From: Roseovarius aestuariivivens
GTDB lineage: Bacteria > Pseudomonadota > Alphaproteobacteria > Rhodobacterales > Rhodobacteraceae
Length of the DNA stretch: 64,000 nt
Assembly (NCBI RefSeq): GCF_004761875.1
Contig: NZ_SJEY01000002.1
Span: forward strand, 248,001-312,000
Reading direction: 5' to 3'
In this document: in pieces, positions 1 through 64,000 of the stretch
Layout: each line of letters opens with the position of its first letter
Numbering within the stretch: the stretch's first letter is position 1
Made by a program: the position numbers and the translations under genes
The notes under the pieces: model-generated
The model's database searches: none
What the model was told of the DNA's origin: nothing
The model's input: only the letters and a program-made list of their open reading frames with translations

Positions 1-1257
1 CATCTTGGCCGGGTGATCGAGGCCGAACCGGGCTTTGCGCATGCCCACGCGGTCAAGGGCCTGTTCTACATCCTGCTGGGTCGGCGCGAATTGATGGAGG
101 TGGCCACCGAGGCTTACCGCGCGGCACAAGACGCGCTGGCCCAAGGCAGTGCGACCGCGCGCGAGCGACGTTATGCCGAGGCGCTGCGCGTATGGCTGGA
201 GGGCCACCCGGGCGAAGCCGTGGACGCGTTGGAAGCGGTTCTGCGTGCGCATCCGGAGGACGCGCTGGCCATGAAGCTGAGCCACGCGATCCGCTTCGTT
301 CTGGGCGATGCGGCAGGCATGCGCGCCTCGGTCGAGCGGGTGCTTCCGGCCTATGCGCCCGACCATGCCGGGCGCGGCTATCTTCTTGGGTGTCACGCCT
401 TTGCGCTTGAGGAGACCGGCGCCTACGAGAAGGCCGAGATCGCCGGGCGGCAGGCCCTGTGGATGGCGCCCAACGATGCTTGGGGCCTGCACGCGGTCGC
501 GCATGTGCACGACATGACCGCCAATGCGAAAGCCGGTCTTGAGTGGCTGACGGGGCGCGAAGCGGCTTGGGCGCATTGCAACAACTTCCGCTACCATGTG
601 TGGTGGCACAGGGCTCTGATGCACCTCGATCTGGGCCAGACCGACACGGTGCTGGAGCTCTACGACCGGGAGATCCGCGAGGAGAAGACCGACGATTACC
701 GCGATATTTCGAACGCGACCTCGCTGCTGATGCGGCTTGAACTTGACGGGGTGGATGTGGGCCACCGCTGGGACGAACTGGCCGAGATCAGCGCGCGGCG
801 CACCGGGGACGGATGCCTGATTTTCGCCGATCTGCACTACCTGCTGGCCGTCGGCGGCGAGCGCGACGCGGAGGCGACCGCCCGCCTGGTGCAGCGCATC
901 GCGCGCGATGCGAAGTCCAACACCGAGATGGGCAGCCGGATGAGCGACCCGGGCGTGGCGGCGGCCAGGGGCCTGGAGGCCTTTGGCGAGGCGCGGTTCG
1001 ATGTTGCATTTCAAAACTTGGCACAGGCGCGGCCCGCCATGCAACGCGCGGGCGGCAGCCACGCCCAGCGCGACGTCTTTGAGCGGATGACCATCGACGC
1101 GGGCATTCGCGCCGGCTTTCTGGACCGGGCCGAGGCCATTCTGGATGAGCGGCAGGCGCAGCGGGCCGGACGCGAAGACGGCTACACCGCCGCGCGCCGC
1201 GAACTGATCGCGGCGGGACGCGGGGGCAGGCGGGCGGCCTCGGTGCCGGCGCAATAA
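1..1257 (+). CDS. TPR-repeat protein, TTC38-like (5' end outside window)
   Basis: The reading frame is open from base 1 through a possible GTG at 13, so the true start most likely lies upstream and only the C-terminal part is seen. The visible 414 residues are helical repeats with the spacing of tetratricopeptide motifs. They include paired His/Trp-rich segments (LHAVAHVHD and FRYHVWWHRALMHLD) that I associate with the tetratricopeptide repeat protein 38 family of bacteria and animals. TTC38 proteins have no established reaction; a scaffold or protein-binding role is the usual assumption. No signal peptide is visible in the part present. The gene ends 28 bp before opgC on the same strand, so the two may share a transcript, but nothing else links it to glucan synthesis. 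Confidence 0.75.
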   Translation, partial: HLGRVIEAEPGFAHAHAVKGLFYILLGRRELMEVATEAYRAAQDALAQGSATARERRYAEALRVWLEGHPGEAVDALEAVLRAHPEDALAMKLSHAIRFVLGDAAGMRASVERVLPAYAPDHAGRGYLLGCHAFALEETGAYEKAEIAGRQALWMAPNDAWGLHAVAHVHDMTANAKAGLEWLTGREAAWAHCNNFRYHVWWHRALMHLDLGQTDTVLELYDREIREEKTDDYRDISNATSLLMRLELDGVDVGHRWDELAEISARRTGDGCLIFADLHYLLAVGGERDAEATARLVQRIARDAKSNTEMGSRMSDPGVAAARGLEAFGEARFDVAFQNLAQARPAMQRAGGSHAQRDVFERMTIDAGIRAGFLDRAEAILDERQAQRAGREDGYTAARRELIAAGRGGRRAASVPAQ

Positions 1258-1285
1258 CCCAAGGGACAGCAGGAAAGTGACTAAC

Positions 1286-2539
1286 ATGGCGACAATTTCG
1301 CCATCATCGGACTACAGACAGGAGCGCGCCGCACCGGCCCGGGCGGACGCCGTCGCCAGCACGCGCGATCCGCGGCTCGACTTCTTTCGCGGGATCGCGA
1401 TGTTCATCATCCTGGTCGCGCATATCCCGGACAATCCGTGGACCGGATGGATCCCGGCGCGGTTCGGATTTTCGGACGCCACGGAAATATTCGTCTTCTG
1501 CTCGGGTATGGCCTCGGCCATCGCCTTTGGCGGCACCTTCGCGCGCAAAGGGTTCTGGATGGGCACCGCGCGCGTGGGCTATCGGACCTGGCAGGTTTAC
1601 TGGGCGCATATCGGGTTGTTCTTCTTCGTCGCGATGAGCATGGCCGCGCTGGACGCATCGGGCGCGTTCGAGAAAAGCTATGTCGATTCGCTCAACCTGC
1701 GCTGGTTCTTCGAGGACCCGCAAAGCCAGATCGTCGGCGCCTTCACGCTGACCTATGTGCCCAACTATTTCGACATCCTGCCCATGTACCTTGTGGTGCT
1801 GGCGATGATGCCGCTGATCGTGGCCGCGTCGCGGGTGCATCTTTGGGCCGTGGCGGGCCTGAGCGTGGGCGTGTGGCTTGCCGCGCAGGCGCAGCTTTTG
1901 TGGCTGCCGGCAGAACCGTGGTCGGATCGTGAGTGGTTCTTCAACCCGTTCGGCTGGCAACTTTTGTTTTTCACCGGCTTCGCCTTCATGATCGGATGGC
2001 TGCCCGCACCGCCAGTGTCGCGGCGGCTGATCTGGCTGGCCGTGGCTTTCGTGGTGCTGACCGCGCCGATCGGGTCGTGGAAGGTATTTGTGTGGGTCGA
2101 GGCCGCGCTGCCGTCGCTGGGCGAGGCGATCCGCGGGATCTGGAAGGTATTCCACACGGTCGAGGACGAGATCGGGTTCAACATCCGCGGCAAGACCGAT
2201 TTCGGGCTGCTGCGCTATCTGCATTTTCTGTCGCTCGCCTATCTGTGCTGGGTCGCGGTGGGCCGGGACGGCTGGCGGCTGCGCCAGGTGGCGGCGGGCG
2301 ACGCGGGCCGCGCCACCCAAAGCATTCTGGCGATGATCACCAAGGTCGGTCAGCAGTCGCTGGTGATCTTCGTCTTCTCGATGGCGCTGGCGCGCCTTCT
2401 GGGTGTGTTTCTGGACGTGTCCGGGCGCAGTTTTGCGACGGTCACCCTGGTCAATCTTATCGGCTTTGCCCTGATCATCGGGGTGGCCTATGGCGCGGCC
2501 TGGGTGAAATCCCAGCCCTGGCGGAGCAAGCGGACATGA
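1286..2539 (+). CDS. opgC: OpgC-type membrane acyltransferase (glucan succinylation)
   Basis: A 417-residue polytopic membrane protein with about ten hydrophobic segments. Near the N-terminus it has the 'RDPRLDFFRGIAMFIILVAH' stretch typical of the OpgC family. OpgC proteins transfer succinyl groups to osmoregulated periplasmic glucans, as shown in Rhodobacter sphaeroides. The next two genes are opgG and opgH, which supports that role over a generic acyltransferase. ATG at 1286 is chosen because AGGAAAG at 1271-1277 lies at a suitable distance; the upstream GTG at 1277 sits on top of that ribosome site. The stop codon overlaps the opgG start (ATGA), so the genes are translationally coupled. 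Confidence 0.87.
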   Translation: MATISPSSDYRQERAAPARADAVASTRDPRLDFFRGIAMFIILVAHIPDNPWTGWIPARFGFSDATEIFVFCSGMASAIAFGGTFARKGFWMGTARVGYRTWQVYWAHIGLFFFVAMSMAALDASGAFEKSYVDSLNLRWFFEDPQSQIVGAFTLTYVPNYFDILPMYLVVLAMMPLIVAASRVHLWAVAGLSVGVWLAAQAQLLWLPAEPWSDREWFFNPFGWQLLFFTGFAFMIGWLPAPPVSRRLIWLAVAFVVLTAPIGSWKVFVWVEAALPSLGEAIRGIWKVFHTVEDEIGFNIRGKTDFGLLRYLHFLSLAYLCWVAVGRDGWRLRQVAAGDAGRATQSILAMITKVGQQSLVIFVFSMALARLLGVFLDVSGRSFATVTLVNLIGFALIIGVAYGAAWVKSQPWRSKRT

Positions 2540-4038
2540 CCCTGAGCCGGCGCGGGTTTCTGTGTGGCACCACAGCGCTGGTGGTGGCGCCGCCGGTTTG
2601 GGCGACGGGCGGTGACGTGCCGTTTTCGCACGACACAGTGGTGACGCTGGCCCGCGAGCTGTCGGGCCAGCCGCACAGCCCGCGCGCGGAGGTGCCCAAG
2701 GCGTGGCGCGACCTGAGTTATGAAGCCTACCGGCACTACTGGTTCCGCACGGCGGACGCGCTCTGGTCGGGGACGGACAGGCCCTATGAGGTGGATTTCT
2801 TCCTGCCGGGGCTTTATTTTCCGCGCCCGGTGACGATCCACGAGGTGACCGGTGGCACCGCGCGCGCCCTGCCCTTCGATCTGACGCTCTTTGATCGCAC
2901 CGACGAGGCCGCGGATCTGCCGGTGGATGACACGCTGGGCTATTCGGGGTTCCGCCTGCGCACCGAACTGACGACGCCGGGGATCAAGAACGAGTTCTGC
3001 GTCTTTCAGGGGGCAAGCTATTTCCGGGCGCTGGGCATGGCGCAGGTGTACGGCCTGTCGGCGCGTGGCCTCGCGCTGCACACGGCGGACGAGCGAGGCG
3101 AGGAGTTTCCCGAGTTCACCCAATTCTGGATCGAAGCGCCCGCGCCCGGACAGCGCGTGATCGTGGTGCATGCGCTGCTCGAAAGCCCGAGCGTGACGGG
3201 CGCCTACCGGTTTGCCATCACGCCCGGGCCGGCCTGCGTGATGGAGGTGGAGGCGACGCTTTTCCCGCGCGAGGACCTGACCCATGTCGGGCTTGGGCCG
3301 CTCACGTCCATGTTTCTCTACGACGAGACCAACCGCACCCGCTTTGATGACTTCCGTCCGGCAGTGCATGACAGTGACGGGCTGATGATCTGGAACGGCG
3401 CGGGCGAGGTTCTTTGGCGTCCGCTGGCCAACCCCACGCGGCTTCAGGTGTCGAGCTTTCTCGACGACAGCCCACGCGGTTTCGGCCTGATGCAGCGGGC
3501 GCGTGAGTTGGAGGATTTCGCAGATCTGGAGGCGCTTTACCACGCGCGGCCGGGTCTGTGGGTCGAGCCCAAGGGCGACTGGGGCAAGGGCGCGGTGACG
3601 CTGGTTGAGATCCCCGCGGACAAGGAGATCTACGACAATATCGTGGCCTATTGGCGGCCGGCAGAGCCGATTCAGGCCGGAACAGAGACGAAAATCTCCT
3701 ATCGGCTGACCTGGGGCGCCACGGCCCCGGTCGAGACGGGCCTGCCCAGCGTGGTGAATACCCGGATGGGCGCGCGCGAAACAGGCGGGCGTATCGTCAC
3801 CGTGGATTTCGAGGCGCATGATCTTCTGGACGAAGGGCCCGAGGGTATTGAGGCCGTCATACACTCGCCGCATGTGACCCCGTCCCCCGGGGTGATCCAG
3901 CGCAATCCCGCGACCGGCGGGCTGCGCGTTGCCTTCAATTTCGATCCCGGCGAGCGGGAGCTGGTCGAGCTGCGCGCACAGCTTTTCAAGGATGGCCAGC
4001 CCGCGTCGGAAGTCTGGCTTTACCGGTGGACGGCATGA
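2536..4038 (+). CDS. opgG: Periplasmic glucan biosynthesis protein OpgG/MdoG
   Basis: 500 residues, the usual length for MdoG/OpgG. The N-terminus begins MTLSRRGFLCGTTALVVAPP, a twin-arginine-type signal peptide (SRR-G-F-L), so export through Tat is likely. The mature protein contains family stretches such as YWFRTADALW near residue 70, LPGLYFPRPV, and GYSGFRL. OpgG acts in the periplasm on the beta-glucan backbone made by OpgH, and the family is thought to be needed for branching or release. The open frame extends far upstream inside opgC, but ATG 2536 overlapping the opgC stop gives the signal peptide directly and is the evident start. The stop overlaps the opgH ATG at 4035, so opgC-opgG-opgH form a tightly coupled operon. 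Confidence 0.93.
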   Translation: MTLSRRGFLCGTTALVVAPPVWATGGDVPFSHDTVVTLARELSGQPHSPRAEVPKAWRDLSYEAYRHYWFRTADALWSGTDRPYEVDFFLPGLYFPRPVTIHEVTGGTARALPFDLTLFDRTDEAADLPVDDTLGYSGFRLRTELTTPGIKNEFCVFQGASYFRALGMAQVYGLSARGLALHTADERGEEFPEFTQFWIEAPAPGQRVIVVHALLESPSVTGAYRFAITPGPACVMEVEATLFPREDLTHVGLGPLTSMFLYDETNRTRFDDFRPAVHDSDGLMIWNGAGEVLWRPLANPTRLQVSSFLDDSPRGFGLMQRARELEDFADLEALYHARPGLWVEPKGDWGKGAVTLVEIPADKEIYDNIVAYWRPAEPIQAGTETKISYRLTWGATAPVETGLPSVVNTRMGARETGGRIVTVDFEAHDLLDEGPEGIEAVIHSPHVTPSPGVIQRNPATGGLRVAFNFDPGERELVELRAQLFKDGQPASEVWLYRWTA

Positions 4039-5909
4039 GCGCGCCGGACCTTCGCCTGATGCCGCCCGAGGCCCCGCTGGCGATGCCGCCGCAAGATCTG
4101 CGCCGGCTTTATGCCGATCCGACCGCGCCGGGGGCCGCGAACGATCGCTCTGTCCATTTCTGGCGCGCGGGCGTCTTCGGCACGGCGGGATTGGCCACGG
4201 CGGGCTTTGCCGCGATCCTCTGGGGCTGGTTCGGCGACGGCGGGCTGAGCGGTATCGAGGCGACGCTGCTGGCGCTGATGGTGTTCAACTTCTTCTGGCT
4301 TTGCCTGACGGTGAGCACAGTGGCGCTTGGCCTTGGGTCGATGACGGTCGCGCAGCGACCGCAGGGGCCCACCCGACCGATGCGCGTGGCCCTGTTGATG
4401 CCGGTTTACAATGAAGTGCCGTGGTACGTTCTGGGCAACGCGCGATCCATGCTTGAAGAATTGCGGGCCCGCGGCGGCGTGCACGAGTACGCCATGTTCA
4501 TCCTGAGCGACACGCGCGACGACGCCATCGCAAGAGATGAACAGGACAGCGTGCGCGCGCTGCAGGCCACGCTGTCGCCCGGTCTGACGCTTTATTATCG
4601 CCGGAGGTCCGAGAACACCGACCGAAAGGTGGGCAATATCGCCGACTGGGTGCAGCGCTGGGGCGGGGCCTATGAGGCCATGCTGGTGCTGGATGCCGAC
4701 AGCCTGATGACGGGCCGCGCCATCGCCCGGCTGACCGACGCGCTGGCGCGGGATCCGGCGGCGGGGCTGATCCAGACCTGTCCGCAGCTGATCGGGGCGC
4801 AGACGGTGTTTTCCCGGATGCAGCAATTCGCCAACGGCGTCTACGGCATTGCGCTGGCCGAGGGGCTGGCGCGCTGGACCGGGCAAGAGGGCAATTACTG
4901 GGGCCATAACGCGATCATCCGCACGCGCGCCTTTGCCGCCTCTGCCGGGCTGCCGCATCTGCGGTCGCTCACCGGGCGCGACCAACTTATCATGAGCCAC
5001 GATTTCGTCGAGGCGGGTCTGTTGCGCCGCGCCGGCTGGGCGGTGCGGGTGCTGCCTCGGTTGCGCGGGTCCTACGAGGAAACGCCGCCCACGCTGATCG
5101 ACCATGTTCTGCGCGACCGGCGGTGGTGCCAAGGCAATCTGCAGCATCTACGCCTTCTGGGCACGCCCGGATTGCGGCCTGCGTCGCGCTTTCACCTGTT
5201 CCACGGCGCGATGAGCTATCTTCTGTCGCCGATCTGGTTTGCGCTTCTGGTGATGTGGGCGTTGATCGGCGATGGGCGGGACGCGTCCGTGCTGACCTAT
5301 TTCTCGCCCGACAATCCGCTGGTGCCTGCATGGCCCGAGATGACCGAAGGGCGCCACGTGCTGATCATCGCGCTGATGTATGCGCTGTTGCTGGCGCCGA
5401 AGATCATGAGCATTGCCGCCATTCCGCTGACACGGTCGCGCTTTGCCGATTACGGCGGGCCGGGGCGATTCACGCTGTCGGTCCTGTCGGAAGTGGTGCT
5501 GTCGGTGGCCTATGCCCCGATCCTGATGGTGCAACAGATGATCGCGGTCTTCCGCACCCTTCTTGGCCTGCAGCGGGGCTGGACCCCGCAGGCCCGCGGG
5601 GGCGGGCGCTATGGGCTGGGGACGCTGATGATATGTCACGCCGTCGAGACGGCGAGCGGTGTGGCGCTGATCGTCGGCATGGCAGCTGGCGTCGTGTCGC
5701 TCTGGCTGATGCCCATCGCGGCGAGCCTTGCCTTGGCCGTACCGCTTTCGGCGCTGAGCGGCGTGGGTCTGCGCGGCGTCGTGGCGGGCTGGATGGGCAC
5801 GCGCGAGCTTTGGCGCGAGCCGCTGGTCACGCAGGCGGCGCGGCATTACCGGGCCGAGCTGAGATCGGTGTTGGAGCGGACCGGTAAGATCACCACGCCG
5901 GCAGAATAG
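4035..5909 (+). CDS. opgH: Glucan glucosyltransferase OpgH/MdoH (GT2, membrane)
   Basis: A 624-residue inner-membrane GT2 glycosyltransferase that polymerises glucose from UDP-glucose into the backbone of osmoregulated periplasmic glucans. There are two N-terminal membrane segments (about residues 45-95), then a cytoplasmic GT-A domain with the VLDADS motif (Asp220 and Asp222), GNYWGHNAIIR, and an RDRRWCQGN motif equivalent to the (Q/R)xxRW of processive enzymes. A C-terminal block of membrane segments follows. ATG 4035 overlaps the opgG stop codon; a GTG nine bases upstream is an alternative. The gene ends 3 bp from the convergent hydrolase gene, with no room for a dedicated terminator. UDP-glucose could come from the galU product encoded at 20.8 kb. 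Confidence 0.93.
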   Translation: MSAPDLRLMPPEAPLAMPPQDLRRLYADPTAPGAANDRSVHFWRAGVFGTAGLATAGFAAILWGWFGDGGLSGIEATLLALMVFNFFWLCLTVSTVALGLGSMTVAQRPQGPTRPMRVALLMPVYNEVPWYVLGNARSMLEELRARGGVHEYAMFILSDTRDDAIARDEQDSVRALQATLSPGLTLYYRRRSENTDRKVGNIADWVQRWGGAYEAMLVLDADSLMTGRAIARLTDALARDPAAGLIQTCPQLIGAQTVFSRMQQFANGVYGIALAEGLARWTGQEGNYWGHNAIIRTRAFAASAGLPHLRSLTGRDQLIMSHDFVEAGLLRRAGWAVRVLPRLRGSYEETPPTLIDHVLRDRRWCQGNLQHLRLLGTPGLRPASRFHLFHGAMSYLLSPIWFALLVMWALIGDGRDASVLTYFSPDNPLVPAWPEMTEGRHVLIIALMYALLLAPKIMSIAAIPLTRSRFADYGGPGRFTLSVLSEVVLSVAYAPILMVQQMIAVFRTLLGLQRGWTPQARGGGRYGLGTLMICHAVETASGVALIVGMAAGVVSLWLMPIAASLALAVPLSALSGVGLRGVVAGWMGTRELWREPLVTQAARHYRAELRSVLERTGKITTPAE

Positions 5910-5912
5910 AGC

Positions 5913-6737
5913 CTAATTCAGCGCCTCGAACCAATCCGCGACCATGTCGGCCCAGCCGTCGGGCACAGTATGGCCGCCCGGGAAAAGCGCCAGTTCCAGC
6001 GCGCTTTCCGCCGCGCATCCCTGCCAGGCGCGGCGCAGGAAGGGGCCGGTTTCGCCAAAGCCGGTTGGCTTTTGGTCCGGGCAGGTGTTGGCCGCGCGCC
6101 AGACTTCTAGCCCGGCGAAGATATCGCCCTGATGAAACGAACCAAGGCGGCGTCCTTCGAGCGGCACGGTCTCGTCACGCCAGCCATGCGTATGAAAGAG
6201 CCGCACCGGCCCGGTGCATGTTTCGGGATGCGGGCGCCAGAACCCGCCGGCGACAGGCGCGTAGGCGGCGAAGCTTTGCGGCGTGGCGCAGGCAAGATAA
6301 TTGACCATGAAGCCCCCGGCGGAAAACCCCGCGAGAAGCACCCGCGCGGGATCGATGCCAAAGCGCGTGGCGGCGTCCGAAAGCAGATCTTCGAAGAACC
6401 GGGCTTCATCCCGACCGGTCATGCCGGGATAGAAGTTCCAGCTTCGCGGTCCGTCCCCGTCCGGGTCGCGCGGCAGGGCGTCGGGGGCGAGTACGGCATA
6501 GCCGCGTGCCGTGAGAGGCGACACCATGCGTGCCAGCGAGATGGCGTTGCGGCCGCTGCTGCCGTGGCCATGCAGGAACAGCACGACCGGCGCGCCACCC
6601 GGCGTGGCGGGCAAGGCGGCGTGGTAGCTGCCCCCGGGCAATTCGCAGGCACGGTCGGGCGTGCCGCAGGCGGCATGCACCGGACCGGACGTGATCAGAA
6701 GACAGATCGCAAGGCGCGCGGCGCGGGCAAAACGCAT
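5913..6737 (-). CDS. Secreted LpqC-like alpha/beta hydrolase (PHB depolymerase family)
   Basis: 274 residues beginning MRFARAARLAICLLITSGPV, a Sec signal peptide with cleavage probably after VHA (residue 22). The fold is the LpqC / poly(3-hydroxybutyrate) depolymerase type of serine hydrolase: oxyanion motif LFLHGHGSSG near residue 54, nucleophile Ser139 in GFSAGG, Asp188 in HGWRDET, and His256 in GGHTVPDG. Members include feruloyl and acetyl esterases and PHB depolymerases, so the substrate cannot be named. The upstream in-frame extension is rejected because ATG 6737 gives the signal peptide directly. The gene follows the rhodanese gene by one base and is probably cotranscribed with it. It is convergent with opgH. 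Confidence 0.82.
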   Translation of the reverse strand: MRFARAARLAICLLITSGPVHAACGTPDRACELPGGSYHAALPATPGGAPVVLFLHGHGSSGRNAISLARMVSPLTARGYAVLAPDALPRDPDGDGPRSWNFYPGMTGRDEARFFEDLLSDAATRFGIDPARVLLAGFSAGGFMVNYLACATPQSFAAYAPVAGGFWRPHPETCTGPVRLFHTHGWRDETVPLEGRRLGSFHQGDIFAGLEVWRAANTCPDQKPTGFGETGPFLRRAWQGCAAESALELALFPGGHTVPDGWADMVADWFEALN

Positions 6738-6738
6738 C

Positions 6739-7212
6739 TCAGCCGTCCGGATAGGGGCGCACGGGCAGACCACTGCGCAGCCACCCGGGACCGGCGCGCG
6801 AGCCGAACATGCCTTCGGAGACGTCGATGACGTTGGTAAACCCCGCGTCCTCGAGCCGCTGCGCCAGCCATGCCGATCGCCCGCCGGTGGCGCAGATCAG
6901 CGCCACGGGCGTCTCGCGGTCGCCGTCTGTCAGTTGCATCAGGCGTGGACCGAAGGACTCATGCCGCATGTCGAGGGGCACTGCACCCTCGGCAATGCCG
7001 CTTTCGCGCCATTCCTCGGGTTCGCGAATATCGAGCAGGATGATATCGCCGGCCTGCGCGGCCTCATGCGCCTCGGTTGCGCTCATCGCGCGTTCCGCCG
7101 GGGCGCCGGCAGGCCATAGGAGGAAAGCCGCGAGCCCGGCAAGGAGCAGCACGCCAAGCGCCAACGCCGTGCGGCGCGGGGCAGGTTTGGGAAAGGCGGA
7201 TTTGCCGGACAC
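6739..7212 (-). CDS. Membrane-anchored rhodanese-domain protein
   Basis: A single hydrophobic helix near the N-terminus (about residues 15-33) is followed by one rhodanese homology domain. The domain has DIREPEEWRESG and the active-site loop CATGGRS with Cys107, which fits sulfurtransferase chemistry. The domain probably faces the periplasm if the helix is a signal anchor. The start is uncertain: GTG 7212 has AAAGG about ten bases upstream, whereas the longer form would use TTG 7260 with no visible ribosome site. The gene lies between arsJ and a secreted hydrolase on the same strand. Arsenic loci sometimes carry rhodaneses, but here the domain is not visibly tied to arsenic chemistry. Confidence 0.75.
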   Translation of the reverse strand: MSGKSAFPKPAPRRTALALGVLLLAGLAAFLLWPAGAPAERAMSATEAHEAAQAGDIILLDIREPEEWRESGIAEGAVPLDMRHESFGPRLMQLTDGDRETPVALICATGGRSAWLAQRLEDAGFTNVIDVSEGMFGSRAGPGWLRSGLPVRPYPDG

Positions 7213-7292
7213 CGGAGACGGACCTTTGTCAAAATGCGTCGTGACGGAGTTTATCGCCAAATTCAGGGCATGTCAGGCCCGTGCCGGACACG

Positions 7293-8555
7293 TTACGGTG
7301 ACACCCCGACAGGCGCGCGCAAGCGACCCGCGGCCAGCGCGCTGAGGCCCACCATCCCCGCCGCAGTGCCGAGGCAGAGCGGCAGGCCGCCAAACTGATA
7401 GGTCAGGCCCGACAACAGCGTCCCGATGAGCCGCCCGCCGGCATTGGCCATGTAGTAAAAGCCGACATCCATTGTCACGCGCGCCTTCTGCGTGAAGGTG
7501 AGGATAAGATAAGAATGCAGAGACGAATTCACCGCGAAAAGCCCGCCGAAGATCAGAAGACCCAGAATGAGGGTGCCCGTCAGGCCGGTCGAGGGACCGG
7601 ATGAGAGCAACGCCGCCACGGCCAGCACCGCTGGCACGAGGCAAAGCGCCAGCGCCCAGCCCCGGGCCGCCGTCACAAGCTCGGCCTCGGGGCGGTGCGC
7701 GGCGCGCAAAAGGCGAGGTGCCGCTGCCTGAACCGCGCCGTAAAGGATGATCCAGACCGCCATGAACCCGCCGATGAGAAAGAAGGCCGCGCGGTTACCC
7801 GCCTCGGTGCCGTCCGAGAGCACCGCGTAGAAATAGATCGGGATGCCCACCACGAACCACACGTCGCGCGCGCCGAAGAGAAACACGCGCGCCGCGCTGA
7901 GCCAGTTCACGTTGGCGGATTTCGAGAACACCTCGGAGAATTTCGCATCCTTGCGGCCCGGTGGCAGGCCCGGCGGCATGGCAAGGATGACCGCCACAAG
8001 GATCACCGCGAGCACCGCGGCCATGACCAGAACAGAGCCTGTAAAACCCAAAAACGCCAAAAGTGCCGCGCCCAGAAGAAAGCCCAGACCCTTTACCGCG
8101 TTCTTCGAGCCGGTTAGAAGCGCGACCCAGCGGAACAGCCCCCCCTGTGCCTCGGGCGCCAGAAGCTTCACCGCCGATTTCGACGACATCTTGGCCAAGT
8201 CCTTGGCCACGCCGCTGGCCCCCTGGACGCACATGACAAAGGCAACGGACGCGCCCACGGCCCAGGACGGGTCAAGCCGGGTCAGTGCCAGAAGGGCAAG
8301 CACCTGAATGGCAAGCCCTGCATATAGGGTCGATGTCAGCCCGAAACGCGCCGCGATCCAGCCTGCGGAAAGGTTCGTGACCATGCCGGCGATCTCGTAA
8401 AGCACGAAGAGATAGGCCAGTTGAAGGGGCGAGAAGCCCAACGTGTGGAAGTGCAAGAGCACCAGCATCCTGAGCGCGCCATCGGTCAGCATGAACGCCC
8501 AGTAGGCCGCCGTGACGGCGATATAGGCCGACAGGCCTTCTGGCCGGTGAGTCAC
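7293..8555 (-). CDS. arsJ: Organoarsenical efflux MFS permease ArsJ
   Basis: A 420-residue major facilitator with about twelve hydrophobic segments and the family stretch [22 protein letters not shown]. ArsJ exports 1-arseno-3-phosphoglycerate, the unstable product formed when GAPDH uses arsenate in place of phosphate; it decomposes outside the cell and so removes arsenate. The identification is strongly supported by the immediately upstream GAPDH gene. The start is GTG 8555, overlapping the GAPDH stop codon (GTGA), so the pair is translationally coupled. It is the last gene of the three-gene ars operon, 80 bp before the rhodanese gene. Confidence 0.92.
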
Positions 8556-9550
8556 AGCGCACCGCCCACCATCAGGGCCACATCGGCGAGGCGATAGGCA
8601 TAGCCCATCTCGTTGTCGTACCAGGCATAGACCTTCACCTGAGTTCCGTTGACGACCATGGTCGACGGCGCGTCGATGATGCCGGAGCGGGTGTCGTTGG
8701 TGTAGTCGGCCGAGACAAGCGGGCGCTCTTCATAGCCCAGAATTCCCTTGAGCGGGCCTTCGGCGGCGGCTTTGAAGAGGGCGTTGACCTCTTCCGCGCT
8801 GGTTTCGCGCTCGACCTCGAAGACGCAATCGGTGAGGGACGCATTCAGGAGCGGCACGCGCACGGCATGACCGTTCAACCGGCCCGTAAGCTCTGGGTAA
8901 ATGAGCGTGATCGCGGTGGCGCTGCCGGTGGTCGTGGGAATGAGCGAGTTGAGCGCCGAGCGCGCGCGGCGCAGATCCTTGGCGGGGCGATCGACGATGG
9001 TCTGCGTGTTGGTCACATCGTGGATCGTGGTCATCGAGCCGTGCTTGATGCCGATATTTTCGTGAATGACCTTCACGACCGGGGCAACACAATTGGTTGT
9101 GCAGCTGGCCGCCGTGACGATGCGATGGCGGTCAGGCTCGTAGATGTCGTGATTTATCCCGTAAACGATATTGGCGGCATCGCCGTCCTTCACCGGGGCG
9201 GAGACGACCACCTTTTTCACGCCCGCGTCGAAATAGGGGGCAAGCCTGGCCTCGGTCTTGAAGACTCCGGTGCAGTCGATCACCACATCGACCCCGTCGA
9301 GCGGCAGATCCGCGATGGATTTGGTGCCGATGAAGGGCAGGCGGGTGCCGTCGATGACGACGGACGTGGCGTCGCTGGAAAATGTTGCGTCCCAGCGCCC
9401 GTGTACGGTGTCGAATTCCAGGAGATGCGCCTGCATTGCGGCATCGCCCACGGCGTCGTTGATCCAGGCGATTTCTGCGCCGCGTTCCAGAAGCGGGCGG
9501 AGGGCGAGCTTGCCCACCCGACCAAGACCATTGAGCGCATAGACCGTCAT
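8552..9550 (-). CDS. ArsJ-associated glyceraldehyde-3-phosphate dehydrogenase
   Basis: 332 residues with the NAD-binding N-terminus [12 protein letters not shown], the catalytic loop SCTTNC (Cys150), and the base His177 in TTIHDVT. This is a complete GAPDH. In ArsJ operons a dedicated GAPDH makes 1-arseno-3-phosphoglycerate from glyceraldehyde-3-phosphate and arsenate. Its position between an ArsR-ArsC fusion and arsJ, with 4-bp overlaps at both ends, argues for that role and not for housekeeping glycolysis. The sequence alone does not show preference for arsenate over phosphate. Confidence 0.92.
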
Positions 9551-10392
9551 GCGGAGACCTCTTTCGTGTTTCGGGCAATATCGTCGACCGCCGCCTGAAG
9601 CGAGACCCGGTCGAGCGTATCGAGCGGCAGGGCGGTGAAGGCAAGGATGCGGTTGCGCAAGGCGCCGTAAGCGTGCTGGAAGGCCAGTGATTTCTCAGCA
9701 TCGGTCCCGGTCGCCTTGACCGGGTCGGGCATGCCCCAATGCGCGCTGATCGGCTGACCGTCCCAGGCCGGGCACTCTTCGTTGGCGGCCTGATTGCAGA
9801 CGGTGAAGACGAAATCGAGCTGTGGTGCGCCTTCGGTGCTGAACTCGGACACGTTCTTGGCGCGCAGACCGGAAATATCGTGGCCCTTTGTCCTGAGCAC
9901 CTCCAAGGCGAAGGGATTGAGTTCCGAATAGGGACGTGTTCCGGCAGAATAGGCTCTGAATCTGTCCCCAGCCACATCGCGCAGGATGGTTTCGGCAAAG
10001 ATCGACCGGGCGGAATTTCCGGTGCAGATGAAAAGCACGTTGTACTTGCGGTCTGTCATGGGGGGCGATCCTTTCTGGAGGGAAACGGGGAAGGCCGTGC
10101 ACGCCTCTGGCCGACCACGGCAGCAATCGTGCAGCAGGAAGTCCACGATCTGCCCGGTGGCGGCGACATTCGCGGTATAGAGCATCGACGTGCCCTGCCG
10201 CCGCTGGCTGACCAGACCGGCCGCGCAAAGGGTCGAAAGGTAAACCGAGAGTGTCGACGGTTTGAGCCCGAGCGCCTGCGCGATCTTGCCTGCCGGGACG
10301 GCATCGGGATAGCGGCGCACGAGAAGCCGGTAGACGGCGACGCGGCCCGGATGCGCGAGGGCGCCAAGGCGGATGAGATTTAGTTCTTCCAT
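9547..10392 (-). CDS. ArsR repressor fused to LMW-PTP-type arsenate reductase
   Basis: 281 residues in two modules. Residues 1-100 are an ArsR/SmtB winged helix ([20 protein letters not shown]) ending in a cysteine cluster, Cys90-Cys91 and Cys98, typical of As(III) sensing. Residues 116-270 are a low-molecular-weight phosphatase-type ArsC with the P-loop CTGNSAR (Cys123-Arg129), Cys199 and Cys207 for the disulfide cascade, and a DP motif at 223-224. The protein can in principle reduce arsenate, sense arsenite and regulate its own operon. ATG 10392 is chosen because the ArsR domain begins there; a longer frame upstream is not family-like. A palindrome abuts the start codon. The stop overlaps the GAPDH start. 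Confidence 0.9.
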
Positions 10393-10412
10393 ATTTCGTG
10401 AATAACCGAAAT
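10393..10412 (-). promoter_or_regulatory. Candidate ArsR operator abutting the start codon
   Basis: An interrupted palindrome, ATTTCG-N8-CGAAAT, ends directly at the ATG of the ArsR-ArsC fusion. Its size and spacing resemble ArsR-family operators. There is no Shine-Dalgarno sequence between it and the ATG, so the operator occupies the place of a ribosome site. The mRNA may be leaderless, or translation may use a weak upstream signal. Binding is inferred from symmetry and position only. Confidence 0.55.
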
Positions 10413-10551
10413 GACGGGATATGCACGTGAAGCTTTCGTGACAGTTTGACCAAATCCTGCGCTGGTGGAGATGAAGGGTCAGGCGGGCCATACTTGACGA
10501 GGCCGCGCAGCAAACCCTAGGTACATGAAATTCACTTCAGCCGGGGATGGC

Positions 10552-11163
10552 ATGACCAATCACCTCTATCAGAACGATCTGCCCGACGGGCTTGACCTTG
10601 GGCCTATCGTGGCCATCGATTGCGAGACCATGGGGCTCAATCCTCATCGCGACCGGCTTTGCGTGGTGCAGCTGTCGGGCGGCGACGGGCATGCCCACCT
10701 GGTGCAGGTCGCCAAGGGACAGAGTTCTGCCCCAAATCTCGAGCGGCTGTTGACCGACCCAAACGTGCTCAAGCTGTTTCACTTTGGCCGGTTCGATATC
10801 GCGGCGATGTACAACGCCTTTGGCGCGCTTGCCGCGCCGGTCTATTGCACGAAGATCGCGAGCAAACTCATCCGGACCTATACCGACCGGCACGGCCTCA
10901 AGTACCTTCTGCAGGAGCTTGTGGGCGTCGATATCTCGAAACAGCAGCAAAGCAGCGACTGGGGTGCGGCAGAGCTTTCGGATGCGCAGCTCGACTATGC
11001 GGCGTCGGACGTGCTCTATCTGCACCAACTGCGCGAGGCGCTGAATGCCCGTCTTTTGCGGGAGGGGCGCATGGAGATGGCGCAGGCCTGTTTCGACTTC
11101 CTGCCGATGCGCGCGCAGCTCGATCTCGCGGGATGGCCCGAGACCGACATCTTCGCCCACTGA
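10552..11163 (+). CDS. nrnC: NrnC-type 3'-5' exoribonuclease (RNase D fold)
   Basis: 203 residues forming a single DEDDy exonuclease domain without the HRDC domains of true RNase D. The catalytic set is visible: Asp23 and Glu25 in AIDCETMG, Asp82 in FHFGRFDI, and Tyr149 with Asp153 in LDYAASDVLYL. This short form matches NrnC of alphaproteobacteria, which degrades di- and short oligoribonucleotides and replaces Orn. ATG 10552 follows a GGGGAUGG-like ribosome site; the upstream frame (from 10525) is less likely. The gene is followed after 2 bp by lptC, so it probably heads the lpt operon. Confidence 0.85.
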   Translation: MTNHLYQNDLPDGLDLGPIVAIDCETMGLNPHRDRLCVVQLSGGDGHAHLVQVAKGQSSAPNLERLLTDPNVLKLFHFGRFDIAAMYNAFGALAAPVYCTKIASKLIRTYTDRHGLKYLLQELVGVDISKQQQSSDWGAAELSDAQLDYAASDVLYLHQLREALNARLLREGRMEMAQACFDFLPMRAQLDLAGWPETDIFAH

Positions 11164-11165
11164 CG

Positions 11166-11780
11166 ATGGCACTGCAGGACAATTTCTATTCGCGGTTCGT
11201 GGCGTGGATGAAGATCATCCTGCCACTGGCCGCGCTTGGCATTTTGTCCACGTTGTTTCTCATTTCGCGCAGCGTCGATCCGACCAAGGCGATCCCGTTC
11301 AGCGAGATCGATCTTGCCCAGCGCGCGCAGGACCAGGGCGCGACCAACGCGTCTTTCGCCGGCGTGACATCGGGCGGGGACGAGGTACGGCTGCTCGCCG
11401 AGACCGCCCGGCCCGATCCCGAGGACCCGAGGCTGATCAACGCCGAGAGCGTCACCGCCGAAATCGTTCTGTTATCGGGCACGCGGATCGATATCGCCTC
11501 GCAGCGGGCCGACCTGCACCAGAACCGGTATACCGCGACGCTGGACGGTGACGTGGAGGTCACGACGACCACCGGCTACGAGATCCGGACAAAGCGGCTG
11601 GAGGCCAAGCTTGACACGCTTTACGCCGAAACGCCGGGCCCGGTGACGGGGACGGGACCGCCGGGCGATCTGAGTGCCGGGCGGATGATCCTGCAGGGTA
11701 ACGAGACCACAGGTGACGCACATTTGCTTTTCACCGACGGCGTCAAACTGGTATACACCCGCAAAGTTGCCGAGGAATGA
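11166..11780 (+). CDS. lptC: LPS export protein LptC
   Basis: 204 residues with one N-terminal membrane helix (about residues 15-36, WMKIILPLAALGILSTLFLI) and a periplasmic LptC-type beta-jellyroll. LptC anchors the LPS transport bridge at the inner membrane and receives LPS from LptBFG. The open frame runs back into nrnC, but ATG 11166 gives the expected N-terminal helix and lies 2 bp after the nrnC stop. The stop overlaps the lptA start (ATGA). Order with lptA and lptB downstream confirms the call despite the low sequence conservation of LptC. Confidence 0.9.
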   Translation: MALQDNFYSRFVAWMKIILPLAALGILSTLFLISRSVDPTKAIPFSEIDLAQRAQDQGATNASFAGVTSGGDEVRLLAETARPDPEDPRLINAESVTAEIVLLSGTRIDIASQRADLHQNRYTATLDGDVEVTTTTGYEIRTKRLEAKLDTLYAETPGPVTGTGPPGDLSAGRMILQGNETTGDAHLLFTDGVKLVYTRKVAEE

Positions 11781-12277
11781 CATCCGTGACCCTTGTTCGC
11801 CGTTCGATTTTCGCCGTCGCGTTGATGACGCTGCCGGGGTTTGGTTTCGCCCAGGGGGCGCAGGTCGCCTTTGGAAACACCGAACAGAACAGCCGCCTTC
11901 CGGTGGAGGTGACAGCCGATAATCTGGATGTGAACCAGACCGACGGCACGGCGATTTTCACCGGGAACGTCTTGATCGGACAGGGCGAGATGCGGCTGTC
12001 GGCGCCCCGGGTTCTGGTGGTCTACAAATCGGATCAGACCGGCATCGAAGAGTTGCGCGCGTCGGGCGGTGTGACTCTGGTAAGCGGCGAAGACGCCGCC
12101 GAGGCGCGCACCGCGGATTACAACGTCGACACCGGATTAATCGAGATGGAGGGCGATGTCCTCTTGCTTCAGGGGGTGAACGCGCTGACGGGGGACCGGA
12201 TGTTCGTCGACACCCGCGCGGGCACGGCGCGTGTCACGGGCCGGGTCAAGACCATCCTGCAGCCGCAGGGCGAGTAG
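11777..12277 (+). CDS. lptA: LPS transport periplasmic bridge protein LptA
   Basis: 166 residues with an N-terminal Sec signal peptide ending near GFGFAQ (residue 26), then an OstA-like beta-jellyroll with the characteristic PVEVTADNLDV and FTGNVLIGQG segments. LptA forms the periplasmic bridge that moves LPS from LptC to LptD. It overlaps lptC by 4 bp and is 3 bp from lptB. The protein is short but complete for the family. Confidence 0.93.
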   Translation: MTSVTLVRRSIFAVALMTLPGFGFAQGAQVAFGNTEQNSRLPVEVTADNLDVNQTDGTAIFTGNVLIGQGEMRLSAPRVLVVYKSDQTGIEELRASGGVTLVSGEDAAEARTADYNVDTGLIEMEGDVLLLQGVNALTGDRMFVDTRAGTARVTGRVKTILQPQGE

Positions 12278-12280
12278 ACC

Positions 12281-13039
12281 ATGGCGCGCCCCGATCTTCA
12301 GCTTGCGCACGAAAGCAGCGGCCTTGTCGTGGAGAACCTGCGCAAGAGTTATAAGAAACGCGTGGTCATCCGCGACGTGTCGTTACAGCTGCGTCAGGGC
12401 GAAGTCGTGGCATTGCTCGGCCCCAACGGATCGGGCAAAACGACAAGCTTTTACGCCATCGCCGGCCTGATCTACCCCGAGGGCGGCCATGTGAAAATCG
12501 ACGGGCGCGACGTGACCGCCCTGCCGATGTACCGCCGGGCGAAACTGGGCATCGGTTATCTGCCGCAGGAAATGTCGATCTTTCGCGGGCTTTCGGTCGA
12601 GGACAACATCATGTCGATCCTCGATATCTCGCAACCCAACCGGCACAAGCGGCGCGAACGGCTGGAGGAACTCTTGTCGGAGTTTTCCATCGAGCACCTG
12701 CGCCGCGCGCCGGCGCTGGCGCTGTCTGGAGGGGAGCGCCGCCGCGTCGAGATCGCCCGCTGTCTGGCCGCGCATCCAAAATATCTTTTGCTGGACGAAC
12801 CGTTCGCCGGTGTCGACCCGATTTCGGTGGGCGATATCCGTCACCTGGTGGCAGACCTCAAGAAGCGCGGAATCGGCGTGCTGATCACCGACCACAACGT
12901 GCGTGAAACGCTGGAGATCGTGGACCGGGCCTATATCCTCCATGACGGGCAGGTTCTGATGTCGGGCAGCCCGGAAGAGGTGGTGTCGAACGAAAATGTG
13001 CGCCGTGTCTATCTGGGCGAGAATTTCCGCATTTCCTGA
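12281..13039 (+). CDS. lptB: LPS export ABC ATPase LptB
   Basis: A 252-residue ABC ATPase with Walker [10 protein letters not shown], the LptB-type Q-loop [12 protein letters not shown], signature LSGGERRR, Walker B YLLLDEPF and switch His in [10 protein letters not shown]. It powers LPS extraction with LptFG, which are not in this window. It is third in the lptC-lptA-lptB run. In many proteobacteria rpoN follows, but here hpf follows after 257 bp. Confidence 0.97.
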
Positions 13040-13102
13040 GATGTCACCGATCAGGAAACACTGCTTTCGCTTGCCATTCAGGCGGACCTCTGTCGATCTG
13101 CA

Positions 13103-13132
13103 TTGACAAGTGCGGTGCAAAGCGCCTCAAAT
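13103..13132 (+). promoter_or_regulatory. Candidate promoter for hpf-ptsN
   Basis: TTGACA at 13103-13108 is followed after 18 bp by a weak -10-like TCAAAT at 13127-13132, inside the 257-bp gap between lptB and hpf. The -35 is a perfect consensus and the -10 is poor. The gap suggests that hpf-ptsN has its own start of transcription. Confidence 0.35.
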
Positions 13133-13296
13133 AACTTTATGACGCGAACGATTTTTGTCCTGTCTGCATCGGATTGCCAGCCTGGCTGGACACATAGAGG
13201 ACAAGCCGGATCGTCGTGTCGCTTTCCTGAAAAGAGCTGAACCGCGCGCGACATGCGCGCCGGATCACGCTCTCTTTGTCACTTGGAGGACCGAGA

Positions 13297-13860
13297 ATGC
13301 GCTATCAGATCAGTGGAAAACAGATTGATGTCGGAAGCGCGCTGCAGACACATGTCGAAACCGAGTTGAACGCAGTGATCGACAAATACGCCGAGCGCCC
13401 CACCGATGCAAATGTGGTCTTTTCCAAGAGCGCGAGCGAGTTTGTCTGTGAAGCGACGGTACATCTGTCGACCGGTCTGACGGCCCAGGCCAAGGGGCAC
13501 GCGCACGAGATCTATGCGGCATTCGACAGTTGCAGCGAGAAAATGGAGAAACAACTTCGCCGATACAAGCGGAGGCTGAAAGATCATCACCGTCATCGTG
13601 CCGAGCCGGTTGAACTCTCGCAGGCTTCTGCGTATATCCTCGCTTCCGACAAGGAGGGCGAAGAATCGGAACCCGATAGCTTGCAGCCCATCATCGTCGC
13701 GGAGATGGAAACTAGGATTCCGTCTCTCTCCGTCGGAGAGGCCGTGATGCAGATGGAGTTGGCGGGGGCACCGGTTCTGGTCTTCAGGAACGAGGGCAAA
13801 GACGGGTTGAACGTGGTTTACCGCCGCGACGATGGCAACATCGGTTGGATCGACCCCTAA
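13297..13860 (+). CDS. hpf: Long-form ribosome hibernation promoting factor
   Basis: 187 residues. The N-terminal S30AE/RaiA domain (about 1-105) begins MRYQISGKQIDVG. After a charged linker comes the C-terminal domain (about 130-187) ending in the conserved VVYRRDDGNIGWIDP, which marks the long HPF that dimerises 70S ribosomes into 100S particles in stationary phase. ATG 13297 follows a GGAGGA ribosome site at 13285-13290; an earlier in-frame start at 13276 lacks one. The gene sits between lptB and ptsN, as in many alpha- and gammaproteobacteria. Confidence 0.93.
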   Translation: MRYQISGKQIDVGSALQTHVETELNAVIDKYAERPTDANVVFSKSASEFVCEATVHLSTGLTAQAKGHAHEIYAAFDSCSEKMEKQLRRYKRRLKDHHRHRAEPVELSQASAYILASDKEGEESEPDSLQPIIVAEMETRIPSLSVGEAVMQMELAGAPVLVFRNEGKDGLNVVYRRDDGNIGWIDP

Positions 13861-13904
13861 AAACGGGCATAGGGCGCAAAGCCCATCGGCGGAGCAAAGA
13901 TCTG

Positions 13905-14369
13905 ATGCAGTTCAACAAGATCCTCAAGCCTGAGGCCGTACGTGTGTGTTCGTCCGTATCGAGCAAGAAACGTCTTTTCCACGAACTCGGCGCGATTGCC
14001 GACTCTGTTTACGGCCTGGATCAGAACACGACGATTGATGCCCTGATGGAACGCGAAAGCCTTGGCCCGACCGGTGTGGGCCATGGCGTCGCCCTGCCGC
14101 ATGCGCGTCTGTCCGGGCTGGACGGGGTGGTGGGCGCGCTTATTCTGCTGGAAAAGCCGATCGATTTTGCATCGGTCGACCGGCAGCCCGTCGATCTTGC
14201 CTTTGCGCTTTTCGCGCCGCTTGACGCAGGGGTGGAGCATCTCAAGGCGCTGGCGCTGGTATCGCGGACGCTGCGCGACACCTCGGTCTGCGCCAAACTG
14301 CGCGCCAACAACGATCCCGCCACCCTCTATACCATCGTGACCGAGGCACAGTCGCAACAGGCGGCTTAG
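13905..14369 (+). CDS. ptsN: PTS EIIA-Ntr regulatory protein PtsN
   Basis: 154 residues forming a single EIIA type-2 domain with the phosphorylatable His66 in GHGVALPHARL. PtsN accepts phosphate from NPr and adjusts potassium, nitrogen and stress functions; it does not transport sugar. The start at ATG 13905 gives the family N-terminus (MQFNKILKPEAV); the longer frame from 13845 overlaps the end of hpf. Convergent with the sulfotransferase gene, 1 bp apart. Confidence 0.93.
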   Translation: MQFNKILKPEAVRVCSSVSSKKRLFHELGAIADSVYGLDQNTTIDALMERESLGPTGVGHGVALPHARLSGLDGVVGALILLEKPIDFASVDRQPVDLAFALFAPLDAGVEHLKALALVSRTLRDTSVCAKLRANNDPATLYTIVTEAQSQQAA

Positions 14370-14370
14370 C

Positions 14371-15801
14371 TCACGCGGTGAACGCGGCAAACCCGAACAT
14401 CAGGTAATCGCGCTGATAGGCCTTTTGGGCCAGTTCCTCGATCTCGTCGTCATAGATGTCGGCCAATGCGAAGGGCGCGGCACCGTCTTTGACAGCGGGA
14501 ACCGCCACGTCGGGCGCACCGACGGTGCGGGCCAGGTTCGGCAGGCCGATCGCCATCTCGTCCTCACGCAGGATGAGGTCAGGCGGCATGAAATTGGCCA
14601 TGCCCTGAACGATATTGCTTTGGCTGGCCCAATGCGGGTCGATGCGGATCGCGGTCTGAGCCGCGAGATTGGCGCGCAGGAAGTCCAAGAATGCCTTGAA
14701 CGCGGTGCGGTGGGCGGCAAGATCGTAGGCCGGATCGGGGAACTGACCCGGCAGGGGTAGTTTGTGAAAATTGCGCAGGGTCTTGCGGATGTCGGCATAG
14801 CCGCCCGGACCGGTATGCAGGATCTTGTCGCAGAACGCTGCATGCGCACGCGACACAGGGTGGCGCAGCACGGTGAAGCTGCGATGCCCGGGATGGCGGC
14901 GTTTCCACTGGCGCAGGGCCTTTTGTTTCATGCCCGTGGGCAAATCGCCCACCTTGACCCGGTCGAGTGCTGCCATCCATGCAAGGACCTCGGTCTCGGG
15001 CCCGGACCGGATCGGCATGTAGAGCAAGGGCGCGGCGGAAGCGGCGACGAAGCTGGGCGCGGCGGCGTTGCGGCGCGGTTCGAAATTGGGGGTCCGGGAC
15101 AGGTTGAAGGGGTCGAGGCCCGACAGCGCCTGCGCCATTTCATCGAAATTCTCGACCTTGTCGGACAGCGGGCTGGGGTTTTGCCGCTTGAGCGTGCCAT
15201 CGAGCCGTTCCAGCCGTTCGTCACTGCCCAGAAACCGGGCGAGGCCGTTGATCACATCGAGATCCTGAAGATCCTCATAGGCAATGTAAAAGGCGGTTTG
15301 CCCCGATTTCTGAAGCCGGTTCAGCAGCTCGACCTGAAACGACTGCAGACGGCTGACGTGACGCTCGAAATCCACGGGGTCGAACCGCGCGCGCGCATCC
15401 TTGCGCCGTTTGACATTGGTCAGCTTCCACTGTCCCGTCGCCTGCGCGATTTTCCACGACACGTAGCTGTCCACCGGATTGCGGGTGAGGATGATCTTGG
15501 CGCAGCGCGGATCATCCATCGCAAGGTCAAGCACGCGCGGGTCGTGGTCGTTGAAAAACCGGAACCCGCCGAGACCGTCCGTCTTTTCCTTGATCGCGGC
15601 AATCAGGCTTGCGGGATGGGCGTCGCGGGTGGCCTGACTGATTCCCGCGATCTCGGTTCTGTTGGGATAGCCGATGAAATGCGGATTGAACGCCTCGCCG
15701 TAGCATTCGAACCCGTCGAAGGCGTTGATATTCGCCTCGAGAAAGTTCGAGCCGGTGCGCATCTCGGCGAAGACGACGAAATAGTCAAAGGGTTGGGACA
15801 T
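14371..15801 (-). CDS. Two-module sulfotransferase (Stf0-like plus second PAPS-type domain)
   Basis: 476 residues. The N-terminal half has a 5'-phosphosulfate loop-like segment (FAEMRTGSNFLEANI, residues 11-25) and a 3'-phosphate-binding motif (KIILTRNPVDSYVSWK, near 103-118), as in Stf0/NodH-type enzymes. The C-terminal half (about 250-476) repeats a second 3'-phosphate motif, SFTVLRHPVSRAHAAF, and looks like a second sulfotransferase-fold domain. Such enzymes move sulfate from PAPS to carbohydrate. The gene is last in a run of glycosyltransferases with galE and galU, and cysQ, which removes the PAP by-product, is upstream, so a surface glycan acceptor is likely. No clear P-loop was seen in the second half. 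Confidence 0.8.
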   Translation of the reverse strand: MSQPFDYFVVFAEMRTGSNFLEANINAFDGFECYGEAFNPHFIGYPNRTEIAGISQATRDAHPASLIAAIKEKTDGLGGFRFFNDHDPRVLDLAMDDPRCAKIILTRNPVDSYVSWKIAQATGQWKLTNVKRRKDARARFDPVDFERHVSRLQSFQVELLNRLQKSGQTAFYIAYEDLQDLDVINGLARFLGSDERLERLDGTLKRQNPSPLSDKVENFDEMAQALSGLDPFNLSRTPNFEPRRNAAAPSFVAASAAPLLYMPIRSGPETEVLAWMAALDRVKVGDLPTGMKQKALRQWKRRHPGHRSFTVLRHPVSRAHAAFCDKILHTGPGGYADIRKTLRNFHKLPLPGQFPDPAYDLAAHRTAFKAFLDFLRANLAAQTAIRIDPHWASQSNIVQGMANFMPPDLILREDEMAIGLPNLARTVGAPDVAVPAVKDGAAPFALADIYDDEIEELAQKAYQRDYLMFGFAAFTA

Positions 15802-15807
15802 CAGTGT

Positions 15808-17508
15808 TTACCGCACTAGATACGGCTTGCGTTTGCCGCGCTCTGGTTCATGCAGGCGGTGTTCCACGGGAAAGTCCCCCATCAGGTAGGGGTGCATGCC
15901 CTGGTTCTTTAGGTTTTGCAGGAACTGGCCGAAGCCGGTCAGATCGGCCATCTTGGGCACTTCGGCCAGGCCGTGCTGGCTTTGCTTGCCGATCTCGTCG
16001 ATGATGGTCTGCAACGGCTCCATCGGCGCCTCGATGAATTCCGCCATGGTCCAGATCCGCACGCGCGCCTTGGCCCAGGTCGAGCGCAAAACCTCGAGAT
16101 GCTTGCTTTCGACCTGTTGAAGGCGCGCGGCCTCTTGCCGGATTTCCGAGAAATTCTTGTTGGATTTGAAGAGCGGCACGGCCCAGGCGCCGGAAATGAC
16201 CGAAATCTGCGCGTTCGGGTCCTTGGCGATATCCCACTCGATCTTTTTCATGGTGTCGCGCGGGCCAAGCTGGAAACACTGCCGTTCGCCTCGCGTGTTC
16301 CAGATCAGACTGGCGAGAAAGGCGCGCGGATTGTAGTCCCGCAAGGTGGCACTGTCGCAGAGCGCGCCGTTCATCACGGTTTGCCCATCCGAAAACTCGG
16401 CCCGTTCCGGCGCAAAAATATGGCCGTGCACCCGCGTGCCGGTGACCCGCGCCAGCCATGGCTCGAAATTCTCGAAGAGATCGCTGAAGCCTTCGAATAC
16501 GGAATACTGCGCGCAGGTCAGTCCGTTTTCGCGACCTTCGACGGGAAAGCGGCTTTGCATGTAAAGGCCGGGGCGCCCGCGTACGCGACGCTCCACCGCT
16601 TTGGCGAAAATACGGTCGATCTTGCCTGGGTTAGGCTCTGTCTGTTTCATCGCGCCGGCGGCATCGTTGAGGAACGCATCGTAGAGCTTGTTGGCGAAAG
16701 GCCAGATCTTGCGCGCGACGAAACAGTCCGAACGGCGCAGAAGCTGTAGGTGATCGTCGTAGAAGATATGCGGCTTGCCCTGGTAATCGAACTTCGACAG
16801 CGTCAGCGAGCGGCTTTCGATCTGGCGTGAATAGAGCCGCGACAGGGTCTGAAAATAGCTTTCGTCAGGTATCCACACCTTGCGGAAATAGCGGTCGTAG
16901 ACCTGCCTGTCGGGGTCTTCGAGGATCGCCGACAGGGTCTGGCGCGTCAGGCACCACCACTGGCTTCCCATGTGAGGCACGATGCCGTTGGGAATGCGTC
17001 GCTTGAACCCGATCGCACGCTGAAAGGCGACGTAACGGTCGAAAAGAAAGCGGTTCTTGCGCCAGGAAAACGGAAAGCGCAGCGTAAAGCGTTCCTGATC
17101 CAGCCCGCCGATGGTCCATGGGACATCGGCGGTCGTGGCGGATTCGATGAAGTCGGTATGCGGCCGCTCTGTCAGATAGTCGATGAGTTCCTGCACCGGG
17201 CGCAACGGCAGGCAGGAGCCCGAGGCGAGATAGACATGACGCACATCCGGGAACTGATCGAGCATGATCTTAGACGCGGTCTGCGTCGCCGCCACCAGAC
17301 CCCAGGTGCCCCATTCGCACCTGTGCCGCTTGGCGAAGCGCACATCGGGCAGGTCCGAGAGGGCCTTGATGAAGGCGGCATAGCTCTTTTTCGGAACGTT
17401 CTTGTCGGCATGGATCACGATCGGACAACCGGAGGCCGACCAGTGGCGCGCCACCTGTTCGGCCCGGTCGAAGGCCGTGTGGACCAGCATGATGATGCCG
17501 ACGCTCAC
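15808..17508 (-). CDS. GT14-like (core-2/I-branching type) glycosyltransferase with C-terminal extension
   Basis: 566 residues. The N-terminal 280 residues resemble the core-2/I-branching beta-1,6-N-acetylglucosaminyltransferase (GT14) family: MLVHTAFDRAEQVARHW at the start, HVYLASGSCLPLRP near 95, then GSQWWCLTR and WIPDESYFQTL. The remaining 280 residues form a domain I recognise only as an extension found with such enzymes in alphaproteobacteria. Start GTG 17508 is supported by GAAGGG six bases upstream. The gene is 6 bp from the sulfotransferase and 13 bp from the preceding GT2 gene, so all are probably one operon. The sugar transferred is unknown. Confidence 0.8.
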   Translation of the reverse strand: MSVGIIMLVHTAFDRAEQVARHWSASGCPIVIHADKNVPKKSYAAFIKALSDLPDVRFAKRHRCEWGTWGLVAATQTASKIMLDQFPDVRHVYLASGSCLPLRPVQELIDYLTERPHTDFIESATTADVPWTIGGLDQERFTLRFPFSWRKNRFLFDRYVAFQRAIGFKRRIPNGIVPHMGSQWWCLTRQTLSAILEDPDRQVYDRYFRKVWIPDESYFQTLSRLYSRQIESRSLTLSKFDYQGKPHIFYDDHLQLLRRSDCFVARKIWPFANKLYDAFLNDAAGAMKQTEPNPGKIDRIFAKAVERRVRGRPGLYMQSRFPVEGRENGLTCAQYSVFEGFSDLFENFEPWLARVTGTRVHGHIFAPERAEFSDGQTVMNGALCDSATLRDYNPRAFLASLIWNTRGERQCFQLGPRDTMKKIEWDIAKDPNAQISVISGAWAVPLFKSNKNFSEIRQEAARLQQVESKHLEVLRSTWAKARVRIWTMAEFIEAPMEPLQTIIDEIGKQSQHGLAEVPKMADLTGFGQFLQNLKNQGMHPYLMGDFPVEHRLHEPERGKRKPYLVR

Positions 17509-17521
17509 CCCGTGCCCTTCC

Positions 17522-18532
17522 TCATGCCCAGTTGCCCTTGGACATCAGTCCGAGGATTTCCAATTGCCGCCAGTTTATATATTTCTCCGACCATTTGCAC
17601 CAAAGCTCGGAATTGGAGCGCACATTTTCGGCGTATGCTTTGTATTCGACACTCCCCGAGTAGTGTTGACCGCGCGCAAGCTCTTCCTGCGCCTTTGCCG
17701 CGAAGGTGTCGAGAAACTTGGCGTGCAGCAGGATACCGCTGGCTTTTTCGCCACCCCATTCATCGTAGGTGAGGTTGAGCCCGCGCGGCAAAAGCATGTG
17801 CGTGGAACTGATATAGGTGTATTTTCGGTGCCATTTCACCAGCGGCGTCTTGTTGAGCGCGGGCGCCTTTTTAGGCCTGTCGGCAAAGAAGACCCGGCTG
17901 CGCGGCCCGCCCTGGATCCATAGATTGCCGTACTGCTTGTTCTTCTCGATCATGTAATTGCCCGGATCGAACCAGCCCGTAATCTCAATCGGGTCCTGCC
18001 CGGGCGCGTAAGGCACGGCATCAATCCGTCCCTTGGGATACATATCGAGCAGCATCGCCCCGAACGAGCGCACCTGACTTGTGTCAAGCCAGTCCGTCAG
18101 GGCACGGATGGGGCGCGTGTCGCAAAAGGGGTAGATGAAGAACTCGTCCGGATCGACCACCAGCGTCCAGTGGCCGTGCCCATACTTGCGCTGCAGCCAA
18201 TTGAGCCAATCGACGCCAAACTTCGACCGCTTGTAACTGGCCTTGGTCGTCCAGACCGACACGTCGGGCTGATCGGCCAGATATTCACGGCTGCCATCGG
18301 TGCTGTCGTTATCGACGATGACAAAATGCGCGACGCCGAGATTGCGGTAGTAGCGCAGGAAATACGGCAGGCGCACGAACTCGTCGCGCAGTGTCGAGAA
18401 AAGAAGGATGTCGCCCGGCCGGATCCTGGCGGTGCGATTGACCACGGGCTTGAGCGCGAAATGCTTTCGAAACGCCCGCACCTGGTGGCGCTTCCGGCGC
18501 AGTCGCATGACATATGACTGCGCAATGCTCAC
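17522..18532 (-). CDS. GT2-type glycosyltransferase, paralog A
   Basis: About 336 residues, GT-A fold, with VIVDNDSTDGSREYLADQ after the N-terminal strand and the metal/nucleotide motif VDPDEFFIYP. It aligns along its whole length with the next gene (18696-19718), including LWIQGG, NKTPLVKWHR and the C-terminus LEILGLMSKGNWA, so the two are tandem paralogs. The family (Glyco_tranf_2_4-like) acts in extracellular polysaccharide or LPS synthesis. Start GTG 18532 is chosen because the paralog begins at the equivalent place; ATG 18508 is an alternative. Donor and acceptor cannot be deduced. Confidence 0.82.
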   Translation of the reverse strand: MSIAQSYVMRLRRKRHQVRAFRKHFALKPVVNRTARIRPGDILLFSTLRDEFVRLPYFLRYYRNLGVAHFVIVDNDSTDGSREYLADQPDVSVWTTKASYKRSKFGVDWLNWLQRKYGHGHWTLVVDPDEFFIYPFCDTRPIRALTDWLDTSQVRSFGAMLLDMYPKGRIDAVPYAPGQDPIEITGWFDPGNYMIEKNKQYGNLWIQGGPRSRVFFADRPKKAPALNKTPLVKWHRKYTYISSTHMLLPRGLNLTYDEWGGEKASGILLHAKFLDTFAAKAQEELARGQHYSGSVEYKAYAENVRSNSELWCKWSEKYINWRQLEILGLMSKGNWA

Positions 18533-18695
18533 TTGGCGCGTTCCTTTGGCGGACAAACCGACCGCGCAACACCGTATCCGCCGAAACTTAACACACCATT
18601 GACCATCGTCCGCACCGCGCTGTCGCCTCCGCCCTGGAAACAACCTGCATTAAGATAAGCGATTGTTTCTTTTTCGTAAACTACGGAACGCCGCG

Positions 18696-19718
18696 TCATA
18701 TCCAGTTGCCTTTCGACATCAGTCCCATCGCCTCGAGCTGCCGCCAGCTGGTCAGTCGGTGCGACCGCTCGCACCACAGATCCGGCGCGGACTGCAATGT
18801 GTCGTAATACGCGTCGTAAAGCGCGCTGTTGGCGAAATGCTCGGCGCGGACCTTTTCCTCGGCGGCGCGTTCGACGACCGTATGCAGGAACTTGGTGTGC
18901 AGCAGGATCCCCGAAAGCTTTTCGCCGCCTGCCTCGTCATAGACCCGGTTGAGCCGACGCGGCAGCAGAGAATGGGCCGAGCTGACATAGGCAAACCGGC
19001 GGTTCCACTTGACCAGCGGCGTCTTTCCCATCGTCGGGGCCCGTTCGGGACGGTCGGCAAAGAACCGGCGCGCGCGTACCCCGCCTTGAATCCAGAGATT
19101 ATGCAGATCGCGCTTTTTCTGGATGACGTAATTGCCGCCGTCGAACCAGCAGAGACGCTCAAACGGGTCTTCGCCCACGCGATAGGTTTCCGCGTCGAGC
19201 GGCCCCCTGGGATACATGTCGAGCATAAGCGTGCCGAAGGAGTGCCGGCCATGGCTTTCCAGCCATTCGGTCAAAGCCGGCAGAGGCCGCGTGTCATGAT
19301 GCGGGTAGATCAGGATCTCGTCGGCATCCACCGTCAGACACCAATGCCCGTGGCCGTACCGGATCTGCAGCCAGGTCAGCCAGTCCACACCGAAGCGGGA
19401 CAATTTGTAACTGTGGTTCGTGCGCCAGAGCGAGACATCGGCCTGCGCGGCCAGATACTCGCGCGTGCAATCGGTGCTGTCGTTGTCGACAATCAGGAAA
19501 TGCCGCACGCCGAGGTTGCGATAGTGGTCAAGGAAATGAGGCAGGCGCAGGGCCTCGTTCCGGACAGTGGAAAAGGTGAGGATGTCACCCGGGGCGATCC
19601 CGCCTGTGCGATCGCTGACAAGGCGAAGCTGACGGCGCTTGCGCAAGGCGCGAAAGAGGAGCCTGCGGCGTTTCCACCGCAGCCGATATGCCATCCATGC
19701 CTCTGCTGCCCGCGTCAT
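18696..19718 (-). CDS. GT2-type glycosyltransferase, paralog B
   Basis: 340 residues, with IVDNDSTDCTREYLAAQ and the TVDADEILIYP motif. It is colinear with paralog A: same ISTFSTVRNE-like opening, LWIQGGVRARRFFADRP, GKTPLVKWNR, and C-terminus LEAMGLMSKGNWI. Divergence between the copies is substantial, so the duplication is old or one copy was acquired. It lies 163 bp upstream of paralog A and 39 bp downstream of galE on the same strand. The role is probably adding one residue to a surface glycan. Confidence 0.83.
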   Translation of the reverse strand: MTRAAEAWMAYRLRWKRRRLLFRALRKRRQLRLVSDRTGGIAPGDILTFSTVRNEALRLPHFLDHYRNLGVRHFLIVDNDSTDCTREYLAAQADVSLWRTNHSYKLSRFGVDWLTWLQIRYGHGHWCLTVDADEILIYPHHDTRPLPALTEWLESHGRHSFGTLMLDMYPRGPLDAETYRVGEDPFERLCWFDGGNYVIQKKRDLHNLWIQGGVRARRFFADRPERAPTMGKTPLVKWNRRFAYVSSAHSLLPRRLNRVYDEAGGEKLSGILLHTKFLHTVVERAAEEKVRAEHFANSALYDAYYDTLQSAPDLWCERSHRLTSWRQLEAMGLMSKGNWI

Positions 19719-19757
19719 AGGCCCTGTTGCCCGTTACCCCGGGTGTAAAGGTCGCGT

Positions 19758-20741
19758 TTATTTCGCGTAATGTCCAGATTGATGCCAGCGCCACGCATCG
19801 GCGATCATCCGGTCAAGCGTCGAGCGCTCGTGCGTCCAGCCCAGTTCGGCCTCGGCCTTGGTGGAGCCCGAGACAAGCTTAGTGCAATCGCCAGGCCGCC
19901 GCGCGCCCTCGATCACCGGAACCGTCTTGTTGGTGATGCGGCGAGAATGGTCGATCACCTCGCGCACGGTGAACCCCCTGCCGGTGCCCAGATTGAAAAC
20001 CTCGCTTGGCTTGCCGTCTTCGAGCCAGCGCAAGCCAAGGATGTGCGCCTCGACCAGGTCCATCACGTGCACGTAGTCGCGGATGCAGGTGCCATCGGGC
20101 GTGTCATAGTCCGTGCCGAAGATGGTCAGCGCGTTGCGCCGCCCATCCACCGCGTCGAGGATCAGCGGCACGAGATGCGTCTCGGGCTGGTGGAACTCGC
20201 CAACCTCGGCCTCCGGGTCGGCGCCGGCCACGTTGAAATAGCGGAAGATCACATAGTTCAGGCCGTGCGCGACCCTGAAATCATACAGCATATCCTCGAT
20301 CGCGCGCTTGGACGCGCCGTAGGGATTTATCGGCTGCTGTGGGCAGGTTTCATCGAGCACCACGTTGTCCTGATCGCCGTAGGTCGCACAGGTCGACGAA
20401 AAGACGATGTCCAGACACCCGGCCGCGACGGCGGCTTGCAGCAGCGTGAGCGAGCCCGTGACGTTGTTGCTCCAGTAAAGGCCGGGTTCGCGGATGCTTT
20501 CACCGACTTGGCTGAGCGCCCCGAAATGCAGGACCGCGGCGGGTTGGTAGGAGGCAAAGACCTGATCGAGACGCGACCGGTCGCGCAGATCGCCCTTCTC
20601 GAAGGGTCCGAACTTTACCGCGTCTTCCCAGCCTGTGCTGAGATTGTCGTAGGTCACGGGAGTATAGCCACCGGCCCTGAGCGCCTTGCAGGCATGCGAC
20701 CCGATATAGCCCGCGCCACCGGTTACCAGAACATTAGTCAC
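19758..20741 (-). CDS. galE: UDP-glucose 4-epimerase GalE
   Basis: A 327-residue short-chain-dehydrogenase fold with GGAGYIGSHACKAL for NAD, catalytic Ser-Thr near 116-117 (FSSTCATYG) and Tyr141/Lys145 in YGASK. It interconverts UDP-glucose and UDP-galactose. It lies 18 bp after galU and upstream of two glycosyltransferase genes, so it probably provides UDP-galactose for the glycan made by this locus. Confidence 0.95.
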   Translation of the reverse strand: MTNVLVTGGAGYIGSHACKALRAGGYTPVTYDNLSTGWEDAVKFGPFEKGDLRDRSRLDQVFASYQPAAVLHFGALSQVGESIREPGLYWSNNVTGSLTLLQAAVAAGCLDIVFSSTCATYGDQDNVVLDETCPQQPINPYGASKRAIEDMLYDFRVAHGLNYVIFRYFNVAGADPEAEVGEFHQPETHLVPLILDAVDGRRNALTIFGTDYDTPDGTCIRDYVHVMDLVEAHILGLRWLEDGKPSEVFNLGTGRGFTVREVIDHSRRITNKTVPVIEGARRPGDCTKLVSGSTKAEAELGWTHERSTLDRMIADAWRWHQSGHYAK

Positions 20742-20759
20742 CCAACCCGGTCCAGAACC

Positions 20760-21653
20760 TTACTCGGCCGCTTTGGCCGTGTGGACGAGATCGTAGATGT
20801 AATCCCAAAGCTCGTCACGAAGTTCGGCGCGTTCCAACGCGAAGGCGACGGTGGCCTGCAGGAAGCCGGCCTTCGACCCGCAATCAAAGCGCTGCCCGTC
20901 GAAACGGAACCCGTAGACTTCTTCGCCGCTGTCGCGCGCCGCGTCGATCGCATCGGTCAGCTGAATTTCACCGCCCGCACCGGTTTTTTTCTTGTTGAGC
21001 TTCTGCAGGACGGTGGGGGTCAGGATGTAACGCCCGATCACGGCGAGGTTCGAGGGCTGTTCGCCCGGGGCGGGTTTTTCCACCATGCCTTTGGTCGAGA
21101 CCATGTGGCCGTGATCTTCCTTGATGTCGAGCATCCCGTAGGCGGACGCCTTGTCTTCGGGAACCTCCATCGCCGCAACCATGTTTCCGCCGGTTTCGCG
21201 GAAGGCCTCGGCCATCTGCTGCAGACAGGGCTTTTCGGCGGCGATCACGTCGTCGGGCAGGATCACCGCAAAAGGTTCGTTGCCGATCAGGCGGCGCGCG
21301 CACCACACGGCGTGACCCAGGCCGAGGGCCTTGTTCTGACGGGTATACGCGATCTCGCCACTGTCCATGTTGGTGGACTTCAGGATCTCGAGAAGTTCGT
21401 CCTTGCCCTTTTTGCGCAGCTCACGCTCAAGCTGAGGCGCTTCGTCGAAATAATCCTCGAGCGCGCCCTTGCCGCGCGAGGTCACGAAGATGAACTCCTT
21501 GATCCCGGCCGCGCGCGCCTCGTCTATGGCGTATTGCACCAATGGGCGGTCGACGAGGGTCATGATTTCCTTCGGAACCGATTTCGTCGCAGGCAGGAAA
21601 CGCGTGCCGAGACCGGCGACAGGGAAAATGGCTTTCGTCAATTTGCTGCGCAT
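20760..21653 (-). CDS. galU: UTP-glucose-1-phosphate uridylyltransferase GalU
   Basis: 297 residues with the nucleotidyltransferase signature FPVAGLGTRFLPATKSVPKE at the N-terminus, then ILPDDVI, a GMVEKP segment and FDCGSKAGF near the end. It makes UDP-glucose for galE, the glycosyltransferases here, and OpgH. ATG 21653 is preceded by GGGAG at good spacing; an earlier in-frame start at 21680 would add nine non-conserved residues. The 133-bp gap to kdsB suggests its own promoter, but none was clear. Confidence 0.95.
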   Translation of the reverse strand: MRSKLTKAIFPVAGLGTRFLPATKSVPKEIMTLVDRPLVQYAIDEARAAGIKEFIFVTSRGKGALEDYFDEAPQLERELRKKGKDELLEILKSTNMDSGEIAYTRQNKALGLGHAVWCARRLIGNEPFAVILPDDVIAAEKPCLQQMAEAFRETGGNMVAAMEVPEDKASAYGMLDIKEDHGHMVSTKGMVEKPAPGEQPSNLAVIGRYILTPTVLQKLNKKKTGAGGEIQLTDAIDAARDSGEEVYGFRFDGQRFDCGSKAGFLQATVAFALERAELRDELWDYIYDLVHTAKAAE

Positions 21654-21786
21654 CGAACGCTCCCATATTCTCGAGTGCAAATTACACCAATCGCGCCTCT
21701 AGATACGCGTCACGGATGGTTCATCCGCTTTTTCGGACGAGGATGCAACATAAGCGCCATAATTTTCGGCGGTTTTTGGCATCTCG

Positions 21787-22587
21787 TTACATAAGTCCCA
21801 TGTCCCGCAACATCGCTTCGATGCGAGGAATATCCTCGGGATTGTTGAGTTCCCAGAACTGCCGTCCGCGCGCGTCGACCTCGACACAAAGCAGGCTGCG
21901 ACCCTGTTCGAGGAAGCGAAGCTGTTCCAGACCTTCCAGCGTTTCCAGCGGACCGGTGGGCCATGTTCCGTAGGCCGCAAGCGCAGCGGGGCGGTAGGCA
22001 TAGACGCCGACATGATGGAAAACGGGCGTTTGCGCCGCGTCGTCATAGCGTTTCGGCGTGAAGGGGATCACTTCTTTGGAGAAGTAAAGCGCGCGGTGCG
22101 CCGCGTCGAAAACGGCGGTCGTGCCACCGACGCGGCCATGCGCGCGGTCTTCGAGAAAGCCGTTGAGCGCCCGCCCGTCGCACCGCAACACCGGGGTTGC
22201 GACATCGGCCTCGGGATCGGCCCGCAGGCCCGACACCAGATCCTCGATGAACCAGGGCGGAGTCAGGGGCGCATCGCCCTGAAGATTGACCACGATCTCG
22301 GCCTCGCCGCCCAGCGCCGTCGCGGCCTCGGCGCAGCGTTCCGTGCCATTGGCGCAATCGGGCGAAGTCATCACCACCTTGGCGCCGAAGTCGTGGGCCG
22401 CGTCGCGGATCCGGTCGTCATCGGTCGCCACGACGACCCGGTCGACGCCCTGTACGGCGCAAGCGGCGTCCCAGCTGCGGCGGATCAGGCTCTTTTCCTC
22501 GCCCCCGGCACCGCGCAACATGGCGAGCGGTTTGCCCGGATAGCGGGTGGAGGCATAGCGCGCCGGAATGACGATCAGGACACTCAT
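21787..22587 (-). CDS. kdsB: CMP-KDO synthetase KdsB
   Basis: 266 residues starting MSVLIVIPARYASTRYPGKPL, the KdsB signature, with VVVATDDDRI and NLQGDAP downstream. It activates KDO as CMP-KDO for LPS core and, in some capsules, for the reducing-end linker. Its ATG overlaps the cysQ stop by one base, so the pair is translationally coupled. The upstream frame extension to 22740 lies inside cysQ and is not used. Confidence 0.92.
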   Translation of the reverse strand: MSVLIVIPARYASTRYPGKPLAMLRGAGGEEKSLIRRSWDAACAVQGVDRVVVATDDDRIRDAAHDFGAKVVMTSPDCANGTERCAEAATALGGEAEIVVNLQGDAPLTPPWFIEDLVSGLRADPEADVATPVLRCDGRALNGFLEDRAHGRVGGTTAVFDAAHRALYFSKEVIPFTPKRYDDAAQTPVFHHVGVYAYRPAALAAYGTWPTGPLETLEGLEQLRFLEQGRSLLCVEVDARGRQFWELNNPEDIPRIEAMLRDMGLM

Positions 22588-23384
22588 CAGGCCGGTTTCA
22601 ATTCGACCTTGGGGGAGTAGGCGATGAAGAACGGATTGGCATAACCATCCTTGCCATAGGTCAGCGGTGCGTGATCGTCGAAGCGCACGACCTTGCCTCC
22701 TGCCCCATGCAGGACCGCGTGACCGGCGGCGGTATCCCATTCCATCGTGCGGCCCACGCGCGGGTATAGATCGGCCTCGCCCGTGGCGATCAGGCAGAAC
22801 TTGAGCGAAGAGCCCGCGCTTTTCATGTCTTTAACCGCGTATTTGCCGATGTAGTCGTCCGTCGCCTGATCGCGGTGCGATTTGCTGGCCACGACCATCA
22901 GCGCGTTATTGTCGGGATCCGAAACCCGGATCTGCGAAGCATCGCCGATGCCGTCCTTGTCAAAGGGGGCGGCCTCTTCCACCGATGTGCCGTCCGCCTG
23001 CGTGAAGAACATGCGGTTCTTCGCCGGCGCATAGACCACGCCGCGCGTCGGCACGCCGTTCTCGACATACGCGATATTGACGGTGAAATCGCCGCGCCGG
23101 TTGATGAACTCTTTCGTTCCGTCCAGCGGATCGACGATCAGGAAGGTGGTGGCCTGCAGATCATGCGACGCGGCCTGTTCCTCGGTGATGAGCGTCACAT
23201 CGGGAAAGGCGGCGCGCAAGCCTTCCGAAATCAGCGCATCGGCGGCCTCGTCGGCCTCGGTCACCGGGCTGGCGTCGGATTTCACCTTCACGTCGAAATC
23301 ATCCGCATCGTAGATGGCCATGATCCTGTCGCCCGCCTCGAGCGCGAGCCGTCGCATGACCGTGACAAGTTTGTCGTAATTCAA
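22587..23384 (-). CDS. cysQ: 3'(2'),5'-bisphosphate nucleotidase CysQ
   Basis: A 265-residue inositol-monophosphatase-fold enzyme with metal sites in ITEEQ (about 66-70), VDPLDGTKEF (Asp85, Asp88) and EWDTAAGHAVL near the C-terminus. It hydrolyses PAP to AMP, preventing build-up of the by-product of PAPS-dependent sulfotransfer. Location next to kdsB and close to a sulfotransferase gene fits recycling during glycan sulfation, although CysQ is also housekeeping. Divergent from the KpsM-like permease gene. Confidence 0.92.
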   Translation of the reverse strand: MNYDKLVTVMRRLALEAGDRIMAIYDADDFDVKVKSDASPVTEADEAADALISEGLRAAFPDVTLITEEQAASHDLQATTFLIVDPLDGTKEFINRRGDFTVNIAYVENGVPTRGVVYAPAKNRMFFTQADGTSVEEAAPFDKDGIGDASQIRVSDPDNNALMVVASKSHRDQATDDYIGKYAVKDMKSAGSSLKFCLIATGEADLYPRVGRTMEWDTAAGHAVLHGAGGKVVRFDDHAPLTYGKDGYANPFFIAYSPKVELKPA

Positions 23385-23523
23385 ATGTCTACTCCGTGGA
23401 AAGCGCCATGACTTGCAGGCGTCAGTTGCGGGATGATGTCGCGCCTCTTATGGTGTGTGACTAACCGGACAGCAAGAAATCCGTGCAAAAAAGATCGGAC
23501 CAGGGCGGCGGCGAAAGCGGGTA

Positions 23524-24345
23524 ATGTTTCAGAACACGCGAAAAAAATCTCTGATCGGCTCCGCGCTGACGATTGCGGAACTGATCTATCACACGACCGT
23601 CCGCGAGATCCGCAAAAGCCATGGCAACGCGTTCATGGCAATCGGCGTCAACGTGATGACGGCGGTGGTCTTTGTTCTGGCGTTCTATGTGATGTTCACG
23701 GTCCTGGGCTTACGCGGTGCGAAGCTGCGTGGGGATTTCATGCTTTACATGATGTCCGGCGTGTTCCTGTACCTCACCCATATCCGATCGCTTGGCGCAG
23801 TCGCCGGGGCGGATACGGGCGCCTCGCCGATGATGCAGCATGCGCCGATGAACACGATGATCTCGATCTGTTCGGCGGCGCTTGGGGCGCTTTACATCCA
23901 GACCTTGTCGATGCTGGTGATCCTATTTTTCTACCACATGCTGGTCAATCACATCGAGATCGCCGATCCGCTCAGTGCCTATGGCATGTTCCTGGTCGCG
24001 TGGTTCACGGGCTGCGCGGTCGGTCTGGTGTTCCTGTCCCTGCAGCCGTGGTTTCCGACCGCGATGAAGATGATCCAGACGATCTATACCCGTGCCAACA
24101 TGATTGCCTCGGGCAAGCTTTTCGTGGCCAACACCCTGCCGGGTTTCATGCTGGCCATGTTCGACTGGAACCCGCTTTTTCACGCTATCGACCAATGCCG
24201 CGGCTACGTGTTTCAGAACTACTTTCCGCGCTACACGGATTACACCTATGCGTTGATCGTTGGGGCGGTTCTGGTCATGCTGGGACTCATGGGCGAGTTC
24301 TATACGCGGCAATATGAGTCCAGCAGCTGGAGCGCGAGACGATGA
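23524..24345 (+). CDS. KpsM-like polysaccharide ABC export permease
   Basis: 273 residues with six predicted membrane helices in the ABC-2 arrangement. A cytoplasmic amphipathic N-terminus (LIYHTTVREIRKSHGN) is typical of KpsM/RfbA-type polysaccharide exporters. It would form the membrane channel for a surface polysaccharide with a KpsT-type ATPase, which is not adjacent. The neighbouring gene cluster for sugar nucleotides and glycosyltransferases is transcribed the other way. The stop overlaps the next gene (ATGA). Confidence 0.8.
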   Translation: MFQNTRKKSLIGSALTIAELIYHTTVREIRKSHGNAFMAIGVNVMTAVVFVLAFYVMFTVLGLRGAKLRGDFMLYMMSGVFLYLTHIRSLGAVAGADTGASPMMQHAPMNTMISICSAALGALYIQTLSMLVILFFYHMLVNHIEIADPLSAYGMFLVAWFTGCAVGLVFLSLQPWFPTAMKMIQTIYTRANMIASGKLFVANTLPGFMLAMFDWNPLFHAIDQCRGYVFQNYFPRYTDYTYALIVGAVLVMLGLMGEFYTRQYESSSWSARR

Positions 24346-24953
24346 TCCGGGCGTATTTGTGTATTTGTTTTCTCATTCTCGGCAGCGGCCTTCGGGCGGA
24401 GCCGCTTCCGGCGTTCTACGATGTGACCGATGTCGCCGAAACAGATGTGCTGAATATCCGCTCTGAACCGCGGATCGGTGGATCGATCATCGGAACGCTG
24501 GCCGCGGACGCGACCGATGTCGAGGTGGTCGCGTATGACGACAGTGGCGAGTGGGGGCGTATCAACACGCAGGAGCGCGCCGGATGGGTCGCGTTGCGTT
24601 TCCTCTCACGGCAGGCCGGACAGCCCGGAGATGCGCTGCCACGGCCGCTGCGCTGCATCGGCAATGAACCGTTCTGGTCGCTTTCCCTGGCCGAGGACTC
24701 GAGCGCCGAGTTTCTGCGTCCGGGACAGGCGGCGGTCGCTTTCGGCAATCTCTACACTGTCGTGGCCGAGAACCGCACGGATCGCTATGCGATTTTCGCC
24801 GAGGCCGAGGCGCGCGTTCTAACGGCCGTCTTCCGACGCGCGCAGTGCACCGACACCATGTCGGACCGCGCCTATGGTATCGATGTCGATATCTTCCTGA
24901 CCGAGCAAAGCGGCGTCAGTTTCGTTTCCGGCTGCTGTTCTCTGGCACGTTAA
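24342..24953 (+). CDS. Secreted SH3b-domain protein
   Basis: 203 residues: a signal peptide (MIRAYLCICFLILGSGLRA), then a bacterial SH3 domain (about 35-90) with VLNIRSEPRIGGSIIGTL and GWVALRFL. A C-terminal region follows with paired Cys (RCIGNEPFWSLSL near 104) that resembles the COG3650-type domain found with SH3b in alphaproteobacteria. Periplasmic cell-wall binding is the usual guess. It is translationally coupled to the KpsM-like permease. The function is otherwise unknown. It is convergent with alkB, overlapping by 4 bp. Confidence 0.75.
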   Translation: MIRAYLCICFLILGSGLRAEPLPAFYDVTDVAETDVLNIRSEPRIGGSIIGTLAADATDVEVVAYDDSGEWGRINTQERAGWVALRFLSRQAGQPGDALPRPLRCIGNEPFWSLSLAEDSSAEFLRPGQAAVAFGNLYTVVAENRTDRYAIFAEAEARVLTAVFRRAQCTDTMSDRAYGIDVDIFLTEQSGVSFVSGCCSLAR

Positions 24954-25558
24954 TCCACGACGCGACAGGTCAGATTGATCCGCCCGCCCTTGGGCAAGAG
25001 GCGGGAGCTTCCGGGGCGGATCCGATCGATCCCGTGATAGGTCAACCTAGCCTCGCCGCCCATCACGACCACGTCGCCGGACTCCAGCCAGATCGACTCG
25101 GTCTTGCCGCCGCGCGTCGGGTTGCCCATCCGAAAGAGCCCGTCATCGCCCAACGAGACGGACAGGACCGGCCAGCTGAAATCGGCCTCGTCCCGATCCT
25201 GATGCAGGCCCATGCGGGCGTTGTCGCGGTAGAAATTCAAGAGACAGCAATCAGGGTGGCGGTTTGGATCGACGAGGCTTTCCCACATGGCCAGCACGCT
25301 GTCCGGGATCGGCGGCCACGGCTGGCCGTCCGGGTGGCGTCGCTCGTACCGGTAGCCCTTGCGATCCGAGAACCAGCCATACTTGCCCGCCGAGGTCATC
25401 TGCACCCGCATCGGCTTGCCATAGGGCGTCATCGGCGAGAACAGCGGCGCGGCGCGCACGATGGCACGGATATCCTCGAGAAGGGCGGATTGCGCGGGCG
25501 CGTCGAGACACCCCTTGAAAATGCGGAATCCCCTGATCTCGAGGCTCTCTTGCAGCAT
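24950..25558 (-). CDS. alkB: AlkB-type DNA/RNA alkylation dioxygenase
   Basis: 202 residues with the Fe(II)/2-oxoglutarate dioxygenase core. Fe ligands are His119 and Asp121 in GLHQDRDE and His175 in LTYHGIDR, and the 2-oxoglutarate and fold residues lie in GGRINLTCRVV. N-terminal MTPYGKPMRVQMTSAG and YRYE match the AlkB nucleotide-recognition lid. It repairs 1-methyladenine and 3-methylcytosine. ATG 25558 has GGGGG at good distance; ATG 25579 and TTG 25588 are longer alternatives. Divergent from dnaK. Confidence 0.92.
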   Translation of the reverse strand: MLQESLEIRGFRIFKGCLDAPAQSALLEDIRAIVRAAPLFSPMTPYGKPMRVQMTSAGKYGWFSDRKGYRYERRHPDGQPWPPIPDSVLAMWESLVDPNRHPDCCLLNFYRDNARMGLHQDRDEADFSWPVLSVSLGDDGLFRMGNPTRGGKTESIWLESGDVVVMGGEARLTYHGIDRIRPGSSRLLPKGGRINLTCRVVD

Positions 25559-25591
25559 ACCTGCCCCCTTGCGCGCCATTCTCTCCAATTT

Positions 25592-25609
25592 AATCGGGAA
25601 TCCCCGATT
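25592..25609. repeat. 7-bp inverted repeat between alkB and dnaK
   Basis: AATCGGG and CCCGATT flank a 4-base centre in the divergent alkB/dnaK region, upstream of the dnaK promoter. It does not match the CIRCE element. It could be an operator or chance. Confidence 0.35.
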
Positions 25610-25626
25610 CCAACCATACCAGCCGC

Positions 25627-25655
25627 TTGCAGGGTGGTGGACGCCTGCCTATATA
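25627..25655 (+). promoter_or_regulatory. dnaK promoter (sigma-70-like, also RpoH-like)
   Basis: TTGCAG and TATATA are separated by exactly 17 bp. The same bases read as CTTGCA, 16 bp, CCTATATA, close to the heat-shock sigma-32 pattern of alphaproteobacteria. Transcription would start near 25662, giving a leader of about 100 nt before dnaK. Confidence 0.6.
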
Positions 25656-25764
25656 CCGCCAGAACGCGGGTACACGGCAAAGTGATCCGCAATTCATTCG
25701 GGGGCCCGGTGCCGGAACGGGTCTGGCCTCCATCCAATCGCCTTAAGCAGAAGGGATCGAAAAC

Positions 25765-27681
<1,917 letters not shown>

Positions 27682-27700
27682 GGCGTGACATTGGATGGGC

Positions 27701-27720
27701 GGGGGCCCGCTGAGGCCCCC
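27701..27720 (+). terminator. GC-rich hairpin between dnaK and dnaJ (possible attenuator)
   Basis: GGGGGCC and GGCCCCC pair as a 7-bp all-GC stem with a 6-base loop, followed by GTTTGCCGTTT. The T-run is imperfect, so partial termination or 3'-end stabilisation of dnaK mRNA is more likely than a full stop. It would let dnaK be expressed above dnaJ. Confidence 0.5.
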
Positions 27721-27746
27721 GTTTGCCGTTTGAAGGAGCTTCTCCG

Positions 27747-28916
27747 ATGGCAAAACGCGATTATTACGACGTTCTCGGCATTTCCAAGGGCGCCTCGGCG
27801 GACGAGATCAAGAAGGCGTATCGCAAGAAGGCCAAGGAACTGCACCCCGACCGAAACAAGGACAACCCCAATTCCGAGAAGCAATTCAAGGAAGCGGGCG
27901 AGGCATACGATGTTCTGAAGGATCCCGAGAAAAAGGCGGCCTACGACCGGTTCGGTCACGCGGCCTTTGAAGGTGGTATGGGCGGCGGCGGCGGCCGGCC
28001 CGGTGGCGGTTTCGGCGGCGGCCCGGGCCCCGGGCAGGGCGATTTCGCCAGCGCATTCTCGGACGTGTTCGACGATCTTTTCGGCGATTTCATGGGGGGT
28101 CGCGGCGGCGCCGGCGGACGTCAGCGCGCCGCGCGCGGCTCGGACCTGCGCTATAATCTGCGCGTGTCGCTCGAAGAGGCATTCACCGGGTTGCAGAAGA
28201 CCATCAACGTGCCGACCTCGATCGCCTGCGATGCCTGCAAAGGCTCGGGCGCGGAAGGCGGGGCGGAACCCACCACCTGTCCGACCTGTTCGGGCATGGG
28301 GAAGGTCCGCGCGCAGCAGGGCTTCTTTACTGTCGAACGCACCTGCCCCACCTGTTCAGGCCTCGGCCAGACGATCAAGAACCCCTGCACCACCTGTCAG
28401 GGCCAGGGCCGCGTTCAGAAGGACCGCGCGCTTTCAGTAAACATTCCGGCCGGCGTAGAAACCGGCACCCGCATCCGGCTTGCCGGCGAGGGCGAGGCCG
28501 GTATGCGTGGCGGACCGGCGGGTGATCTTTACATCTTCATCGAGGTCAGCAAGCACGAGATCTTCGAGCGCGAGGAAACCAATCTTTTCTGCCGCGTGCC
28601 CGTGTCCATGTCGAAAGCCGCCCTTGGCGGCGACATCGAGGTGCCGACGATCGACGGCGGGCGCAGCCGCGTGAAGATTCCCGAAGGCTCGCAATCGGGT
28701 CGGCAGATGCGTTTGCGCGGCAAGGGTATGCCGGCCCTGCGCGGCGGCAGCCGAGGCGACATGTTCATCGAACTGGCGGTGGAAACACCGGTCAACCTGA
28801 CGTCGCGCCAGAAAGAGCTTTTGCGTGAGTTCGACACGCTTTCTGAAGAGAACAACCCGGAAACCAAGAGTTTCTTCAAATCGGTGAAGAGCTTCTGGGA
28901 CGGGATGAAAGGCTGA
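27747..28916 (+). CDS. dnaJ: Co-chaperone DnaJ (Hsp40)
   Basis: 389 residues: J-domain with HPD at 33-35, a Gly/Phe-rich linker (about 75-130), four CxxCxGxG zinc repeats ([32 protein letters not shown]), and the C-terminal substrate domains. It stimulates DnaK ATPase. ATG 27747 follows GAAGGAG; the upstream frame adds eight residues that are not J-domain-like. Confidence 0.97.
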
Positions 28917-28968
28917 GCGCCGGACTTACGTTAACGCTTCGCTAACCTGCGTGAGGCAGTCTTCGGGC

Positions 28969-29730
28969 ATGACCCGCGAGACTGCCTTTCGTGAAATGCC
29001 GCTGCCGCTTTTCGATACCGACGAGGCGGTCGTTTCGGTATCGCGCGAGCGGCCACAACCGTCCTATATTCGCGATCATCGCAAGCGCCTGCGCGACCGG
29101 TTCCTGTCTGGCGGGGCAGACGCGCTGCCTGATTACGAGATGCTGGAGCTGGTCCTCTTTCGCGCCATCCCGCGGCGGGACGTCAAGCCACTGGCAAACG
29201 CGCTTTTGGCGCGGTTCGGTGATTTCAACGGCGTGCTGAGCGCCGGTGTCGAGCAACTGAACGAGGTGAGCGGTGTGGGCGAGGCCGTGATTTGCGAGCT
29301 GCGCATCGTCGAGGCGGCTGCGCATCGGCTCGCGCAGTCCCGGATCCGCGACCGGCAGGTCATTTCAAGCTGGGACGCGCTGCTGAGCTATTGTCACACC
29401 ACCATGGCGCATGGCGAGATCGAACAGTTCCGCGTGTTCTATCTGGATCGCAAGAACGTTCTGATCGCCGACGAGGCCCAAGCGCGCGGCACGGTCGATC
29501 ATGTTCCGGTCTACCCGCGGGAAGTCGTCAAGCGCGCGCTGCATCTCAACGCAAGCGCGCTGATCCTCGTGCACAACCATCCGTCGGGAGATCCGACCCC
29601 GTCAGAGGCGGATATCGCAATGACGCAGCAGGTCCGCACCGCGGCAGAGGCACTTGGTATCACGCTGCACGACCACCTGATCATCGGCAAATCCTGCGAG
29701 CTTAGCTTCCGCGCCGAAGGGCTTCTCTAG
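28969..29730 (+). CDS. radC: RadC-family JAMM-domain protein
   Basis: 253 residues. A helix-hairpin-helix region (about 55-120, [15 protein letters not shown]) is followed by an MPN/JAMM domain with the metal motif His202-x-His204 ... Ser212-x-x-Asp215 in [14 protein letters not shown]. The family is widely annotated as a DNA repair protein, but its activity is not settled. ATG 28969 is preferred over GTG 28951. The 3' end overlaps the convergent PBP-OmpA gene by 4 bp. Confidence 0.9.
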
Positions 29731-31286
29731 CGCACCCAAACTTCGACCCGCCGGTTCACTCTGCGACCCCAGGCGGTGTCGTCACAGGCCATTGGCATGG
29801 CCTCGCCAAATGCTTCTGTTTCGACCCTGATCCGGCGTAAATTGGCGGTTTCAGCGGCTTTGACGACGGCCTTGCGCACCGTCTCGGCGCGTCTTTGGGC
29901 GATGGTCCGGTTCGCCTCTGCCGGACCTTCCCCGTCGCTGAACCCCACGAAGACAATTCGGCGCGCATCGTAAAGACCGCGTTCCAGCGCGCGCGCCAAT
30001 TGCTGCACGTTCGACCGCGATTGCGCATCGAGACGGGCCGATCCCGTTTCGAACCGGAAGGTCGTCGTAAGGCGCCGCAGCGGCGCCAGGGTGGTCACCA
30101 TCCGCTTGAGTTCGGACAGTCCGATCTCGGCGCCGGCGCGCGCGATGGCATTGGCGAAACGGTCGCCCTGGGCGTTGATCGCGATCTCCTCGGGGGTCTG
30201 GTCGACGAAACCCGCGCGCCGGATGACAAGCTGGGCGGACGGATCGCGGAGATACGACAGGAATTCGCGAACGAGTTTTGGCATACGCCGCGCGGGCAGG
30301 TAGAGAAACATCGGCACGGTCAGGGGATAATCCTCGGTCTTGACCGCGCGCCGCGTCGCGCGCAAGGCAAAGCCGCAGGATCCACTCAAGCTCAGCGGCC
30401 AGGTATCGCCGGCCTCGGCCTGACTGGTTACGCCAAGGGCAAAGGGATCCGCCATCACCGCCGCCGAAAGTGCCTGCCCGTCGTGGTGGCGCGTCGCATC
30501 CTCGGTCAGCGCGGCGCGTGCGGGGCGCAGCAACAATGTCTCGCTGGCCTGCCCCAGGCCCGTCCGCCCGCTATAAAGATGAACCGCGATCGGCGCGTCC
30601 GGTCCGCCCAGTACGGCCCAGTTGGTGATCTCGCCGCTGAGCACCTGCGCAAGTTGCGGCAAGGTGATCGACTGCACCGGATTGCTGGGGCTGACCACTG
30701 GCACCAGCGCATCAAGCGCCATCACCCGCGCCCGCCCACGCCCGATGAGATCACCCAGCCCGGCGTCACGGCCCAGACGCACTTCGCTCGAGCGGATCTC
30801 ACGCATCGACATGGCGATGTCGGCGACATTGGCAAAGAGATCGGCAAAGCCTTCGTCCGAATTGGTCAGGCGAAAGAGAAACTCGCCGACGACACGCCCT
30901 TCTTCCGGGTCGACGAGGGCGTGAAAGACATGCCCGTTTTCCAGAACCTCGCTGCGCATGTCATAGCCTTCGCGGATCGCGAACGCTTCGAGCAGGGCGG
31001 GCATCAGAAGGCGGCCAATGGTGGGCGACCCCGAGAAGGTCACGCGCGCCACGAAAGCCTCCAGGTCGGGACAGCCCGGACCGGTGCAAACCACGCCCGA
31101 GCCGTCCACGGTCAACTCTCCGTAAACGGTATCAACACGATAGAATTCGCCGTCAAAGCCGAGAAGATTGCCGGAAATCTCAACATTGCCGTCGCGCGAA
31201 GTCAGTGTGACATCCTGCGCCAAGGCAAGGCCCGATCCGGCCAACAGGAAAAGTGCGGCGAGGATCGCCGCACGCACCTTGGTCAT
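29727..31286 (-). CDS. Periplasmic binding-protein domain fused to OmpA C-domain
   Basis: 519 residues with a signal peptide (to about residue 23, LALAQ). Residues about 75-345 form a PstS-like substrate-binding domain ([21 protein letters not shown] and later [25 protein letters not shown], the phosphate-binding-protein pattern). A C-terminal OmpA peptidoglycan-binding domain spans about 400-519 ([20 protein letters not shown] and [11 protein letters not shown]). A ligand-binding domain tethered to peptidoglycan suggests a fixed sensor or buffer of an anion and not a transport partner; no permease is adjacent. Ligand unknown. Confidence 0.8.
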
Positions 31287-31309
31287 GAAGTACCCCTCGG
31301 GCGCAGTCG

Positions 31310-32440
31310 TCAGTTGCGCGCGATTTTCAGGTCTTCGTAGAGGTTTTTCAACACCAGAAAGTCACCGACTGCATTACAGTCGGGCACTGCGAGTTCGAGG
31401 TCACGCGCACCGATGATCCCATCTGCGGTTTTCACAAGTGCCTGCGCGGTGACATCCCGCCCGCAATTGGCTTGCGTGATCTCGGCTTCGAGGCTGATTT
31501 CCACATTTCCGTCGCGCTGCGCCATGCCGGTGGGGAACGTGTAGACCTCTGCCAGGAGTGCATCATCGAGCCTGGCATCGCCCAATTCGACCAGAAAGCC
31601 GCCCTCGCCCCGCTGTGCGGCGGTGGCGTCTCGCGCGGTGTCGCGCCAGACATGTCCTTCCTCGCCGTAGCCCGCACCGTATTCCAGCGCATGGATCTGT
31701 ACGCCGCTGTAGCCTTTCCACTGCACGACATATCGGTCGTAGGCTGACAGGGTCGGAACCTTGGCATTCGCGACGGCCCCGTCACCATTGGGGAAGGCCG
31801 CAATGAAAAGCGCCTGTTGGGAAAGCGCGGGAACGGTCGCAGTCCAGACGCCGGTGTCGTCCGTCGCGCCAGAAATCATCATGCCATTGTGGTGAAGCGT
31901 GAATCGTTCGTTCAGCTTGCAGGGCGCGGCCATGTCGAGCCGCACCATTGCTGCTTCGACGGATTCTGCCGTCATCTCGACCTCGCAGGAAAAGGCCGGT
32001 GCGGCCTCTTCTGTCGGCAGATCGCGGAGCGGCGCATGATTCAGCATGGCCAATTCGACCTCGACCGGGGTTTCCGGCAGGGCCGCAGGTTGCGGCGCGG
32101 CGGCGGGTGGGGCGGGCTCGGCCCGAACCAGCGTGACCTGTTCAATCGCAAGCGGCGTTTCGACGATGGATTCCAGACTTGCAGTTGAGACAAGAGGCTC
32201 GGACGGTGTCTCGGTCTCGGACGGCGAAAACGCGACGGTGATCGGCGCGATTTCTTCGGCGGCAATTACTGTCTCTGCCTGCGCCACGGGGCTCGCGCTT
32301 ACGGACGCGGCGTTCGGCTCTGTGATCTCCGCCGGCGCGGGGGCCTTTGCGCCCATCTGCATCAGCACACCGATACCGATTGCGCAGCCCAAAGTGCCGC
32401 CAGCCATCACAAGGCGTGACTTCTTTATGAATTTCAACAT
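31310..32440 (-). CDS. Unrecognised signal-anchored protein with Pro/Ala-rich linker
   Basis: 376 residues: a short basic start (MLKFIKKSR), one hydrophobic segment (about 10-28), a long Ala/Pro/Glu-rich linker (about 30-150), then a compact domain with four Cys (SCEVE, APCKLNE, ANCGRD, VPDCN) suggesting two disulfides in the periplasm. I do not recognise the family. It starts 105 bp downstream of the secA stop and is followed after 23 bp by the PBP-OmpA gene, all on the same strand. A GGGAG ribosome site supports ATG 32440. Confidence 0.7.
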   Translation of the reverse strand: MLKFIKKSRLVMAGGTLGCAIGIGVLMQMGAKAPAPAEITEPNAASVSASPVAQAETVIAAEEIAPITVAFSPSETETPSEPLVSTASLESIVETPLAIEQVTLVRAEPAPPAAAPQPAALPETPVEVELAMLNHAPLRDLPTEEAAPAFSCEVEMTAESVEAAMVRLDMAAPCKLNERFTLHHNGMMISGATDDTGVWTATVPALSQQALFIAAFPNGDGAVANAKVPTLSAYDRYVVQWKGYSGVQIHALEYGAGYGEEGHVWRDTARDATAAQRGEGGFLVELGDARLDDALLAEVYTFPTGMAQRDGNVEISLEAEITQANCGRDVTAQALVKTADGIIGARDLELAVPDCNAVGDFLVLKNLYEDLKIARN

Positions 32441-32545
32441 GGCTGTCTCCCAACCTGTTCATGGTTCGGAAACAATCCTAGGTCCGGATCGTGGCCCAGT
32501 TAGGGCAGGCTCATGGAGTCATTTGGGCTGGGCCGAGCTGGCAGA

Positions 32546-35257
32546 TCAGGCCAGCCGACCGTGGCAATGCTTGAACTTCTTGCCCGAGCCACAGGGGCAG
32601 GTCTCGTTCCGGCCGGGATTTCCCCATGTACTTGGGTCGTCCTCTACGAAGCCCTCGGCGGGCTGACCCGCGGCAACCTCGGGCGAGGGCGCGGCAGGTT
32701 TTTCGCGATTGCCGGATTGGACCATCTGATCCCGCTTGGCCTGAATCTCTTCGATCATCCGGCGCTGCTCTTCTTCGGAAATGGGCCGGATCTGGCTAAG
32801 TTTTTGGGTCACGTCCTGACGCAGGCCATCCAGCATCGTCTCAAAAAGCTGGAACGCCTCGTTCTTGTATTCGTTGAGCGGATCACGCTGGGCGTACCCG
32901 CGAAAGCCCACGACACTGCGCAGATGCTCGAGCGTGAGGAGGTGTTCGCGCCACTTGGCGTCGATGGTCTGCAGCAGAACCTGCTTTTCGATCGTGCGCA
33001 TCGTGTCGGCGCCGAAGGCTTCGGTCTTTTCCGCCATCATGTCCTCGGCGGCTTTCTCGATACGTTCGGCGACAGTCTCGTCGTCTACGCCTTCTTCATC
33101 GGCCCAGGAGATGACCGGCAGATCCATGTTCAAACGCTCGATCACGGCGGCATAGAGACCTTCCATGTTCCACTGATCGGCGTAAGTCTTGGGGGGCATG
33201 TACTGATCGACAAGGTCGTCGATCACCTCGCCGCGCATGTCCTGCACGATTTCGCTCAAGTCCTCGGCGCGCATGATGTCAAGGCGCTGCTTGAAGATGA
33301 CCTTGCGCTGCTCGTTCATCACGTCGTCGAATTTCAAAAGCTGCTTACGGATGTCGAAGTTGCGCCCCTCGACCTTGGCCTGTGCGCGTTCGAGGCTTTT
33401 GTTCACCCAAGGGTGAATGATCGCTTCACCTTCCTTCATGCCAAGCGTCGAGAGCACCTTTTCAAGTCGCTCAGAGCCAAAGATACGCATCAGGTCGTCA
33501 TCGAGGCTGAGAAAGAAGGCCGAACGGCCCGGGTCACCCTGGCGGCCGGAACGGCCACGCAGCTGATTGTCGATGCGACGGCTTTCATGCCGCTCGGTGG
33601 CCAGCACGAAAAGACCACCGGCCGCTTTCACCGCCTCTTCGTCAGCGGCATGCTCGGCCTCGATCTTCTTTCGGATTTCCTCGGGATCGGAGTCGGGGTT
33701 GGCGTCAAGCGCCTCCATGATCTGGAAATCGACATTGCCGCCAAGTTTGATGTCGGTACCGCGTCCGGCCATGTTCGTGGCGATGGTGACGGCGTTGAGC
33801 TTGCCGGCATCGGCAACGATCTGTGCCTCTTTCTCGTGCTGGCGGGCATTGAGAACGTTGTGTTCGACACCGGCCTTGGTCAGCAGGCCGCTGAGCATCT
33901 CGGACTTCTCGATCGAAGTCGTGCCGACCAGTATCGGTTGCCCCTTCTCGTGGGCTTCTTTGATGGTCTCGATGATCGCGTCGTACTTTTCCTTGGCGCT
34001 TCGATAGACAGCGTCGTCCTCGTCGACACGCGCGATAGGCTTGTTTGTCGGAACCTCGACCACCCCCAGACCATAAATCTGGGCGAATTCCTCGGCCTCG
34101 GTGGAGGCGGTGCCGGTCATGCCCGACAGCTTGTCGTACAGACGGAAATAATTCTGGAAGGTGACCTGCGCCAACGTCACGTTTTCGGGCTTGATGTCAC
34201 AGCCTTCCTTGGCCTCGATCGCCTGGTGCAGACCGTCGGACAGACGGCGACCCGTCATCATCCGCCCAGTGAACTCGTCGATCAGAACGACGTTGCCGTC
34301 ACGCACGATGTAATCGCGATCTTTCATGAAAAGCTTGTGCGCACGCAGACCCTGGTTCAGGTGGTGAACCACGGTGGTGCTTTCGGGATCATAGAGGCTC
34401 TGCTCTTCCTCCAAAAGCCCGCGCTGATGCAGAAGCTCTTCGATGAATTCGTTGCCTTCGTCGGTGAAGGTGACGTTCTTGGTTTTCTCGTCGATCTTGA
34501 AGTGTTCTTCGACCAGATCCGGGATCAGCTTGTCGATGGCGAGATATAGATCGCTCCGGTCCTGCGCCGGACCGGAGATGATGAGCGGCGTGCGTGCCTC
34601 GTCAATGAGGATCGAGTCGACCTCGTCGACAATGGCAAAGTAATGCCCGCGCTGCCGCATCTCTTCGAGTGAGCTTTTCATGTTGTCGCGCAGGTAGTCG
34701 AACCCAAGCTCGTTGTTGGTGGCATAGGCCACGTCGGCCGCGTAGGCGGCTTTTTTGTCTTCGTCCGACTGCTCGGCATGCACGACACCGGTGGTCAGGC
34801 CAAGCGCGGAATAGACTTTACCCATCCACTCGGCATCGCGGTTGGCGAGGTAGTCGTTGACCGTCACGATATGCACCGGCTTGCCGGTCAGCGCATTGAG
34901 ATAGGCCGGAAACGTCGCCACAAGGGTCTTGCCCTCGCCGGTCTTCATTTCGGCGATGTTGCCCTGATGCATGAAGATGCCACCGAGAAGCTGGACATCA
35001 AAGGCTCGAAGTCCAAGCGCTCGGCGGGCCGCCTCTCGGCAATTGGCGAACGCCTCTGGCAGGATCGTATCGAGGCTTTCGCCCTCGGCGACCCGCTTTT
35101 TGAACTCGGATGTCTTTTCCTTGAGAGCCTCGTCGCTCAGAGCTTCGAATTCGGGCTCGAGCGCGTTGATCTTGTCCACCAACGGCCGCGTTGACTTGAC
35201 CTTGCGATCATTCGGCGTACCGAAAACCTTTTTGGCAACCGTTCCAAGTCCGAGCAT
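32546..35257 (-). CDS. secA: Preprotein translocase ATPase SecA
   Basis: 903 residues, full length: the DEAD motor with Walker [10 protein letters not shown] near residue 103 and [19 protein letters not shown], the preprotein cross-linking domain, helical scaffold, and a C-terminal SEC-C zinc motif [13 protein letters not shown] that binds SecB. It drives export through SecYEG. The gene has a clear promoter about 110 bp upstream and is divergent from the parvulin gene. Confidence 0.98.
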
Positions 35258-35366
35258 GTTCTATCCGTTCCGGTGTTTCGCCTGTTCGTGAAGGGCAATC
35301 GCTTGCCCCGGCCGCACTGCACCCCTAGAACAGGCGCAAGGGGCGGTCTTGCCTTGATCCTAAGGC

Positions 35367-35395
35367 GATGTAAGGGGCCGCTCAAAGAGTGTCAA
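35367..35395 (-). promoter_or_regulatory. secA promoter (sigma-70 type)
   Basis: On the minus strand TTGACA (35390-35395) and TACATC (35367-35372) are spaced by 17 bp. The start point would be near 35360, giving a leader of about 100 nt before the secA ATG at 35257. Confidence 0.55.
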
Positions 35396-35443
35396 CGTCG
35401 CAGACCGGCCAGTGGCTTTCTGCGACCCATCGAAGGATTTTCC

Positions 35444-36298
35444 ATGGCAAACCCGCTTTCGTCTCTCATCTCCCTGCTCTGTGCCGGGATGTTGGCCGCC
35501 GGCTCCGCCTCGGCCCAGGATGGGCCCGATCCCGGTCGTGTTCTGGCTACGGTCGACGGCACTGAGATCACGCTTGGTCACGTGATCGCCCTGCGCGCGG
35601 ACCTTCCGCCGCAATATGACCAGTTTCCCGATGAACTCTTGTTTCAAGGGATCATCGATCAGCTAATTCAGCACACTCTGCTGATGAATTCGCTGGATGG
35701 AGAGGCCTCGCTCAAATCCGAGATCGAGATCGAAAACGAGACGCGCGCGATCCTGGCTGGACAGGTGATGAACCGGATCGTCAACCAGGACCCGGCAGAG
35801 GATGTTCTGCAGGATCTCTATGACAGCGTCTATCCTGCGGATATTTCCGAAACCGAATATTCAGCGGCGCATATCCTCGTGGAAACCGAGGAAGAGGCGG
35901 AAGCGTTGATCGAAGAATTGAACGACGGAGCCGATTTCGCCTCGCTAGCGCGGGAAAAGTCCATCGGGCCATCCGGCGCCGCGGGCGGCGATCTGGGCTG
36001 GTTTGGCAAGGGTGACATGGTCGACGTGTTCTTCAACGCCGTCGCGGAACTTGAACCCGAGGAAGTGTCCGAGCCGGTTCAAACGACGTTTGGCTGGCAC
36101 GTTATAAGGCTGGCCGAAACGCGACAGAAAGAGCGTCCGAGCTTCGACACTGTGCGGGCTGAACTATCAGAAAGAGCACGGCAATCGGCGCTGGAAGACC
36201 ACATCAAGGCGCTGCAGTCGGAGGCGGAGATCACGCGGGAGAGCACCGAGGGTCTCGACCCGTCCGTGATCCAGAATATCGACCTTTTGAGGAAGTGA
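35444..36298 (+). CDS. Periplasmic parvulin-type peptidyl-prolyl isomerase
   Basis: 284 residues: a signal peptide (MANPLSSLISLLCAGMLAAG, cut near ASAQ), an N-terminal chaperone-like helical region, and one parvulin domain (about 140-235) with YSAAHILVETEEEAEALIEEL, SIGPSGAAGGDLGWFGKG and TTFGWHVIRL. It helps folding of exported proteins and is divergent from secA. GAAGGA upstream supports ATG 35444; a long upstream frame runs into the secA promoter region and is not used. Confidence 0.88.
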   Translation: MANPLSSLISLLCAGMLAAGSASAQDGPDPGRVLATVDGTEITLGHVIALRADLPPQYDQFPDELLFQGIIDQLIQHTLLMNSLDGEASLKSEIEIENETRAILAGQVMNRIVNQDPAEDVLQDLYDSVYPADISETEYSAAHILVETEEEAEALIEELNDGADFASLAREKSIGPSGAAGGDLGWFGKGDMVDVFFNAVAELEPEEVSEPVQTTFGWHVIRLAETRQKERPSFDTVRAELSERARQSALEDHIKALQSEAEITRESTEGLDPSVIQNIDLLRK

Positions 36299-36301
36299 TC
36301 C

Positions 36302-37531
36302 ATGGCCAAGGCCCTGCCCGTCTCACCGCTTGCGCCCGAGCGCTTTCCCGATCTGCCGGAGATCCGCGGTGTCAGCTTCGCCGCCGCTGAAGCGGGTGTG
36401 AAATATAAGGGCCGCAAGGACGTGCTGCTGATCCGGCTGGTGCCGGGCACGGCGATGGCCGGGGCGTTCACGCGGTCGGCGACACGCTCGGCGGCGGTGC
36501 TGGATTGCGAGGCCAAGATCCGCCGGCATTCGGAAGCGGGGGCGGCCATCCTGGTGAATTCGGGCAACGCGAACGCCTTTACCGGCAGGAACGGCGCGGC
36601 GGCGGTGGCGGAGGTCACGAAGGCCGTGGCAGATACGCTCGATTTACCCGAAAACAGGGTCTATTCCAGCTCAACCGGGGTGATTGGCGAGCCGTTGCCG
36701 CATGATCGGATCACCGCGGTTCTGGGCGATTTGCGCGACAACTTGTCGGGCGACGGGATAGCCGAGGCGGCCGAGGCCATCATGACGACCGACACCTTTC
36801 CCAAGGGGGCGGGGACGACCGTAATGGTGGATGGGCGCGAGGTGCATATCGCCGGGATCGCCAAGGGCTCCGGGATGATCGCGCCGGACATGGCGACGAT
36901 GCTCGTCTACATCTTCACCGATGCGGTGATCGAGCGCGAGGCGTTGCAGGACATGGTCTCGGCGCTCAATGAAAAAACGTTTAATTGCATCACGGTAGAC
37001 GGCGATACCTCGACCTCGGATACGTTGCTGGTGGCGGCCACGGGGGCGTCGGGGATCCGAGTGACGGACCGCAGCGTGGGCTTCATGGAAGGGTTACGCA
37101 CCGTGATGCTGGACCTCGCCCACCAGGTGGTGCGGGACGGCGAGGGGGCGACGAAGTTCGTCGAGGTGTCCGTGACCGGGGCGCATTCAGATAAAGACGC
37201 GAAAATTCATGCGCTTAGTATTGCCAACTCGCCGCTGGTCAAGACGGCCATCGCGGGGGAGGATCCGAACTGGGGGCGCATCGTGATGGCGGTGGGCAAG
37301 TCGGGCGCGAAGGCGGACCGGGATGAGCTAAGTATCTGGTTTGGCGATATTTTGGTGGCCGAGAAGGGCTGGCGGAACCCCGATTACCGGGAAGAGGACG
37401 GGGCCGCCTACATGAAACGGGAAAAAATCGTTATTCATGTGGACCTTGGCCTTGGCGGGGGGACGGCGAAGGTTTGGACGTGCGACCTGACGCACGGGTA
37501 TATTTCGATCAATGCGGATTACCGGTCTTGA
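36302..37531 (+). CDS. argJ: Bifunctional ornithine acetyltransferase / N-acetylglutamate synthase ArgJ
   Basis: 409 residues. The self-cleavage motif is visible in IAPDMATML, with Thr199 becoming the N-terminal nucleophile of the beta chain. VNSGNANAFTG, STGVIGEPLP and DPNWGRI match the family. It recycles the acetyl group in arginine synthesis. It follows the parvulin gene by 3 bp. The stop codon overlaps the TTG start of mutT. Confidence 0.95.
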   Translation: MAKALPVSPLAPERFPDLPEIRGVSFAAAEAGVKYKGRKDVLLIRLVPGTAMAGAFTRSATRSAAVLDCEAKIRRHSEAGAAILVNSGNANAFTGRNGAAAVAEVTKAVADTLDLPENRVYSSSTGVIGEPLPHDRITAVLGDLRDNLSGDGIAEAAEAIMTTDTFPKGAGTTVMVDGREVHIAGIAKGSGMIAPDMATMLVYIFTDAVIEREALQDMVSALNEKTFNCITVDGDTSTSDTLLVAATGASGIRVTDRSVGFMEGLRTVMLDLAHQVVRDGEGATKFVEVSVTGAHSDKDAKIHALSIANSPLVKTAIAGEDPNWGRIVMAVGKSGAKADRDELSIWFGDILVAEKGWRNPDYREEDGAAYMKREKIVIHVDLGLGGGTAKVWTCDLTHGYISINADYRS

Positions 37532-37926
37532 AGGTCGTTCTGGTCTCTGCTGTGGCGCTTATCGACGTCGAGGGGCGGGTGCTTTTGGCGCAGCGGCCGC
37601 CGGGTAAGTCATTGGAAGGATTGTGGGAATTCCCCGGCGGGAAGGTAGAGCCGGGGGAGGCGCCGGAGGCGGCGCTGATCCGGGAGCTGCACGAGGAGCT
37701 GGGGATCGACACCTGGAAAAGCTGCCTGGCGCCGCTGACCTTCGCCAGCCATTCTTATGAGGAATTTCATCTACTTATGCCGCTTTTCGCCTGCCGAAAG
37801 TGGGAGGGGACCCCGCGGGGGAAGGAAGGCCAAGCGCTTAAATGGGTGCGGCCCAAGGACCTGCGGGACTACCCGATGCCCCCGGCGGACCTGCCGCTGA
37901 TCCCGGTGCTGCGGGACTGGCTGTGA
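37528..37926 (+). CDS. mutT: MutT-type Nudix hydrolase (8-oxo-dGTP class)
   Basis: 132 residues with the Nudix box GGKVEPGEAPEAALIRELHEELGI (about 37-60, key residues REL-x-EE) preceded by EGLWEFP, the pattern of MutT 8-oxo-dGTPases. The start is a TTG at 37528 inside a TTGA overlap with the argJ stop. No ATG or GTG lies between it and the first conserved strand (KVVLVSAVALI), so the TTG is the only sensible start. Initiation probably depends on translating argJ. It is the last gene before the AT-rich stretch. Confidence 0.88.
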   Translation: MKVVLVSAVALIDVEGRVLLAQRPPGKSLEGLWEFPGGKVEPGEAPEAALIRELHEELGIDTWKSCLAPLTFASHSYEEFHLLMPLFACRKWEGTPRGKEGQALKWVRPKDLRDYPMPPADLPLIPVLRDWL

Positions 37927-37944
37927 GGAGGGCTTTGGGGGGAG

Positions 37945-37997
37945 TTTTGTACAAAATGGACGTAGTTTTTTGGGGTGGGAGTCCATTTTGTACAAAA
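37945..37997. repeat. Perfect 17-bp inverted repeat with internal palindromes
   Basis: Arms at 37945-37961 and 37981-37997 are exact reverse complements around a 19-base spacer. Each arm contains the 12-bp palindrome TTTTGTACAAAA followed (or preceded) by TGGAC/GTCCA. It lies between the GC-rich mutT and the AT-rich ATPase-nuclease module. It could be a terminator-like hairpin for mutT, a mobile-element end, or a protein-binding site. There is no clean T-run after it. Confidence 0.85.
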
Positions 37998-38026
37998 GCT
38001 TTGGGGAACAAATTCGCTTCTCCTTG

Positions 38027-38057
38027 TTGAAAACGCTTCGGACCGTCGCTTTACAAT
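38027..38057 (+). promoter_or_regulatory. Candidate promoter of the ATPase-nuclease module
   Basis: TACAAT at 38052-38057 is a good -10. The best -35, TTGAAA at 38027-38032, is 19 bp away, longer than ideal. The transcript would begin about 70 bp before the ATPase start and include a small inverted repeat. Confidence 0.35.
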
Positions 38058-38099
38058 CTCGAAAGGTTTGGCAATCATGTTCCGTAGTGACCCGAACTG

Positions 38100-38122
38100 T
38101 CGGTAGCTTCAAACACTACCGA
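38100..38122. repeat. 7-bp inverted repeat just before the ATPase ribosome site
   Basis: TCGGTAG and CTACCGA flank 9 bases and end at the AAAAGGAG ribosome site (38122-38129). A hairpin here could hide the ribosome site, or the palindrome could be an operator for autoregulation. Confidence 0.45.
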
Positions 38123-38133
38123 AAAGGAGCCAA

Positions 38134-39474
38134 ATGTCCGAGATTTCATTCACTGATTTCCGAGGCTTTAAGAATCAGAGCTTCGTTAAAATTAAGCCTC
38201 TTACAGTTTTAGTTGGTGAAAATAGCGCTGGTAAAAGCTCTTTTCTGGCGGGCCTGAAGTATATAATTGATCTACTCAATATAAACTCAGAACCCTCGTT
38301 TAATTCCGATCCTTTTCAACTTGGTACGTTCCAACAGATTGCACACTTTCGGGGAGGACGAGGCGGTCGGGCGCGTGACTTTCGAATAAGACTTCGTTCG
38401 CAAGTTGACATGTCTAAGTTCTCCGTCAGTGACTTAAATGGCCGCCAAAGTTTTGATCTTTCGGCCACGTTTACTAACGCCGACTCCCAAGCATCAATTT
38501 CTACTTTAAGATTCTCCAGTGGCTCAAAAGCCTTAGAGCTTGCCGTCACATCTGACGGCGTCAAACTTGACTATGTTGGAACTCGCAATTCTCGCACTTC
38601 ATTGACAAAAGAAAGTACTTTTCCACTTACAATCGTAGACTTACCAAGAATTTGGTCATACGTTTTTCAAGATTTATCTTTTAGATTTAGCCCGCATGGC
38701 AACTTGTCTGATGATACTGAAATATCAGAGAGGATTAAGACTTCTATTTTTGAGTTGGCAAGTATTGCGTCTGCCGCAGGAAGTTCATTTCGACAGATGA
38801 CGCAAGCAACATCTGCGATTAGAACAAAGCCAAGTAGAACCTACACCCCAGGTGCTGAAGTCCAAGATGGTGAGGGCACGCATGTACCTTACGAAATTGC
38901 CAAACTCTACCGTTCACGATCAAAAAACAAAGATGAGTGGCAGTATTTTAAATCCGCAATTGAGGACTTTGGTACGTCTTCCGGAATGTTTAAGGAAATC
39001 TCCGTTAAGTCATTCGGAAGCACAACAAGCGATCCATTTCAAATACAATTTTCATCCGACGGTCCAAAGACCAATATCGTTGACTTAGGATATGGAACAA
39101 GTCAAGTTTTACCGATACTTTATGATATTACAAGATCTCCTAAAAGAAGCCGCTTTTTGATACAGCAACCAGAAGTACATCTCCACCCCAAGGCCCAAGC
39201 GGCACTCGGTCAATACTTTGTCGACGCATATAAGACCAGTGGCAAGACATTCGTTATTGAAACTCATAGTGACTTTATTGTTGATAGAATACGTAACGGT
39301 GTTGCTGAGGGAAAAATTTCTTTGGATGATATTTCAATTCTTTTCTTTAAAAGGAGCAAGTTGGAAAATCGTGTCGTACCAATTGAACTCGATGAGCGCG
39401 GTGATCCTGTGAATCCGCCAGATGATTATCGAAGTTTCTTCGTCGACGAACAAATGAAGATGTTAGGTCTTTAA
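38134..39474 (+). CDS. AAA15-type ATPase of a two-gene ATPase/PIN module
   Basis: 446 residues. Walker A GENSAGKSSF at 28-37 follows an SMC/OLD-like N-terminus (ISFTDFRGFKN). The C-terminal half has FLIQQPEVHLHPKAQ (Walker B region), FVIETHSDFIVDRIR (switch His), and a tail PPDDYRSFFVDEQ resembling DUF3696 ATPases. No TOPRIM nuclease domain is present, unlike OLD or GajA. Codon use is AT-rich, unlike all neighbours. AAAAGGAG supports ATG 38134. The partner PIN gene follows after 3 nt, so the pair is likely a unit in which the ATPase senses or controls and the PIN domain cuts. Such pairs are common among phage-defence systems; the role here is inferred. Confidence 0.85.
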   Translation: MSEISFTDFRGFKNQSFVKIKPLTVLVGENSAGKSSFLAGLKYIIDLLNINSEPSFNSDPFQLGTFQQIAHFRGGRGGRARDFRIRLRSQVDMSKFSVSDLNGRQSFDLSATFTNADSQASISTLRFSSGSKALELAVTSDGVKLDYVGTRNSRTSLTKESTFPLTIVDLPRIWSYVFQDLSFRFSPHGNLSDDTEISERIKTSIFELASIASAAGSSFRQMTQATSAIRTKPSRTYTPGAEVQDGEGTHVPYEIAKLYRSRSKNKDEWQYFKSAIEDFGTSSGMFKEISVKSFGSTTSDPFQIQFSSDGPKTNIVDLGYGTSQVLPILYDITRSPKRSRFLIQQPEVHLHPKAQAALGQYFVDAYKTSGKTFVIETHSDFIVDRIRNGVAEGKISLDDISILFFKRSKLENRVVPIELDERGDPVNPPDDYRSFFVDEQMKMLGL

Positions 39475-39477
39475 ATA

Positions 39478-39909
39478 TTGCCGATAATAGTTGATGCCAA
39501 CCGCTCAAGCGATTTCGCTCCGCCACAGTCAGAGCACGCGAAAGAAATCCTTCATCGAATTTCAACAAATAGAATGAGAATCTGCCTCGGCGGCAAACTT
39601 ACTAAAGAGCTTCTAAAAACTAAAATCTCATCTTTAATTCAGGAATGGATAAGGGCCGGAAGAGCACATCGCGTCAAAGATGACGAGATTGAGGAGAGAT
39701 CAAAACAATTATTGGGAAAGATAGATTCTGATGATGAGCACATTGTTGCACTAGCACAACTCACGGGTTGTAGGCTTCTTTTCTCTGACGACCAAGCGCT
39801 GATACGTGATTTCAAGAATACCCAACTGGTTTCTCCTAAGGGTAAAGTTGTAAAGTCTACAACTGAAGATAAGTTTGCCCGTCCATTATTTGAACGCTAC
39901 GGCGCTTAG
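39478..39909 (+). CDS. PIN-like nuclease, partner of the AAA15 ATPase
   Basis: 143 residues with the layout of a PIN-domain ribonuclease: first acidic residue Asp6 in PIIVDANRS, a middle acidic position probably Glu44 (LTKELL), Asp85/Asp86 in DSDDEHIVALAQLTG, and Asp104/Asp105 in LLFSDDQALIRDF. The start is TTG 39478, because the first catalytic strand lies right after it and no ATG or GTG is in frame upstream; AGG at 39465-39467 may serve as ribosome site. The weak start and 3-nt spacing suggest low, coupled expression relative to the ATPase. No antitoxin-like gene is adjacent, so the ATPase may restrain it. Confidence 0.75.
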   Translation: MPIIVDANRSSDFAPPQSEHAKEILHRISTNRMRICLGGKLTKELLKTKISSLIQEWIRAGRAHRVKDDEIEERSKQLLGKIDSDDEHIVALAQLTGCRLLFSDDQALIRDFKNTQLVSPKGKVVKSTTEDKFARPLFERYGA

Positions 39910-39999
39910 GCAACCGATGAGTAAGAAGACTTCATGTCCCCAAAAGCTAGCGCCGAAAAAAACCCGGTAATTACTTAGATTCATGCATTCCAAGCCGCA

Positions 40000-40098
40000 T
40001 CAAACCAATTTGTGCTCGATCTCCCCACGCTTGAAGTTATCAAAGACGTCGCAGTCGCGGATGTCGTCGTAGGTCTCGACCGCCATGTCGTGCCCAGC
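40000..40098 (-). pseudogene. Remnant resembling the 3' end of infB
   Basis: Read on the minus strand, the segment gives GHDMAVETYDDIRDCDVFDN, then FKRGEIEHKLV and a stop. The intact infB product ends [20 protein letters not shown], then [13 protein letters not shown] and a stop. Order, spacing and stop position correspond, with TYDDIR/NYDDIR, DV and EIE/EVE shared. There is no start or upstream match. It is in the same orientation as the intact infB end, about 0.7 kb away, so it is a diverged direct duplicate or an imported fragment. Confidence 0.6.
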
Positions 40099-40115
40099 AC
40101 ATGCACCCCTAAGAC

Positions 40116-40160
40116 AAAAAAAGACGGCTGCCGGGAGTTACGAGGTAAGCGGCAGCCGTC
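40116..40160 (-). terminator. Intrinsic terminator of the His-rich lipoprotein gene
   Basis: GACGGCTGCCG (40123-40133) and CGGCAGCCGTC (40150-40160) form an 11-bp stem with a 16-base loop. On the minus strand it is followed by seven T. It lies 67 bp after the lipoprotein stop codon. Confidence 0.85.
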
Positions 40161-40226
40161 TGATCGGTCGGGGCCTGCGGCGCGTTCGCCGTCAAGGCCC
40201 CGTATCCTGTGGTGTCCCGGGTCGGC

Positions 40227-40439
40227 TTAGAACGTGTCGGTTGCGCCGGTCAGGGTGTTGTGGTGGTGCTCATCCCACGAATGCGGGGGGTGGGTGTGAT
40301 CACCGTGGTCGATGTGACCGTACTTGTTATAGGTCGGCTCGGGCATCACGGGCGCCGGTGCGGGCTCTTCCTGCTGGGCGCAGGCGGAGAGGCCGACAAC
40401 AACAGCCATGGCGGAGACGAGCGTAAATTTCTTGTTCAT
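40227..40439 (-). CDS. Small His-rich lipoprotein
   Basis: 70 residues: a lipoprotein signal (MNKKFTLVSAMAVVVGLSAC) with lipobox LSAC, Cys20, then a Pro/Glu-rich stretch and a His-rich tail (HIDHGDHTHPPHSWDEHHHN). The His cluster suggests metal binding (Zn, Cu or Ni), but no family was recognised. AGGGA lies ahead of ATG 40439. It has its own terminator and probably its own promoter. Confidence 0.75.
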   Translation of the reverse strand: MNKKFTLVSAMAVVVGLSACAQQEEPAPAPVMPEPTYNKYGHIDHGDHTHPPHSWDEHHHNTLTGATDTF

Positions 40440-40473
40440 TGAGACATTCCCTTAGGTCGTTTTTGCGTATTCA

Positions 40474-40502
40474 CTATCTGAAGGGAGGGCAGGCAACGTC
40501 AA
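40474..40502 (-). promoter_or_regulatory. Candidate promoter of the His-rich lipoprotein gene
   Basis: TTGACG (40497-40502) is followed after 17 bp by AGATAG (40474-40479) on the minus strand. The -35 is good and the -10 is weak. The leader would be about 30 nt. Confidence 0.35.
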
Positions 40503-40668
40503 CGGTCCTTTCGTCGAAATCCCGGAATTTTTGAGGTTTTGTTGCGATTTGTGCACGAAGATGGCCTTTGGAGCAGTTTTTGTTGCCTGATTGGGGGAAA
40601 TCATCCTAGGCTGCTGTCGCGTGACGGGTTTCGAGGTCTCGTCATGCGGCTGTTGCGACATGAAGGTG

Positions 40669-40697
40669 CGCTTGGCTTTTGGCCAAGCGTGCTTTTT
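40669..40697 (+). terminator. Plus-strand hairpin with T-run of unknown parent
   Basis: CGCTTGGC and GCCAAGCG pair around a 5-base loop and are followed by TGCTTTTT. It has the form of an intrinsic terminator for a plus-strand transcript, but the nearest plus-strand gene ends about 760 bp upstream. Confidence 0.5.
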
Positions 40698-40717
40698 CGT
40701 TTGGGGGGGCGGACATG

Positions 40718-40743
40718 AAAAAGGGCCGGGAAGACCGGCCCTT
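40718..40743 (-). terminator. Intrinsic terminator of the rimP-nusA-ylxR-infB operon
   Basis: AAGGGCCGG and CCGGCCCTT form a 9-bp stem with a 5-base loop. On the minus strand a run of T follows. It lies 25 bp after the infB stop. Confidence 0.85.
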
Positions 40744-40767
40744 GTCCTTGGGTCTCACGCGATGGGA

Positions 40768-43236
40768 TCAGGTCAGGTTACGCTCGACCTCTTCGCGCTC
40801 GAAGATCTCGATCACGTCGCCCTCGCGGATGTCGTCGTAGTTCTCGAAGGCCATGCCGCATTCCTGACCCGACTGCACCTCGGACACTTCGTCCTTGAAG
40901 CGCTTGAGGGTCTTCAGCGTGCCTTCGTGGATCACCACGTCGTCGCGCAGGAGGCGCACCCCGGCGGAGCGGCGGGCGACGCCCTCGGTGACGAGACAGC
41001 CGGCGACCTTGCCGACACCCGTGACCTTGAAGACCTCCTTGATCTGCGCGTAGCCGATGAAGTTCTCGCGGATCTCGTTGCCCAGAAGGCCGCTGGCCGC
41101 TGCTTTGACGTCATCCACAAGGTCATAGATCACCGAGTAGTAGCGGATCTCGACGCCTTTCTGGTTGGCGCTTTGGCGGGCGGGCGCGTTGGCGCGGACG
41201 TTGAAGCCGAAGACCGGAGCCCCGGAGGCCTCGGCTAGGCCGATATCGGATTCGGTGATGGCGCCGACGCCCGAATGCAGCACGCGCACGCGGACCTCTT
41301 CGTTGCCGATCTTCTCCATCGCCTGCACGATCGCCTCGGCCGAGCCTTGCACGTCGGCCTTGACGAGGATTGGCAGTTCCTTGACGTTCTCGTTTTCCTT
41401 CGCCTGTGCGAGGAGCTGTTCGAGAGAGGTGCCTGCGCCCGCTGCGGCGCGCTTTTCCTTGGCGGCCTTTTCGCGGTATTCAGCGATCTCGCGGGCCTGC
41501 GCCTCGGTCTCGACCACGTTGAGGACGTCGCCGGCCTCCGGCGTACCGTTGAGGCCAAGGACCTCGACCGGCACGGACGGCCCGGCCTCTTTCACGCGCT
41601 CGCCCCGGTCGTTTATGAGGGCGCGGACCTTGCCGTACTGCTCGCCCACGACGAAGATATCGCCCTGATGGAGCGTGCCGCGCTGCACGAGAACGGTGGC
41701 GACGGGGCCGCGGCCCACATCGAGCTGTGCCTCGATCACGGCACCTTCGGCGGCGCGGTCGGGGTTGGCCTTGAGTTCGAGGATCTCGGCCTGAAGCGCG
41801 ATGGCCTCGAGCAGTTCATCGAGACCCTGGCCGGTCTGGGCGGACACTTCGACATCCTGAACGTCGCCGGACATGGCCTCAACGACCACCTCGTGCTGCA
41901 GAAGACCGGTGCGGACCTTGTCGGGGTTCGCCTCGGGCTTGTCGATCTTGTTGATCGCAACGATCATCGGCACGCCGGCAGCCTTGGCGTGGTTGATGGC
42001 CTCGACCGTCTGGGGCATGACCGAATCGTCGGCGGCGACGACCAGCACCACGATATCGGTCACCTGCGCACCGCGGGCGCGCATGGAGGTGAAGGCCGCG
42101 TGGCCGGGCGTATCGAGGAACGACAGGGTTGTGCCACTGTCGGTCGTCACCTGGTAGGCGCCGATATGCTGAGTGATGCCGCCTGCCTCGCCCGCGACAA
42201 CCTTGGCGTCGCGGATCGCGTCCAGGAGCGAGGTCTTGCCGTGGTCCACGTGACCCATGATGGTGATCACGGGCGGGCGCGGCTTGAGGTCCTCTTCCTT
42301 GTCATCGACAGAGTCGATCACGTCCTCAACGTCGGAGTCTGAGACGCGCACGACCTTGTGGCCGAATTCCTCGATGATGAGTTCGGCAGTGTCGGCGTCG
42401 ATGGTCTGGTTCTGGGTAACCATCATGCCGTTGTTCATCAGCGCTTTGACCACGTCGCCGACGCGTTCGGCCATGCGGTTGGCCAGTTCACTGACCACGA
42501 TGGTTTCGGGCAACTGCACGTCACGCACGACCTTCTCGCGCTCTTGCGTGCCGCCCATGGCCTTCTGGCGGGCGCGCTCTTGCTTGCGCTTCATTGCCGC
42601 CATCGATTTCTGGCGGCCGCCTTCGCCGGAAAGGGCCTGATTCAGCGTGAGTTTGCCGCCTCGGCGCCCGCCCTCGTCGCGGGCCTTGCCGCGGGTGTTG
42701 CGGTCATCGCGGTCGGTACGCTCGGGCTTGCGCGGCGCCTGTTTCGGCGCGCGATCGGGCTTGGCGCTCGGCTCGTCCGGCGGAGGTGCGGCCGCGACCT
42801 GCTCGGTCTCGGCCTCGCGCTTCTTGCGGGCCTCTTCCTCTGCCTTGGCCTTGGCGCGCTCTTCCGCCTCGCGCTGTTCGCGCTCCTTGGCCTCGGCCTC
42901 TTCGCGGCGGCGCTGCTTTTCCTCTTCGCGGGCCTTTTCCTCGGCCTCGCGCTGGGCGGTCTCTTCGGACTCGCGTTCCTTGGCGGCCGCGAGCGCCTTC
43001 ATCCGGCGCTCCATTTCGACATCGGAAATACCCGCCGGCCGCTTGGACGAATCCGGCAGCGTAACGTTCTTGCCAGCCGCACCGGGCGCGGCGCCCGGCT
43101 TGGGCTTCACGATCCGTTTGCGCTTGGTCTCCACCACGACGTTCTTGGTGCGCCCATGGCTAAAGCTTTGCTTGACGCTCCCCGAACGGGGACCGCTGCG
43201 CACACCCAGAGTTTTCTTTCCGTCGTTGTCGCTCAT
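40768..43236 (-). CDS. infB: Translation initiation factor IF-2
   Basis: 822 residues. The N-terminus carries an IF2-associated segment, then a long charged Glu/Ala/Arg/Lys helix (about 75-150) typical of alphaproteobacteria. The GTPase domain starts near residue 325 with [20 protein letters not shown] and NKIDKPEA, followed by the fMet-tRNA-binding C-domains. It delivers initiator tRNA to the 30S subunit. ATG 43236 is spaced 9 bases from GGAAG; TTG 43245 is a poorer alternative. Last gene of the operon. Confidence 0.97.
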
Positions 43237-43241
43237 ATGGT

Positions 43242-43865
43242 TCAACTTCCTTTCCGGCGGGGCTTATCCCCGTCCGAGACGCGCAAGCCTTTGAGTCTTG
43301 CCGCCTCCTCTACAACACGTTCGCACAAACCGCCAGCACCCAGTGCCGCGTGGATTGTGCTTTGACGCCCGAAGGCCTGTCCCAGTTCATCTGCGCTCAG
43401 CCAGCCGATCCACGAGCCGCCATAGGGCGTGCTGAGCTTCGATTTTCCGCGCTCCGAGCCGTCATGGGCCTGGATCAGCACTTCGGCTTCTTCCTTGGCC
43501 AGCCAGTCCTTGACCCGTTCGTAGCCCGATACCGCCTGACCGCCCTTGCGCATGAGACTGATCAGATTGACGACGCGCGACGCCAACTGGGACTCGACCA
43601 TCTCGATCAGATCGGGAGGCACATGCACCGCCTGCTTGGCGGCGCGCGAGAAAAGGCCCTTGGTCATCGCCTTTTCCAGCGCGTTGCGCGTTGCACTTAC
43701 CCAGATACCGCGCCCAGGCAGTTTTTCAAGGACGTCCGGCACGATCTGACCCTCGGGCGACACCGCGAAACGGATCAGCCCAAACTTTGGCTGCACCTCA
43801 CCTGTGGCGATGCATTTACGCTCGGGACCGTCCGTCCGGTCTTTGGGTTGCCCACCGCGCCCCAT
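43242..43865 (-). CDS. YlxR-type RNA-binding protein with L7Ae-like domain
   Basis: 207 residues. The N-terminal YlxR/DUF448 domain has [20 protein letters not shown] and [18 protein letters not shown]. The C-terminal part (about 105-175) resembles an L7Ae/Gadd45-like fold. The protein lies between nusA and infB, the usual position, and binds RNA or modulates RNase P in other bacteria. ATG 43865 follows an AGGA site; an earlier start at 43958 would lie inside nusA. Confidence 0.88.
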
Positions 43866-43890
43866 GAGATCCTGCCCGAGGCCCGAAGGA

Positions 43891-45519
43891 TCAGGCCCCG
43901 GCCTCCTCTGTCTCGGCGTCGCCGTCTTCCTCGCCCTCGGCCGTCTCTTCGGCCTCAAGCTCTGTCGGGTCGACCCAGCCCAGCATCACGCGAGCGGTCA
44001 TCACCATATCCTGCGCTTCCTCAAGCGAGACTTCGAACGGTTCCAGAAGGCCTTCGTCCTTGACGCGCTCTCCATCGACGGTTGTCCAGCCACCGGCCAG
44101 TTCCCAGTCGGCGCAGGTGGCGAAATCCTCGAGCGTTTTCACGCCGTCTTCGGCCAGCGCCAGCACCATTTGGGGTGTGAGACCCTCGAAATCAATGAGG
44201 CTGTCCTCGGCGCCAAGTTCGCGGGCCTTCTCCAGCGCCTCGCGGGCCTGTGCTTCGAGGATGTCGCGCGCGCGGGCCTGAAGCTCGTTCGCGGTTTCCT
44301 CGTCGACGCCGTCGATCACCAGAAGCTCGTCGAGATCGACATAGGCGACTTCGTCGAGATTGGTGAAGCCTTCGGAGACGAGGAGCTGGGCGAAGAATTC
44401 GTCCAGGTCGAGCGTATCCATGAAGAGCTTGGTGCGCTCTTCGAACTCTTTCTGGCGGCGTTCGCTGTCCTCGGCCTCGGTCATGATGTCGATGTCGAGA
44501 CCGGTAAGCTGCGAGGCGAGGCGCACGTTCTGGCCGCGGCGGCCGATGGCCAGCGAAAGCTGATCCTCGGGCACGACGACCTCGATGCGCTCGGCCTCTT
44601 CATCGAGAACGACCTTGCTCACCTCGGCGGGCTGCAGGGCATTGACGAGGAAGGTCGGCTGATCCTCGTTCCACGGGATGATGTCGATCTTTTCGCCCTG
44701 AAGCTCGTTTACGACGGCCTGCACGCGGGAACCGCGCATACCGACGCAGGCACCGACGGGATCGATCGAGTTGTCGTAGGAAATGACGGCGATCTTGGCG
44801 CGGGAGCCGGGGTCGCGCGCCACGGCCTTGATCTCGATGATGCCATCGTAGATTTCCGGCACTTCCATCTTGAAAAGCTCGGCCATGAATTCCGGCGCTG
44901 TGCGGCTCAGGAAGATCTGCGGACCGCGCGCTTCGCGCCGCACGTCCTTGATGTAGCAGCGGATGCGGTCATTGGGGCGATAGGCCTCGCGCCCGATCTT
45001 TTCGTTGCGGCGCAGGATCGCCTCGCCCCGACCCACGTCGACGATGACGTTGCCGTATTCCTCGCGCTTGACGACACCGTTGATGATGGTGCCGGCGCGG
45101 TCCTTGAATTCTTCGTACTGGCGGTCGCGCTCGGCCTCGCGCACCTTTTGCAGGATGACCTGCTTGGCCGATTGCGCGGCGATGCGGCCCATGTCGACCG
45201 GCGGAACCTCTTCCACGAACGTATCGCCGACCTTGGGGTCTTCCAGATACTGTTTCGCCTGCTCGACGGTCATCTCGGCCTGGTAATTCTCAAGCTCGTC
45301 ATCCTCGACCACCGTACGCACGCGGGTGAAGGATGCGCGGCCGGTCTTGCGGTCGATGCTGACGCGGATGTCCATTTCGGCGCCGTAGCGGGATTTCGCG
45401 GCGCGGGCGAGGCTCTCCTCCATCGCCTCGATAACGAGGCTGGGGTCGATCATCTTTTCGCGCGCCACCGCCTCGGCGGTTTGCAAAAGCTCTAGCTGGT
45501 TTGCAGAGGTGATTGCCAT
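43891..45519 (-). CDS. nusA: Transcription termination/antitermination factor NusA
   Basis: 542 residues: N-terminal RNAP-binding domain, S1 domain (about 135-200), two KH domains with [18 protein letters not shown] and [15 protein letters not shown], then two C-terminal acidic helix-hairpin-helix repeats (about 365-510) and an acidic Glu-rich tail. It controls pausing, termination and antitermination. AGGAGG precedes the ATG. It is second in the operon, 5 bp after rimP. Confidence 0.97.
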
Positions 45520-45524
45520 TGTCC

Positions 45525-46097
45525 TTAGTCCTCCTGGGGCCCCTCGGCCTCGATCTCGTCGAAGCTGTCTTCGTTCAGAATGCCCGCATCCTTGCGCGCC
45601 TTCAGCATGTCGCGGATAAGCTCGTCCGTGAGCACGAGCTTGGCGTCGGCAAGCCAGTCGAACTGCAGTCCGACGGTGCCTTCCTCGATATTGATCAGAA
45701 CCTCGCCGCCCTCGACCCCGGCGAGCACACCTTTGAAGCGCTTGCGCCCGTCGATAAGCTCATGCGTCTCTAACTTGGCCTCATACCCTTCAAACACCTC
45801 GAAATCCTTCAGGCGCGTGAGGGGCCGGTCGATACCGGGGCTGGAGACCTCGAGCGTGTAGGCGTCCATGATCGGGTCCTCGACATCCAGCACGGCGCTG
45901 ATGGCGTTGGAGATCTCGGCGCACTCATCCACCTCGATCCCGCCCTCAGGCCGTTCGGCCATGATCTGCAAAGTCGCGGTCTTACCGCCCTGCAGGCGCA
46001 CGCGCACAAGCTCGAACCCCATGTCCTCGATCACGGGGGTGAGGATCTCGGCCATGCGGCGATCCATTGCGGTCTTGGCGATCAGGTCGTTGCTCAT
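45525..46097 (-). CDS. rimP: Ribosome maturation factor RimP
   Basis: 190 residues with the RimP N-domain ([20 protein letters not shown]) and the central [19 protein letters not shown] motif. It assists 30S subunit assembly. ATG 46097 follows GAAGGA; GTG 46112 is an alternative start that lies inside the T-run of the upstream terminator. First gene of the nusA-infB operon. Confidence 0.95.
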
Positions 46098-46112
46098 CAG
46101 TCCTTCAAACAC

Positions 46113-46136
46113 AAAAAAACGGGCGCGCGGCCCGTT
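46113..46136 (-). terminator. Intrinsic terminator in the rimP-nusA leader (possible attenuator)
   Basis: AACGGGC and GCCCGTT form a 7-bp stem with a GC-rich 5-base loop, followed on the minus strand by seven T. It stops 15 bp before the rimP ATG and lies after a promoter at 46190-46218, so it sits in the leader of the operon. It could also end transcripts of the upstream decarboxylase gene. Confidence 0.8.
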
Positions 46137-46189
46137 GGTCTTTCCCGGTGGAGCCTTCGGAGAACCCGGCGGCGCCGCTGTTGATTGGG

Positions 46190-46218
46190 CATATACGCCC
46201 GTCCCCCCGAGTCTGCAA
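46190..46218 (-). promoter_or_regulatory. Promoter of the rimP-nusA-ylxR-infB operon
   Basis: TTGCAG (46213-46218) and TATATG (46190-46195) are spaced by exactly 17 bp on the minus strand, just after the stop of the decarboxylase gene. Transcription would start near 46183 and run through the leader terminator before rimP. Confidence 0.65.
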
Positions 46219-46232
46219 GCCCCGATGGCGGG

Positions 46233-47648
46233 TTATTGCGCCGCCGCCTGCCGTTCCAGCGCGGCAAAGGCCGTGCGCACGTCGCTATCAGTGGTGCGGT
46301 GATTGACGATGGCGGCCCGCAGGCAGGTGCGATCATCCACGCGAGTGGTGGAAAAAACCGCCTCACCCGAAAGCTGCAGCGCGGTGGCAAGGGCACCGGC
46401 ATCCGCATTGCGCGGGGCGAAGCAGCAAACGTTGGCCTGGACCGGGCGGACGAGGTCGAACTGGCTCGATTGTGTCACTAAACTGCCCAAAAGCGCGGCC
46501 TGTCGGCAATTATCCGTGATACTGTCGGCGAGGCGCGCGCGGCCGACCGCCCTGATCGTCGCCCAGACCTTGAGCGCCCTGAAGCCGCGGCTGAGATCGA
46601 GGCCATAGTCGCAAAACCAGAGCGACCCGCCGCCAAGCCCGTCCTCCATCCCTTCGAGATAGGGTGGGCGCGTGGCGAAGCTGCGCCGATGCAGATCGCC
46701 GTCAGCCATCAGGCAAAGACCGCAATCATAAGGCGCGCCGATCCATTTGTGGAAATCGGTGGCGATACTGTCGGCGCGGCCAACGCCCCGCATCAGGTCG
46801 CACCACGGGGTGTCCGCCAGCACGGCCCAGAACCCGAAAGCTCCATCGACATGATACCAGATATCTTCCGCGGCGCAGAAATCGGCGAGCGCATCGATCG
46901 GGTCGAAAAGACCGGTATCAACCGCGCCCGCAGTGCCCACCACTGCCATTGGCCGGATCCCGGCGGCGCGGTCGTCGTCCACGGCGGCGGCAAGCGCGCG
47001 CAGATCCATCGCGCCCTGCGCCTCCTGCGCGACGTAGCGCACGGCGCGGCTTCCATGGCCCATGATCTCGAGCGCCTTGGCGATGCTGTAATGCGCGCCT
47101 TCGACGGCATAGACCCTGATCCGCCCCAGATCGGCAATTCCATCGCGACGCACATCGTCACCCATGAGCCGCATCCGCGCCGCGCAAAGCGCCAGCAAAG
47201 TGGCCTGGCTGGTGCCGGTGGTGAGGATGCCCGACGCGGACTGGGGCAGGCCAGCCTGCCGGCGCGTCCAGTCGATCACCGCGCGCTCGACCTCGATCGC
47301 GCCGTGATCGCGCCCTCCCAGATTGGCGTTCATCGTGGCCGCAACCATCTCGGCGGCGACGCCGGCGGGCTGGCCCGTGCCATGAACCCATCCGAAGAAG
47401 GCCGGATGGGTATTGCCGGTGGCATAGGGCATGATGCCCTGCGCGAGTTCGGAAAAAACCGTGGCCGCGTCGGCGCCGGGTTCTGCATCGCGCAACGCAA
47501 CAGCCCTGGCCATATCATCGGGTTTAGGGATCCAGGGGAGGTTTCGGGCGGATTCGAGCCTGTCAACGCACTGATCGGCCAGATCGTGAAAGGCGCGCCG
47601 AAACGCGCTCCAATCGGCGGGATCGACCCGCTTGCCCGGTTCTGTCAT
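46233..47648 (-). CDS. PLP-dependent group II decarboxylase (aromatic amino acid type)
   Basis: 471 residues, the fold of aromatic L-amino-acid / tyrosine decarboxylases. NTHPAFFGWVHG (near 79) contacts substrate, His186 in EGAHYSIAK stacks on PLP, VDGAFGFWA near 268 holds the pyridine-N Asp, and Lys301 in DFHKWIGAP forms the Schiff base. Substrate could be tyrosine, tryptophan, DOPA or an acidic amino acid; residues that decide this were not resolved. It stands alone between nusA operon and CDGSH gene. Confidence 0.87.
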   Translation of the reverse strand: MTEPGKRVDPADWSAFRRAFHDLADQCVDRLESARNLPWIPKPDDMARAVALRDAEPGADAATVFSELAQGIMPYATGNTHPAFFGWVHGTGQPAGVAAEMVAATMNANLGGRDHGAIEVERAVIDWTRRQAGLPQSASGILTTGTSQATLLALCAARMRLMGDDVRRDGIADLGRIRVYAVEGAHYSIAKALEIMGHGSRAVRYVAQEAQGAMDLRALAAAVDDDRAAGIRPMAVVGTAGAVDTGLFDPIDALADFCAAEDIWYHVDGAFGFWAVLADTPWCDLMRGVGRADSIATDFHKWIGAPYDCGLCLMADGDLHRRSFATRPPYLEGMEDGLGGGSLWFCDYGLDLSRGFRALKVWATIRAVGRARLADSITDNCRQAALLGSLVTQSSQFDLVRPVQANVCCFAPRNADAGALATALQLSGEAVFSTTRVDDRTCLRAAIVNHRTTDSDVRTAFAALERQAAAQ

Positions 47649-47739
47649 GGGTGCTGCCCTCTGCTTGCCGGACTTGCCCGGTCGTTTGTCGCAGAATGCA
47701 CCGTACGCCGCACTGCCGCAAGCGCGCGGTTCGGATGGA

Positions 47740-48363
47740 TCAGTCCTCGCGCCAGCCTTCGTTGTAATGCGAGCCGTCGCAAAAGGGTTTCATGCCCGAA
47801 AGGCCGCAACGACAGAGCACGTATTTCTTTTCGGTCATGCCTTGGGCCGGCAGATCTTCGGGCGGGGTGATGCCCTGAACCTCGTAGGGGCCGTGGCGCT
47901 GCACGGTGAGTTGCGACTTGTCCGCGATCAGGTGCTTGCGCGCGCCGTCTTCCTTGATCGCCAGCGCACCAGACGGGCAGGCCGTGACGGCGGCGATGAT
48001 ATCCTCGGTCTTGCCATGATCGGGTTGGATCCACGGTTTCTTGTCAGGATCAAAGACGTCCCCGGCTTGCCGGATACAATTGGCCGCATGAGAACAGACG
48101 CGAGGGTTATAGGTGACGGTGACCTCTTTACCCTCGTAGTCCAGCAGCAGATCCTTGCCCGACGGCGTGCCGCCCGCGCTTTCGAACCCGGCCTCTTCGT
48201 GGCTGCCGTCGCAAAAGGGCTTGTTGCCCGAGCGGCCGCAACGGCAAAGCGCGATCACCTTCTTGGTTTCCATGGCGTTGCCGTCGGCGTCCTGCAGGGA
48301 TTGCAGGTTCTTGACGATCAGCGGACCGTTTTCGCGGGTCTCGATCTTGGGGGCGTCGGACAT
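47740..48363 (-). CDS. Dual CDGSH-type iron-sulfur protein with central Fe-S domain
   Basis: 207 residues. Two CDGSH sites: Cys40, Cys42, Cys51, His55, and Cys184, Cys186, Cys195, His199, each in CxCG-x-SG-x-KPFCDGSH. The middle (about 80-140) has VTYNPRVCSHAANC and TACPSGAL, a divergent ferredoxin-like cluster domain (Cys90, Cys96, Cys129). The role is probably electron or Fe-S transfer. AAGGAG precedes ATG 48363; the longer frame to 48564 is an artefact overlapping the next gene. Confidence 0.87.
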   Translation of the reverse strand: MSDAPKIETRENGPLIVKNLQSLQDADGNAMETKKVIALCRCGRSGNKPFCDGSHEEAGFESAGGTPSGKDLLLDYEGKEVTVTYNPRVCSHAANCIRQAGDVFDPDKKPWIQPDHGKTEDIIAAVTACPSGALAIKEDGARKHLIADKSQLTVQRHGPYEVQGITPPEDLPAQGMTEKKYVLCRCGLSGMKPFCDGSHYNEGWRED

Positions 48364-48442
48364 GAAGCTCTCCTTGGGTGTCGGGCGATACGTCAAGGAT
48401 AGCACGCCCAGCGCCCCGGTCCATAAACCGGGCAGTTGCGCC

Positions 48443-49417
48443 TTAGTAGAGCCGCACCAGGCGGTCCATGGTGCGCACCAGTTCCTCGCTGATACCCGGC
48501 TCGGACAGGGCGTGGCCGGCCATGCCGATGACCCGCAGATCGACCCGCGGCCAAAGCGCGGCAAGGCGATAGGCGGCTTCTGGCGGGCAGATCATATCGT
48601 AGCGGCCCTGCACGATAATGCCGGGAATATCGGCGATCTTGTGCATGTTGTCGTAGATGTAGCCATCCTGGCCCAGAAAGCCGCCGTGCCTGAAATAGTG
48701 GTTTTCCAGACGCGCGAAGGCGCGGGCGTATTCCGCCGGGCTATCGCCGCCCTGCCCGTTCGAATGTACGGTGGCCAGCGCGTTTTCCCAACTGCTCCAC
48801 GCCTTGGCGAAGCGGATCTCTTCACTTCGGTCTCCGGAAAAGAGGCGGCTGTGATAGGCCGCGATCATGTCACCGCGTTCGTCTTCTGGAATTAGCGATT
48901 GGAATCTTTTCCAGGTTTCCGGCCAGAACCGGCCCGCGCCACCACCGTAGAACCAGTCAAGCTCGGCCCGGGTCATGGTGAAGACGCCGCGCAGCACCAG
49001 ATGCTTGACGCGGTCCGGGTGGCTTTGGGCGTAAACAAGCGCGAGCGTGGCGCCCCAGCTTCCGCCGAAGACGATCCAGGCGTCGATTCCCAGCGTCTCG
49101 CGGATCCGCTCGATATCGGCCACGAGATGCCATGTCGTGTTGTCCTCGACGCTGGCATGGGGTTTCGAACGGCCGCAACCGCGCTGATCGAAGAGGATGA
49201 TCCGGTAGTGCCGCGGATCGAAATAGCGGCGCATGGCCGGGCTGCAGCCGCCGCCGGGCCCGCCATGCAGGACCACCACGGGAATGCCGGTCTTGCTTCC
49301 CGACTGTTCGACATAGACCTGGTGCCCGTCGCCGACATCGAGCATGCGCCGGTCGAAGGGTTCGACCGACGGATACAGGAAGTGCACTGCGCTTTTTTGG
49401 CCCGAGAATTTGTCCAT
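48443..49417 (-). CDS. pip: Prolyl aminopeptidase
   Basis: A 324-residue alpha/beta hydrolase with [10 protein letters not shown] (oxyanion, near 51), nucleophile Ser120 in GGSWGAT, Asp274 in GRYDMICPP and His302 in [24 protein letters not shown] is characteristic of the S33 prolyl iminopeptidase. It removes N-terminal proline from peptides in the cytoplasm. Divergent from ubiG with only 48 bp between starts. Confidence 0.94.
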
Positions 49418-49465
49418 GACGTCCTATATAGGGTGACTAACGCAAATGAGCATATGGAGAGCAGA

Positions 49466-50212
49466 ATGCAAGCCGCTCGGACCACGATAGATGAGGCGGA
49501 GATCGCCAAGTTCGAGGCGATGGCCGCGGAATGGTGGGATCCTAACGGCAAATTCAAGCCGCTTCACATGCTCAATCCCTGTCGTCTGGACTATATCACG
49601 GGCCAGGTCGCGGCGGAATTCGATCGCGATCTGGGCGGCGCGGACCTTTTCGCAGGGCTGCGCATTCTCGATATCGGCTGTGGCGGGGGGCTTTTATCCG
49701 AGCCGATGGCGCGGCTGGGCGCGGACGTGGTGGGGGCGGATGCCGCCATGGGCAACATCCCGGTTGCGCGCATCCATGCCGAACACTCCGGTCTGACGAT
49801 CGACTACCGTCACACAAGCGCCGAGGCGCTGGCCGAGGCGGGCGAGCAATTCGACGTGCTGCTGAACATGGAAGTGGTAGAGCACGTGGCCGATCCGCTG
49901 GCCTTTCTCACCGCGTGCCGGCAGTTGTTGAAACCCGGCGGGCTGCATCTCTGCTCGACCATAAACCGCAATCCCAAAAGCTATGCCATGGCCATTGTCG
50001 GCGCGGAATACGTGATGCGCTGGCTGCCCAAGGGCACGCATGACTGGCGGAAATTCATAACGCCGGACGAGCTTTATGGCCTGTTGACCGAGGCGGGGCT
50101 GCGCCCGGTGGACAAAAAGGGCTTCGTCTTCAACCCGGTCACGTGGACCTGGTCGCTGTCGGACAGGGATCTCAGCGTCAACTACGTGACGGCGAGCCTG
50201 AAACCGGCCTGA
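49466..50212 (+). CDS. ubiG: Ubiquinone biosynthesis O-methyltransferase UbiG
   Basis: 248 residues, class I SAM methyltransferase with [24 protein letters not shown] near 70, [10 protein letters not shown] and INRNPKSYA. It methylates two hydroxyl groups in ubiquinone synthesis. ATG 49466 has GGAG at ideal spacing; ATG 49454 is in frame but lacks one, and the long upstream frame lies over pip. Convergent with a marR gene. Confidence 0.95.
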
Positions 50213-50215
50213 CCC

Positions 50216-50662
50216 TTATCCCTGTTCTTCGAGCTTGAGGCGCAGTTCGCGCAGGACCGGCAGGGTCGCGCGGAATTTGTTGTCGCCCAGATCGGCGACC
50301 ATTTCTCCGATCAGCGGCGTGATGGCCGAGATCGCGGCGTCGCGAGCGCGCTGGCCTGCGGGGCTTATGGCGACCATCTTGCGGCGGGCATCGTCCCAGT
50401 CGGGGCGGATATGCACGTAGCCGGCCCATTGCAGCTTGCTCAGCGTGTTGGTCATCGCCCCCCGCGTCACGTGAAAGCTTCGCGCGAGTTGTGCCGGGCT
50501 GCGTTCCCCGCCGCAGCGGGCAAGATGGTTGAGCACGGAGAAGTGCGAAATTTCCATACCCTTGGGCAGCACCTTGCTGAGGCGCGCGCGAATCAACTGA
50601 TCGGTCGTCAGAATTTCACTGAAGAATGTGACAGCCAGGGAATGGATGGATGGATCCGTCAT
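50216..50662 (-). CDS. MarR-family transcription regulator
   Basis: 148 residues with the winged helix of MarR proteins: SPAQLARSFHVTRGAMTNTLSKL (recognition helix, about 55-77) and the wing DWDDARRKMVAISPAG. It probably binds DNA as a dimer. It is last in the comF-grxC-nitrilase-marR run and overlaps the nitrilase gene by 4 bp, so it may control the operon. Ligand unknown. Confidence 0.88.
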   Translation of the reverse strand: MTDPSIHSLAVTFFSEILTTDQLIRARLSKVLPKGMEISHFSVLNHLARCGGERSPAQLARSFHVTRGAMTNTLSKLQWAGYVHIRPDWDDARRKMVAISPAGQRARDAAISAITPLIGEMVADLGDNKFRATLPVLRELRLKLEEQG

Positions 50663-51492
50663 GAGGGGTCTTTGTAGGGCCTCCTTGCCTTCAGGGACGG
50701 AATGCGGGCGCGAGCCTGCGTGACCTGGTCTGCGTCGACGTCAACCACTATCACACCCGGGTCGGTCTCGGCATCTGCCAATACGTCGCCCCAAGGCCCC
50801 ACGGCGAGACTGTGGCCGTAGGTCTGTCGCGCCTTGCCCCGCGATGTGGCATGCGTGCCGGTTTGCGCGGGCGCGAGCACGTAGGCGCCTGTTTCGATGG
50901 CGCGAGCGCGCAGCAGCGTTTCCCAATGCGCCGCGCCCGTCACGGGCGAGAAGGCCGAGGGCACGGTCAGGATTTCGGCCCCGGCGGAGGCAAGCGTGCG
51001 GTAGAGCGCGGGAAACCGGAGGTCGTAGCAGACGGTCAGGCCAATCTGCGCGAACGGCGTCGGACAGAGGACAGCGCGCGTTCCGGGCCGGTAGCCCGCC
51101 GATTCGCGGTAGCTTTCGGTCTCGGACACGGTGACGTCGAACATGTGGATCTTGTCGTACCATGCGTGGATCTTACCATCGGGACCGATCAGAAAAGAGC
51201 GGTTGGCGAACCGCCCGTCCGGATCATCGGTCTTGAGTGCAAGGGACCCGATCAGAAGCCATATGCCCAGCGCCTTTGCCTCGTCGCGCAAGGCGGCAAG
51301 GGTGATATCGTCATCCTGGTGCTGCAGCACGTCTTTCTGGCGCGTGCGGCTCGCCGAGACGCAGTTCGTGACCTCGGGCGTGAGGACGAACGTGGCCCCT
51401 TCACCCGCCGCCTGTTGCACCATGGCGCAGGTGACGGGCAGGTTGGCGGCGGGATCGTCGCTGCTGTTAAGCTGGATGAGGCCGGCCTTCAT
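50659..51492 (-). CDS. Carbon-nitrogen hydrolase (Nit1/Nit2-like amidase)
   Basis: 277 residues with the nitrilase triad Glu40 (LTPEVTN), Lys114 (WYDKIHMFDV) and Cys155 (VCYDLRFP). This subgroup contains omega-amidase (Nit2) and Nit1, which hydrolyses deaminated glutathione. The gene directly follows grxC with a 4-bp overlap, which makes a glutathione link plausible but unproved. Confidence 0.87.
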   Translation of the reverse strand: MKAGLIQLNSSDDPAANLPVTCAMVQQAAGEGATFVLTPEVTNCVSASRTRQKDVLQHQDDDITLAALRDEAKALGIWLLIGSLALKTDDPDGRFANRSFLIGPDGKIHAWYDKIHMFDVTVSETESYRESAGYRPGTRAVLCPTPFAQIGLTVCYDLRFPALYRTLASAGAEILTVPSAFSPVTGAAHWETLLRARAIETGAYVLAPAQTGTHATSRGKARQTYGHSLAVGPWGDVLADAETDPGVIVVDVDADQVTQARARIPSLKARRPYKDPS

Positions 51493-51746
51493 GCCGACAA
51501 CATAGCATCCAGCTTACCCTCGCGTTCAAGAGCGTAGAGTTCATCACAGCCGCCGACATGGGTGTTGTCGATGAAGATCTGCGGCACGGTGCGCTTGCCG
51601 TTGGCGCGCTCGATCATCTCGGGCTTGCGCGCGGGATCCTGGAACACGTCGATTTCCGAAAAGCTGACGCCTTTCTGAGAGAGGAGACGCTTGGCCGCGT
51701 GGCAAAAGCCGCAAAGCGGGGAAGAATAGATTTCGACAGAGGGCAT
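51489..51746 (-). CDS. grxC: Glutaredoxin 3
   Basis: 85 residues, thioredoxin fold. The active site is Cys12-Gly-Phe-Cys15, not the common CPYC. TVPQIFIDNTHVGGCDEL is the conserved glutathione-binding part. It reduces disulfides and glutathione adducts. It overlaps the nitrilase gene and is 31 bp after comF. Confidence 0.92.
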   Translation of the reverse strand: MPSVEIYSSPLCGFCHAAKRLLSQKGVSFSEIDVFQDPARKPEMIERANGKRTVPQIFIDNTHVGGCDELYALEREGKLDAMLSA

Positions 51747-51777
51747 GGTTTTAACCTTTGTACCGTTTGACCGGTAT

Positions 51778-52509
51778 CTAGGTGTCCTTGGCGACGCGCG
51801 CCAGTGTCAGGATTGCAACCCCGCTTGCGCCGGCGGCATGACAGGCCTGCGCAGAGGCAGAGAGCGTGGCGCCCGAGGTCATCACGTCGTCGACAAGCAG
51901 CACGGGCCGGTTGTGCAGGAGCGTTGCGCGGCGGGGATGGACGGTGATCGCGTCCTGCAACATGGAGAAGCGTGCCTCGAACCCCAGTCCATCAAGGGTT
52001 TTTGTGCGTTTGCGCCGCAAAAGCAAGTCAGGGCAATAGGCATGTCCGGTCACGCGGGCCAAGCCCTGCGCGAGAAGCGCCGACTGGTTGAAACGGCGCG
52101 ACAGCAGCCGCAGGCGATGCAGCGGCACAGGCGCGATCAGGGTATCCGCGGCAAGCAGCGGGCCTGCGGCCTGCGCCATCCACCGGGTGGCAAGGCGCAC
52201 GATGTCGTGCCGGTCGCCATGCTTGAGCGCAAGCACGAGCCGGCGGGCATTGTCGCGGTAGAGCAACGCCGCGCGCCCGTGATCCCAGGGACGCGCGACG
52301 CGCAGACAGTCGTCGCAGTGTTCGGGCGTGCCCGCATCCGTACCGGGCAGGGGCACGCCGCAGGTATCGCAGACAAGGCCGGAAATCACCGGCGTATCGC
52401 GCCAGCAGGGGCCGCAGAGCCCGTGATCGCTATCGACCAAGCCACCGCAGAGGGTGCATCGCGGCGGATAGATCAGGCGAATCGCGGTTTGAATTGCGGC
52501 ATGCGCCAT
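51778..52509 (-). CDS. comF: ComF-family phosphoribosyltransferase-like protein
   Basis: 243 residues. The N-terminal double zinc ribbon has CTLCGG, CGPCW, CDTCG and CDDC. The C-terminal PRTase fold has VLLVDDVMTSGAT (about 207-219) and the PVPLHRLRLLSRRFNQS stretch. ComF proteins act in DNA uptake in competent bacteria; function elsewhere is unclear. It is divergent from a methyltransferase gene, with only 14 bp between the start codons. Confidence 0.9.
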   Translation of the reverse strand: MAHAAIQTAIRLIYPPRCTLCGGLVDSDHGLCGPCWRDTPVISGLVCDTCGVPLPGTDAGTPEHCDDCLRVARPWDHGRAALLYRDNARRLVLALKHGDRHDIVRLATRWMAQAAGPLLAADTLIAPVPLHRLRLLSRRFNQSALLAQGLARVTGHAYCPDLLLRRKRTKTLDGLGFEARFSMLQDAITVHPRRATLLHNRPVLLVDDVMTSGATLSASAQACHAAGASGVAILTLARVAKDT

Positions 52510-52523
52510 TCTATTTACCTTTT

Positions 52524-53339
52524 ATGTCCCGAAGCCTGACAGACCGAGCGGCGCTTTTGCGCCACCGCCGACGCGCCGCCGGGTCCGAAGATCTGTTTCT
52601 GCACCGTGCGGCCATCGAGGAAATCGAGGATCGGCTGTCTCTGGTTAACAAATCCTTTACCGCGCCCCTCGTGATCGGCGGTTTTCCGGATCTGTGGCGC
52701 AGCGCCTTTCCGGACGCGGCGCAGGCAGAGGACGCCGAGACGCTGAATGCCGGGGCCGGCGCGCATGATCTGGTGATCCATGCGCTGGCCTTGCATTGGG
52801 CCGATGACCCGGTCGGCCAACTGATTCAGGCGCGGCGGGCGCTGAGGCCCGACGGGCTATTCCTTGGGGTCTTTTTCGGCGGGCGGACGCTGCACGAGTT
52901 GCGCAGCACGCTGGCGCAGGCCGAATCGGATCTGCGCGGGGGGCTCAGCCCGCGCGTGGCCCCGATGGGTGAGATCCGTGATCTGGGCGCGCTTTTGCAG
53001 CGTGCGGGCTTTGCCCTGCCGGTAGCGGACAGTTTCACATTAACGGCGAGCTATACCGACCCGCTGGCCGTGATGCGGGATCTGCGGGCAATGGGCGAGA
53101 CCAATGCGCTGTCCGCCCGGGCGCGGCATTTCACGCGACGCGATGTGATCGCGCGCGCCTGCGAAATCTATATCGAGACCTTTGCCGATGCAGAGGGCCG
53201 GGTACCCGCCACGTTTGAATTCATCACCCTGACAGGCTGGGCGCCGGCGGACAGTCAGCCCAAACCACTGCGCCCGGGATCTGCGGCAACACGTCTCGCA
53301 GAGGCGCTTGGCACGCGGGAAACGCCGCTCAAAGATTGA
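52524..53339 (+). CDS. SAM-dependent methyltransferase-like protein (NDUFAF5/BioC-like)
   Basis: 271 residues related to the methyltransferase-11 group that includes mitochondrial NDUFAF5. DLVIHALALHWADDPVGQLIQARRAL lies near 93, DGLFLGVFFGG follows, and GFALPVADSFTL near 160. The usual GxGxG SAM loop is weak (VIGGFPDLWR near 60), so cofactor binding may be altered. In alphaproteobacteria a role in complex I assembly has been suggested by homology. No ribosome site is evident before ATG 52524. Confidence 0.78.
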   Translation: MSRSLTDRAALLRHRRRAAGSEDLFLHRAAIEEIEDRLSLVNKSFTAPLVIGGFPDLWRSAFPDAAQAEDAETLNAGAGAHDLVIHALALHWADDPVGQLIQARRALRPDGLFLGVFFGGRTLHELRSTLAQAESDLRGGLSPRVAPMGEIRDLGALLQRAGFALPVADSFTLTASYTDPLAVMRDLRAMGETNALSARARHFTRRDVIARACEIYIETFADAEGRVPATFEFITLTGWAPADSQPKPLRPGSAATRLAEALGTRETPLKD

Positions 53340-53399
53340 CGAACCCGCCTGAGCCTTTATGTCCTGCGTGATCTGAAAAACAAATAAGAGCGATCCGTC

Positions 53400-54464
53400 A
53401 TGTTCGATGCGCAAGACAAGACAGCGACCTGCCCCGTTCACGCGCCCAGCGATCATCCCGCCATTCCAAAGGCGAAAACCGGCGTTCTTATAGCCAACCT
53501 CGGCACACCCGATCACTATTCCTACTGGCCGATGCGCCGGTATCTCAACGAGTTCCTGTCGGACCGCCGGGTGATCGATTACTCGCCGTGGCTGTGGCAG
53601 CCGCTTTTGCAGCTTGTCATCCTGTCCAAGCGGCCTTTCACCAGTGGCGAGGCCTACAAGTCGATCTGGAACGAGGACAAGGGCGAAAGCCCACTCATGA
53701 CCATCACGCGGGACCAGACGGAAAAGCTTGCCAAAGTGCTGCAGGACAAGCATGGCGACGAAATCGTGGTCGATTTCTGCATGCGATACGGAAACCCGTC
53801 GACCAAGTCGAAGGTGCGCAAGATGACCGAGGCGGGGTGCACCCGGATCCTGTTCTTCCCGCTTTACCCGCATTATGCCGGGGCAACGTCCGCCACCGCG
53901 AACGACCAGTTCTTCCGCGCCCTTATGGAGGAAACGTGGCAGCCCAGCGCGCGGACGGTCGAGCCCTATTTCGAAAACCCGACCTATATCGAGGCGTTGG
54001 CGCAGTCCGTGGAAAAAGCCTATGCCGAGGCCGAGGAAAAGCCAGAGATCCTGGTGGTGTCCTATCACGGAATGCCGCAGCGCTATCTCAAGCAGGGTGA
54101 TCCGTATCACTGTCAGTGCCAGAAGACGACGCGTCTTCTCAAGGAACGGCTGGGCTGGGACGACACGCAGATCACCACGACCTTTCAGTCGGTGTTCGGA
54201 CCCGAGGAGTGGCTGCGCCCCTACACGGTCGAGCATGTCGCGAAGTTGGCCGAAGAGGGCAAGAAGCGGATTGCGGTGATGGCGCCCGCGTTCTCGGCCG
54301 ATTGCATCGAAACGCTGGAAGAGATCAACGAAGAGATCAAGGAAAGCTTCGAAGAGGCTGGCGGCGAGGAGTTTCTTTATATCCCCTGCCTCAATGACGA
54401 CGATGCGCATATCAAGGCGCTGAGCGAAATCATCGAAACAAATCTGCAGGGCTGGGTCGGCTAA
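53400..54464 (+). CDS. hemH: Ferrochelatase HemH
   Basis: 354 residues, with GVLIANLGTPDHYSYWPMRRYL at the start, FPLYPHYAGATSA (near 155) and catalytic-region YHGMPQRYL (His near 222). Cys-rich CQCQK and C-terminal SADCIETLEEI and IPCLNDDDAH resemble the alphaproteobacterial enzymes that hold a [2Fe-2S] cluster. It inserts Fe(II) into protoporphyrin IX. It shares a two-way terminator with the small membrane protein gene. Confidence 0.95.
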   Translation: MFDAQDKTATCPVHAPSDHPAIPKAKTGVLIANLGTPDHYSYWPMRRYLNEFLSDRRVIDYSPWLWQPLLQLVILSKRPFTSGEAYKSIWNEDKGESPLMTITRDQTEKLAKVLQDKHGDEIVVDFCMRYGNPSTKSKVRKMTEAGCTRILFFPLYPHYAGATSATANDQFFRALMEETWQPSARTVEPYFENPTYIEALAQSVEKAYAEAEEKPEILVVSYHGMPQRYLKQGDPYHCQCQKTTRLLKERLGWDDTQITTTFQSVFGPEEWLRPYTVEHVAKLAEEGKKRIAVMAPAFSADCIETLEEINEEIKESFEEAGGEEFLYIPCLNDDDAHIKALSEIIETNLQGWVG

Positions 54465-54502
54465 GCGGTCGGAACCTGAACCATTCGATTGCTCAAATGA
54501 AA

Positions 54503-54527
54503 AAAGGCAGCGCCCAGCGCTGCCTTT
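54503..54527. terminator. Bidirectional intrinsic terminator
   Basis: AAAGGCAGCGC and GCGCTGCCTTT form a perfect 11-bp stem with a 3-base loop, with A-tracts on one side and T-tracts on the other. It ends hemH on plus and the small membrane protein gene on minus. Confidence 0.85.
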
Positions 54528-54552
54528 AATCGTGTCAGAAATCGCAGAGCGA

Positions 54553-54741
54553 TTAGTCGGCGGCGACGGCTGCTGCCACGATGGCAAGCAGGACCAGCGG
54601 GATCCAGATGCCAGCTGCGGACGAGCTTGCATTGGTCTCTTCGACGACGACGGGCGCTTCCATCATGGGCTCTGCCATGTTGCCAGCAAAGCCAGCGGTG
54701 GCGGCAGCCGAGATTGCAGCGGCGAGAACGAGTTTCTTCAT
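54553..54741 (-). CDS. Small membrane protein with signal peptide
   Basis: 62 residues: MKKLVLAAAISAAATAGFAG signal, a short Glu/Met-rich middle and a C-terminal hydrophobic helix (GIWIPLVLLAIVAAAVAAD). GGAGGATAAC before ATG 54741 is a near-perfect ribosome site, so translation is probably strong. No family was recognised. It is convergent with hemH and shares its terminator. Confidence 0.75.
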   Translation of the reverse strand: MKKLVLAAAISAAATAGFAGNMAEPMMEAPVVVEETNASSSAAGIWIPLVLLAIVAAAVAAD

Positions 54742-54882
54742 GTTATCCTCCAGATATAGGCTTACCGTCACCCTAAGACGGCAAGTACCCAAGACTTACC
54801 TCGTGCCGATTGTGTAAGCAGCAAATCCCAGCAATTGCAAACGCATCTTGAAGGCTGCAGCGCAGAAACCGCCCCTAATTCG

Positions 54883-55482
54883 TCAAATAAGCAACACTTG
54901 GGTGCCAACCTTGGTCATGCTGAAAAGCTCTGCGATATGCTCGTTGTAGAGACCGATGCAGCCGTTGGACGACCGGCGCCCGATCTTACGCGTGTCATGG
55001 GTACCGTGGATACGGTAGTAGGTCCAGCTGAGGTAGAGCGCGTGGGTGCCGAGCGGGTTGTCCGGCCCGGGCGGCACATAAGACGGCCATTCGGGATTAC
55101 GCTTGAGCATCGCGGGCGTCGGGCGCCAGTCGGGGCCAACCACCTTGCGCACCACCTGAGTGCGGCCGCGTCGGGTCAGATCCTCGGTCAGCGGCACGCT
55201 GGAGGGATAAAGCTTGTAGGTGCTGCCGTCCTCGCTCCAGAAATGGAGGGCCCGGGAAGAGATATCCACGAGCACGGCACCGTTGTTGAGGTTCGAGAAA
55301 TAGGGCCGCCAGTCAAGCGAACGGAAGCTCGAGATATTGCGGCGCACGCTCTCGGTCACGTCGCGCTCGAACTCGATCGTGCCGGCGCTGTTCTGGCTTT
55401 GCGCAAGCGCGGGCATGCCGATCGCCGCGGCCGTACCGGCCATAAAGGCGCGACGACTCACCGTCTGATGTGTCTTTGCCAT
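54883..55482 (-). CDS. L,D-transpeptidase (YkuD), Tat-exported
   Basis: 199 residues with a Tat-type leader (SRRAFMAGTAAAIGMPALAQ) and a YkuD domain. The active site is His159 in IHGTHDTRKIGRRSSNGCIG with nucleophile Cys175. These enzymes make 3-3 peptidoglycan cross-links or attach proteins to the wall. It is divergent from a CAP-domain lipoprotein gene, and a second L,D-transpeptidase gene lies 0.7 kb away. Confidence 0.9.
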   Translation of the reverse strand: MAKTHQTVSRRAFMAGTAAAIGMPALAQSQNSAGTIEFERDVTESVRRNISSFRSLDWRPYFSNLNNGAVLVDISSRALHFWSEDGSTYKLYPSSVPLTEDLTRRGRTQVVRKVVGPDWRPTPAMLKRNPEWPSYVPPGPDNPLGTHALYLSWTYYRIHGTHDTRKIGRRSSNGCIGLYNEHIAELFSMTKVGTQVLLI

Positions 55483-55654
55483 GGGTCATTCTCCGTCTGC
55501 GAGCCACGTGATTCAGCGAGTCAGCATATGGCGCGAAAGCCTCAGTCGCAATTCAAACCCCGGTCATTTGGCGAAGATGTGCGCATGTGGGTTTGAATCG
55601 CCACGCGGGAACGATAAACGGGGGAAAACGCTCCATACCGTCTGGCGAACCCTC

Positions 55655-56173
55655 ATGACCCGTATTTTCAGCCTGCTTCTTTCGGCCCTTGTTCTGTTGT
55701 CGGCCTGTGCCGCGCCCCCGCCTTCGCAGCCGCAGATCGGCGCGGACGGCAAACCGCTTCCGAAGGTCTATCGTATCCGCTCTGGCGAGACCGCGAAAAT
55801 CCAGTTCCGGATGCTCGATTCGGTCAATTCCCTGCGTCAGGCGGCGGGCCAGCCGCCTGTCGAGTTGAATGCGCAGCTCAACGCCGCGGCAGCCACCCAT
55901 TCGCAAGATATGTCGGTTCAGAACCGGCCCTGGCATTTCGGATCGGACGGCTCTTCCCCGATCGACCGGATCCGGCGCGTGGGCTATTCCGGCGATCTTG
56001 TCGGCGAGACGATTTCCGAGACCTACGAGACCGAGTTGGAAACGCTGGCCGCATGGATGGAAGACCCCGCCACGCGACAGGTCATCATGTCACCCGAGGC
56101 CCGCAACATGGGCTTTTCCTGGCTGCAGGAAGACAACGGCAAGATCTGGTGGACGCTGGTGATGGGCGAGTAA
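55655..56173 (+). CDS. CAP-domain (SCP-like) lipoprotein
   Basis: 172 residues with a lipobox (LLSACA, Cys18) and a CAP/SCP domain: MLDSVNSLRQAAGQPPVELN, AAATHSQDMSVQNRPWHFG and GETISETYETELETLAAWMEDP. The CAP His/Glu positions seem to be His92-like HSQDM and GETI. Bacterial CAP proteins are secreted and mostly uncharacterised. ATG 55655 gives the lipoprotein signal; the longer frame upstream is rejected. It lies between two L,D-transpeptidase genes. Confidence 0.83.
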   Translation: MTRIFSLLLSALVLLSACAAPPPSQPQIGADGKPLPKVYRIRSGETAKIQFRMLDSVNSLRQAAGQPPVELNAQLNAAAATHSQDMSVQNRPWHFGSDGSSPIDRIRRVGYSGDLVGETISETYETELETLAAWMEDPATRQVIMSPEARNMGFSWLQEDNGKIWWTLVMGE

Positions 56174-56183
56174 CCCACCAGCG

Positions 56184-56681
56184 TTACGGGTAGATCGAAA
56201 TCGGCGTTCCGTCGCGGACCATCGCATAGATATCTTCGATTTCGCGGTCCTTGACCGAGATGCATCCGGCGGTCCAATCCGGCCCGTTGCCCCGCTTTTT
56301 CTCATTCGGACGTCCGTGAATGAAAATATCGCCGCCCGGCTGTTTACCGGCCTCTCGGGCGCGGGCGATATCCTGAGCGTTGGGATAGGAGATGCCGATC
56401 GACAGGTGGAACGCGCTGTTGGGATTACGGCGGTCGATGGTGTAGTGGCCCTCTGGCGTTCTACCGTCGCCTTCGAACTGTTTGTGTCCATCGGGCGCGA
56501 ATCCGAGATCGATCCGATAGGATTCGAGCACCTCGTCATGATGCAGCAGATACATCTTCCGCTCACCCTTGTAGACGAGAACGCGGGTCACCTCTGGCCC
56601 GTAATAGGTTTTGAACTTGGATCCGCATCCCGTCACCACGGCGAGCGACAGAATCAGGAAAAGGCATTTCAGGAAACGCAT
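56184..56681 (-). CDS. L,D-transpeptidase-family lipoprotein
   Basis: 165 residues with a lipoprotein leader (LAVVTGC, Cys19), then a YkuD-type domain: YRIDLGFAPDGHKQFEGDGRTPEGHY, His122 in IFIHGRP and Cys140 in WTAGCISVKD. This subgroup (murein L,D-transpeptidase YafK-like) may also hydrolyse the protein-peptidoglycan bond. Convergent with the CAP gene, 10 bp apart. Confidence 0.88.
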   Translation of the reverse strand: MRFLKCLFLILSLAVVTGCGSKFKTYYGPEVTRVLVYKGERKMYLLHHDEVLESYRIDLGFAPDGHKQFEGDGRTPEGHYTIDRRNPNSAFHLSIGISYPNAQDIARAREAGKQPGGDIFIHGRPNEKKRGNGPDWTAGCISVKDREIEDIYAMVRDGTPISIYP

Positions 56682-56751
56682 CTGGACTGACTCAACTTGC
56701 TGCTCTTTTTTGTCCTTTTACCGCGTTGCGCGGCGCCGGTCATCGGCGATT

Positions 56752-57981
56752 TCACGATGTGGAAGATTTTTGTGTGAACTGCGCCACCAGTTCCACATGC
56801 GACGACCAGCGGAACTGATCCACGGGGCGGACTTGGTCGAGCGTGTAGGCCCCCGCGCAGAGGATCGCGGCGTCGCGGGCGAAGGTGACCGGATTGCAGG
56901 AGACGTAGGCGATCCGTCCCGGCGCCGCCTGCGCCAGCTCGCGCACCTGCGCCTCGGCGCCGGCGCGTGGCGGGTCCAGAACGACGGCATCGAATCGGTC
57001 AAGCTCTGCCGCGATGAGCGGCTGGCGGAACAGGTCGCGCGCCTCGGTGGTCAGCGGCTTGACACGCGTGGCCATGCGCCAGCCCTGGTCAAGCGCACGA
57101 AGCATGTCCGCGTCGCCCTCGACAGCGTGCACGCGCGCGATCCGCGACAGTGGCAGGGCGAAGGTGCCGCAGCCCGAGAAAAGGTCCAAAATGTGACCGG
57201 CCGGGCCGATCAGGCTCTGAACCGCCTCGATCAAGGTATTTTCCGAGGCCTTCGTCGCCTGAAGAAATGCGCCGGGCGGAGGCACCACACGGATATCGCC
57301 AAACACTTGCTCGGGCGGACGGCGGGTGACGATCACCTCATCTTCCCAAGTCAGGCGGGCAAGGTCGTGGGTATCGGCGAGGGCGGCCAACGCGACGCGG
57401 AGCGGACCGTCGAGCGGTTTGCCCCCGATGACCTGAAGGTCGAGGCCCGTCTCGGATAAGGTCGCGGCGACCGAGAGCTCGCCCTTGCGGCTGCCGCCCG
57501 CAATCGCAAGCGCCTCTGCCACGGGCAGGGCGCGGAGAAGATCAGGCTCTAACAAACGGCAGTCGGGGATTTCTACGACCACGTCCGATGCGCGCGCGTG
57601 AAAGCCGGCAAGCGCGCCCTTCTTGGTACGGCGCGCCGACAGCGTGGCGCGGCGGCGCGAGGCGGGAGGAACGGTGAAGATCGGTGCCAGCGTCGTCTCA
57701 AGCCCGTGCGCAGAGAGGGCGCGGGCGACGATTTCGGTTTTCCAGGCCGCGACAAAGCCGTCCGAAGCGTGCTGAAGCTGACAGCCGCCGCAGGATTTGA
57801 AATGCCGACAGGGCGGAGCAACCCGATCGGGCGAGGACGTCACGATCTTGGGATTGCGCAGGACCTGGCCGTCGAGGTCACCGCTGATGCGTTCGCCGGG
57901 CAGCGTGAGGGGGGCATAGACCGGTCCATCGGCAATCCCGTCGCCGCGATGGCCCAAGCGAAGAATGTCGATTTCTGCCAT
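56752..57981 (-). CDS. RNA m5U methyltransferase (RlmD/TrmA family)
   Basis: 409 residues: a TRAM-like N-terminus, Fe-S Cys58, Cys64 and Cys67 in CRHFKSCGGC, SAM site DLFSGCGTFALPLSR near 270, DPPRAGAE, and the catalytic Cys362 in VSCNPVTFARD. It methylates uridine at C5 in 23S rRNA or tRNA; which site cannot be told here. It starts 3 bp after the ABC transporter gene on the same strand. Confidence 0.88.
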   Translation of the reverse strand: MAEIDILRLGHRGDGIADGPVYAPLTLPGERISGDLDGQVLRNPKIVTSSPDRVAPPCRHFKSCGGCQLQHASDGFVAAWKTEIVARALSAHGLETTLAPIFTVPPASRRRATLSARRTKKGALAGFHARASDVVVEIPDCRLLEPDLLRALPVAEALAIAGGSRKGELSVAATLSETGLDLQVIGGKPLDGPLRVALAALADTHDLARLTWEDEVIVTRRPPEQVFGDIRVVPPPGAFLQATKASENTLIEAVQSLIGPAGHILDLFSGCGTFALPLSRIARVHAVEGDADMLRALDQGWRMATRVKPLTTEARDLFRQPLIAAELDRFDAVVLDPPRAGAEAQVRELAQAAPGRIAYVSCNPVTFARDAAILCAGAYTLDQVRPVDQFRWSSHVELVAQFTQKSSTS

Positions 57982-57984
57982 GAT

Positions 57985-59826
57985 CTATTCCGCCGCCTCG
58001 TCCGCATTGAGGAACCCGCCCGACTGCCGCGCCCAGAAGCGGGCATAAAGCCCACCGGAGGCCAGCAAGGCATCATGCGTGCCTTCCTCGACGATGTGAC
58101 CCTGATCCAGCACGATGATGCGATCCATCCGCGCGATGGTAGACAGCCGGTGGGCGATGGCGATCACGGTTTTCCCTTCCATCATCCCGTAGAGCGTGGA
58201 TTGGATGGCTGCCTCGACCTCGCTGTCGAGCGCGCTTGTCGCCTCGTCCAGAAGCAGAATCGGCGCATCCTTGAGGATGGCGCGAGCGAGCGTGATACGC
58301 TGGCGCTGTCCGCCCGACAGCTTGACGCCTCGTTCGCCCACATGGGCGTCATAACCGGTGCGCCCCTCCGGATCGGCGAGGTCGAGGATGAACTCATGCG
58401 CCTCAGCCTTCTGCGCGGCGGCAAGCATCTCAGCCTCGGTGGCATCGGGGCGGGCGTAGAGGATATTGTCGCGCACTGAGCGGTGCAGGAGGGAGCTATC
58501 CTGCTGAACCATGCCGATCCGGTCGCGCAGGCTGTCCTGCGTGACCTTGGAAATGTCCTGCCCATCGATCAGGATGCGGCCACCTTCGGCGTCGTAAAAC
58601 CGCAAAAGCAGCTTGACGAGGGTCGATTTTCCGGCGCCAGAGCGGCCCACCAGACCGATCTTTTCCCCAGGTTCGATGGTTAGCGAGACGTGATCCAACC
58701 CGCCGCTTTCGCGGCCGAAATGATGCGAAAGATCACGGATCTCGATCTTGCCGGCAGTCAGGTCGAGCGGTTTGGCACCAGGGGCATCCACCAGCTCGAT
58801 CGGTTGGGCGATGGTTTCCATTCCCTCTGCCACCACGCCAAGCTGCCGGAAAAAGGAGGTAAGCGCCCACATGATCCAGCCGGTCATCGCGTTGAGCCGC
58901 AGCGTGAGAGCCGTGGCTGCCGCAACCACGCCGACGCTGGCCTGACCGGTGGACCACAGCAGAATGCCCCAGCCCACGACACCAACGATCAAAAGCCCGT
59001 TGAGCGCGACAAGCGTGACATCCATGATCGTGTAGATCCGCATCTCGGCCTGAAAAGTGCGGCGGGCGTGTTCGATCGCTTCGCCGGCATAGTCTATTTC
59101 ACGTTTGGAATGCGCGAAAAGCTTGACCGAATGGATGTTGGTATAGGCATCCACAACCCGGCCCGTGACCCAACTGCGGGCGTCCGAGGCAGCCTTGGAC
59201 GCGGGACCGACGCGGGCCATGGTCCAGCGCACAAGCAAAAGGTAAAGCCCGAGCCAGACAATCAGCGGGATCGTGAGCCGCAGATCGGCACCCCAAAGCA
59301 GAAGCGCCGCACCGACCACATAGGCGAGCGCAAAGCTGATGGCGTCGAAGATCTGGAATACGGCCTCGCCCGCCGCAGGAGGCGTCTGCATGATGCGGTT
59401 GGCGATACGGCCCGCGAAGTCGTTCTCAAACCAGCCCACAGACTGGTTGAGGACGTGCCGGTGCGCGCGCCAACGGATCAGCGTGCCGAAATTGGGCAGG
59501 ATCGCGTTATTCAGTAGCATCACGTCCACCGCCTGAATGATCGGGCGAAGGAAAAGAATGAAGACTGCAACAAGGCCGATTTCGAGACCGTAATCCGCCC
59601 AAACCTCGGCCGGGCTGCCGGCCAGGATATCGACAAGACGTCCCATGTAGTAGATCAGTCCGACCTCTATCGCGGCCACCACGATGGACATAAGACCGGT
59701 GATCCAGAACACCCGCCGGAACGGGGACATGTAGGCCCGCAGAAAGGGCCAGAGGCGCGTCGGCGGGCGCGCCTCCTCGGTATACTTGCAATAGGGATCG
59801 ACGAGATTTTCGAAGAATTTGAACAT
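57985..59826 (-). CDS. ABC exporter with fused permease and ATPase
   Basis: 613 residues: six-helix ABC exporter membrane domain (about 35-320) and a C-terminal ATPase with Walker A GRSGAGKSTL, Q-loop MVQQDSSLL, signature LSGGQRQR, Walker B ILLLDEATSALD and switch His in IAHRLSTI. It functions as a homo- or heterodimer. Substrate unknown; lipid or drug exporters are most similar. It is followed by the RNA methyltransferase gene and preceded by the CCA-adding enzyme. Confidence 0.9.
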   Translation of the reverse strand: MFKFFENLVDPYCKYTEEARPPTRLWPFLRAYMSPFRRVFWITGLMSIVVAAIEVGLIYYMGRLVDILAGSPAEVWADYGLEIGLVAVFILFLRPIIQAVDVMLLNNAILPNFGTLIRWRAHRHVLNQSVGWFENDFAGRIANRIMQTPPAAGEAVFQIFDAISFALAYVVGAALLLWGADLRLTIPLIVWLGLYLLLVRWTMARVGPASKAASDARSWVTGRVVDAYTNIHSVKLFAHSKREIDYAGEAIEHARRTFQAEMRIYTIMDVTLVALNGLLIVGVVGWGILLWSTGQASVGVVAAATALTLRLNAMTGWIMWALTSFFRQLGVVAEGMETIAQPIELVDAPGAKPLDLTAGKIEIRDLSHHFGRESGGLDHVSLTIEPGEKIGLVGRSGAGKSTLVKLLLRFYDAEGGRILIDGQDISKVTQDSLRDRIGMVQQDSSLLHRSVRDNILYARPDATEAEMLAAAQKAEAHEFILDLADPEGRTGYDAHVGERGVKLSGGQRQRITLARAILKDAPILLLDEATSALDSEVEAAIQSTLYGMMEGKTVIAIAHRLSTIARMDRIIVLDQGHIVEEGTHDALLASGGLYARFWARQSGGFLNADEAAE

Positions 59827-59830
59827 CTGG

Positions 59831-60988
59831 TCAGCCCTCTTGCAACAACGTGTCGCGATCCAGCGTGAAATCCGACGCGATCCAGGCGGTTTCCAGGTCC
59901 TTGAGCTTGGCGCCGAGTTCGGGGCCGGACAGATCCGGCATGAAGTCGGTCGCGCTGACTGGCAGGACAGCCCGCGCGCCGCGCGTGATGTCGGCCAGTT
60001 CCGAATCCCGCACGCCTTGTTCCATCAGCGCAGCGCGCAAGAGCAGCGCATCGCGGCCCCGGTCCGGTCCGAGGCGATAGCCAAGCTCTCCGGCTGTTGC
60101 AGAGCCCAGCGCCCCGGCCCTGATCCTGGCGAAATCGCGGGCCTCGGCGCGGCTAAGGCGTAGCGCGGTGTCCACGGATTCTCCGCCGAGACAGGCAAGA
60201 CGGCGGATCGGATCAGGATCGACGCCAGAAGCGATTTCAAGGTGAATGAGCAGGGATAGAGCCGCATCGGTCGATCCCGGCAGCACATGCGACAGCGCGC
60301 CGGCCTGGCGCATGGCGGCCACGGCCGGTGCGGGATCGGGCGCCGCCAGAAGCTTGCGCATCTCGGCTCCGATGCGTTCGCGCGACAGCCCGTCGATGCC
60401 GTCGGCGAGGTCGGCGCACGCCGCGAGCCCGTCACGGTCGAGACCACCCTCGGGATCGCCGTACCACGCATAAAAGCGGAAGAATCGGAGAATGCGGAGG
60501 TAGTCTTCGCGGATGCGCAATTCGGCATCATCGATAAAGCGAATTCGCCGGTCTGTGATATCCGCCATGCCACCGAGCGGATCGAGCACCGTGCCATCCC
60601 GCCGGGCGTAAAGCGCGTTCACGGTAAAGTCGCGGCGGCGGGCATCGCTTGTGATATCCTCGGCAAAGGAGACGACGGCGTGGCGCCCGTCGGTTTCCAC
60701 GTCCTTGCGGAAGGTCGTAACCTCGAACGGGGTGCCGTTTGCAATGACGGTGACGGTGCCGTGGTCGATGCCCGTCGGAACGGGCTTGAGACCCGCCGCT
60801 TCCGCAAGCGCGATCACGCGCTCGGGATGGGCATCGGTGGTGATGTCCACATCGCCAACCGGTTCATTCAAGAGCGCGTTGCGAACGCAGCCGCCGACCA
60901 GGTAGGCCTCGTGACCCGCCTCTTCAAGCATGGCGCAGACCGCCTGAGTTTCCGGCGCGTCGATCCACGGGCCGGCAACCCGCGTCAT
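59831..60988 (-). CDS. cca: CCA-adding tRNA nucleotidyltransferase
   Basis: 385 residues, class II poly(A)-polymerase-like fold: AYLVGGCVRNALLNEPVGDVDITT with catalytic Asp pair, RRDFTVNALYA (motif B) and REDYLRILRFFRFYAWYG. It adds or repairs the 3' CCA of tRNA. It overlaps the NudL-type gene by 4 bp. Confidence 0.93.
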   Translation of the reverse strand: MTRVAGPWIDAPETQAVCAMLEEAGHEAYLVGGCVRNALLNEPVGDVDITTDAHPERVIALAEAAGLKPVPTGIDHGTVTVIANGTPFEVTTFRKDVETDGRHAVVSFAEDITSDARRRDFTVNALYARRDGTVLDPLGGMADITDRRIRFIDDAELRIREDYLRILRFFRFYAWYGDPEGGLDRDGLAACADLADGIDGLSRERIGAEMRKLLAAPDPAPAVAAMRQAGALSHVLPGSTDAALSLLIHLEIASGVDPDPIRRLACLGGESVDTALRLSRAEARDFARIRAGALGSATAGELGYRLGPDRGRDALLLRAALMEQGVRDSELADITRGARAVLPVSATDFMPDLSGPELGAKLKDLETAWIASDFTLDRDTLLQEG

Positions 60989-61584
60989 GTCTCTGCCGCG
61001 TCGGCGAGAGACCGCAAGATCCGCGCGGTGGCGCCCCAGATGTAATACGGGCCATAGGGCACCGCATAGTAATACCGGCGCGCCCCGCGCCAGCGACGGT
61101 ACTGCACGCCAAAGCGCGCCGCGTCGAGCACATGGGCGAGCGGGACGGAAAACACCTCTTCGACCTCGCCGGCCTCCGGCACGGGCGAGAAGGGCGCGCG
61201 CACCCGGGCAAGGACCGGCGTCATGAGAAAACTTGTCACTGTTTCATGCGAAGACCACGATCCAAGCACCTCGACATTGTCAGGATGCAGGCCGATTTCC
61301 TCGGACGCTTCGCGCAGGGCGGTGGCCACGATATCCGCATCGCCTTCGTCCTGCTTGCCGCCGGGAAAGGCCACCTGCCCCGGATGGTGCTTGAGCGAGG
61401 AGGAGCGTTTCGTGAGCCACAGACGGGGCCCTGTCGGGGTCAGCTCGATCGGAACGAGCACACCGGCCGGGCGCAGTTTGCGCCCTTCCGGCAGAACGGT
61501 GTCGGGATTCAAATCATGGTCCGACGAAGGCGCGCGGGGCCGGTCGAGCGCCCTCAAAATGGGGTCCAGCGGATCAGCGGTCAT
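60985..61584 (-). CDS. CoA pyrophosphatase-type Nudix hydrolase (NudL-like)
   Basis: 199 residues with LTKRSSSLKHHPGQVAFPGGKQDEGD, the CoA-Nudix (UPF0035) signature, followed by REASEEIGL of the Nudix box. It hydrolyses CoA or its derivatives. ATG 61584 lies inside the end of hslO by 11 bp, so translation is likely coupled. Confidence 0.9.
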   Translation of the reverse strand: MTADPLDPILRALDRPRAPSSDHDLNPDTVLPEGRKLRPAGVLVPIELTPTGPRLWLTKRSSSLKHHPGQVAFPGGKQDEGDADIVATALREASEEIGLHPDNVEVLGSWSSHETVTSFLMTPVLARVRAPFSPVPEAGEVEEVFSVPLAHVLDAARFGVQYRRWRGARRYYYAVPYGPYYIWGATARILRSLADAAET

Positions 61585-62569
61585 CGCCCTTGTCCGGCGA
61601 TGCCCCGGCCCCCAAAGTGGCCGGATCGAGACGGTAATGTGCGCCACAGAACTGACAGTCGGCGGTGACGATCCCGTCATCGGTGATCATCTCGGCGATG
61701 TCCTCGGCAGCGTAGATCGAAAGGCTGTTGCGCAGGCGGTCTTCGGAACAGGTACACCCGAAACGCACCGGCTGCATGTCGAAGACCCGGGGCGCCTCTT
61801 CGTGGAAAAGCCGCACCAGAAGATCCGCAGGAGACACCGAAGGACCGATCAATTCGAGATCTTCGACGGTATCGAGAAGGGTGTTGGCGCGCGTCCAGTT
61901 TTCCTCATTGTCCTCGCCGAGAATATCGGACGCCGTCAGAAGACCGTTCTCGCCGCTACCGCCGCCTGTTGCGAAAGGCGACGCCTTGGGCATGTGCTGC
62001 AGGAGCACGCCACCGGCGCGCCAATGCGGCTGCCCGCCGCGTTCGGTCGACTTGCCGAAGCTGAGTGCGAACCGGGTCGGAAGCTGTTCGGACTGGGCAA
62101 AATAGCTTTCCGCACAGGCGGTCAGGCTGCCGCCGGCGATGGGCGTGATCCCCTGATAAGGCGCGGTGCCCTTGCCCTGGTCGATGAGCACGGCGAAATA
62201 GCCGTCGCCGACCTGGGAATAGGGCGATCCGGGCATGATCTTGTCTCGATCAAAGCTGGCATAGGCCCGAATCTTGGCGGGCTCTCCCTCTTCGCTGGGG
62301 GCGAAATAATCGGTGGCGATCAGGCGGACAGCGCCCTTGCTCTGGATCTGCAGGGACAATTTCCAGCGCAGTTTGATCGTCTGGCCGACCAGCGCTGTCA
62401 GCAGCGCCATTTCCGCGATCAGCGCCTCGACCTGCGGGGGATAGTCGTGCTGCGACAGGATACCATCAAGCGCACCGTCAAGCCGGGCGACGCGGCCGCG
62501 GATATCGCAGTGATCAAGCTGAAAAGGCAGAACCGTATCGTCCCACGCGATTTTCTGTCCGAGAGTCAT
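61574..62569 (-). CDS. hslO: Redox-regulated chaperone Hsp33
   Basis: 331 residues with the Hsp33 fold and the C-terminal zinc motif Cys272-x-Cys274 ... Cys305-x-x-Cys308 (CTCSEDRL and CQFCGAHY). Oxidation of these Cys releases zinc and turns on the chaperone. ATG 62569 follows AAGGA; the longer frame to 62698 lacks family residues. First gene of the hslO-nudL-cca run. Confidence 0.94.
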   Translation of the reverse strand: MTLGQKIAWDDTVLPFQLDHCDIRGRVARLDGALDGILSQHDYPPQVEALIAEMALLTALVGQTIKLRWKLSLQIQSKGAVRLIATDYFAPSEEGEPAKIRAYASFDRDKIMPGSPYSQVGDGYFAVLIDQGKGTAPYQGITPIAGGSLTACAESYFAQSEQLPTRFALSFGKSTERGGQPHWRAGGVLLQHMPKASPFATGGGSGENGLLTASDILGEDNEENWTRANTLLDTVEDLELIGPSVSPADLLVRLFHEEAPRVFDMQPVRFGCTCSEDRLRNSLSIYAAEDIAEMITDDGIVTADCQFCGAHYRLDPATLGAGASPDKGDDR

Positions 62570-62646
62570 AGGGGTTTCCTTGTGCGCCGGGGGTTGGCAT
62601 ACCGCATCTACATATGTGCAACAAGCCACGGTCCAAGGGGCACCCG

Positions 62647-63093
62647 ATGATGCGACGCTTTGGCGAAACGCCCGATCCGAACCGGCACTATGTGCCACGG
62701 CCGGGCGCCTATGCGATCCTTGTGCGGGACGGTCAGGTTCTTTTGACGCATCAGGCGGAACCGAAGCCGGAATACCAATTGCCCGGCGGCGGGATCGACA
62801 CGGGCGAGTCGCCGGTGCGCGCGCTGCACCGGGAGGTATTCGAGGAAACGGGGTGGCGGATCACCGCGCCGCGGCGGCTGGGGGCGTTCAAACGCTTCGC
62901 CTATATGCCGGAATACGACCTATGGGCCGAGAAAACCTGTCTTATCTATACCGCCCTTCCCGTGCGTCCGCACGGCCCGCCGGTTGAAACCGGGCACAGT
63001 GCCGTGTGGGCCGCCCCTGAGGTGGCCGCGCGGGTGGTTGGCAATCCCGGAGATCGGCATTTCGTCAGAACCCTGCTGGCGCGGGTGCTTTGA
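62647..63093 (+). CDS. Nudix hydrolase
   Basis: 148 residues with the Nudix box GGGIDTGESPVRALHREVFEETGW (about 47-70, REV-x-EE conserved). Substrate unknown. AAGGGG is placed correctly for ATG 62647 (62650 is a near alternative); ATG 62614 is upstream without such a site. Its 3' end overlaps the convergent phosphatase gene by 29 bp. Confidence 0.88.
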   Translation: MMRRFGETPDPNRHYVPRPGAYAILVRDGQVLLTHQAEPKPEYQLPGGGIDTGESPVRALHREVFEETGWRITAPRRLGAFKRFAYMPEYDLWAEKTCLIYTALPVRPHGPPVETGHSAVWAAPEVAARVVGNPGDRHFVRTLLARVL

Positions 63094-64000
63094 AGTCGAG
63101 CAGAACCGCCGAGATATCGTCATCAAAGACGTCGGAGCCGGCACACTCGGCAAGATGCCAGACGAGCGATTCCAGGAAAGCCAGCCCGTGACATTGCCTG
63201 AGCCGCCGCAATATGTCGGTGAGCCCGGCCTCGCCCAGAAGACCGCCGGTCTTGGTTTCGCATTCCGTGATGCCATCGGAATGCACGAGCAAGCGGTCGC
63301 CCGGGCTGAGCGTAATCTCGAACTGTTCGAATTCCGCGCCGTCGATCAGACCGACCGGCAGGCCGCCGGTGCCCACCATCTCGACCCGCCCATCACGTCG
63401 CAGAATCGCAGGGCTTGGATGTCCTGCCTGCGCCATGGTGACCAGCCCGGTATCGAGCGCGACGTCGGCCAGCAGCAGAGTGAAGTAATGTTCAGTCTCT
63501 ATTTCACCCAGAAACATGGTGTTGAGAAGGGCAATGGTTTCGGCTGGGGGGCGCGGAAAATAACCGCCGTTCCGACCACGCATAAGTGCGACGTTCTGCT
63601 CGGGCGCCGTGGCGCTGAGATACCCGGCGAGACGTGCCGTCATCAGGGCCGAGCTGATTCCGTGGCCCGAGACGTCGATCGCATAGATCCCGAGGCGGGT
63701 TTCGGACACCGGGAAACTGCCGACCAGGTCACCGCCGACATGGCCCGCCGACCGCAACAGCAGGGACAATTCCGCCGGTCCGAAATCCTGAAATCGCTCA
63801 CTGACCAGGGATTGTTGCAGCTTGCGCGCCTCGAGCAAATCGCTGTCGAGCGAGTCGTAGAGAACCTGCAAATCGCTCAGAGTCGATTCGATCAGGCGGT
63901 TTTTATCGGACAGTTCACGCTGCATGCGAACGATGCGTTCCCCGGCCGAGATACGCGCCCGCAACTCCGCCGGATTGACGGGCTTGGTGAGAAAATCGTC
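63065..64000 (-). CDS. PP2C/SpoIIE phosphatase with receiver domain (5' end outside window)
   Basis: The visible part ends a response-regulator receiver domain (DDFLTKPVNPAELRAR at the window edge), then a coiled linker (about 20 to 60 of the visible residues) and a SpoIIE-type PP2C phosphatase domain with GGDLVGSF, YAIDVSGHGISSALMTARLAGYLSA and SDVFDDDISAVLLDF. Such RsbU-like proteins dephosphorylate anti-sigma-antagonists in general stress control. The gene continues beyond base 64000 on the upstream side. Confidence 0.9.
   Translation of the reverse strand, partial: DDFLTKPVNPAELRARISAGERIVRMQRELSDKNRLIESTLSDLQVLYDSLDSDLLEARKLQQSLVSERFQDFGPAELSLLLRSAGHVGGDLVGSFPVSETRLGIYAIDVSGHGISSALMTARLAGYLSATAPEQNVALMRGRNGGYFPRPPAETIALLNTMFLGEIETEHYFTLLLADVALDTGLVTMAQAGHPSPAILRRDGRVEMVGTGGLPVGLIDGAEFEQFEITLSPGDRLLVHSDGITECETKTGGLLGEAGLTDILRRLRQCHGLAFLESLVWHLAECAGSDVFDDDISAVLLDFKAPAPAGF

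Follow-up and report, generated by a model that had tools for sequence, protein, structure and literature searches.

A recurrent ATPase–PIN-domain gene pair from an AT-rich insert in Roseovarius aestuariivivens: a candidate anti-phage module related to HEC-03

The window analysed here, a stretch of 64,000 nucleotides of Roseovarius aestuariivivens DNA, contains two genes on the forward strand that follow one another with a gap of three bases: an ATPase gene (38134–39474; 446 aa, ATG start) and a gene encoding a 143-residue protein from a TTG start (39478–39909), an arrangement that the first-pass annotation of this DNA had described correctly. The same annotation had called the pair AT-rich and inserted between housekeeping genes, and both statements held. 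The GC content of the pair is 41.9 % versus 62.8 % in the rest of the window, where no other stretch of 1776 bases (taken outside the pair in steps of 100 bases) falls below 57.9 %, and the flanks are housekeeping-like, with ArgJ and a MutT-like gene upstream and InfB downstream; the identity of ArgJ is backed by sequence similarity, and those of MutT and InfB are our reading of the window ORFs. Judged by composition, the AT-rich insert reaches from the mutT side to the infB side at 37927–40000 (no strand assigned), with edges that are approximate and not exact to the base. The 17-mer TTTTGTACAAAATGGAC occurs as an inverted pair at 37945–37961 and 37981–37997, a short way ahead of the operon on its upstream side. 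Nine exact copies are present in the genome (the same string read backwards, used as a control, gave none), each of the remaining seven places has a nearby second arm containing GTACA and, as far as these copies tell, the 17-mer is a dispersed palindromic repeat.

The upstream gene product is assigned as an ABC/SMC-head ATPase (AAA_15/AAA_21, DUF3696-like) by Pfam (AAA_15, 1.4e-20; AAA_21, 4.4e-19), by PADLOC, by its AlphaFold2 model and by structural matches. The best single PADLOC model is NsnB (5.7e-44), followed by PDC-M55A (3.8e-32) and HEC-03B (2.7e-26), and the AriA models of PADLOC also match (1.3e-22); against NCBIfam, both this protein and its downstream partner gave only matches below cutoff. 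The AlphaFold2 model (pLDDT 91.7, pTM 0.92) has one ABC/SMC-type head with a short C-terminal part, to which the heads of SMC, Rad50 and PtuA match at Z scores of 18–21. The earlier claim that the ATPase lacks a TOPRIM domain is borne out by this single-headed model and by the Pfam matches, none of which is to TOPRIM up to an E-value of 1.

The downstream protein is far less conspicuous at the level of sequence. It matches Pfam PIN families below threshold only (0.02–0.03), has no match among the PADLOC models or in PHROGs, and a sequence-profile search for a solved PIN relative found none. Its AlphaFold2 model, built from a 70-sequence alignment, nevertheless reached a pLDDT of 94.2 and a pTM of 0.88, and Foldseek ranked VapC-type and other PIN proteins first, with a best E-value of 1.3e-3 and thus none at or below 0.001. 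In VIA-align the top match was the VapBC chain 5x3t_B (Z 10.3, rmsd 2.9 over 119 residues, 13 % identity); VapC chains matched at Z scores of 7–10, most of the top rows were named VapC or PIN, and protein-only RNase P was also among the structural matches. In relatives the signal is stronger, since Pfam PIN models match 50 of 70 family members at an E-value of 0.1 or less (best 4e-7). We are therefore confident that the small protein is predicted to have a PIN fold, as had been suggested from its sequence alone, and annotate it as a putative PIN-domain nuclease.

To place the pair in a wider setting, 84,980 species genomes were scanned with an ATPase alignment, which gave at least 474 relatives, of which the best 80 were kept without regard to the PIN gene. 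At every one of these 80 loci a PIN sequence lies directly downstream of the ATPase gene, and at none upstream; the weakest best E-value for a downstream PIN sequence was 0.0034, and the intergenic gap was 10 bases or less in 68 of the 76 cases measured. The PIN sequence takes the form of an ORF of at least 125 aa at 72 loci (two of these, L027 and L052, apparently shifted at the start), of a full-length frame for which no start was listed at three and of fragments at five. Loci at which the PIN frame is broken while that of the ATPase is open were L022, L063, L069, L084 and L091; the broken frames, together with the starts at L027 and L052, could represent decay of a costly effector or errors of assembly. 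Within the 390 genomes of the order, six ATPase relatives other than that of the window were found. Three of these (L002/L004, L005 and L007) have a small protein of the PIN kind directly behind the ATPase, so that the pair is present in four of 390 genomes with the window's own included; the other three are a HEC-03 pair (L006), an Nsn-like locus (L009) and an ATPase with a 363-aa partner (L008). All five loci found in IMG/VR have PIN behind the ATPase, and, as three of them had fed the first profiles, the independent count from new viral contigs is two of two. The reciprocal approach, in which PIN profiles were used in 774 genome searches (398 by phylum and 376 by class, in overlapping samples), returned three strong matches other than our own (L121, L125 and L126), each preceded by an ATPase with the motif QQPEVHLHP; L121 and L125 seem to come from the genomes that had already given L020 and L076, which leaves L126 as the only new one. 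Two weak matches, L123 and L124, were rejected as PIN proteins of another kind, the stretch fetched around each lacking an ATPase. Distances among ATPases and among PIN proteins were correlated (Spearman 0.78, 73 pairs, equalled in 0 of 999 permutations), to which shared ancestry contributes. Across the fetched members of the family, the ATPase and PIN genes thus form, by all these sequence comparisons, one recurrent and conserved module of fixed order.

Conservation in this family extends to the presumed active sites of both proteins. The Walker A motif of the window ATPase, GENSAGKSS (residues 28–36, with Lys34; 38215–38241, plus strand), belongs to a GxNxxGK[ST] pattern found in 84 of 87 family ATPases, the exceptions being two short ORFs (L049 and L074) and L064. 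The switch histidine, His378 in ETHS (39265–39267, plus strand), lies in an xETHx motif present in 87 of 87, always as ETHS, and a G-x-GxxQ motif is likewise conserved. The earlier annotation was right about both the Walker A lysine and the switch histidine, but the Walker B motif that it had taken to be intact proved to be Gln344-Gln345 (39163–39168, plus strand; QQPEVHLHP), which by motif and alignment replaces both the Walker B and the catalytic acidic residue. By motif, QQ was present in 85 of 87 family ATPases, a count that is partly biased because one of the patterns used for searching had the second Gln as a fixed position; the ATPase of L012 has EQ, and that of L064, missed by motif, has QQ when read by eye. 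All six loci found independently of this pattern (L002, L005, L007, L121, L125 and L126) have QQ. At the aligned place OLD (6p74) and GajA have EE and the retron PtuA has DQ, and the Gln-Gln pair at the Walker B/catalytic site is, on the alignments, a trait of the family.

The acidic core of the PIN protein is conserved to a similar degree. Residue counts were made at 79 of 87 loci (four frames shorter than 125 aa and four loci without a listed ORF being left out), and the four acidic positions were kept in 75–79 of the 79: Asp6 (39493–39495) is Asp in 77, Glu44 (39607–39609) is Glu in 78 and Asp in one, Asp86 of the DDxH motif formed with Asp85 (Asp85-Asp86, 39730–39735) is Asp in all 79, and Asp105 (39790–39792) is Asp in 75, Glu in one and a gap in three, all on the plus strand. 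The two relatives without a match to Asp6 (L027 and L052, as judged from their starts) have an N terminus that looks frame-shifted. By likeness to VapC proteins, we take Asp6, Glu44, Asp86 and Asp105 to be the PIN catalytic set. Most relatives also carry Cys2 (69 of 79), a His close to the C-terminal end (55 of 79) and a C-terminal Cys, all three of which are lacking from the window copy; a metal site or a disulphide is possible for these residues.

Several lines of evidence indicate that the pair is an accessory and mobile element. When MutT was searched for in 30 genomes of the same genus, 28 matched, the window's own included, and in 27 of the 27 others the pair was absent beside mutT (up to 1.5 kb fetched per side); infB lay within the fetched 1.5 kb in 23 of these 27 and was not reached in L098, L104, L109 and L114. 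Because of this absence we regard the pair as an accessory element inserted within this lineage. The closest pair among the best 80 of at least 474 relatives is that of Roseivivax sediminis (ATPase identity 55 %), and the four window flanking proteins that were looked for in the 13.3-kb stretch around it were all absent. Among the picked neighbouring ORFs as a whole, 116 of 137 had no homologue among the others, a figure that is inflated by the mechanical choice of ORFs. At all 71 loci that could be tested the pair had a lower GC content than its flanks (mean −8.8 points), against 29 of 71 for random control segments of the same loci (mean +0.6), and at 55 of the 71 no other segment of the locus was as poor in GC; this test omits nine of the 80 loci, four without an ORF-based PIN and five with no more than 4 kb of flank. 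By composition, then, the pair looks horizontally acquired. The family loci carry about 20 phylum labels, which were taken from submitters' titles and come in part from bins that may contain stray contigs. On a tree of 90 ATPases, made by a quick method that gave long-branch warnings and leaving out three partial or doubtful ATPases, the 20 labels require 35 changes, where the minimum is 19 and shuffled labels require a mean of 55.3 (as few as 35 in 0 of 200 shuffles), so there has been clear inheritance within phyla along with repeated mixing.

The viral contigs give a more direct view of the setting of the pair. In L010 it lies between portal and terminase genes, in L011 behind an endolysin gene, in L138 it adjoins a primase-like gene, and in L139 (1800–6103), a viral contig of 42.8 kb, it adjoins a gene for a T7-type RNA polymerase (phrog_414, 1.2e-267), from which it would seem that phages of usually lytic types may carry the pair; L012 is not clearly phage. 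Used as a single query, the window PIN protein matched nothing among plasmids or the contigs of viruses and genomes, and two PIN queries (those of the window and L011) had none among 72,556 plasmids, so the family was reached through ATPase and alignment searches and not through single-sequence PIN searches. The ATPase matched 22 plasmid records, all at less than 60 % identity and mostly annotated as DUF3696 or AAA ATPase. Fourteen phage records matched the L011 ATPase, and the three inspected, all Peduoviridae phage records (L140, which is P2-EC5 ORF555/ORF333, L141 and L142), were set aside as more distant ATPases of the superfamily that lie outside this family, with EQ or EN motifs and partners of 333–338 aa without a PIN-profile match.

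The first-pass annotation had also raised the question of whether homologous pairs recur next to known defence genes. That the pair recurs is clear from the 80 of 80 loci (the best 80 of at least 474), but clear clustering with defence genes was not seen among the families listed, for which there was no control. Neighbours were a greedy pick of long ORFs, some of them spurious and those above 900 aa dropped first, and 136 of the 137 picked went into the family scans. Each PADLOC family listed had one or two members among these 136 (25 of 84 families listed, with no background control): PDC-S01, PDC-S48 and DEDDh had two each, and HEC-05, PDC-M19B, a type I S subunit and MTase III one each. The neighbouring Pfam families were mostly metabolic or housekeeping (25 of 127 listed), and one tRNA gene in total was found across the 60 of 80 loci scanned. 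With no defence-island pattern among the 136 immediate neighbours, as far as the listed families tell without a background control, the pair would seem in many cases to move by itself.

Of the systems compared, the nearest is HEC-03, a PADLOC candidate made up of HEC-03B and HEC-03A. According to PMC12988326, HECs are 'Hma-embedded candidates', several of which, HEC-06 included, have antiviral activity. Like our pair, HEC-03 has a DUF3696-like ATPase directly followed by a small protein with a VIDTN-type start; HEC-03B is homologous to the family ATPase along almost all of its sequence (hhalign probability 100, E 9e-48), and the alignment of HEC-03A with the PIN family spans 118 columns and matches their acidic positions to one another. 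However, the profile–profile probability between HEC-03A and the PIN family is only 28.5 %, the HEC-03A model matches none of 70 PIN members at E-values of 0.01 or less, and it has no match in the window's genome at 1e-6 or less. HEC-03B has EQPE where the family has QQPE, its model matches the window ATPase far less well than that of L006 (2.7e-26 versus 1.4e-134), and on the quick tree, with its long-branch warnings, a branch with 99 % SH-aLRT support separates the family from four HEC-03B rows and sets apart six rows in all (HEC-03B, NsnB and L008). Our reading of these alignments and trees is that the ATPase–PIN pair is probably a sister of HEC-03 and not a member of it. L008 itself (94–3077) has a DUF3696-like ATPase of 630 aa with EQPE and a 363-aa partner starting MPNILVDTALL, which matched no Pfam (E 0.1) or PADLOC (E 0.01) model and bore no likeness to P2-EC5 ORF333; it is possibly another ATPase–effector pair.

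The remaining systems share one component or the general design. Among the single PADLOC models NsnB fits the ATPase best, yet at the Nsn-like locus L009, whose ATPase has the motif ENPE, NsnC (1.3e-91) takes the place of a PIN protein directly after the ATPase, and NsnC matched neither the window PIN nor the 70 PIN members. PARIS also keeps its ABC ATPase and nuclease separate, and its AriA models match the ATPase, but AriB is a Toprim nuclease according to PMC12409363, whereas the partner here is PIN, and the AriB models matched neither the window PIN nor the 70 members. The PtuA proteins of Septu and retrons are among the closest solved folds of the ATPase (Z about 20), and the retron PtuA likewise has Gln at the catalytic Glu position; it keeps the Walker B Asp, however, and PtuB, an HNH nuclease in the same paper (PMC12409363), differs from the PIN fold seen here, the PtuB models matching one of 70 PIN members, at 0.0064. 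Unlike the ATPases of OLD and Gabija, that of the window has 446 aa and no fused TOPRIM. VapBC shares the predicted PIN fold with its acidic core, but the upstream partner here is a 446-aa ATPase and not a small VapB-type antitoxin. PMC13092281 describes two validated defence systems of DefensePredictor that use a PIN domain, DS-3 and DS-5, of which the former is a single protein and the latter combines PIN with a DUF5830/AcrIF4-like partner. None of the PADLOC models recognises the PIN family, as judged from the window protein and the 70 members, and a search of the openly licensed PubMed Central literature found no description of the pair, of which an earlier mention is possible. The first-pass remark that no named system with exactly this pair was known agrees with this as regards the nuclease, but the architecture has a precedent in HEC-03; what we read as new is a PIN effector with a QQ ATPase within the known ATPase-plus-nuclease design of immunity.

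The explanation that we favour, and consider probable, is that the pair is a horizontally mobile two-gene conflict module, most likely directed against phage, in which the ATPase restrains a PIN RNase; phage defence is what we infer from the evidence as a whole, and the portal/terminase, endolysin, RNA polymerase and primase neighbours in viral contigs were counted in favour of a mobile conflict module. In the mechanism that we propose, the ATPase would bind ATP and form a stable ATP-bound assembly that holds PIN in check, with hydrolysis slow or absent owing to QQ in place of the Walker B and catalytic acids. Exchange of Glu for Gln at the catalytic site of ABC proteins is a standard engineered way of trapping ATP, and it is from this and the QQ site that the ATP-locked assembly is proposed. 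A phage-derived signal would then change the assembly so that PIN is freed or activated; the freed PIN would cut RNA, most plausibly tRNA or another RNA of translation, as VapC and AriB do, whereupon translation would stop and the phage could not multiply. In PARIS, according to PMC12409363, AriA holds AriB inactive and, on the sensing of a phage protein, AriB cuts tRNA; the same paper has PtuB of Retron-Eco7 degrading specific tRNAs. The analogy with PARIS and the VapC-like fold led us to propose a PIN protein that is caged by the ATPase and freed on infection.

Other explanations have to be weighed against this one. The pair may instead be a toxin–antitoxin addiction module, with PIN as a growth-stopping RNase, the ATPase as its antidote and any protection against phage incidental. 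The VapC-type proteins that head the structural matches of PIN would suit such a module, as would the small operon, its patchy spread and lone insertion in the window, and the PIN genes found in pieces at five of 80 loci or shifted at L027 and L052, as if the protein were costly, with assembly errors possible there. An ATPase of 446 residues would be an unusual antitoxin, however, the structurally related ATPases PtuA and AriA serve defence systems, and plasmids, which are rich in addiction modules, gave no match to the two PIN queries, so we think this explanation rather unlikely. Against the defence reading itself stand the want of a defence-island signal among the neighbour families listed, the single tRNA gene in the 60 of 80 loci scanned and a clustering of labels that reflects much inheritance within phyla; what the pair carries may also serve addiction and not the sensing of phage.

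A second alternative, in which a standing ATPase–PIN complex degrades invading nucleic acid directly without shutting down the host, we consider improbable: PIN domains of the VapC-like fold are mostly RNases, and both Walker B acids are lost here where the retron PtuA keeps its Asp, even if PtuA is one of the nearest structural matches of the ATPase (Z about 20) and Septu is listed as degrading the phage genome in a table of a review (PMC12948488). That the two genes might be a housekeeping pair for RNA processing, with no role in conflict, is suggested by the often housekeeping or metabolic Pfam domains of the neighbours (25 of 127 families listed) and by the structural match to protein-only RNase P, but seems very improbable for a pair that is missing beside mutT in all 27 other genomes of the genus, is rare in the order (four of 390 genomes, own included), is GC-poor relative to its own locus in 71 of 71 cases and is present in viral contigs. 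The three observations named beforehand as contrary to a defence role, namely a position confined to the core of related genomes, an ATPase of a housekeeping family and the lack of an acidic PIN core, did not appear.

A bolder form of the favoured anti-phage explanation, which we put forward tentatively and hold to be possible rather than probable, is that the family is an unnamed, pan-bacterial and phage-borne form of immunity in which a naturally hydrolysis-deficient QQ ATPase of the SMC type locks PIN until a phage signal breaks the cage. If true, it would, together with HEC-03, make up a second great branch of ATPase–nuclease immunity beside the one with TOPRIM and HNH. Near-perfect linkage across about 20 phylum labels and a nuclease invisible to PADLOC point to an overlooked system, as a PADLOC scan at best labels the ATPase by its relatives and misses the nuclease. 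Should the pair defend, PIN would join TOPRIM and HNH as effectors of ABC-type sensors, and the conserved QQ site would allow one to test directly whether sensors of this type depend on ATP hydrolysis at all. The RNA target of PIN is proposed by analogy. At L006 (739–3337) the PIN-like gene of the HEC-03 pair overlaps by four bases a gene for an RNA ligase (PF09414, 2.7e-32), an arrangement that suggests that RNA is damaged and repaired in the sister system and hints at an RNA target there.
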